In this document: piece after piece, positions 1 through 37,755 of the stretch
Layout of the letters: the number at the start of each line of letters is the position of its first letter
Position numbering within the stretch: position 1 is the first letter of the stretch
Source: a bacterium
Lineage (GTDB): Bacteria > Verrucomicrobiota > Verrucomicrobiia > Limisphaerales > UBA8199
Direction of reading: 5' to 3'
Assembly: GCA_021784555.1 (NCBI GenBank)
Contig: JAJYHY010000038.1
Location: 1 to 37,755, forward strand
DNA length: 37,755 nt
The notes under the pieces: generated by a model
The model's database searches: none
What the model saw: only the letters and a program-made list of their open reading frames with translations
Told to the model about the DNA's origin: nothing
Made by a program: the position numbers and the translations under genes

Positions 1-94
1 CCAGCCGCGCCGGTGTCGATAGGCTACTGCGGACGGAACCGCAGGTTCGTCTTATGGTGGTTTTTTCATATTGAACAATTACAAGCGCAACTTC

Positions 95-349
95 ATGTCG
101 CACACGAATGTTAGCATCGAGGAAGCGACAGCCAGGTTTCGTGAGTTGTTGGCCGCCGTCGAAGAGAAGGGCGAGACGATTCTGATCCGCCGGGAAGGCA
201 AACCGGTGGCGGAACTCAAGCCCGCCTCGCCCCGAGCAATCGCGGACCGGCTCCAAACCTACCCGGACCTTAAGCCGCTCTGGATGGCTCCTGATTTCGA
301 CCCGACCGCGCCCCTGTCGGAGGACGAGTGGCCGGAGGAATACCGATGA
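95..349 (+). CDS. Phd/YefM-type antitoxin (apparently orphan)
   Basis: ORF translation MSHTNVSIEEATARFRELLAAVEEKGETILIRREGKPVAELKPA is typical of the Phd/YefM family; start placed at internal Met (95) rather than 71. Confidence 0.8.
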   Translation: MSHTNVSIEEATARFRELLAAVEEKGETILIRREGKPVAELKPASPRAIADRLQTYPDLKPLWMAPDFDPTAPLSEDEWPEEYR

Positions 350-394
350 TTCTCCGGACATCCGCTGGAAATGGCGCCCGCCGGGCGAACAAAT

Positions 395-646
395 GTGAAA
401 CCGAAAGCCCTCAACGAGCAGGAAGTTATCCACGAGGCGATGACCGTGTTGCTGGAACATCTCGAGCCGGCCAAGGTCGCAATGTTTATTGCGGCACGGC
501 CCATCGCCGGAGCCGATTACCTGCAACCGCGCGAACGGCTTTTCGCGGGCGAGACCGTCCAGAGTCTTGCCGAAAAGATTCGCCAGTTTGAGCGCAGCCA
601 ACCGCCGCAACCAAGCAAACCACCGCAACCCGGTGGACCGCCGTAA
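395..646 (+). CDS. conserved hypothetical small protein
   Basis: ORF 371..646; plausible GTG start at 395 (VKPKALNEQEVIHEAMTVLLEHLEPAKVAMFIAARPIAGADYLQPRERLF...). Protein-like composition; family not certain. Confidence 0.45.
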   Translation: MKPKALNEQEVIHEAMTVLLEHLEPAKVAMFIAARPIAGADYLQPRERLFAGETVQSLAEKIRQFERSQPPQPSKPPQPGGPP

Positions 647-673
647 GCGAGCGCGTTCCGAAGCAACCTCTGA

Positions 674-1006
674 CCAGTTCCTCTGCGCGCCCCGCGACAC
701 ATCGCCACCAGACGAAAGCCAGAATCTCCGCGTGATCCTTGCCGGCGCGTTGTCCAAGAGCAGTACGACAATGTCCTCGCCCTCTATAAGCGACTTGCTC
801 GGGAGCGCCCGGCAACGCTCTTCGATATCCACCAACAGCGCGGGTACGCGCACGCGCACCGGGAGTTCGCCGCCACCCTTTCCGAAAGGATCCAGGCCTT
901 TCTGACAAAGGAATACCCGGCCTCCTCCCGCGACGGCAAGATGATCCTTTTCATCCGGGACAATGCCCGCCGGAAGTTTGTCTCCTACACGCTCCCCATC
1001 GAATAG
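674..1006 (+). pseudogene. coding remnant or CDS lacking an ATG start
   Basis: Frame open from just after TGA at 671 to TAG at 1004-1006, ending ...EQYDNVLALYKRLARERPATLFDIHQQRGYAHAHREFAATLSERIQAFLTKEYPASSRDGKMILFIRDNARRKFVSYTLPIE*. Absent from ORF track because it has no ATG. Confidence 0.45.
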
Positions 1007-1380
1007 GGCAGGGGCCGTCCCGCGGCTCGTCCTCCGTAAACCCCGTCGGGGTGGCCTGTTTGGGAAACCCGGCCCTGGGGCTTTGGCGTCTGGCTGACAG
1101 CTACCTAGCGGCGCAGACCGAGGTGCTGGAGGTTTTCCCGAAGATTGCCGCGCCGTTGTTGTGCCTAAAAAAGCCGAATAAAAACCGCCTGCGCAATCCG
1201 CGTAAGGGGCGGGAGTGACAATGAGTTAGGCGGACAATCGCCCCCCAAGGTCCCTGTCCCGATTAGGGGGGAAGATCAGTCAGAGCAAGAGCATGGCATC
1301 CGGCTCACCCCTGAAAACGCCTCCGGATCAGCGCCAAATTGCGAGTAAACAACCACCAACCATCATCCATCATCCATCAT

Positions 1381-3651
1381 TTATTTTTCAATGAACCCTT
1401 GATACAATCCCATGTAATACGGCAGCAAGAACACGGCGCCGGAGGCCAGCTCATCCCCATTGCCGCCATAGTCCAACTGCCAGGGGTCGGTATTCCAATG
1501 GTCAAATTGACGGTTCTCAACCGGAAGCACTTTCCCGTTTACCAAATAGCCCCTCTCTCCGGGTCGATCGGGGTTGTCCAGGTCGCCCGAGGCGACGCGG
1601 GGCAGAAAGATGACATCGAGCCGGTGGCTGTTGCGGTGAGACCAGTTGAGGCGGTCCAGCGGGAGGCCGTAGAGCGTGGCCATGGCATCGGCTTGCCAGC
1701 CCGGCCACGGCTTGAGCGAGACGGGTCCCCAAGGGGTCGGCACGGCGGCATTCAGATTGCAGCCGGCGTAAGCGAAATTGAAAAATGGGTTCATTTCCGG
1801 CTCTTCATTCACCCAGTAGCGATAGAAGGAGTAACGCATCATGGCCTTGAGTTGAGCGTCTTCCGAGCAGCGCAGGAGGCTGTAATAATCCATAAAGGCC
1901 ATCTCGTCGTCAGATTGGTTTCCGGAGCCGGGGCCTTGCTGAACTTTGGGATACATCGCGTTCATCGCATAGCCATCACGGTCGACGAGTTCCCGCGAGG
2001 CTGCGGCATACTTCGGATCGCCGACGACGTGCGCCGCCACGGCGAGGTAGCTGAGGATGCTCAGGGAATTGAGGCCGCGCTCCGGCCACCAGTTCGGATC
2101 ACGGTTCAGGTATTTCGGGCCGAAGATCGCCCAGCGCGTGGGCCGGCCATCAAAATCGATGAGCGTGAATCCGTGCTCGATCAGATCGTCCACCGTATTC
2201 CGGACGACCTCGCGAACCCGTGCCCGTTCCGCCTCGGTGTCGGCGCAGAAATCATAATAAAGGCCATAAAAGAAAAAGTGGCCATCGAGCTCGTCGCTGC
2301 TCGTGTCGGATTTCCAATACCACCGCCCATCGGCGCTCTTGGGCCAGCGCGGTTCGTACACCTTCCAGAGCTTGTCATGCTTTTGCGCTTCCCGGTCGCT
2401 TTCTAACCGGCCCACATTCGGGTTAGGCAGGTCCACCGAACGAACCGAGCGCGCGATAAAACCCTTGGGAGGGGCGTGCGCGCAGCCTCGAGTGACCATC
2501 TGAAGGAAGCGAAGGGCCTCAAAGGCCTTCTTGGCGCGAGCCTTGGAAAGGGGATCCTTGGTGGCGGCGTAAGAGAAACATTCGCCCGCTCCGTACATCG
2601 CCGTCCAGAGGCCGTCATTATCGCTGTCCTGGGGGTCGGCGGTGGATTTGTCCCCGATTCTACGCAAATGGGCCTCGGCCACATAGCCGTATGGGGTGCG
2701 TTTGATGTAGCGCTGGATTTCTCGTTCGTAGAATCTGGCCTTGGCCGCCAGAGTCATGGGCCGACGTTCGATCCACCCCACTCCCCGGGCGGTGGCAAAC
2801 CAGGCGCGCCCCTTGGAGTCCACCGCTATCTGGCTTACGTCGTCATTAGGCAGCCAAAGAGGCCCCTGGCGATAGGCCCACCTTCCATGTTCGAAGCGTA
2901 TCGCTCCCAGATGCGTTCCGAACCACACCACACCGTGCCGACCGGCCCACGCACCGGTAAAATCGTTCCAGGGCAACCCGTCTTTGCCTTCGAAAAAGCG
3001 CCAGCCTTTCCGGGTCCGGCAGCCAACGCCCGCCCTTGTGGCGAACCAGGGTTGGCCCTTGGAATCGAAGGTGACCCCGAGCACGTCCCGCACCGCCCAG
3101 GCGCGGCCTCCTCCATCCAGGATTTGCACCCGTTGCCAACCGCCATTCTTGGCCTGGTAGAGGCCGGCATCCGACGCCACCCAGAGGACGCCGCCGGGGG
3201 AGATGGCCACCTGCTTCACCGCCTTGTCGCGCGGCCAATTCAATGAGCGCAGTTTGCCAGCCGACAGCTCGTAGAGCCGGTCCGCGGTGGCTATCAGACT
3301 CGTGCCGTCGAACCACAGAAGTTCGCGAACCTCACGCCAAGGCACTGGAACGGTTCGAATGCGGCCCGGCGCCTCCTGGAATCGGAAGCTGTGGTCACTC
3401 TCTTGGTTCAGGCCCGGCTCGACCTTCCAGGCGTTCCGGACGAAGGAATACCACTGGCCGTCGGCGAAGCCTTGCATACCTGTTGCTCCGGGGACGGACT
3501 GTAGCAACTGGACCGGGCCAGAGGCCAAACCTGGAGTGTGAGTCGAGGCAATTTCCTGCCGGAACCGCTGAGGCGCCGGTCTGACATCACCGGCGAGAAC
3601 AAGATGAGCGGCCAGGCAAAAGGCGAGCGCTTTGAGAGGAAGAGTTGACAT
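1381..3651 (-). CDS. secreted protein with two-component-regulator-type propeller repeats
   Basis: ORF 1381..3759; signal-peptide start MSTLPLKALAFCLAAHLVLAGDV at 3651; repeats of LWVASDAGLY / PWFATRAGVG / VWFGTHLGAIR / AWFATARGVGW type. Confidence 0.75.
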   Translation of the reverse strand: MSTLPLKALAFCLAAHLVLAGDVRPAPQRFRQEIASTHTPGLASGPVQLLQSVPGATGMQGFADGQWYSFVRNAWKVEPGLNQESDHSFRFQEAPGRIRTVPVPWREVRELLWFDGTSLIATADRLYELSAGKLRSLNWPRDKAVKQVAISPGGVLWVASDAGLYQAKNGGWQRVQILDGGGRAWAVRDVLGVTFDSKGQPWFATRAGVGCRTRKGWRFFEGKDGLPWNDFTGAWAGRHGVVWFGTHLGAIRFEHGRWAYRQGPLWLPNDDVSQIAVDSKGRAWFATARGVGWIERRPMTLAAKARFYEREIQRYIKRTPYGYVAEAHLRRIGDKSTADPQDSDNDGLWTAMYGAGECFSYAATKDPLSKARAKKAFEALRFLQMVTRGCAHAPPKGFIARSVRSVDLPNPNVGRLESDREAQKHDKLWKVYEPRWPKSADGRWYWKSDTSSDELDGHFFFYGLYYDFCADTEAERARVREVVRNTVDDLIEHGFTLIDFDGRPTRWAIFGPKYLNRDPNWWPERGLNSLSILSYLAVAAHVVGDPKYAAASRELVDRDGYAMNAMYPKVQQGPGSGNQSDDEMAFMDYYSLLRCSEDAQLKAMMRYSFYRYWVNEEPEMNPFFNFAYAGCNLNAAVPTPWGPVSLKPWPGWQADAMATLYGLPLDRLNWSHRNSHRLDVIFLPRVASGDLDNPDRPGERGYLVNGKVLPVENRQFDHWNTDPWQLDYGGNGDELASGAVFLLPYYMGLYQGFIEK

Positions 3652-3697
3652 GGAAGGCATCCTGCCACATGCCCTTTCGCTTGGCAAGAAGCTCTCG

Positions 3698-3742
3698 GAC
3701 TCGTCCGACCGGTCAGACCGGTGTGACCCGCCCGACCTGTCG
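3698..3742. repeat. degenerate 9-bp tandem repeat, consensus approx GACCSGTCN, 5 units
   Basis: gactcgtcc gaccggtca gaccggtgt gacccgccc gacctgtcg read directly. Confidence 0.6.
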
Positions 3743-3790
3743 GAACATTCGCCTGACAACCTCCGCTCCGCCTCCTATCCTTTGCCAATC

Positions 3791-5236
3791 ATGGAACAGG
3801 AGCCAAACCATTTCCACATGACTCCGGATGAGTTCCGGCGCTGGGGTTACGCCGTTATAGACTGGATTGCGGAATATCAGCGCCGGGCGGAATCCCTGCC
3901 GGTGCTTTCCAACGTTGCGCCCGGCCAAATCCGCGCCTCGCTCCCGCCCACCGCGCCGAGCCAGGGGGAGCCGTTCGACGCCATCTTAAGCGACGTCGAA
4001 AAGCTCATCCTGCCGGGCATCACGCATTGGCAATCGCCTAATTTCTTCGCCTTTTTTCCCGCCAACAACTCCGGGCCATCGATCCTGGGTGAGCTGCTCT
4101 CGGCGGGGCTGGGGATTCAGGGGATGCTGTGGGCCACCAGCCCGGCTTGCACGGAGCTGGAGACGCTTATGCTCGATTGGCTCGCCGATATGGCCGGCTT
4201 GCCCGACCAGTTTAGGTCAATCGGGGCGGGAGGCGGCGTCATCCAGGACAGTGCATCGAGCGCGGTGCTCTGTGCCCTGGTGGCTGCCCGCGAGCGCGCC
4301 ACTCGGTTCGAGTCGAATGAACAGGGCTGCAACGGGCGCTTGGCAGCTTATACTTCCACCCAAGCCCATTCGTCCGTGGAAAAGGCCGTGAAGATAGCCG
4401 GCTTGGGAAGGGAGAACCTGAGGCCGATCGAAGCGGATGACAGATTTGCGCTGCGGGCGGACGAGTTGGCCAAGAGAATCAGCCTCGACCGCCGGGCCGG
4501 ACTGCTCCCCTGCTTTGTCTCGGCGACCTTGGGCACAACTTCTTCCAATGGATTCGATCCGTTGCCTGAAATCGGTCGTCTATGCCGGCAGGAAGGACTC
4601 TGGCTCCACGTGGATGGGGCCATGGCGGGCGCCGCGAGCCTCTGTCCGGAGTTCCGTCACCTCTTCGCGGGCTTGGAGTTGGCCGACTCTTATGCATTCA
4701 ACCCCCACAAATGGATGTTCACCAATTTCGACTGTGACTGCTTCTATGTGGCGGACCGCGCCGCACTGATCAACTCGTTGAGCGTGCTGCCCGAATACCT
4801 GCGCAACAAAGCGACGGAGTCCGGCGCCGTTATCGATTACCGCGACTGGCAGATTCCGCTCGGACGCCGTTTCCGCGCCCTCAAGCTTTGGTTCGTTATC
4901 CGTTATTATGGCGTCGAGGGTTTGCGCCACTGTATCCGCCGGCACATCGAACTGGCCCAGGGCTTCGCCCGCTGGGTTCAAACCTCGGCGGATTTCGAGT
5001 TGGCGGCGCCGGCGCCACTCAACCTGGTTTGCTTCCGCCACAAGGCTGGCGATGATTTCAACCGTCGGCTCCTGGACCGATTAAACGCCACGGGCAGACT
5101 CTACCTGACTCACGCCGTTCTCCACGGGCGGTTTACGCTTCGCTTCTGCGTCGGCCAAACCCACACGGAAGCACACCATGTCCGCCAGGGCTGGCAGTTG
5201 ATTCAAGACACCGCCAACGATTTGAGCAAGGGCTAA
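3791..5236 (+). CDS. pyridoxal-dependent amino-acid decarboxylase (aromatic-L-amino-acid decarboxylase family)
   Basis: MTPDEFRRWGYAVIDWIAEYQ..., ...HVDGAMAGAASLCPEFR..., PLP-lysine region ADSYAFNPHKWMFTNFDCDCFYV. Confidence 0.93.
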   Translation: MEQEPNHFHMTPDEFRRWGYAVIDWIAEYQRRAESLPVLSNVAPGQIRASLPPTAPSQGEPFDAILSDVEKLILPGITHWQSPNFFAFFPANNSGPSILGELLSAGLGIQGMLWATSPACTELETLMLDWLADMAGLPDQFRSIGAGGGVIQDSASSAVLCALVAARERATRFESNEQGCNGRLAAYTSTQAHSSVEKAVKIAGLGRENLRPIEADDRFALRADELAKRISLDRRAGLLPCFVSATLGTTSSNGFDPLPEIGRLCRQEGLWLHVDGAMAGAASLCPEFRHLFAGLELADSYAFNPHKWMFTNFDCDCFYVADRAALINSLSVLPEYLRNKATESGAVIDYRDWQIPLGRRFRALKLWFVIRYYGVEGLRHCIRRHIELAQGFARWVQTSADFELAAPAPLNLVCFRHKAGDDFNRRLLDRLNATGRLYLTHAVLHGRFTLRFCVGQTHTEAHHVRQGWQLIQDTANDLSKG

Positions 5237-5281
5237 CTCGCACGCATTTTGGCGATGAGCTTGGGTCTGGCTCCGGGATGG

Positions 5282-5323
5282 ACGCGACAATAAAATACGC
5301 GATCGCGTATTTTATTGTCGCGT
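5282..5323. repeat. 42-bp perfect palindrome (no spacer)
   Basis: acgcgacaataaaatacgcga|tcgcgtattttattgtcgcgt; arms are exact reverse complements. Confidence 0.95.
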
Positions 5324-5421
5324 GGCGAGGGATTGGGGTGTTTGTGGCTCTCCAATTCCGAGCGCAAGGTTATCCCCAAAATGTGAGGGCTAATATCAGC
5401 AACCAGGTTCGCTGCGCGGCC

Positions 5422-6219
5422 TCAGCCCAGGAAGATGAGGCCCAGGCAGATAACCGCCGCCAGAGCTATGCGGTACCACCCAAACAGGGTAAATGTATGA
5501 GTCTGGATATAGCGCAGGAGCCATTTAACGGCAATGAACGAGAGTATTGCCGCCACCAAGAAGCCGAGCAGATCCATGCCCCAATTCTCCGGGGCCGCTC
5601 CCGTGTGATGGCGCAATTTGTCGTAAATCTCCCAACCCCCGGCCGCCAGCATGGTCGGAATGCCAACCAGGAACGTGTATTCGACGGCGGCCGCGCGGTT
5701 GAGGCCCAGCACCAAGGCCAGGAGGATGGTGGTTCCGGAGCGCGAGGCACCAGGAAAGACTGCGGCGATGAGCTGCCCAATCGCGACGGCGAACACAATC
5801 GGCCACGTGATCCGGTTGTGGAGCGGGCGCCCCCGGAGCCACCGCTCCACCAGGATGAACCCAACGCCGCCAATCAGCACCGCCCAGGCAATGGGGCCAA
5901 GCGCCTTGGGCAGCTTGAATCCATTCTTAACGAGGATGAGACCTCCGATGCCAGTGATGACAAAGGCCACCATTACCTTGAGCGCGTAATCCTGGGTGCT
6001 CTTCTCCCGCCATTTAAAGATGAACTGCCGCAGCCGGTCCGGGAACAGCGGCAGCACGGCAAGGACTGCGCCACACTGGATGACGACGTTGAAGAGGTCG
6101 CTCTCGTGCAGGTGCAGCCAGCGTTCGGCAATTAGCAAGTGGCCTGTCGATGAGACCGGCAGGAACTCAGTGATTCCCTCAATGATCCCCAGCAACGATA
6201 CAGCAATCCATGTTGGCAT
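5422..6219 (-). CDS. uppP: undecaprenyl-diphosphatase
   Basis: MPTWIAVSLLGIIEGITEFLPVSSTGHLLIAERWL, FPGASRSGTTI motif. Confidence 0.96.
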   Translation of the reverse strand: MPTWIAVSLLGIIEGITEFLPVSSTGHLLIAERWLHLHESDLFNVVIQCGAVLAVLPLFPDRLRQFIFKWREKSTQDYALKVMVAFVITGIGGLILVKNGFKLPKALGPIAWAVLIGGVGFILVERWLRGRPLHNRITWPIVFAVAIGQLIAAVFPGASRSGTTILLALVLGLNRAAAVEYTFLVGIPTMLAAGGWEIYDKLRHHTGAAPENWGMDLLGFLVAAILSFIAVKWLLRYIQTHTFTLFGWYRIALAAVICLGLIFLG

Positions 6220-6279
6220 ACGCAGCGTAGAAACGAAAAAAGCCGGAAAAAGACAAGCCTCGAGTTGAAGGATCGCCGA

Positions 6280-6482
6280 GTCGGCCGGAGGTCGGACATC
6301 CGGGTTCGGAGCCGCTCATCGACGAAGGTGGCCGGCTCCCGGCGCAAGCTCTCGATGGCCACCGCCAGGTTTGGCGGCAGGTAAGCGCGGGCCAAGTCGA
6401 GGGCTGCCTCGGGCCGGCCAAAGACTTCCTTGAATAGATGGTCGTGGGGGTGATGGATGGGTTGGAAGGGGTCTTCTGGCAT
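6280..6482 (-). pseudogene. N-terminal remnant of Rpn-family (YhgA-like/transposase_31) nuclease
   Basis: HHPHDHLFKEVFGRPEAALDLARAYLPPNLAVAIESLRREPATFVDERLRTRMSDL is the family N-terminus; similarity ends about 6280 and the frame runs into unrelated sequence. Confidence 0.75.
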
Positions 6483-6539
6483 AATCCCGGCTCTTCATAG
6501 TCCATGGAAGCGTCGAGAGCAACTCTATTCGAGATCGGA

Positions 6540-6663
6540 GTAACTGCTCAGGTGGTGATAGGAGCGCGGACGCCCTCGTCCGCGTCTCGAGAGAGGCGCA
6601 GTCGCGGACGAGGGCGTCCGCGCTCCTATCGCATGACTCAGGCGGCGTGACCCGAGTAGTTAC
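6540..6663. mobile_element. palindromic element A, full-length copy 1 (124 bp)
   Basis: gtaactgctcaggt...acccgagtagttac ends; core arms gataggagcgcggacgccctcgtccgc / gcggacgagggcgtccgcgctcctatc with approx 20-nt loop. Confidence 0.9.
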
Positions 6664-6710
6664 AGATGGAGCCAATGTTATTAACTTCATTTTTGGCCTT
6701 TGGCGTGTAT

Positions 6711-8870
6711 ATGTGTCCGATGAACTTATCGCGGTTTTCAGCGCCGATGGCAGCCCGGGCGTATCGGCTGGTGGCGCGGCTATGCGCCCGGGTGACAAGC
6801 GGCATGGCCGGGCTCCTGGGAGCCATGGTTTGCGCGGGGCTTGCGCTCTCCGCGGAGGGGGCAATGCCAAATACCCCGACCAACTATGTCGAAGGCGAGG
6901 TGCTGGTCACCTTCAACAGTTCACTGGATTGGAGCGCGGCCAAGAGCGCCATGGCGCGGCACTCGCTTCAAGTTGCCAAGCACTACGCATTCCTGTCCGA
7001 ACGATTAGGGCGGCAGTTGGCGCTGGCGCGCGCGACCAACATGACCACGGCGGCCCTGCTGGCCGAGCTCAAGCGGGACCCCGCAGTGGCGGTGGTTGAG
7101 CCGAATTACATCCGGTGGGCGGCGGCGAGCGGGGCGCCAAACGACCCGCTTTTCGGACGGTTGTGGGGGCTGCAAAACACGGGACAGACCGTTCAGACGG
7201 TGACGGGGACCCCGGGCCGAGACATCAGTTTTCTAAAGGCGTGGGGTTTGGCCCGGCCCTCGACCAATTCCGTGGTGGTGGCGGTGGTGGACACAGGCGT
7301 TGACTACACCCACCCGGACCTGGCCGCGAATATATGGGTTAACCCCGGCGAAATTCCGGGCAACGGCATAGATGACGACGGCAACGGATACGTGGATGAT
7401 TATCATGGATATGACTTCGCGGACGACAATGGCGACCCCATCGATAGCGGTGAACACGGGACCCACGTTTCAGGGACGATTGCCGCCGTAGGAAACAACG
7501 GCATTGGGGTCATTGGAGTGGATTACCGCGCCAAGATCATGGCCTTGCGCGTTTCTAACGATGGAGAAAGCTTCGTGGACTCCGCCGTCATCGAGGCGAT
7601 TCAATACGCCGCCATGATGAAATCTCGAGGGATTAACGTGGTCGCCATCAACGGCTCTTACGGCAGCTCCAATTTCAGCAGCGCAGAGGAGTCTGCGATT
7701 CAGGTAGCCGGGCAGGAGGGCATCGTCTTCTGCGCGGCGGCGGGTAACCAGAGCGCGGACAACGACTCAACCCCGGAGTACCCGGCGGATTACCGGCTGA
7801 CCAACATGATCGTCGTGGCCGCCACGGACCAAAACGATGCGCTGGCCGATTTCTCTAATTACGGCACTAACACCGTCGATCTGGGCGCCCCAGGGGTCAG
7901 TATCCTGTCCACCACCCCGCCGGGCATCACCTCCTACGTCCAGGTGGCCTCGGCGACCTTCTCGGCGGATGCGATGGATTACGCCGGAACCACCACGGGC
8001 ACCACCGGCTCAATCTACGATTGCGGGCTGGGCTATCTCACGAATTTTCCCCCGGAAGTGCGCGGCAATATCGCCCTCATCCGCCGCGGCACCCTCTATT
8101 TCTCGGAGAAAGCGGCCAATGCCATGACGGCGGGCGCGGTCGGGGCGATTATCTTCAACAACACGAACTTGCCCTTTACCGGCACATTGGAGTATCCCAG
8201 CAATTGGATTCCGGTGGTCAGCATCTCCGAGTCGGATGGGCTCGCCTTGCAGGCCCTGCTCCCCGCTACCGGCACGATCTTCAGCGCGAAGGACCCCAGC
8301 GTGATTTACCAATACCTCAGCGGCACGTCAATGGCCACACCCCACGTCAGCGGAGCGGTCGCATTCGCCGCGATGAACTTTCCCGACGAAACGGCCACCC
8401 AGCGCGTCCAGCGCATCCTTTCCAGCGTGGACCCGGTGCCCGCGCTCCAGGGAAAGGTCATCACCGGCGGACGCCTCGACCTCTTGCGCGTGGTGGATCA
8501 GGATGGCAACGGCCTGCCCGATTGGTGGGAGCAGCTTTACTTCGGACACACCGGCGTTGACCCCAACGCCGACCCCGACGGGGATGGCATGAGCAACTGG
8601 CAGGAATATGCGGCCGATACGGACCCCTTGAATCCCGATTCCTCCTTGCGCCTGACCGGCCTGCAGGTCGCGCCCAATGGCGTGCGCCTGAGTTGGTCGG
8701 GAGGCATAGAGGCCCGCCAGTATCTCGAACGCAGTTCATCGCCCGCCGACCCGAATTCCTGGGTGGACATTCTTACAAACGAACCTCCAACAGCCGCCAG
8801 TGCCAGCTTCATCGACCTCGCCACCACCAACAACACCTATTTCTATCGCCTCCGGGTTGAACGTCCGTAG
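6711..8870 (+). CDS. S8 family (subtilisin-like) serine peptidase with PA-type insert and C-terminal Ca-binding-like repeat
   Basis: VAVVDTGVDYTHPDL, HGTHVSGTIAAVGNN, SGTSMATPHVSGAVAF catalytic motifs; VRGNIALIRRGTLYFSEKAANAMTAGAVGAIIFNN PA-like; DQDGNGLPDWWE...DPDGDGMSNWQEY. Confidence 0.93.
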   Translation: MCPMNLSRFSAPMAARAYRLVARLCARVTSGMAGLLGAMVCAGLALSAEGAMPNTPTNYVEGEVLVTFNSSLDWSAAKSAMARHSLQVAKHYAFLSERLGRQLALARATNMTTAALLAELKRDPAVAVVEPNYIRWAAASGAPNDPLFGRLWGLQNTGQTVQTVTGTPGRDISFLKAWGLARPSTNSVVVAVVDTGVDYTHPDLAANIWVNPGEIPGNGIDDDGNGYVDDYHGYDFADDNGDPIDSGEHGTHVSGTIAAVGNNGIGVIGVDYRAKIMALRVSNDGESFVDSAVIEAIQYAAMMKSRGINVVAINGSYGSSNFSSAEESAIQVAGQEGIVFCAAAGNQSADNDSTPEYPADYRLTNMIVVAATDQNDALADFSNYGTNTVDLGAPGVSILSTTPPGITSYVQVASATFSADAMDYAGTTTGTTGSIYDCGLGYLTNFPPEVRGNIALIRRGTLYFSEKAANAMTAGAVGAIIFNNTNLPFTGTLEYPSNWIPVVSISESDGLALQALLPATGTIFSAKDPSVIYQYLSGTSMATPHVSGAVAFAAMNFPDETATQRVQRILSSVDPVPALQGKVITGGRLDLLRVVDQDGNGLPDWWEQLYFGHTGVDPNADPDGDGMSNWQEYAADTDPLNPDSSLRLTGLQVAPNGVRLSWSGGIEARQYLERSSSPADPNSWVDILTNEPPTAASASFIDLATTNNTYFYRLRVERP

Positions 8871-8951
8871 AAGGCACGGCATGGGACTCTTGGCGGCGAA
8901 CTGTCTCGTTTCATAAATCCTGTAACGTATTCTCCGCCGCAACCGATTCTG

Positions 8952-9004
8952 TGTCCCACCTGGGACATTACATTGAAGATCGATTTTTGTCCCACCTGGG
9001 ACAT
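8952..9004. repeat. two copies of dyad TGTCCCACCTGGGACAT, 36 nt apart (start to start)
   Basis: 8952..8968 and 8988..9004 identical 17-mers, each an inverted repeat tgtccca/tgggaca. Confidence 0.85.
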
Positions 9005-9205
9005 AGAATCGCCCGCACTTGCCCACGGCGGATACGTTAGCGGTTGCATACCGACACCGCTTTGATGAGCCGGCCCCTGGTGCTGTGGCCGAGCTCGGCG
9101 GGAGGGCCAAAGCGCGTGGCGCTGCGCTTCCCGCCGCAAGACCTGGCCGAATCAGCCCCAGGCGCGGCTTGGCGGATTCTGGTTTGTGTGCTTTCTTCAG
9201 TTGGC

Positions 9206-10171
9206 ATGATCAAGCATTCACACCACCACGTCCCGGCCCGTGCCGGCATATTGCTCTTCCTGACGGCGTTCTCAACGCCCTTGCCGGCCGCGCCAGCCCG
9301 CCCTGCCCTGTGGGTCGATGCCATTGAGGGCGAGCCGCTGACTTTTGACGAACTGCTGGACGAGTTGGGCTTGGCGCGCGTCGTTTATCTCGGGGAATAC
9401 CATTCCATCCCGCGGCATCATGCTCTTGAGACCAGGATCCTCCAGGGCCTGGCCCGCCGGAGCAGACCCTTGGTTTTAGCGATGGAACAGTTTGATTTCA
9501 CCGCGCAGCCGGCGCTGGACAAGTTCAACTCCGGCGAGCTCGATTTGGAGGGACTCATTCGCCAAAGCGACTGGGACAAGCAATGGGCCGCCCACACGAA
9601 TTATCACGCCTTGCTGTTGGTAGCCCGGCGGCACGGCATCCCCGTCCTGGCCCTTAATGCCCGCCAAAAAACGATCCGTGCCATTGCCTTTCACGGGCTG
9701 GGCGGGCTTTCCCCGAACCAGCGTCGTGAATTGCCCAAGAACATTCTTACCGATGACCCGCTTTATCGGCGGCTGTTGAACCGGGAACTGAGCGTCCACG
9801 TGGCCTTCAAGCCTGGCCAATTGCGCTCGGTATTCGAGGCTCAGGTGGCACGCGACGAGACCATGGCGGCGCGGCTGGTAGCCTTCCTCAATTCTCCCGC
9901 CGGTCGGGGCCGGACGGCGGTGGTTATTTGCGGCCAAGGCCATTGTGAGTTTGGATTCGGCGTGCCGGACCGGGTGGCGCGCCGGGCGCCCGGCATCTGC
10001 CAGCGCATTGTTCTCTTCAGCGAAAGTGGCGACCTGCATCTCACCGCGAAAGAACGCAAAGAATCTCGTGAGGTGGACATCTCCCACCAGTTCCTGCGCG
10101 ACCTGGGCCGTCCGCCGGGAGATTTCTTCCAGGTCACTGGAATCGCCTCGGACAGAGACCGGACACAATAG
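9206..10171 (+). CDS. ChaN-like (haem-binding uptake, Tiki-superfamily-like) lipoprotein/secreted protein
   Basis: RVVYLGEYHSIPRHHALETRILQGL...LVLAMEQFDFTAQPALDKF...DWDKQW...NYHALLLVARRHGIPVLALNA; start placed at ATG 9206. Confidence 0.8.
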   Translation: MIKHSHHHVPARAGILLFLTAFSTPLPAAPARPALWVDAIEGEPLTFDELLDELGLARVVYLGEYHSIPRHHALETRILQGLARRSRPLVLAMEQFDFTAQPALDKFNSGELDLEGLIRQSDWDKQWAAHTNYHALLLVARRHGIPVLALNARQKTIRAIAFHGLGGLSPNQRRELPKNILTDDPLYRRLLNRELSVHVAFKPGQLRSVFEAQVARDETMAARLVAFLNSPAGRGRTAVVICGQGHCEFGFGVPDRVARRAPGICQRIVLFSESGDLHLTAKERKESREVDISHQFLRDLGRPPGDFFQVTGIASDRDRTQ

Positions 10172-10318
10172 CGAGGGTGAAGAATCTCGCGGCTTGCGGA
10201 GCGGGTGGCGGAGACGCGCAAGCCGCCCGGGCGTGAAACCGCTCATCTGCGCTGATACACGCTAATCAGACACGGGGGCCCTTGCAAGATTCCAGCACGC
10301 TGCCATCGGAACTGGGGC

Positions 10319-11071
10319 TTATCTGAAAAACAGATCGTTGAACCCGAACACGTCGTTCTTGTCGTAGCTCAGATCGTGGTGGTTCCAGGATTCGTAATGA
10401 CCATCGACCATCACCATGTTGGCCAGGAGGTCGTGGCGGCAGGCAGGTTGCTTTTGGGGGACGTAGTTTTTCCAGTCGTGGGTGGTCGGGTTGGGAGGGA
10501 ACGTCACGATTTCGGTCGAATAGCCGCTGAAGGGCACGTTGTCTGGGTTGTAGGGCACGCCAGTGTCGCCCATGAGCCAGACCTGGGCCGGGCGCATGAT
10601 TTGACTGAGTTTGCGGCTGTGGAGCGGACGCGACGAGTTGCCGTCAAAGGCGTAACGGATGATGGTGCTCTCCACCGGCCCGTATCCCTCCCAACGAGCG
10701 CCGAAGATGATCCGGATGTCCTGGTCCCGAACCGCCGGGCAGCGCCAGACGTTGTTCGAAATGCTCTGGGAGACGATGTCGCGATTGGTGGAGAGGGTCT
10801 GCCACCACCATAATCCGCCAGGTGGGACGCCGGTGCCCGTCCACCATTTCGTGTAGAGGTCTGGCAGCCAGTCATTGTTGTCGTCGGCGTAGAGGCGGAA
10901 GGCGACGCCCAGTTGGCGGAGGTTGGAACAGCACTGGATGCGAATGGCCTTGGTTTTGGCGCGGGCAAGGGCAGGCAGCAGCATGCTGGCCAGGATGGCA
11001 ATGATGGCAATAACGACCAGAAGTTCAATTAGAGTAAAGGCACTTCTCGTGACTCGCTGGAAGGCCGCCAT
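10319..11071 (-). CDS. prepilin-type N-terminal cleavage/methylation protein (type II secretion pseudopilin-like)
   Basis: [30 protein letters not shown] prepilin motif; C-terminal [16 protein letters not shown] (H-X9-DG). Confidence 0.92.
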
Positions 11072-11181
11072 ATCTCTGAAGCGAGCCCTGTCTATCTTGC
11101 TGTTCTCATCCACGGTTCCTATTCTTACCTTGCCTGAGGCGAGATCGCCAGATCAAAACGCGCCCTCGGCCATAGGGCGCT

Positions 11182-11317
11182 TAGCTCGACCCGATCCGAA
11201 AAGGTCCGATCGGGTTCACTTTATCGCCCACTTCGTCGGTCACTTAATCGAGAATCAGGCAAATTCGATGAGGTGGCCGATTAAGTCACCCTTTTCGGAT
11301 AGCCTCTAGCTCGACCC
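11182..11317. mobile_element. MITE-like imperfect palindrome flanked by 11-bp direct repeats
   Basis: tagctcgaccc at 11182-11192 and 11307-11317; enclosed inverted ends atccgaaaagg (11194) / cccttttcggat (to 11300). Confidence 0.6.
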
Positions 11318-11342
11318 CGCCCCCCCCCCACTATGACCGTAG

Positions 11343-11384
11343 CGCCGATTGCCAATCGGCTGTATCGCCGGTTGGCAATCGGCG
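11343..11384. repeat. inverted repeat (18-bp arms, 1 mismatch, 6-nt loop)
   Basis: cgccgattgccaatcggc tgtatc gccggttggcaatcggcg. Confidence 0.85.
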
Positions 11385-11388
11385 ATAC

Positions 11389-11456
11389 GTAACTGCTCAG
11401 GTGCTGATCGGAGCGCGGAGGCCCCTCGTCCGCCGCTGCGGCCTTGTGGAGAGGCA
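11389..11456. mobile_element. palindromic element A, half copy (left end plus one core arm)
   Basis: gtaactgctcaggtgctgatcggagcgcggaggcccctcgtccgc; second arm missing. Confidence 0.75.
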
Positions 11457-11544
11457 GACGACAGCGATTTCTCATTTTACGCTCTGGGGAGGACAGAAAA
11501 CGAAAGCGGCGGTCCGCGCCGCACTCCAAACGCTGCGCGAGGTA
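11457..11544 (+). repeat. dispersed repeat family B, copy 1
   Basis: gacagaaaacgaaagcggcggtccgcgccgcactccaaacgctgcgcgaggtac matches reverse complement of 22083..22163. Confidence 0.65.
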
Positions 11545-11776
11545 CGGGTGCGCTGGAGGAAGTCCACGGCGGTGGTGCAGGGGGGGTGGAAACCCCAGTA
11601 TCTTCCCGCAAGTCCTGAGATTAAACTAAAATAGTTGTTAGTCCGTTGGCGACGGTGGCGAGCGCCGGAGCGTGAGGGAGTGGTGACAATGATTTCAGCA
11701 GCCAAGGAGTCCGGGGTGGGAGGCGGCACTCAGCCGCTTCTCGCGCCACTGAGAGGCGGCATAAGGCGTTTTTCCA

Positions 11777-12235
11777 ATGAATACGATAGAAGATCGGGTC
11801 AGAACAAACACGAATCCGGAAATTAACCGGAAGATTGATAGTCAGCTCGAACGGCGCATGCGCTATTTCGCAACGCAGGAGAAACAGGCCATTTCCGAGC
11901 GGATAGCAGAGTTGGACGCCGAGTGGGACCTTGAGCGGGTGCTGGAGGCTAACGCGGCGTCATTAGGGCTATTGGGATTGGTCCTGAGCATTACCTCCAG
12001 CCGTAGATGGCTGGTCGTGCCGCTGGCGGTTTCCGGCTTTCTGCTCCAGCACGCGATTCAAGGGTGGTGTCCGCCCGTCCACGTCTTGCGCCGGTACGGT
12101 GTGCGTACGCGCTTTGAAATCGAGCAGGAACGATACGCCTTGAAAATGCTCCGAGGCGATTTCGAGAAAGTCGGGCCAACCGAAGGGGAACGTCCCCTGG
12201 ATTCGGGGCAATTGATGGCGGGGGTCCGCACTTGA
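11777..12235 (+). CDS. YgaP-like transmembrane (DUF2892-type) protein
   Basis: LGLLGLVLSITSSRRWLVVPLAVSGFLLQHAIQGWCPPVHVLRRYGVRTRFEIEQERYALKMLRGDF. Confidence 0.65.
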   Translation: MNTIEDRVRTNTNPEINRKIDSQLERRMRYFATQEKQAISERIAELDAEWDLERVLEANAASLGLLGLVLSITSSRRWLVVPLAVSGFLLQHAIQGWCPPVHVLRRYGVRTRFEIEQERYALKMLRGDFEKVGPTEGERPLDSGQLMAGVRT

Positions 12236-12242
12236 TTTTGAC

Positions 12243-12333
12243 GTAACTGCGCGGGTGGCGATAGGAGCGCGGACGCCTTCGTCGGCGTCTCGAGGTAGCC
12301 GCAGTGGCGGACGAGGGCGTCCGCGCTCCTATC
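12243..12333. mobile_element. palindromic element A, copy 2 (right end truncated)
   Basis: gtaactgcgcgggtggcgataggagcgcggacgccttcgtcggc...gcggacgagggcgtccgcgctcctatc; right terminal repeat absent. Confidence 0.88.
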
Positions 12334-13885
12334 AGATTCGCTCGAAGTACCGGCTTTTCTCCCAATCCGTGACGGCGTTGTTAAAGGCCTCGATTTCAAG
12401 GCGAGCGTGATGGACATAAAAATCGACCACGTCATCACCAAAAGAGGAGCGCGCCAGGGCCGAGGTGGCGAAGAGGTCGGTCGCGTCGCGCAGGGTTGAG
12501 GGGAGCCGGGGCAGTGTCTTGTCCACATAGGCGTTGCCGAGGTATTCCTCTCCGCAATCCAGTTCTTCAACAACGCCGGCACGTCCGGCTGCCAGCATGG
12601 CCGCAAACGCCAAATACGGGTTGGCGTCAGCGCCGGGCATCCGGTTCTCGATTCGAAACGAGGGGCCTTCACCCACAACGCGAAAGCCGACGGTCCGGTT
12701 GTCCAGCGCCCAAGCCATGCGCGTGGGGGCCCAACTGCCAGGTTGGTACCGTTTGTAGCTGTTGATGGTGGGGGCGTAAAAGAGGCAGAATTCGGGCGAG
12801 TATTTCATCAGGCCGCCCAGGAACTGGCGAAATAGGGTCGAGGGAGCGCCGCGCACGGAGGGACGAGCGGCGTTGTTCTGTTTGGGGACGCCACGAACCG
12901 GTTTGGGAGCCTCTCCATCCCAAAACAGGGGGCGATGTCCTTTCCAAAGGCTGATATGAATGTGGCAGGAGTTACCCGCCTCGCTTGGGGCGTACTTGGC
13001 CATGAAAGAGACGGATTTACCGTGCTGGTCGGCGATTTCCTTGACGCCTTGCTTGAAGAGCAGGTGCATGTCAGCCATGGCCAGGGGATCGGCGCACACG
13101 AAGTTGATTTCATGCTGGCCGCGGCTCCATTCGCCTTTGCTGCTCTCGACCGGGACGCGCGCCGCGGTCATGCCATTGCGAATGGCGCGCATGAGGGGCT
13201 CGTCGCGGGCAGGCTGCATCAGGTGATAATCGATGCGGTAATCGCTGGAGGGCTGCAAATCGCGATAGCCAGCGGCATGGGCGGAGTGGTAAGTCTGGTT
13301 GAAGAGGTAGAACTCCAACTCGCTGGCGCAAAGGCAGGTCATGCCGGCCTTGGCCAGGGCGTCGATTTGGCCGCGCAACACCGAGCGCGGGGCCTCGGCG
13401 ACTAGCGCGCCACCCGGTTGTAACTGCTCAGGTGGTGATAGGAGCGCGGACGCCCTCGTCCGCAAGTGCGGCTTTCCCGAGACGCGGACGAGGGCGTCCG
13501 CGCTCCTATCGCGTGCGTCAGGCGGCTTGACCTGAGCAGTTACGCCCGGCTTTGTGTGGTCGCAGAAGACCAATGCCGTGCCGGGCTGCCAGGGCAGGAT
13601 GCGGAGCGTGGGCAAGTCCGGTTGGAGGGTGAAATCGCCGAAACCCGCCTCCCAACTCGCCACCTTAAAGCCCTCCAACGGGTCCATCTCCATGTTCACC
13701 GTCAGCAAGTAATTGCAGCCGTGGGTGCCGTGCTCGAGGACGGAGTCGATAAAAATCTCCGCGCGAAATCGCTTGCCGACCAACCGGCCAAAGGGGTCCG
13801 GCAGGGCCACAATAACCGTGTCGATGGCTCCGGAGCGGATTTCGCTCCGGAGCGTTTGAAGCGTCAATTCAGGTCTCGGCGACAT
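12332..13885 (-). CDS. glutamine synthetase family protein, ORF carrying an in-frame copy of element A
   Basis: SELEFYLF, SKGEWSRGQHEINF, FMAKYAPSEAGNSCHIHISLW, NSYKRYQPGSWAPTRMAWALDNR, ENRMPGADANPYLAFAAML; insert VKPPDARDRSADALVRVSGKPHLRTRASALLSPPEQL corresponds to 13420..13543. Confidence 0.9.
   Translation of the reverse strand: MSPRPELTLQTLRSEIRSGAIDTVIVALPDPFGRLVGKRFRAEIFIDSVLEHGTHGCNYLLTVNMEMDPLEGFKVASWEAGFGDFTLQPDLPTLRILPWQPGTALVFCDHTKPGVTAQVKPPDARDRSADALVRVSGKPHLRTRASALLSPPEQLQPGGALVAEAPRSVLRGQIDALAKAGMTCLCASELEFYLFNQTYHSAHAAGYRDLQPSSDYRIDYHLMQPARDEPLMRAIRNGMTAARVPVESSKGEWSRGQHEINFVCADPLAMADMHLLFKQGVKEIADQHGKSVSFMAKYAPSEAGNSCHIHISLWKGHRPLFWDGEAPKPVRGVPKQNNAARPSVRGAPSTLFRQFLGGLMKYSPEFCLFYAPTINSYKRYQPGSWAPTRMAWALDNRTVGFRVVGEGPSFRIENRMPGADANPYLAFAAMLAAGRAGVVEELDCGEEYLGNAYVDKTLPRLPSTLRDATDLFATSALARSSFGDDVVDFYVHHARLEIEAFNNAVTDWEKSRYFERI
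13420..13543. mobile_element. palindromic element A, full-length copy 3 (124 bp) inside glutamine synthetase ORF
   Basis: gtaactgctcaggt...acctgagcagttac exact 14-bp inverted ends; core arms near-identical to copy 1. Confidence 0.93.
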
Positions 13886-15302
13886 AAACGTTTTTGAGTT
13901 CGGTATAGCCCTCCATGGCGGCCATGCCCAAGTCGCGCCCAACGCCGCTTTGCTTGAACCCGCCAAACGGGGCCTCCACATGCACGCTGCTGTGCGAGTT
14001 GATGCTCAGGACGCCGCTCTCGACGGCTCGGACTACTCGGAGGGCACGGCGCAGGTCGTTGGTCCAGAGCGAGCCGCTCAAGCCGTAGGACGAAGCGTTG
14101 ACCTCCCGCAACATTTGAGCTTCGTCTTCAAAAGGCCGGATGCACACAACCGGCCCGAAGATTTCCTCCCGCCAACATCGTTCCTCGTTCTTCACGCCCA
14201 GCAGCACGGTGGGCTCGAGATAATAGCCCCGGCTCTGAGGCCGTCCACCGCCGCACACAATTTGGCTCCCATGCCTGCGGGCATCGGTCAGAAACTCTTC
14301 AACCGTGGTCCGCTGTCCGGATGAGACCAGAGGTCCAAGTTGTGTCTCAGGCCGCGCCGGGTCCCCGACGACGAGCGTCTTCGTCGAAGCGACGAAGGCC
14401 TCGACAAACGGCTCGAATATGCCGCGCTCCACGAACACCCGGCTGCGGGCACAGCAGTCCTGACCGGTGTTGGCGAACACGCTCATCGGGGAGGTCGCCG
14501 CCGCGCGCTTCCAGTCACCGTCGGCGAAGATGATGTTGGGCGACTTGCCGCCCAGTTCGAGAGAGACGCGCTTAATGTCCCGTGCGGCTAGTTCCATAAT
14601 CCGGCGGCCCACGTCGGTCGAACCCGTAAAGGACACCTTTCGGATGAGCGGATGGGTTACCAGCGTCTCGCCAATCGCGGCCCCGGAGCCGGGCAGCACC
14701 TGCAGCACGCCCGGCGGCAGGCCGGCGCGGTGCGCGATTTCACCCAGCGCCAGCGCGGTCAGAGGTGAGAGAGAAGCGGGCTTGAGCACCACGCAATTGC
14801 CGGCCGCCAAAGCGGGCGCCGCCTTCCAGCAGGCGATAGGAAACGGGAAATTCCAGGGGACGATGCAGGCCACGACGCCCATTGGCTGGCGCAAGGTAAA
14901 GTCGAACCCACCTCGGGCGATGGGGATGGTTTGCCCATGAAACGCCGTAACCGCCCCCGCGTAGAACTCAAACACGCGGGCGCCGAGTGCCGCTTCATCC
15001 CGCGCGTCGGTAATCGGCTTGCCAATGTGCAGCGTCTCGAGTTGGGCGATTTGCTCTAATTCCTCTCTCAGGAGGCGGGCGACATTGAACAAAACCTCCG
15101 TCCGCTTGCCAGGGGCGAGAGAGCGCCAGCCGCCTTCCCAGGCGCGGTGGGCGGACTGGACGGCGCTGTCGATGTCCTCAATTTGGGCCGCGGAGACCTC
15201 GGCGGACGCTTCTTCGGTGGCGGGGTTGATGAGCGTGGTCTTGCGACCGGACCTGGACTCGTGCCAGGCGCCATCGACAAAGAGTTGGGTGGGAATGGTC
15301 AT
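13869..15302 (-). CDS. NAD-dependent aldehyde dehydrogenase family
   Basis: VACIVPWNFPFPIACWKAAPALAAGNCVVLKPA, SFTGSTDVGRRIM, LELGGKSPNIIFADGD, NTGQDCCARSRVFVE. Confidence 0.95.
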   Translation of the reverse strand: MTIPTQLFVDGAWHESRSGRKTTLINPATEEASAEVSAAQIEDIDSAVQSAHRAWEGGWRSLAPGKRTEVLFNVARLLREELEQIAQLETLHIGKPITDARDEAALGARVFEFYAGAVTAFHGQTIPIARGGFDFTLRQPMGVVACIVPWNFPFPIACWKAAPALAAGNCVVLKPASLSPLTALALGEIAHRAGLPPGVLQVLPGSGAAIGETLVTHPLIRKVSFTGSTDVGRRIMELAARDIKRVSLELGGKSPNIIFADGDWKRAAATSPMSVFANTGQDCCARSRVFVERGIFEPFVEAFVASTKTLVVGDPARPETQLGPLVSSGQRTTVEEFLTDARRHGSQIVCGGGRPQSRGYYLEPTVLLGVKNEERCWREEIFGPVVCIRPFEDEAQMLREVNASSYGLSGSLWTNDLRRALRVVRAVESGVLSINSHSSVHVEAPFGGFKQSGVGRDLGMAAMEGYTELKNVYVAET

Positions 15303-16465
15303 AGCACTTCGCGGTAGAGGCTGCGGAAATCCTGGGCGGAAACCGGGACAACATTGGTCTTATGGCAGGGGTCTTCGACGGCCTGGGCAACCAAGGCGTC
15401 AAGTTGTTCCGCCCCGACCCCGTGAGCGCTCAGCCGCAAGTCGAGACTCAACGCCGCCAGGAATTGGGCGATGAACGAGATGGTCCGCTCGTCAGCTTTG
15501 GCATCGGACCCCTTGAGCACATCCAGCCCACAGGCGATGCCGACGCGCCGGTAAATGCCCGGCCTGCGGGCGGCGCAGAACCTCATCCCGGCGACAAGGC
15601 AGAGGGCGTTGGCCAATCCATGGTGCAGCCCGCAGATCGTTGAGAGGGGGTGAGCCAGGGAATGGACCACACCGAGGTCTTTCTGGAAGGCCACCGCTCC
15701 CATGGCCGCCGCCACGAGCATCTTGCCGCGAGCGTCGATGTCGCCTCCGTCCCGATAAGCGCGAGGCAGGGCCTCCCCGATAAGCCGAATCCCCTCCAGC
15801 GCGATGCCGTCGCACATCGGATGAAACACGGGACAGGTGAAGGACTCGATGCAATGGGTCAAGGCATCGGCGCCGGTGGCGGCCGTCAGCTCGGGCGGCA
15901 GGCCAACCGTTAACTCGGGGTCGAGAACGACGAACCGGGCCAGCATCTCCGGATGGAACAGCACCGCCTTCCGCTTGGTGGCGTCGAGCGTGATGACCGA
16001 ACTTCGTCCAACCTCGCTGCCGGTGCCCGCGGTGGTTGGAATCGCGACAAAGGGCGGCAAATCTGACCAATCGGATTCATCGTAGAACCGGGCAAAATTC
16101 AATTCGGGCCGCTTTACCAGCAACCGCGCGGCCTTGCCGGCATCCAACGCGCTGCCGCCGCCAATCGCAACAACGCCGTCGCATCCCCGCTCGCGGAAAA
16201 CGGCCGCGGCTTCACGAACATCAGTTTCTACGGGATTCGGATGCACACCGGAATATACAAACCAATGCTTGCGTTGGGCCGCCTCACCGAGCGTCCTTGC
16301 CAGCGCCCGAAAGGCCTCGGTCCGCAATAGGCCGGGGTCGGTCACAACCAGGGGACGTTGGATGCCCGCTCGCTGCGCCCGGGCGGGAAGTTCAGCCAAG
16401 GCTCCCGGCCCAAAAAGGACCGTCGTCGGGAATGAAAATGTCGTAACGTTCATGGGTTCGCTCAA
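15299..16465 (-). CDS. iron-containing alcohol dehydrogenase
   Basis: VVAIGGGSALDAGKAARLL, IPTTAGTGSEVGRSSVIT, DALTHCIESF, VHSLAHPLSTICGLHHGLANAL; stop overlaps ALDH start (ATGA-type). Confidence 0.94.
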   Translation of the reverse strand: MSEPMNVTTFSFPTTVLFGPGALAELPARAQRAGIQRPLVVTDPGLLRTEAFRALARTLGEAAQRKHWFVYSGVHPNPVETDVREAAAVFRERGCDGVVAIGGGSALDAGKAARLLVKRPELNFARFYDESDWSDLPPFVAIPTTAGTGSEVGRSSVITLDATKRKAVLFHPEMLARFVVLDPELTVGLPPELTAATGADALTHCIESFTCPVFHPMCDGIALEGIRLIGEALPRAYRDGGDIDARGKMLVAAAMGAVAFQKDLGVVHSLAHPLSTICGLHHGLANALCLVAGMRFCAARRPGIYRRVGIACGLDVLKGSDAKADERTISFIAQFLAALSLDLRLSAHGVGAEQLDALVAQAVEDPCHKTNVVPVSAQDFRSLYREVL

Positions 16466-16529
16466 ACTGTTCAGCTATGCTCACAAGGTCCCCCGCCGAC
16501 ACAACCGCTCACGATTGTTTGACGAGGAT

Positions 16530-16931
16530 TCAACGGCGCACGCGCACTACAGCCCGGGCGACATCCAGCACCGCGCCCAAACGGCTCAATACATCCATTC
16601 CCAACAGCCCATCCACGTAAGTGCCGGAGGGAAGGGTGTGTGCCACGACCGGCAGATTCGCCAACTCGACACCCAGAGATCTGAAGCGTGCCAATTTTAC
16701 AACCGGCGAAATCATGATGCCATTCGCCGCCACAATCCGTATCGTATCCAGAGGATGGTGCGTGTCGCAACCAATTCGTTCGACGGCTTCGACCGGAACG
16801 ATGGTGTAGCTGGCGCCGGTATCCACGAGCAACCGCATTACCACGGCGCCGCCGTTCGGACCGGTTGCGGCCGCCCGGGTCATGAGTAGGGTTCCGATTC
16901 GTTCGAGCGGATACAAACACGAGTCGCTCAC
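16530..16931 (-). CDS. retropepsin-like (clan AA) aspartic protease
   Basis: RLLVDTGASYTIVPVEAVERIG...VDGLLGMDVLSRLGAVLDV: DTGAS active-site motif plus GLLGMD second loop. Confidence 0.85.
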   Translation of the reverse strand: MSDSCLYPLERIGTLLMTRAAATGPNGGAVVMRLLVDTGASYTIVPVEAVERIGCDTHHPLDTIRIVAANGIMISPVVKLARFRSLGVELANLPVVAHTLPSGTYVDGLLGMDVLSRLGAVLDVARAVVRVRR

Positions 16932-17158
16932 AGCGCCACCGCCAGGTCACTGGGGATCTTTCCAGCGTATTCAAGGCTGACCCGCTGGCCCTGAGCGCGG
17001 GCCAACTGGCGATAAACCTCATCGCGCGAAGCCGAATGTGCAAGCACTTCGCCGGCAACTACCGCCAAGCCATCGTCTAACTGCGGGTCTTTAATCAGCA
17101 GCCATTCGCCGGCATACCGCTCCCTTATTTGTTGAAACGTCAGTACGCTTTTCATCAC
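16928..17158 (-). CDS. hypothetical small protein, overlaps the retropepsin-like gene by 4 bp
   Basis: MMKSVLTFQQIRERYAGEWLLIKDPQLDDGLAVVAGEVLAHSASRDEVYRQLARAQGQRVSLEYAGKIPSDLAVAL; 4-bp overlap implies translational coupling. Confidence 0.75.
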   Translation of the reverse strand: MMKSVLTFQQIRERYAGEWLLIKDPQLDDGLAVVAGEVLAHSASRDEVYRQLARAQGQRVSLEYAGKIPSDLAVAL

Positions 17159-17503
17159 GGAGTAATAATTAGATCAGAAATCGGGAGTCTGGCAAGGGGA
17201 AGCAATCGACCGGGGCACTGGGCGACACGAGCGGAGACATTCAACATTCGACGCTCAAGCGCGCTCGAAACAGGCTTGACGCCGTTGAATTTCTGTGGTG
17301 CTATTTCTCCCGAATGTCAAGAATCACACCGTCCCATCGGCAACGCGGCTGTTTGGATGCGTTGACGCCCGAGGTGGCTCGGCGCGCCGCCGTGTTGGCT
17401 CAAGTTCAATGGAAGCAGTTCAAGTTGGAATGAGCATGAGTCGATTCTCAAGCAGTCAAACGTTCAAATCAAACAATATCACTCCTGTCCTGATCAAAAG
17501 ACT

Positions 17504-18814
17504 ATGAACCTGGCACCTCGAACCCTGTCGCGATACGCCGCGCTGGCTGGCCTGCTGGCACTGACGCTCCAAGCCCGCGCTCAACTGACTGTCTCGGTCA
17601 CCACCCCCGGCAGTACCACGGCGCCCGTGGTCTTCACCTTCAACGAGGCGATGGATACCAACGCTACGACGGCTCAATTCATTGTTATTTCCAATCCGAT
17701 GAACCCGCCGCAGGTCACCTCCTCCTGGAATGCCGACTTCACAGTCCTGACCTGCACTCCGGTTCAACCCTGGCCTGCCACACAGGTGACTTATGTGGTG
17801 GGAGCGCAAAGTCAAACGGGCGACTCGCTGGGTAATCCCCTGTCCGGCTATGGCACTTTCACCGCCGGTTCCGGAGGCGGCAATACCGGCTCCGGCACAA
17901 ACCGGATTACAGTCTGCAGTGCCGGCGTCGTTCACACCTACAATCAGGATTCAAGCGCCTCGCCGGCCCTAGACACCAACGCGCCCTACGGCTTTCTTGC
18001 CGCCACCGTCGTGGCCTCGAATGTGGCCGCCACGGCTGTTTCGGTGACCTTGCCTACAAGCATTGTGAAGTCGCTCTCAAATCCTGTCAGGAAAGAGGAC
18101 TACATTTTCTATGATTTTAGTTCCAACCTGACGAGCTTCAACGCGACCTATCCCGCGGGGGACTATGCTTTCCAAATCACCGCCACCCCGCAAAACCAGC
18201 AGACGACCGCTACCCTGCCCGCAACGACGGATCAGCCTAATGCGCCGCACGTCACCAACTGGAGCGCCCTCCAGGCGGTAAACCCTTCGCAGCCGTTCGT
18301 GCTGACTTGGGACCCGTTCGTGGGCGCTACCGGCAACGATTTCATCTCTGTCGATGTCTCTGGTGATGCCGGCCAGGTCTTCTTCACTGGTGGCTTGGGC
18401 AGCACCAACGGCCTCAAGGGCACGGCCACTTCCGTAACAATTCCTGCCGGGAAATTCCAGACCAACTCCTCTTATGACGTGGTGGTGACTTTCTATCGGT
18501 GGACAGCCCACACTAACGCTACCATCGCCGCCTTTGGCTTTCGGGCAACCGCGACTGATTTGGGCCTGGATACATCCAACGGCGGCACGGCTGTCCAGCC
18601 GGTGATCTCCGAACCAGTCTTTGCCGGAAACGCGCTCAGCTTTAATGTCACTGCCTCCGCCGGCCAAACTCTCATCCTCGAATCCAGCCCGGACCTGACG
18701 CCGGGTTCGTGGACGACGGCGTTCACGACGAATAGCCCGGGTACTGAGGTTCATATTACCGCCCCAGTCTCAGCGGCGCCGAAAGAATTTTACCGGCTTC
18801 GCCTTGGGCCTTAA
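17504..18814 (+). CDS. secreted Ig-like-domain hypothetical protein
   Basis: Signal peptide MNLAPRTLSRYAALAGLLALTLQARAQ; Big_5-like VVFTFNEAMDTNATTAQFIV; C-terminal FNVTASAGQTLILESSPDLTPGSWTT. Confidence 0.75.
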   Translation: MNLAPRTLSRYAALAGLLALTLQARAQLTVSVTTPGSTTAPVVFTFNEAMDTNATTAQFIVISNPMNPPQVTSSWNADFTVLTCTPVQPWPATQVTYVVGAQSQTGDSLGNPLSGYGTFTAGSGGGNTGSGTNRITVCSAGVVHTYNQDSSASPALDTNAPYGFLAATVVASNVAATAVSVTLPTSIVKSLSNPVRKEDYIFYDFSSNLTSFNATYPAGDYAFQITATPQNQQTTATLPATTDQPNAPHVTNWSALQAVNPSQPFVLTWDPFVGATGNDFISVDVSGDAGQVFFTGGLGSTNGLKGTATSVTIPAGKFQTNSSYDVVVTFYRWTAHTNATIAAFGFRATATDLGLDTSNGGTAVQPVISEPVFAGNALSFNVTASAGQTLILESSPDLTPGSWTTAFTTNSPGTEVHITAPVSAAPKEFYRLRLGP

Positions 18815-18821
18815 GTTAAGC

Positions 18822-18855
18822 CTGACTGCGCAGGCGGTTTGACCTGATCAGTTGC
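18822..18855. repeat. fragment of element A right end
   Basis: gcgcaggcggtttgacctgatcagttgc resembles gcgtcaggcggcttgacctgagcagttac of copy 3. Confidence 0.6.
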
Positions 18856-18879
18856 GGTCAGATTTTGCAGAGATAGATT

Positions 18880-19617
18880 ATGGCAGCGGAACGAGACGCA
18901 GGAACCTTGAATTGCCCTATGTGCGGGGCCGCGGTGGCGAGCAGCGCCACCCGTTGCGAGCATTGCGGCGCGCGGTTGGCGACGGTGGCCTGTCCCTCCT
19001 GTTTCGGGATGATTTTTCAGGGCGCAAAGTTCTGCCCTCATTGTGGCGCGCCAGTGGAGCGGGAGGAGATCGGGGCGGCCAAGGAGAAATGCCCCCGTTG
19101 CGGGGTGGAGATGAAGACGGTGCAACTCGGCAAGACGACCCTGCTGGAATGTCCCCAGTGCGAGGGCACGTGGGTGGATGCCGCCTCGCTGGAACGGATT
19201 CAGGCCGACAGCGAGAGCCAGGCGGCGGTGTTGGGCAACGCCCAACATCTCCCCGACTCCGATTCGGCTCCGCTGGAAGAAAAGATCCGGTATTTGCCCT
19301 GCCCCGTCTGCCAGAAGCTCATGAACCGCGTCAATTTCGCCCATTGCTCCCATGTGGTGGTGGATGTCTGCAAAGCGCATGGGACCTGGTTCGATAAAGA
19401 TGAACTGCGCCAGATCGTCGAGTTCATCCGGGGCGGTGGACTGGAGCAGGCACGCGAGCGAGAGATCGCCAAACTGGAGCAGGAGCGGCGGGAACTGAGC
19501 GCCGCCCGCGCCTCCCAGCTCAGCTCGGCCCCGGCCTTTCCGGACACGTTCGATTATGGCGAGCGTCACCGGGGTATCTCGGCTGTGGCGAACCTGATTT
19601 GGTCGTTGCTGGATTGA
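18880..19617 (+). CDS. zinc-ribbon / zf-TFIIB-domain protein
   Basis: Multiple CxxC pairs: CPMCGAAV...CEHCG, CPSCF...FCPHCGAPV, CPRCGVEMKT...LLECPQCEGTWVDAASLERI, CPVCQKLMNR...GTWFDKDELRQIVEFI. Confidence 0.85.
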   Translation: MAAERDAGTLNCPMCGAAVASSATRCEHCGARLATVACPSCFGMIFQGAKFCPHCGAPVEREEIGAAKEKCPRCGVEMKTVQLGKTTLLECPQCEGTWVDAASLERIQADSESQAAVLGNAQHLPDSDSAPLEEKIRYLPCPVCQKLMNRVNFAHCSHVVVDVCKAHGTWFDKDELRQIVEFIRGGGLEQAREREIAKLEQERRELSAARASQLSSAPAFPDTFDYGERHRGISAVANLIWSLLD

Positions 19618-19624
19618 ATGAGAC

Positions 19625-19858
19625 ATGAATCTGAGCCACATTCGTGAGCGGCTGACCAATGGATTTCACCCCTTTGCGGTTGAACTGACCAACGGGCGTC
19701 GGTTCGAGGTGCGGCACCCTGATTTTCTCATTGTTGGCAAGAACATTATCGCCATCCTCGGGCGAAACGATGTCATCACGAAAATCGACGCCCTCCACAT
19801 CGTTTCCATCACGGACCTGCCTCAAAAGAATCCGCCCCACAACCGTTCGACGAAGTGA
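19625..19858 (+). CDS. hypothetical small protein
   Basis: MNLSHIRERLTNGFHPFAVELTNGRRFEVRHPDFLIVGKNIIAILGRNDVITKIDALHIVSITDL; protein-like, directly downstream of 18880..19617. Confidence 0.65.
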   Translation: MNLSHIRERLTNGFHPFAVELTNGRRFEVRHPDFLIVGKNIIAILGRNDVITKIDALHIVSITDLPQKNPPHNRSTK

Positions 19859-19911
19859 AATGGTTTTCCCTCACGACAATGACGGTGGATCCCCGTCCAC
19901 CTCGAAGCGCG

Positions 19912-20733
19912 CTATGAGCGGAATCCCAGCAATTCCCGCGCCTTTGCGCGGAGGTCATCCTGCCTCATCAGCGATTCGCCTACGAGGATGGCATTGACGC
20001 CGCAGGCCGCCAGGCGCTCCACGTCTTCCCGGGTGTGAATGCCGCTTTCAGCCACCAGGAGTGGCGGGGCAGGCGGGGCGCTGGATTTCAGGGCGGAGTG
20101 GAGACGCTGGGCCAAACGCTCCGTCGTCGCGAGATCAACCTTGAATGTCCTCAAGTCGCGATTGTTCACCCCGATTAGTTCGGGGCCAATGCCCAAGGCC
20201 CGCTCCAGTTCGTGCTCGTCATGCACCTCGACCAGCGCGGCCAAACCGCCACCTCGGGCGAGGGAATGCAGCGCTGCCAATCGCTCGTCGTCCAGAATCG
20301 CCACGATGAGCAGGATAGCGTCCGCCCCCCACTCCACCGCCTCAAGAATCTGACGGTCATCGATGATGAAATCCTTGCGCAAGAGGGGCAGACTCACCGC
20401 CTCCCGGATTTGCCGCAGAGAGGTCAAACACCCTTGGAAAAACTTCTCATCCGTCAGAACCGACAGGCAACTCGCTTCCGCCGCTTCATACTGTCGGGCT
20501 ATCTGGACCGGGTCGAAGTCCGCCCGAATAACACCCGCCGATGGCGATGCCTTTTTCACCTCCGCGATCAGCGCCACGTCTCCGACCTTGGGACGCCGCA
20601 GTGCGGCGAGGAAATCCCGCGGCGGCCTCCGCGCCAGATTGGCTGCCCGGAGATCGGCGGCTGAGACGGGGCGCTGCGGCAAGCGCGCGACTTCGCGTTG
20701 CTTTTCTTCGACGATGGTTTGGAGAATGGTCAC
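19912..20733 (-). CDS. trpC: indole-3-glycerol-phosphate synthase, GTG start overlapping prfB stop
   Basis: [74 protein letters not shown] at 20733 within GTGA overlap. Confidence 0.94.
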
Positions 20734-21876
20734 TCCTCGTCGTCTTTGATTCCCTGCATCCGCTTGGTCGGAGAACCCGCGCGCAGCCAACCGTTGACGA
20801 ACATGTCCAGGTCGCCGTCCATCACGGCCTGCGTGTTGCTGGTCTCGATCCCGGTTCGCAGGTCCTTCACCATTCGATAGGGCTGAAACACATAACTGCG
20901 GATCTGGTTGCCCCACGAAATGCTGCCTTTTTCGCCATAAAACCGCTCCATTTCGGCCTTCTGCTGGTCCAGGCGCTGAGCGTAGATTTTTGAAATCAGC
21001 AGCCTTAAGGCGGTAGCGCGGTTCTGGTGTTGGGAACGCTGGCTCTGCGAGGCGGCGATAATGCCGGTCGGAATATGCGTGATCCGGACTGCCGTCTCTA
21101 CTTTGTTGACGTTCTGGCCGCCTTTGCCCCCGGAACGGTAAGTGTCCACCTTCAGTTCGCTGGGTGGAATCGTGATGTCCGATGACGTCTCCTCGATTTC
21201 GGCGATGGTATCGACGCTGGCAAAACTGGTATGCCGCCGCTTGTTCGCGTCAAACGGAGAAAGGCGCACCAGGCGATGGACCCCGCGTTCGGCCTTGCAG
21301 AAGCCGTAGGCATTCTCGCCTCGAATGAGGAGCGTGGCGCTCTTGATTCCAGCCGTTTCTCCCGGCAGCACATCTTCCATATCGGCCTCCCAGCCCCGAG
21401 ACTCGGCCCATCGCTGATACATTCGCAGCAGCATGTTCGCCCAGTCGCACGACTCAGTCCCGCCGGCGCCGGCATTGATGCTCATGATGCAGTTGCTCGA
21501 ATCGTGAGGACCGTTCAGAAAGATCCTTAGCTCCAGGGCATCGAGCTCCTTGATGAAGCGCGAAACGTCGGTTCCCAGCTCCTCTTCAACCTTCGCCTGC
21601 CCGGAGTCCGGTTCGGCCTCCCCCAACTCAAGCATGACGTGAAGGTCTTCCAACTCCTTCTGCGCCTGGAGAAGCGGTTCGGTTTTGCCGCGAAGAACGC
21701 CGGCCTCCTCAATGAGCTTTTGGGCCTGATCCTTATTATTCCAGAAGCCGTCCGCCGCCATCAAAGCATCGACCTCGGCGAGGCGCTTTTGAGCGGTCGG
21801 GACGTCAAAGAAACCTCCGCAGGTGGTTCAATTTGTCCGCGGCGGTGGTTAATTCAGAACGGATGGAATCAAACAT
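20730..21876 (-). CDS. prfB: peptide chain release factor 2 with programmed +1 frameshift
   Basis: ORF 20730..21764 has [23 protein letters not shown]; upstream ATG at 21876 reads [23 protein letters not shown] then TGA (21807-21805); CGGAGGTTTCTTTGAC is an RF2 frameshift site, +1 shift joins [23 protein letters not shown]. Confidence 0.95.
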
Positions 21877-21977
21877 CTTTCTCCAATCTATGCTGGCACC
21901 TCCGCTGGGGCAAGCCAAACATCAAGCACCGCGGCAATGCACGTTTTATGTTTGGGGAAGGAAAGAAGAGGAAAGTG

Positions 21978-21997
21978 GTCCCGACCCGTGTCGGGAC
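21978..21997. terminator. possible hairpin terminator downstream of the GH116-like gene
   Basis: gtcccgac ccgt gtcgggac, 8-bp stem; pyrimidine-rich tract follows on the minus strand. Confidence 0.35.
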
Positions 21998-22082
21998 ACT
22001 CCAAGGGCTTCGCCAGGGTCCGCGCCCTCGAGATCTCCAAAGGCTTGGCTGACCCTTGGGCGTTTGCCGGGCCGGCCGGTGG

Positions 22083-22163
22083 GTACCCCGCGGAGCGTTT
22101 GCGGCGCTGACCGCCGCTTTCAGTTTCTCTCCCTCATCAAACCTAAAAAGAATTGCTGCCGCC
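22083..22163 (-). repeat. dispersed repeat family B, copy 2
   Basis: Reverse complement gagaaactgaaagcggcggtcagcgccgcaaacgctccgcggggtac matches 11457..11544. Confidence 0.65.
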
Positions 22164-22266
22164 AAGCCCCCCAGTGTTGGCTGGGACGGGCCCGTAGTTG
22201 GACTCATTTTCGATTTGCGGTTTGCGATTGGGGCGGACGTTTCATTCTTTTCGCGGGGGCACTCGG

Positions 22267-25200
22267 TCAGGTCAAGATCAGGTCGAGCGGCATTTCCGGC
22301 CTCAAGGTCAACACTCGTTCGAACCGCACGGACGCGAGGTTCCCCGCGGCGCTGAGCATGGTTCTGACTGCCCGGCCGCCGCACCGCGCCTCGGCCCGGC
22401 TGGGAGTGGCACTGGTCGCAACGGTGATTTGGGAGAGAAGCAATCGGCCCTCCTGAAGGCGGATTTGGTTGCGCTGGGTCAGAGCCGTTCGTGATTGAGC
22501 CAGGGCGCCCCAGCCTTCCGGCCCCGTGAAGAGGCATCTGAAGTCCTTTGGCTCATAGCAGGGCGCCAGATGCAGCGCCCGGCGCGGCCCGTCGTACCTC
22601 CAGCCCGACAGGGCCAAAAGCAGCGACCAGGACGACATGGCCCGGGCATAGTGGCCACCACACTCGATTTCGTTCCAGGGATTGCGGGGGATAGGAGGGC
22701 GTGGCACACCGTCGTAACGGTCGCGCGCGCCCTTGACGATAGCGAGGCCCTCTTCGAGCAGCCCCTCGTAAATCATGAGCGCGGCGACCTGGTATTCAAT
22801 CCCCGTCCAGACTTCGTCCGAGTAGAGCATGACGCGCGGAGGGCGGCCTCCCTTGGGCCAGGTGCAAATGATCAGGCCCTTGTCCTTGGCGCCCGCAAAG
22901 GCCCGCGGTGAATGGCGCCAGCCGGTGAGGTCGGATTTGAAGTTGTACTTGAAGATGGCCTTCAGAGACGAGAGGACCATCTCCTTGGGGAGGATATAAC
23001 CCAGCCCAAGCTGGTGGGCCCACCATTGGCCGATGAGTTGATCTGCCATGCAGCCGGGGCCGACTTCGCCCGACCGGTGGAGGTAATCCGGGAGGTGCTG
23101 CTGGAAGTACTGACCGTTCCAGCACAGCTCGATCAGCTTCCTCTGGCCCCTTTGGAAAATGGCGTGGAATTGTTCGGCGGCGGCGGAATCGCCCATGCGG
23201 CGGGCCCATTCCTCGCCGGCTCGCAGAGCGGCGAGATAATAGCCGCTGATGAAGGTGGTAACGCCGTGCAGGGCCTCGTCGTAAGTATTCCACTGATCAT
23301 CCTGGAGAATGCCGGCGGGCTGGCCGTCCGCCAGCCTGGCGTCGCGGTTCATGAGGTAGTGGACGGCGCGCTTAACCCGCGGCCAGTATTCTTCGAGAAA
23401 CGCGGCGTCCGGGCTGTTGAGGGCCTCACGATAGGCCTTGAGGATGCAACTGGCCTGGCCGTCGGTAAAGGGGTGCTCGCCGGTCGGATAGGGCGGCGAA
23501 GGGACCTGCGTGCGGTTGTTGATCCCGCCATCGGGCCGTTGTTGATGCATGTAGTCGATGCGGCGCATCTCCCTCTCAAGCGCGGGGAAGAGGTGTGCCA
23601 GGGCCTGTTCGTAGCCCCAGACGTGGGTGCAGGTCGGCTGACAACAACCATTGGAGCCCTCCCAACCGTAGATGTCCCCGTTGGCGATTCGAAAGACCAC
23701 GCCGATGTGCCGGATGGTGCCGGCGTTGGCGGTTACGGCGTCAAGGAGCCACCAGGGCAGAGTGCTCGAGTAAAGCAGGTCACGGAACGAGGCGGTCCGC
23801 TGCCGCAACTCATCGAACTTTTCGGCGCTTTCTCGCACCACCGCCTCCGCATCCGCCCAGCGGGTGGCGTAATGGCAGCCCATCCAGGTTTCGTCTCCGT
23901 TCCTGTCCGGTGAGCTGTACTTGTTCGGATAATGCCACGCCAGCAGGAAGGGGATTTCGACGCTGCCTCCGGCGGGGATGGTGACGGTCGAAGCAACGGC
24001 GCCATTGAGGGTTCGGCCCGCCGGACTCGGCTTCGTGGCACTGGCGTTCTCAACTCGCTCGAACCGGCCTTGGACGGAGAAGGTCTGCCACGCCGAATCC
24101 CAATCTTCGAAGCCAGGCAACACCGAGGGTTCTGGTCCCAGGGTGGCCAAGGCCAGCGTGCCGAAACCGGGCGCCTTGGGATGAATACCTGCCGGGACAG
24201 TATAGGTCGCGCCGACGAGGCCGCAGAGCAGAGAATAAGCCCTCTGGCGGAGGCTCGATATGCCCGCTTGTTCCGGCTCCAGGACGGCGCCCGCCGTGAT
24301 AACCACCTTGCCCTTTCCTAACGGCCATGAAATCAGTGCCGTTCCGTCTGGCGCAGTGGAGCGTTCGGCTCCGGCACGCAATTCCAGATCTGAGAATCTT
24401 ACTCGAGCGCGCCCGTCTTGCGGCGCCACTGGTTCGACCCCGCTGAAACGGGCCGGGAGCAACTCCTCCAGCAAGGCCATCAGGGAGCGCTTGCCCGGAA
24501 GGTCCGAGAACTCGATCTGATCAGAGACCGGCTTGCCGCTCGTCCAGGAACCGTAGGCCTGCAGAAGGGGCAGGCGGGTGCCGGCAAAAAGCAGCGTGGC
24601 CCCCGCTTGGACGGCGTCTTTGGCGGTGCGGAGGAATGGCTCGGGCGTTTGGACGGGCGGCTCTTCCAGCCAGATAACCCGGCCAGAGTTCGCGCTGGCG
24701 TTGGCTGTCGGCAGCGTGAAGGAATCGAGGAACTCCAGGTTGAGGTTTTCGGGACGATCGAGGGGAGGGGATTTGAGCGCCCGGAGGTTGTCACTGGCGA
24801 AAATGGTGACCGGACGATCCAGTGTAGGTTCAGGCGCCGCAGTGGCGCGCAGGTGCAATCCGCCGGCCTTGCCAGCCCGGAGGATGTCATTGTAATTCCC
24901 TCCAAATCTCGGATTAAAGACCGAATGGTTAGGCCCGGTGGCGTCGTAGCCAACCGGGTTTTGCATAAAGGCGGCCACTGAAACCCTCTCCGGCTTGCCG
25001 CTCCTGTTGTGAATCCGGAAATTCAGCGCGGCCAGCGGAATGGAAGAGAGGCCGTCGTCCAGCGGCGCGAAGGGAGTAAAAGCGGTCAACTCGAGGACGA
25101 CCGGCGACTCCGAATCCTCGAAACGAAGTTGGGCGATGGGGTATTCGCCGGACATTTCGATGCGGCACACCTTCGGCCAATTTGGCCCGCCGACGGTTTG

Positions 25201-25569
25201 GAGCAACTTGGCCACACCACCGGCGCAGACTGCGAAGTAGAGCGGGACCTCTCCATCTTGAAGCGTGTTGAAAAGCTGCCAGGTCGTGAACTGCCCATCG
25301 ACGCCGATCTCGACGTTGCCGGTTCCAATGCCGCCCAGGTGCATCCGGGCGTCGGTGTGGATGTCTGAAAAGTAGCGCCGCGGCTTGGAGGGGGCAGAAA
25401 GAGAGTGCAGCCAGCGATCAAATTCATCCTTGGGCAGCTCGAAGGCGCCCCAAGCCGGTGTCCCGAACAATACCGCCGCGCTCCCGGTTCCGACGATTCC
25501 CAGGAACTCGCGCCGGGTGAAATCGTTGCCTTGAGGCCCGCATAGTCCCGAACACTTGCACTTGCGCAT
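22267..25569 (-). CDS. GH116-like (GBA2-type) glucosylceramidase with Tat signal
   Basis: Tat-like FTRREFLGIVGTGSAAVLFG; GGIGTGNVEIGVDGQFTTWQLFN; SSTLPWWLLDAVTANAGTIRHIGV; CTHVWGYEQALAHLFPALEREMR; DDQWNTYDEALHG. Confidence 0.85.
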   Translation of the reverse strand: MRKCKCSGLCGPQGNDFTRREFLGIVGTGSAAVLFGTPAWGAFELPKDEFDRWLHSLSAPSKPRRYFSDIHTDARMHLGGIGTGNVEIGVDGQFTTWQLFNTLQDGEVPLYFAVCAGGVAKLLQTVGGPNWPKVCRIEMSGEYPIAQLRFEDSESPVVLELTAFTPFAPLDDGLSSIPLAALNFRIHNRSGKPERVSVAAFMQNPVGYDATGPNHSVFNPRFGGNYNDILRAGKAGGLHLRATAAPEPTLDRPVTIFASDNLRALKSPPLDRPENLNLEFLDSFTLPTANASANSGRVIWLEEPPVQTPEPFLRTAKDAVQAGATLLFAGTRLPLLQAYGSWTSGKPVSDQIEFSDLPGKRSLMALLEELLPARFSGVEPVAPQDGRARVRFSDLELRAGAERSTAPDGTALISWPLGKGKVVITAGAVLEPEQAGISSLRQRAYSLLCGLVGATYTVPAGIHPKAPGFGTLALATLGPEPSVLPGFEDWDSAWQTFSVQGRFERVENASATKPSPAGRTLNGAVASTVTIPAGGSVEIPFLLAWHYPNKYSSPDRNGDETWMGCHYATRWADAEAVVRESAEKFDELRQRTASFRDLLYSSTLPWWLLDAVTANAGTIRHIGVVFRIANGDIYGWEGSNGCCQPTCTHVWGYEQALAHLFPALEREMRRIDYMHQQRPDGGINNRTQVPSPPYPTGEHPFTDGQASCILKAYREALNSPDAAFLEEYWPRVKRAVHYLMNRDARLADGQPAGILQDDQWNTYDEALHGVTTFISGYYLAALRAGEEWARRMGDSAAAEQFHAIFQRGQRKLIELCWNGQYFQQHLPDYLHRSGEVGPGCMADQLIGQWWAHQLGLGYILPKEMVLSSLKAIFKYNFKSDLTGWRHSPRAFAGAKDKGLIICTWPKGGRPPRVMLYSDEVWTGIEYQVAALMIYEGLLEEGLAIVKGARDRYDGVPRPPIPRNPWNEIECGGHYARAMSSWSLLLALSGWRYDGPRRALHLAPCYEPKDFRCLFTGPEGWGALAQSRTALTQRNQIRLQEGRLLLSQITVATSATPSRAEARCGGRAVRTMLSAAGNLASVRFERVLTLRPEMPLDLILT

Positions 25570-25835
25570 AGGATTGGACCTTTAGCAGTTTCGCTGAGGA
25601 TTGGGAAGTCTAGGTTTGGGGGGAGGGCCATGGGAAGATGCCGGACCGTTTTTTTGTACGTACGCACACACGATTTTTCGGTCGAGATCGGGAGCGCGAA
25701 TTAGGAGGCGTTGGCGAGGCCGTTACCGGGTCCACGTTTTCGCTCGGATGACTGTCAAAGAAGCGCGATTGCCCTGGAACCACCTGCAGCATTCCATTCT
25801 TGACGGGTATTTCGTTCTGAAACATATTCCATTAT

Positions 25836-26117
25836 GTGATAGCGAGCTTCGCCGACAAAGAGACCGAGAGGGTCTGGAATCGGCAATTTTCCCGAAAGCT
25901 GCCCACGGACATCCAGGAAACAGCTTTGAACAAGCTGCGTCTGCTCAATGCGGCCGTCCGCCTCCAGAACATGGCGGTTCCACCAGGCAACAGGCTCGAG
26001 GCTTTGAAAGGCGCCCGTAAGGGCCAACACAGCATTCGCATCAACAACCAATGGCGAATATGCTTTCGCTGGGAGAACGGAAACGCCCACGCCGTCGAAA
26101 TTACCGATTACCATTGA
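25836..26117 (+). CDS. higB: HigB-family toxin (GTG start)
   Basis: MIASFADKETERVWNRQFSRKLPTDIQETALNKLRLLNAAVRLQNMAVPPGNRLEALKGARKGQHSIRINNQWRICFRW. Confidence 0.93.
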   Translation: MIASFADKETERVWNRQFSRKLPTDIQETALNKLRLLNAAVRLQNMAVPPGNRLEALKGARKGQHSIRINNQWRICFRWENGNAHAVEITDYH

Positions 26118-26127
26118 CCCATTCTTT

Positions 26128-26427
26128 ATGAAACAGATTCGGCTCACTCCTCCAGGTGAACTTCTTCTCCGAGAATTCATTCAACCCAACGGGATGAGTG
26201 TTTACCGTGTGGCCAAGGACGCCGGCATCCCGCAATCAACGCTGCAATTGATCGTCAGCGGCAGACGCCCTATCAGCGCCGAGACGGCCCTGCGGTTGGG
26301 AGTCTATTTTGGGATTGACGCCCAGTTCTGGATGAATCTTCAGTCGGAGTACGAGCTGCGCCTGGCCGTGGAAGCCAAGCTCGCGCTCATCCAGAAGGAG
26401 GTTCGGCCGCTACGCAAGGCGGCCTGA
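26128..26427 (+). CDS. higA: HigA-family XRE antitoxin
   Basis: PPGELLLREFIQPNGMSVYRVAKDAGIPQSTLQLIVSGRRPISAETALRLGVYFGIDAQFWMNLQSEYELR. Confidence 0.94.
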   Translation: MKQIRLTPPGELLLREFIQPNGMSVYRVAKDAGIPQSTLQLIVSGRRPISAETALRLGVYFGIDAQFWMNLQSEYELRLAVEAKLALIQKEVRPLRKAA

Positions 26428-26493
26428 CCTCCACGCCGATCAGAGAACGACCACGCGGCAAAATTGGTGTGGCCTCAACAATTCGAATCATAA

Positions 26494-26577
26494 CTAAACG
26501 GCGTGAAAGTGAGGCGGTGGATGATCCTCGTAGAACATCCGGATGATGATCCCGTAAAAGCGGCTTAGCTCGGGCAT
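26494..26577 (-). pseudogene. truncated DUF4160 N-terminal fragment
   Basis: ATG at 26577 reads MPELSRFYGIIIRMFYEDHPPPHFHAV* on the minus strand; family N-terminus, then stop. Not in the ORF track. Confidence 0.8.
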
Positions 26578-26594
26578 GGCTTGCGGCTGATACT

Positions 26595-28094
26595 TCAGGG
26601 CCGTGAATGGCGCCTGGCGGACCGCGCGAACGAGGCGGCGGCATTCTCCCAGGCATCTGCTTTCTGAGGTGCGTAGGTTCTAACTTCGCTCGATTTGCGG
26701 ATGACCTGGCGCATTTCGGACAAGGACGCCAGTTCGCCGTCCGCCCGCGCCTGGCCGAGGAGATTACCCATGGCGGTTGCTTCTACCGGGCCCGCCATCA
26801 CGGTGCGCTGGCAGGCGTCAGCCGTGAACTGGTTAAGGATCTGGCTTTGCGAACCGCCTCCCACGATATGAATCACTTCGATGCGGCTGCCGGCCAACTC
26901 TTCGAGCCAGCCCAGCACCTGCCGGTATTTCAGCGCCAGGCTCTCGTAAGCGCAACGGACCAACTCGCCTTCGGTGCGCGGCGCCGGTTGGCCGGTCTCG
27001 CGACAGAGGGCTTGGATGGCCTTGGGCATGTCGGGCGGGTTGAGGAAGCGCGGATCGTCAGGATTGACGAGCGAGCGGAGGGGTTTGGCTTCGGCGGCGA
27101 CGCGGGCGAGTTGGGCGTAATCGTAGTGTTTGCCGTGCGCATCGAAGGCGCGCTTGCACTGCTGCACGAGCCAAAGGCCCATGATGTTCTTGAGCAGCCG
27201 ATAGGTGCCGTCGATGCCACCCTCGTTGGTAAGGTTTAATTCATGCGTCCGGTCCGTGAGCGAGGGCCGCGGGGTCTCGACGCCCATGAGCGACCAGGTG
27301 CCTGAACTCAGATAGGCCCAGGTGGTCTGGCCGGTGTTTGCGGCCGGCACACCGGCCACCGCCGAGGCGGTATCGTGCGAAGGGGGCGCAACGACCTTGA
27401 TATTGCCCGCGCCTATTCTGGCCGCGAGGCCCGGACGCAAGGTCCCAAGCTCGGTTCCGGGAGCCACGATGGGGGGAAAAATGCGGGAGGGAAGCCCCAG
27501 TTTCTTGAGCAGCGGCTTTGCCCAATCGCGGGTGAGCGTGTTCATGCATTGGCTGGTCGAGGCGATGGTGAACTCGGCCACGCGCGAGCCGCAGAGCGCC
27601 CAATGAATAAAGTCAGGCATGAACAGCAGACAGTCGGCAGAGTCGAGCAGTTCGGGCGTGTTCTGCTGGATGGCGAGCAACTGGAAGAGCGTGTTGAACT
27701 GCATGAACTGAAGGCCGGTCTGCTTGAAGATGGCGCCGGGCGGCACTTTCTTGAAGGCCTTGTCCATCATGCCGTTGGTGCGCGAGTCCCGGTAATGGCA
27801 AGGCTCTCCCAGCACTTCGTTGTGGCGGCTCAAAAGGACGAAATCGACGCCCCAGGTATCCGCGCCGACTGAGACAATCGATTTGCCAAATTGTGTGACC
27901 GCCAGCGCCAGCCCGGTCTGAATCTCGGACCAGAGGCCCATAAGGTCCCAGCGCAGTGTGTCCGCCAGGAGAACCGGTCCGTTTGGAAAGCGATGAATCT
28001 CCTGGAGCCGGAGAGTTTTGCCGTTCCATAAACCGGCCATGACGCGCCCGCTCTCGGCGCCGAGATCGATGGCGAGATAGACTTCTTGAGCCAT
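26595..28094 (-). CDS. rhaB: rhamnulokinase
   Basis: FGGY kinase: LAIDLGAESGRVMAGLWNGKTLRLQEIHRFPNGPV...DTWGVDFVLL...HDTASAVAGVPA...YLSSGTWSLMGVE...HIVGGGSQSQILNQFTADA. Confidence 0.95.
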   Translation of the reverse strand: MAQEVYLAIDLGAESGRVMAGLWNGKTLRLQEIHRFPNGPVLLADTLRWDLMGLWSEIQTGLALAVTQFGKSIVSVGADTWGVDFVLLSRHNEVLGEPCHYRDSRTNGMMDKAFKKVPPGAIFKQTGLQFMQFNTLFQLLAIQQNTPELLDSADCLLFMPDFIHWALCGSRVAEFTIASTSQCMNTLTRDWAKPLLKKLGLPSRIFPPIVAPGTELGTLRPGLAARIGAGNIKVVAPPSHDTASAVAGVPAANTGQTTWAYLSSGTWSLMGVETPRPSLTDRTHELNLTNEGGIDGTYRLLKNIMGLWLVQQCKRAFDAHGKHYDYAQLARVAAEAKPLRSLVNPDDPRFLNPPDMPKAIQALCRETGQPAPRTEGELVRCAYESLALKYRQVLGWLEELAGSRIEVIHIVGGGSQSQILNQFTADACQRTVMAGPVEATAMGNLLGQARADGELASLSEMRQVIRKSSEVRTYAPQKADAWENAAASFARSARRHSRP

Positions 28095-28100
28095 AGGCGA

Positions 28101-29267
28101 TTATTTGGCGGCCAGGTAATTGCCAAACCCGACGACAATTGTTGAGAAGACGAGGGTAAACAGGCCCAATCCCAGCAGCATTCTTGTGAACAGGCTTGAA
28201 CCTTTCCATTCCTTAAGAGCGATGCCCCAAAGTGAGCTAAAAATGATGATGCTGGCCATGTGGAGCGTCCAGCTTGAGAACTTATAGTTGCCCATCTGTG
28301 TCTCGCCCATGGTATAAAAGAAGAACTGGAAATACCAGGTTGTCCCCGCTAGAGCGGAGAAGAAATAGTTGTTGAGCATCGGCGCGCGCTCGACCGCCAC
28401 CGCATTGGCTACCATCGCCTGGACGGCGACCTCCTCGCCGGGGGCGTCGATCGCCGTTTCAAGGATGTTTTCCTCATCTCGCCGCGGCGCTCCGGAACGG
28501 ATTTCGGAGCTAAAATACTGGTAGCCAGTCCGGTTCTTGATGTTCAACAGCACGCACCAGATAAAATTCGAGGTAAATCCACCTAGCAGGACAATGCAGA
28601 GCTTGGGCAGTCCGGTCCAGAGCTCCTTCGTCCCGTGCTGCGCGGAAAGGACTGCCAGGGGCGAGGCGGCGTCCAGCCCATAAGAGAAGCAGGCGCTCAT
28701 GACCCCGGAAAACGTGGCGACCAGGATGCCCTTGAGAAAATTGAATTCTTTGATGGTGGCCTTCTTTTGCTCGTCGCTCATTTCCCGTTCCTTGGACATG
28801 CCCGCCATGCCCGCGACCGCGATGCCGAGCAGGCAGATCAGCACGCCTACCAGGATGACTTCGCCCGAAGTGGTACCCAGGACCTGTGAAACAAACTTGC
28901 CATGGAAAATCGGTGGCATCAGCGTGCCGAAGGCGGCGCAATAGCCCAGCGCCACCGCCATGCCTAACGACATCCCCAGATACCGCATCGTCAGCCCGAA
29001 AGTCAGCCCGCCCAGGCCCCACATTGCCCCCCAGAAATAGGCCCAAAACAGGCTGGATGCCGGCGCCGAGCCAATGACTTGCAGGAGGTCGTGGGTATTG
29101 ATCGAAGCGATGACCCAGGGGGCAATGATCCAGCTAAAAAACCCGCCCACCAGCCAGTACACCTCCCATGACCACTTCTTGACTCCCCGGAACGGCACGT
29201 AAAAGCTGCCCGAGGCCAATCCGCCAAGCCAATGGAAACAGACACCTAGAAAGGGGTTGGCATTCAT
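28101..29267 (-). CDS. rhaT: L-rhamnose/proton symporter
   Basis: NPFLGVCFHWLGGLASGSFYVPFRGVKKWSWEVYWLVGGFFSWIIAPW is RhaT-like; adjacent to rhaB and rhaA. Confidence 0.94.
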   Translation of the reverse strand: MNANPFLGVCFHWLGGLASGSFYVPFRGVKKWSWEVYWLVGGFFSWIIAPWVIASINTHDLLQVIGSAPASSLFWAYFWGAMWGLGGLTFGLTMRYLGMSLGMAVALGYCAAFGTLMPPIFHGKFVSQVLGTTSGEVILVGVLICLLGIAVAGMAGMSKEREMSDEQKKATIKEFNFLKGILVATFSGVMSACFSYGLDAASPLAVLSAQHGTKELWTGLPKLCIVLLGGFTSNFIWCVLLNIKNRTGYQYFSSEIRSGAPRRDEENILETAIDAPGEEVAVQAMVANAVAVERAPMLNNYFFSALAGTTWYFQFFFYTMGETQMGNYKFSSWTLHMASIIIFSSLWGIALKEWKGSSLFTRMLLGLGLFTLVFSTIVVGFGNYLAAK

Positions 29268-29413
29268 ACTCTATCGTATCAATAAACCGCGATTCATGGG
29301 TAACCAGACGTAAGGCCGCATTTCAGAGGTCAGAGGTCAGGGGTTAGATTTGAGATTTCAGATTCCAAGCCAAGCCGGTAGCCATCTGTTTCCGAGCGGC
29401 GGGCCAAACAGCC

Positions 29414-30703
29414 TCAGACTCTCCACGAGAGAACGGTTTCTTCATAACGCTTCGCCTCCGCCAGCCAGGTCTCGCCCGCCGGGACGCCCTTCTGCCCGCA
29501 GTAATAATCCCAGACAGCGCCGAAGGGGAGCGTCTTGGCGTCTTCCATGAGGGCCAGGCGCGAGGTGAAGTCGCCTTCAGCCTCGAATTGCTTGAGTTGC
29601 TCGATGGGTGCCACCAGCGCCAGCAGCAGCGCTCGGACCATGTTCCGAGCCCCGATGACCCAGGCGGCAACCCGGTTGATGCTCGCGTCGAAATAATCCA
29701 GCCCGATCCGTACCCGGTCGATGTAGCCGCCCCAGACGATTTCCTGGGCAATCGCCTGCAATTCGTCAGTGAGCGTGACCACGTGGTCGCTGTCCCAGCG
29801 CACACCGCGGCTGACGTGCAGCGCCATCTCCGGCAGGTAACAGAGCACCGAGGAGATTTTGTCCGCAATCCCTTCGGTCGGATGATAATGGCCCGCGTCC
29901 AGGGTCAGCAGGATCTTGCGTGAGACGGCGTACCCCAGGTAAAACTCGTGTGAGCCGGGAGTGTAGCTCTCCGCCCCGATGCCGAAAAGCTTTGGCTCGA
30001 CCGAGTCCACATTGTATTTGCGGTCGATGCGCTTCTTGAAGATGGCGTCCAACGATTCCAGCAATCGCTCCCGCGGCCCACGGCGGTCGGCGGGGGTATC
30101 TTTCGTGCCGTCCGGAATCCACAGATTGGTGAGGCAGGTTTTGCCAAGGGTCTTGCCGATGGCCGCGCCAATCTCGCGGCAGCGGATGCCGTGTTCGATC
30201 CAAAACTGGCGCGTGCCGGCATCACGGCTGGTGAGAGTCACGCCGCCAACAACCTTGGGATGGGCAAAATAGGTCTGGTTGAAATCCAATCCAATGCCGA
30301 GGGATTTGGCCCAGGCAATCCAATTCTTGAACTGGCCGGCGGTTAACTCGTCGCGCTCGACCTTCTTTCCATCCATTTCGGCGTAAGAGGCATGGAGATT
30401 GAAACGATGCCTGCCCGGAACCAAGCTCATAACCTGCTCGAAATCGGCCCGCAGTTCATAGGGGGTGCGGGCCTTGCCGGGATAATTGCCGGTGACGGCC
30501 AGTCCGCCGCCCAATGCCTGGCCGGCATTCTCAAACCCGCCCACGTCGTCCCCTTGCCAGCAGTGAATGGAGATGGAAATCCGCGCAAGCTGCTTGAGGG
30601 CCTTCTCCGTATCGACGCCGAGGGAGGCGTAACGTTCTTTGGCAAGCTGATAGGCGCGGTCGATGTTCCTGAATTTGATGGTCTTTAAGGTGCGGTTTGG
30701 CAT
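29414..30703 (-). CDS. rhaA: L-rhamnose isomerase
   Basis: AYQLAKERYASLGVDTEKALKQLARISISIHCWQGDDVGGFEN; start at Met 30703 rather than 30913. Confidence 0.93.
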   Translation of the reverse strand: MPNRTLKTIKFRNIDRAYQLAKERYASLGVDTEKALKQLARISISIHCWQGDDVGGFENAGQALGGGLAVTGNYPGKARTPYELRADFEQVMSLVPGRHRFNLHASYAEMDGKKVERDELTAGQFKNWIAWAKSLGIGLDFNQTYFAHPKVVGGVTLTSRDAGTRQFWIEHGIRCREIGAAIGKTLGKTCLTNLWIPDGTKDTPADRRGPRERLLESLDAIFKKRIDRKYNVDSVEPKLFGIGAESYTPGSHEFYLGYAVSRKILLTLDAGHYHPTEGIADKISSVLCYLPEMALHVSRGVRWDSDHVVTLTDELQAIAQEIVWGGYIDRVRIGLDYFDASINRVAAWVIGARNMVRALLLALVAPIEQLKQFEAEGDFTSRLALMEDAKTLPFGAVWDYYCGQKGVPAGETWLAEAKRYEETVLSWRV

Positions 30704-30931
30704 GATTCTCGAATCAAGTTTGCAACATTGTAAACTAGTGGACTGCTTGGCCGCAATGCGGAATCGACGCGGGAATGGCGCTTGAGGACGTGGCGGCGCG
30801 TTTGAAGCTTCCGCGGGCTTCGACAGGTTTCCGTCGGGGGCAATTGCTAAAGGAGGCCTGGTGGTGGTGCGAGTTGTCATAATGTTCATTTCTTTTCGGG
30901 ACCGGGGTTTCACCTCACGGCCCTCTATGAA

Positions 30932-30971
30932 GGGGGAGGTGTTACGCGGGGACGGATTTTGGCTTTTGGAA
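30932..30971. repeat. dispersed repeat family C, copy 1
   Basis: ggggaggtgttacgcggggacggattttggcttttggaag, similar to 37503..37542. Confidence 0.65.
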
Positions 30972-30994
30972 GTCGCTGGCAGGGAGAGGATTGC

Positions 30995-31150
30995 TCAATC
31001 ACGGTAAACATGTCCAACTCTGCCTATTGCAGTGTCCAGGGCGTTTTGTTTGACAAGCATGCGAAGACGCTCGTGCAAGATCCCGGTGACCGATTCGGGA
31101 GTGATACGGTTCCAGGTGGTGGCACTAACTTCTTTTCGGAGGCCTTCTAG
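30995..31150 (-). pseudogene. C-terminal coding remnant, family unknown
   Basis: Minus strand LEGLRKEVSATTWNRITPESVTGILHERLRMLVKQNALDTAIGRVGHVYRD*; open 51 codons with stop just upstream, no start at the left end. Confidence 0.4.
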
Positions 31151-31215
31151 CTATGTGTGGGACACTACACTAGCGGCCTGGCTCTTGCCGCCTTTTGCGC
31201 AAGCCGCTATTTGGA

Positions 31216-31986
31216 TCAGTCCTTCCGCCGTTTCGACTCCAGGTCTGCATCCTCGGCCGACAATAAGAGCTCCAGCATCCGGTTGTAGTGGTTCAGGAAG
31301 TCCTTCGTGATCTGGTAATGCTCGGTTTCCGTGTATTGAATCTGGGAGATGCCCTCCTCCGAAAACTGGTAGATGCGCGCGTTTGGATAGGCCAGCAGGA
31401 TTGGCGAATGCGTGGCGATGACAAGCTGCGACTGGTGGTAAACCAGGCGGTGCATCAACGTGAGGACGCTCAACTGCCTCTGGGGCGACAAGGCCGCCTC
31501 CGGTTCGTCCAGCAGGTAAACGCCATCGCCCTGGAAGCGGTGTTGGAGCAAAGCGAGAAAAGCTTCCCCATGGGATTGGCCGTGCAGGGACTTGCCGCCG
31601 TAAGCTCGTTCGACTCCCAAGCGGTCGATCTCCGTAGCGACATTGTAGAAGCTCTCCGCCCGCAAGAAAAAACCGTCGCTAGGGTGCAACACACCGCGCT
31701 CCAGCCGGATAAAATCGTGCAGGTCGGAATGGGTGTCTTCGGTCGAAAAGTTAAAGTTCTTGCTCCCGCCCTCGGCGTTGAACCCGTATTTGGTGGCAAT
31801 CGCCTCCAGCAGGGTGGATTTGCCGGTGCCGTTTTCCCCGATAAAGAAGGTCACCGCCGGGTCGAATTCCAGCCGTTCCAGGTGCCTGACAGCCGGGATG
31901 CGGAACGGGTACGCGTCAAAGTTCGGAACTGCGTCCCTTTCCAGCCGAATCGCCTGGAGGAAGGTTTTCTTGATTATCGGTCCCAT
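31216..31986 (-). CDS. AAA family ATPase
   Basis: FFIGENGTGKSTLLEAIATKYGFN Walker A; GVYLLDEPEAALSPQRQL Walker B/signature; VIATHSPILLAYPNARIYQ. Confidence 0.92.
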   Translation of the reverse strand: MGPIIKKTFLQAIRLERDAVPNFDAYPFRIPAVRHLERLEFDPAVTFFIGENGTGKSTLLEAIATKYGFNAEGGSKNFNFSTEDTHSDLHDFIRLERGVLHPSDGFFLRAESFYNVATEIDRLGVERAYGGKSLHGQSHGEAFLALLQHRFQGDGVYLLDEPEAALSPQRQLSVLTLMHRLVYHQSQLVIATHSPILLAYPNARIYQFSEEGISQIQYTETEHYQITKDFLNHYNRMLELLLSAEDADLESKRRKD

Positions 31987-32173
31987 CGATCTGCCATGTG
32001 TTCGAGCGAGGCGCAGCCTCAGACCATCACTTCAATGGCAATGGCAACCACGGAATACACGGAATACACGGAAAGGGCAAAGCCTATCTGGGCGTGGTTC
32101 GGCAGTTGGCGCTTGGATTCACATCCCGTTTTGCCCTGTAACAAACCCGCGCGTTTCAGTAATATGAACCGGT

Positions 32174-32932
32174 ATGCCGGCTACTGAATCGGGCAACCAC
32201 ATCGCGCACCACACGCCTGGGCGCCTCTTTTTGACCACGCATTGGTCGGTCATCCTTGCCGCCAAGGACAGGGCTTCGCCTGACGGCGCCCAGGCACTGG
32301 AAATCCTCTGCCAAACCTACTGGTATCCGGTCTATGCGCTCATCCGCGGTTCGGGACATTCGCCGGAGGATGCCGAAGACCTGACGCAAGGCTTCTTCGC
32401 CCGGCTTCTGGCCAAGGACTTCCTGAAAGTGGTGGAGCCGGAAAGAGGCCGCTTTCGCAGCTTCCTAAGAATGGCGGTCAAGCGGTTTCTAGCCCACGAA
32501 TGGCAGCGGGCCCGCGCGGACAAGCGCGGTGGTGGGCGGGCACCCCTCAACTTCGACATGCGCCTGGCCGAAGACTCCTTTCAAACCGAAGCCGCCGACT
32601 CGCTCGGCCCCGACGAACTATACGACCGGCGTTGGGCTCTCGCCCTGCTCGCCGAGGCCACCGCCCGGCTCGAACGCGAATACGCCCGCGCCGGAAAGCT
32701 CAACCAATTGAACCAGCTCAAGCCGCACCTGACCGCCGACCGGGGAGAGATTCCGTACCCGGGAATTGCCTCGGCGCTGCACACCACCGAGGGAGCGGCG
32801 CGCGTGGCGGTGCATCGGCTGCGCAAACGCTTCCGCGAGCTGTTCCGTGAGACCGTGGCCGAGACGGTCGCCACGCCTGCGGAAGTCGAACCGGAACTGC
32901 GCTATGTCCTGAGCATTCTGGCCCGGGGGTGA
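32174..32932 (+). CDS. ECF-type RNA polymerase sigma factor
   Basis: TTHWSVILAAKD...AEDLTQGFFARLLAKDFLKVVEPERGRFRSFLRMAVKRFLAHEW; C-terminal YPGIASALHTTEGAARVAVHRLRKRFRELFR. Confidence 0.88.
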   Translation: MPATESGNHIAHHTPGRLFLTTHWSVILAAKDRASPDGAQALEILCQTYWYPVYALIRGSGHSPEDAEDLTQGFFARLLAKDFLKVVEPERGRFRSFLRMAVKRFLAHEWQRARADKRGGGRAPLNFDMRLAEDSFQTEAADSLGPDELYDRRWALALLAEATARLEREYARAGKLNQLNQLKPHLTADRGEIPYPGIASALHTTEGAARVAVHRLRKRFRELFRETVAETVATPAEVEPELRYVLSILARG

Positions 32933-33000
32933 AGTCTGGTCGTGGGCCCGTCACCGCCATCAAGTTCTTGCTCTGGCGCTTGTTCCCAATCTTCGAGGCG

Positions 33001-33039
33001 AGCAAGAGCAGGAGCAGGAGCATGAACAAGAGCAGGAGC
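33001..33039. repeat. imperfect 6-bp tandem repeat (AGCARG/AGCATG/AACAAG)
   Basis: agcaagagcaggagcaggagcatgaacaagagcaggagc. Confidence 0.7.
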
Positions 33040-33189
33040 GTGACACGCGCTCAAAGTCATTCAAACGTAATGGCAGTGGCGCGCCCACCTCCCCAGGCAG
33101 CACTTCCATTCGAGATTGAACCTAAAGAGGCAAGGCCGTGCAGCGCCAGTATCTGTAACAACTCGGTCCCAATTCGTATTTAGAGGGTG

Positions 33190-35373
33190 ATGAACGAGCC
33201 TAACATCGCCAAATGTCCCCGGTGCGGCCGGGAAATGCCTCCGGGCGCAGCCGTTCAGCTCTGCCCCCGTTGCGCGGCCGCGTTTCTCCAGGCCACGCAG
33301 ACCGAAATGTCCGGCGCAACCGAGCCCAAACGAACATTTACTCCTCCCTCCGCCGCCGACCTAGCCCCGGCGTTTCCCGAACTGGAAATCCTGGAACTGC
33401 TCGGCTCCGGTGGGATGGGCGCGGTCTATAAGGCCAGGCAGAAGGACCTCGACCGAATCGTGGCGTTGAAGGTCCTGCCGCCGGGCATTGGCCAGGACCC
33501 AGCCTTCGCCGATCGGTTTGCGCGGGAAGCCAAGGCCCTGGCAAAGCTCAACCATCCGGGTATTGTAACAATCTATCAGTTCGGCCAAGCCGCCGGCGTC
33601 CCCTGCGCCAGTTCCCGCGCCGAGGCCTCAACCATCGGCCCTCAGCCCCCAATGACCGGACCTCAACCCGCGGGCGTCAGCCCGGTGCCGGCGCCCTATT
33701 ACTTTCTGATGGAGTTCGTGGACGGTGTGACCTTGCGCCAACTCCTGGAGCGAGGGCGCATCTCGCCGCGCGAGGCCCTGGCCATCGTCCCGCAAATTTG
33801 CGATGCGCTCCAATACGCCCACGACCAGGGCATCGTCCATCGCGACATCAAGCCGGAAAACATCCTCCTGGACCGGCGCGGGCGGGTCAAGGTCGCCGAT
33901 TTCGGCCTGGCGAAAATTGTGGGTGGGGCGGAGGCGATTCCCTCCGTCGCTGCCTCGCCCGCTGGGAGCGCGCAGCCTGAAGGCGCCGCCCAGTCCTCTC
34001 CCCTGGCCGAAGCTCTCACCCGCGCGGGCAAGGTTATGGGCACTCCAACCTATATGGCCCCCGAACAAGCGGAGAGGCCCGACGAAGTGGACCATCGCGC
34101 CGATATTTACGCCCTGGGCATAGTCTTTTACCAAATGCTCACCGGTGAGGCGCCCCGCGCGCCTTTGGAGCCGCCGTCGAAAAAAGTTCATATCGACGTG
34201 CGCCTGGATGAGGTCGTCCTGCGCGCCTTGGAGCATGAGCCGGCCCGCCGCTACCAACAGGCCAGCCAACTCAGGACGGCCGTCGAAACCGTGGCCGCGA
34301 CCTCCACAACCGCCGGGCCGGAGCCGGCAGCGCAGACAGCGCAACGCCAAGCCCCACCGCAAGCGCCAGGACTTACGGAGATCGCCGGCCAGAGCCGGCC
34401 AATTAGCTTGAATCGGCTTCTGATGGCCGGCTCGGTTTTCATGGCGGTTTTTCTCCTGGTGTTTTTGGTGGCGTTTGCGGGCCGCGCAAATGGCGGAGCA
34501 CTGCTGGTCTGTATTGGGCTCGCCCTCCTGGCCGGAGCCTTCGCGGCGGCTATTCCCTATTCGGGCCCGCGTCAGGCAGCGGTCGCGGCTCGCAGTTTTC
34601 TTAGCGGACTGTCAATCGCGCTCGTCTCCTGGCTGCCTGTGGCCTTCGCCATGACCGGGGCGCCCGTGCTGATCGCTGTGGGCGTCGGAATCCTGGCACT
34701 GGTCCTTCTGGCTCTGATCTTCAAGAAATCCCGCGCCCCTATTTCCTTTCTCCGAACGTTCGCCATGGTGTTCTTCGCGCTGTTCGGGATCAGCGCTTTC
34801 ATCACGCTTCTACAGCCGGAAAGCTTCCTCAGCACCGCAACGATCAGAATTACGCGCGAGGACGCCGGTCCCTCCTCCCCATCCCGTGGGGTATCTGTGG
34901 GCGGGTATGATCCCTACCTAATGCAAACCGAGATGCAGATCATCGATTCGGATGCCGTTCTGGGCCAAGTGGTCCGGACTCTCGGCCTTGCTCAAAAATG
35001 GGGCCGGCGCTACCGTCCCGGACAGACGCTCACACCCGACGAGGCCGTCCCCATGCTCAGAGGGCTGCTTGACGTGCGCCCGGTGCGCATGACCAGCCTG
35101 CTGGCTGTTGAGGTTTTCGATCAACAACCGGACGAGGCCGCCCAGATAGCGGACGAAGTCGCTGAGGTTTACCGGCGACGGTATGAGAATGCTCAAGCGG
35201 AGAGAAACGGTCCTGTCCGTCTGCATGTCGAGATCATTGAACACGCCGAGCCTGGCTTGGCGCCAGTGCGGCCCAACAAGCTGCTCAACTTGACCCTCGG
35301 CGCACTGGCGGGGCTGGTCCTGGCTTTGGCCGGCGGCGCGGGTAGAGCGGTTTACAGGCCACGCGGGGGGTAA
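33190..35373 (+). CDS. Hanks-type Ser/Thr protein kinase fused to membrane segments and Wzz-like C-terminal region
   Basis: LGSGGMGAVYKARQKDLDRIVALKVL, GIVHRDIKPENILLDRRGRVKVADFGLAK, GTPTYMAPEQ; C-terminal FLSTATIRITRED...YDPYLMQTEMQIIDSDAVLGQVVRTLGL...ALLDVRPVRMTSLLAVEVFDQQPDEAAQIADEVAEVYR...APVRPNKLLNLTLGALAGLVLALAGG. Confidence 0.92.
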   Translation: MNEPNIAKCPRCGREMPPGAAVQLCPRCAAAFLQATQTEMSGATEPKRTFTPPSAADLAPAFPELEILELLGSGGMGAVYKARQKDLDRIVALKVLPPGIGQDPAFADRFAREAKALAKLNHPGIVTIYQFGQAAGVPCASSRAEASTIGPQPPMTGPQPAGVSPVPAPYYFLMEFVDGVTLRQLLERGRISPREALAIVPQICDALQYAHDQGIVHRDIKPENILLDRRGRVKVADFGLAKIVGGAEAIPSVAASPAGSAQPEGAAQSSPLAEALTRAGKVMGTPTYMAPEQAERPDEVDHRADIYALGIVFYQMLTGEAPRAPLEPPSKKVHIDVRLDEVVLRALEHEPARRYQQASQLRTAVETVAATSTTAGPEPAAQTAQRQAPPQAPGLTEIAGQSRPISLNRLLMAGSVFMAVFLLVFLVAFAGRANGGALLVCIGLALLAGAFAAAIPYSGPRQAAVAARSFLSGLSIALVSWLPVAFAMTGAPVLIAVGVGILALVLLALIFKKSRAPISFLRTFAMVFFALFGISAFITLLQPESFLSTATIRITREDAGPSSPSRGVSVGGYDPYLMQTEMQIIDSDAVLGQVVRTLGLAQKWGRRYRPGQTLTPDEAVPMLRGLLDVRPVRMTSLLAVEVFDQQPDEAAQIADEVAEVYRRRYENAQAERNGPVRLHVEIIEHAEPGLAPVRPNKLLNLTLGALAGLVLALAGGAGRAVYRPRGG

Positions 35374-35428
35374 ACGCGCTCCATAAAAAGAGGAGGCGCA
35401 CAAACGCCCCTGGTCGGCGACCAGCGTA

Positions 35429-35698
35429 ATGAGGGACTTAACGATTTTGACTTCTCCCGATTGTGAGGAATCCACCCGCATTTGGAAAAGGCTGGGCGAT
35501 TATGCCAACCGCGTGCTGGCTCTGATGAGCATCCTCAAGGGCCGCAATCCTCAGTGGGGCACAGGGGAGCTCTACGATCTCGCTTTAGACTACAAGGCTG
35601 CCGCGGACAAACGCTATCAGGCCGATCTCGAGGCGACCCTATGTCAGAAGACCCCGCTCCCCGAAGGACTGTTACCCCCGCTGACATCATTTGCTTAG
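35429..35698 (+). CDS. hypothetical small protein
   Basis: MRDLTILTSPDCEESTRIWKRLGDYANRVLALMSILKGRNPQWGTGELYDLALDYKAAADKRYQADLEATL... Confidence 0.4.
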   Translation: MRDLTILTSPDCEESTRIWKRLGDYANRVLALMSILKGRNPQWGTGELYDLALDYKAAADKRYQADLEATLCQKTPLPEGLLPPLTSFA

Positions 35699-35802
35699 CT
35701 GAACTCCTCGACCGGTTCGTCAGCGCTGATGATCCAGAACCGGGTCTCCATTCAAAGCCATTTCGTAATTCCCTTTTTGCGCCGGCGAATCAGCCGCTGG
35801 CG

Positions 35803-37215
35803 CTACGGCTTCGCTGCCTCGATTCCGGAGCCGTGCCCGCCGCGACACGCCGCGGGCCGGAACCTCTGAATTTCGGCCTTGAAATCGCCCAGGCTGCCCC
35901 AATGCACGCGCTGGTTGAGGTCCACCTGGGCGACGGCGACCGTGCCCCATTTGGTGGCTTGCGCCAGACACTGGCCTTGGTAACCCCAGACGGCGGAGGC
36001 CATCCAGTTGTGGTTGGTTGGCTCATAGGTGCTGCTGACGATATACACCTGGTTCTCGCAGGCACGGGCCGCCGCCAGCAGCGGATTGCAGCCCCAAACC
36101 GGCCACGCAATCACCTCGGCGCCATTCTCGGCCAGGCGCCGGGCTACCTCGGGGAAAAAGCCGTCGTAACAGACCATCATGCCCACCTTGCCAAAACGCG
36201 TGCTGAAGACCGGGTAATGGCGGCCGGGCTGGATGCCCGCCGCAATCTCGTTGCGCGGCAGGCATACCTTGTGGTACTTGCCTTGGACACGCCCGTCGGG
36301 GCCGATCAACGCGGCGGTGTTATAGACCAGGTGGCCCTGGCGCTCGATTAGCCCGGCGACAATGTAAAGATTATATTTCCTGGCCAGCTTGCCGAAATAC
36401 TCCGTCGAAGGGCCGGGAATCGGCTCGGCGCATTCCACCATGGTCTTGCCGGAGTTGTAATAGGTCAGGGTCTCGCCTAACACGACCAAGTCCGCCTTCT
36501 GCCGCGCGGCCTCGGCTATGAGAGGAGCGTACTGCTGGTCCTTCTCCAGCGGTGTCCGGCCGTTGGTGGGGCGGAAATGGACGGCCGCCAGGCGCACGAT
36601 GCGGGGAGGCAGGGGGTTGGTTTCCTGGAGCGAAACCTGGCTCCAAAGGACCTCGGCGTTGGAGGCCCAGCGGAAGTGCAGTTCCATGGTGGCGCGCACG
36701 GTGCTGGCCGGGGCGCGACAGGTGGCGGCCACCTCGGTCCAGCCGTCTTTGCCGGTCGCCCGGTCCGGCGGATACTCCGGAGTCGCCCGCGTGCCGAAAT
36801 AAGGCAAAAGCACCGGTGTATCACGCTCCGCGTGCCGGCCGGTCGAGTCCAGCCATATCACACGGGCCACCACGCTGCGACGCTGAACGCTGACATTGAT
36901 GGCGCGCCGGAAGGCCTCAAAGCGATACCAGTGGCCGCCCTGCACCGGAACGGTCTCTGTCCACCACCCGGACAATCCCTGGCGGGCGTCCGTCTGGATG
37001 ATGAATGCCGCGTGGCCGTCGCGCCCGCCGTGGGCTTCGTACCGGAATTGCGGGGCTATCTCTGCCCGCGGCGCGCCCGTCGTCCAGCCGGCGGCCGCCG
37101 CGGTGGTGTCCCCGCTGGAGGCGAAGGGTGAAGAGGTTTGCGCGGCGGACGCCGTTGTCAACAATGCGGCGCAGGCCAGCCCGGTTAGAAATGAAGCGGT
37201 TGCCAAGGTTTTCAT
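35803..37215 (-). CDS. secreted carbon-nitrogen hydrolase (nitrilase superfamily) with N-terminal beta-rich domain
   Basis: Signal [25 protein letters not shown]; catalytic Glu [10 protein letters not shown], Lys GKYHKVCLP, Cys [30 protein letters not shown]. Confidence 0.9.
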
Positions 37216-37412
37216 TGTCTTGGGTTGGAGATGAGAACGTTGATTCTTCAATAAACGAGTTTTCATGCAGTAACCGCGGGCAAGACTACACGTTCAAGCC
37301 CGTTTGCGCACCCCACTTTCTTCGGCAGACTTGAACCTTCACGCCGACGACGAGCCACATCGCGGCCATTGCGCGTTGCTTTTCAGGGCATTGGCGGTGT
37401 GGTGGCGTGTTT

Positions 37413-37442
37413 TTGGCTAAACTTGGCTAAACTTGGCTAAAC
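37413..37442. repeat. 10-bp tandem repeat TTGGCTAAAC x3
   Basis: ttggctaaac ttggctaaac ttggctaaac, perfect. Confidence 0.95.
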
Positions 37443-37502
37443 TGGGGGCCAAAATCCCTCGCCGCAAGCCTTTCCTGCGAATTTTAAAACAGGCTCTAAG
37501 GA

Positions 37503-37542
37503 GGGTGAGGTGTTACGCGGCGGCGGATTCTGGTTTGTGGAG
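37503..37542. repeat. dispersed repeat family C, copy 2
   Basis: ggtgaggtgttacgcggcggcggattctggtttgtggaga, similar to 30932..30971. Confidence 0.65.
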
Positions 37543-37556
37543 AGGGTTGGAGAGGA

Positions 37557-37609
37557 GGGGTTTAGAGAGAATGTAACCGTTACGCGATTGTAAACATTCG
37601 GTAAACCCC
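37557..37609. promoter_or_regulatory. structured inverted repeat upstream of nitrilase gene
   Basis: ggggttta-gaga-gaatgt ... acattc-gg-taaacccc, with internal dyad gtaaccgttac (37573-37583). Confidence 0.5.
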
Positions 37610-37755
37610 TGAAGCGGTAGATTTCCAGTTTTTTTTCGGAACACACGCTTTGCGCCCTGCTAGGCTCCACTCCGTGCTGCGGGAAAGCGAGTCATTGGCG
37701 GCGGAGTCCGACGATCTGCCCCCCTTGGGCAAGGGGAGCGACCGGCAAGCCGCCC

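Follow-up and report, generated by a model that had tools for sequence, protein, structure and literature searches.

How does a long palindrome come to lie inside a protein gene and leave its reading frame open? The question is raised by a stretch of 37,755 nt (the window) from a bacterium of the Limisphaerales, in which a glutamine synthetase (GS) gene contains a palindromic element of 124 nt. The answer favoured here, to which a probability of about 0.86 is given, is that the element is a non-autonomous IS66-type MITE, moved in trans and tolerated in frame as a linker of 44 residues. The genome to which the window belongs is a draft of 8.82 Mb in 658 contigs, 87% complete, and was considered together with its relatives in the Verrucomicrobia and Limisphaerales.

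The insertion in glutamine synthetase

The features of the GS gene and of the element within it are as follows.

12332 to 13885, minus strand: glutamine synthetase-family gene (PF00120), likely start ATG at 13885; the ORF opens at 13981
13412 to 13419, no strand: left copy of the target-site duplication (TSD), ACCCGGTT, 6/8 match
13420 to 13543, no strand: the 124-nt element, classed as an IS66-type MITE, inside the GS gene
13420 to 13433, plus strand: left terminal inverted repeat (TIR), GTAACTGCTCAGGT
13437 to 13463, no strand: left arm of the hairpin core, 27 nt
13484 to 13510, no strand: right arm of the hairpin core, 27 nt, 100% complementary
13530 to 13543, minus strand: right TIR, reverse complement of the left TIR
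13544 to 13551, no strand: right copy of the TSD, GCCCGGCT, 6/8 match

The two TIRs, of 14 bp each, match perfectly. Folded as RNA the element has an MFE of −92.7 kcal/mol, where shuffled versions average −45.2 (z −12.3), and 0 of 200 shuffles fold as well; a search of positions 11000–14500 against Rfam gave no match. Only 4 of its 124 positions differ from a consensus of 36 copies, all four in the loop. Despite this near-consensus sequence the TSD of the GS copy matches at only 6 of 8 positions, and it is taken as real on the strength of many other copies, in which the match is 7/8 or 8/8. A six-frame scan of the GS copy finds a single open frame, which is the minus-strand frame of the GS gene. 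A preliminary description of the window had given the same coordinates, the 14-bp inverted ends and the hairpin, had seen a diverged 8-bp duplication in the flanks and had read the GS frame straight through the element, and on each of these points it was right.

The insert forms residues 147–190 of the 549-aa GS ORF, between the N-terminal and catalytic domains. All 14 aligned GS orthologues from relatives lack it, the excess here being exactly 44 residues, as the preliminary description had reckoned from 124 + 8 = 132 nt. The comparison for empty sites that it had proposed was carried further with 61 orthologues from GTDB genomes, mostly of Verrucomicrobia and Limisphaerales; all 61 are again free of the insert, with at most 11 loosely aligned residues at the site. 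It had also suggested a structure prediction, and AlphaFold places residues 147–189 in a disordered loop (pLDDT <50) while recovering the remaining fold (pTM 0.78). The insert is probably translated as a floppy loop, with, we infer, the function of the enzyme retained; ASALLSPPEQLQPGGALVAEAPR is an example of a predicted peptide that would span an insert (GS/UvrA).

Copies in the window and the genome

The mobile palindrome that had been proposed from the GS copy is indeed multicopy. A DNA search of its own genome yields 40 scored copies with an identity of at least 84%, and a covariance model built from 36 copies recognises about 80 distinct loci, most copies being outside genes. The exact TIR 14-mer occurs 51 times (control hits, 0). 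Among TIR-paired copies, 13 have flanks matching at 8/8 positions and many more at 7/8. Units of 34, 58, 59, 65, 86, 156 and 371 nt have identical ends and duplications, and since these shorter and longer units share both, the element is defined by its ends. The 124-nt unit is short, multicopy, bordered by TIRs and a TSD and without a transposase, all of which are general properties of MITEs.

Three further copies lie in the window.

6540 to 6663, plus strand: second full copy, core inverted relative to the GS copy, flanks matching at 5/8
11389 to 11460, plus strand: shortened copy, reduced to the left TIR, the left arm and part of the loop
12243 to 12334, plus strand: degenerate copy with left TIR and core, loop inverted, right end lost; adjoins the 3′ end of the GS gene

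The flanks of the second full copy are not readable as one gene. The stop codon of the GS gene, TGA, sits at the junction with the core of the degenerate copy.

The ends and a candidate IS66 partner

The ends of IS66 start GTAAGCG and its insertions produce 8-bp duplications (PMC11946415). The ends of the present element begin GTAA, with GTAACTGCTCAGGT at both, its duplication is also of 8 bp, and an IS66 of a relative, G009, has GTAA ends and a TSD of 8/8. The exact TIR 14-mer is found in 13 of 320 genomes of the order; in relatives there are 15 occurrences in G008, 3 in G003 and 1 in G010 (control hits, 0). In G003 the 14-mer and the stop codon of an IS66 TnpC (PF03050) gene overlap, in G259 all 12 of the exact TIRs listed (13 were counted) lie at matches to the C-terminus of TnpC of the G003 type, and the single exact TIR of G142 also lies at a match to that C-terminus. 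These are right ends; a complete IS66-type element of 2404 bp is present in G002 (L176:53-2456), with the one-base variant GTAACTACTCAGGT as its TIR and a TSD that does not match, and has genes for TnpC (PF03050) and, beside it, a DruA-family protein (PF14236). Because its TIR, GTAA ends and 8-bp TSD match IS66, and the exact TIR ends IS66 transposase genes in relatives, the 124-nt element is, as judged from sequence, an IS66-type MITE carrying a REP-like hairpin, with candidate autonomous relatives in related genomes.

Neither a full IS66 with TIRs of the GTAACTGCTCAGGT type nor its TnpC was found in the element's own genome, a fragmented draft (87% complete, 658 contigs). Long repeats tend to drop out of fragmented draft assemblies. 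An IS66 transposase acting in trans is put forward as the candidate mobilising enzyme. The IS66 copies that the draft does contain were rejected as partners, none having GTAACTGCTCAGGT nearby as its own end. C221:2554-4682, considered as a full-length partner, turned out to consist of a 65-nt and a 34-nt derivative, both short and separately flanked by TSDs. MITEAba12 was considered as an IS66-like MITE, and the literature passages found on it give no such link.

The IS66 at C596 of the same draft seems, on reading by eye, to have a DruA-like frame upstream too. DruA otherwise takes its name from the Druantia defence system.

The hairpin core

The repeat unit, of 124 nt with GTAA...TTAC ends, is REP-like in its core only, which starts GATAGGAGC; it is not a palindrome of 20–40 bp with GTAG or CGTC at one end, as GTAG/CGTC REPs are. 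Since the relatives G008 and G010 have different hairpins between identical TIRs, and arms like those of the core occur many times in G009 without TIRs of the GTAACTGCTCAGGT type, the core is most readily understood as a REP-like palindrome that became enclosed by IS66 ends. An exact search of GTDB genome contigs for the composite of TIR and core gave 0 matches in other genomes. Of 70 copies in its own genome, 26 have the loop inverted with respect to the asymmetric tail. Such inverted loops occur with each of the three tail subtypes, a pattern suggestive of recurrent flipping of the hairpin core between copies.

A separate palindromic family, with the same TIRs and other cores (GTGGGGCAGACCTCCGGTCTGCC, GTGGGGCGGGCGTCTCGCC), is present in G008 at L132, L135, L137, L147, L151 and L155.

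The resemblance of the core to REPs, and the TIR-less arms in G009, could be taken to mean that an HUH (RAYT/Y1) transposase moves the whole as a REP-type palindrome, the TIRs being incidental. There are 18 Y1_Tnp matches in the genome, and REPs have been described inside genes of Opitutus terrae, including both uvrA genes, a ligase and a helicase (PMC3733652). Yet what is repeated in this genome has GTAA TIRs at its borders and an 8-bp duplication, which is the behaviour of DDE-type IS66, and the presence of different cores between identical TIRs in relatives also counts against incidental ends. To our knowledge, Y1/RAYT transposition makes no 8-bp target duplication, and movement of this kind is considered unlikely.

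Insertions in other genes

If the GS copy is a mobile element tolerated in frame, other such copies would be expected, and they are found, in uvrA, PfkB, helicase, addB and NRPS genes among others. In UvrA the in-frame copy separates the UvrA_inter domain from the UvrA_DNA-bind domain. This apparently intact gene is the sole close uvrA orthologue, the more distant paralogues being at C401. In the PfkB kinase an in-frame copy gives 48 residues vs 4 in ribokinase, exactly 44 extra. The ORF runs through the copy in an NRPS condensation domain, and likewise in genes for an HrpA-like helicase, AddB, an NHL-repeat protein, a TamB protein, and GH42 and GH123 proteins. In most in-frame insertions the element is read in the GS frame (VTAQVKPPDARDRSADALVR...). 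The opposite strand is read in four, none of which contains a stop that is present in that frame in 47 of 70 copies.

The UvrA linker of relatives (L328, L330 and L334, the uvrA genes of G009, G010 and G008) has different, unrelated repeat-like insertions, also in frame. Such sequences may find a general refuge in this linker, which joins the interaction domain of UvrA to the DNA-binding domain and is a possible hot spot for them.

A further possibility is that of a pseudogene, or of an artefact of assembly, at GS, with the in-frame reading due to chance. The assembly is a fragmented draft, and one of the six frames of the element is open anyway; against this, the GS ORF is intact over 549 codons and retains the family-invariant residues, both flanks of the copy score as coding, and in-frame insertions of this kind recur in uvrA, PfkB, helicase and other genes. 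A chance reading of this sort is regarded as very unlikely.

A proposed explanation

On the favoured reading as an IS66-type MITE, the 14-bp ends GTAACTGCTCAGGT would be those of an IS66-family insertion sequence of the host's order, with only a REP-like 27-bp hairpin between them. IS66 transposase supplied in trans would recognise these ends, insert the element and duplicate 8 bp of target. Because 124 + 8 = 132 nt is 44 codons, the reading frame of a gene would survive insertion within it, and since the element is free of stops when read on one strand in one phase, insertions so placed would add a linker of 44 residues, probably disordered. Insertions in genes would usually be purged, with the survivors being mostly those that read the open frame and lie in tolerant loops, such as that of GS.

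How strictly frames are kept

The strength of frame keeping was gauged with a crude test of genic location that leaves the element itself out, namely that both 240-bp flanks be coding and stop-free on one strand. By this test 10 of 78 testable loci look genic, and 7 of the 10 read through without a stop, where 29% is expected, each copy having on average 1.74 of its 6 frames open; the naive P for at least 7 is ~0.009, with small n. The three with coding-like flanks that are not read through (C192:18686, C320:4328 and C399:14661) may be broken genes or gene borders, and because of them frame keeping is not absolute. The other 68 of the 78 loci fail the test. Since bacterial genomes are mostly coding, this fits purging of most genic insertions.

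A more far-reaching possibility is that of a protein-compatible transposon, in which a length of whole codons and a stop-free frame would be kept by selection, with genic copies surviving as extra loops. The GS-type frame is open in 60 of 70 copies irrespective of their location, so that an open frame at GS, taken by itself, says nothing for selection. Similarly, length plus 8 is divisible by 3 in 50 of 70 copies wherever they lie, this being the ancestral length, and for that reason selection for length is not claimed. Such selection is thought rather improbable; if it were real, coding sequence would be a habitat for the element, and UvrA, AddB and the helicase may be altered.

Relation to known elements

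The closest parallel in behaviour is with the Rickettsia palindromic elements (RPE), which are known from conserved protein genes, where they keep the reading frame (Ogata et al. 2000, 2002; PMC10969869, PMC2229807). The preliminary description had looked to RPE for an equivalent in another lineage, and as to behaviour the parallel holds. Both are palindromic repeats of ~100–150 bp in many copies, some in frame in conserved genes where the inserts are tolerated, here with a gain of 132 nt. However, the present element is in another phylum, the transposase indicated by its ends and 8-bp duplication is of IS66 type (the TSD of RPE is listed as unknown in PMC2229807), most of its copies are outside genes and its core inverts between copies. 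That it is a true member of the RPE families, as the similar size, palindromic form and in-frame insertion in conserved protein genes might suggest, is scarcely credible when its host is of a different phylum, its ends link it to the IS66 of its own order and the composite of TIR and core has no exact match in other GTDB genomes, RPE being compared here through published descriptions. The element is distinct from RPE, though seemingly working alike, in having a visible transposition signature and a candidate partner.

With IS66-family insertion sequences and MITEs derived from them it shares GTAA ends, the 8-bp duplication and a TIR identical to that of TnpC-bearing elements of the same order; it differs in having no transposase, in carrying a REP-like hairpin and in occurring in frame in genes. 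The GTAG/CGTC REPs of Opitutus terrae are also palindromes within coding sequences of repair genes of a verrucomicrobium, uvrA again among them, but they are of 20–40 bp and RAYT-linked, in contrast to the 124-bp element with TIRs and a TSD. The enterobacterial ERIC (RU-1) and YPAL (RU-2) are small MITEs with intragenic in-frame copies (PMC2229807), and so similarly able to fuse in frame with host genes; they belong to another lineage, and PMC2229807 reports no link of theirs to IS66 ends.

Significance

In-frame palindromes have been known in Rickettsia since 2000, with neither a TSD nor a named transposase in reviews (PMC10969869, PMC2229807). Comparable behaviour is now seen in a verrucomicrobial lineage with large genomes, where a TSD is present, dozens of relatives have the empty site and an IS66 transposase is the candidate enzyme, and the arithmetic of 124 + 8 = 132 shows why frames survive. 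With this element, verrucomicrobial uvrA genes also have a second, unrelated type of repeat inside them. In the host group, inserts like these are bound to confuse both annotation and alignment, and the origin of protein-embedded repeats becomes testable in the laboratory.
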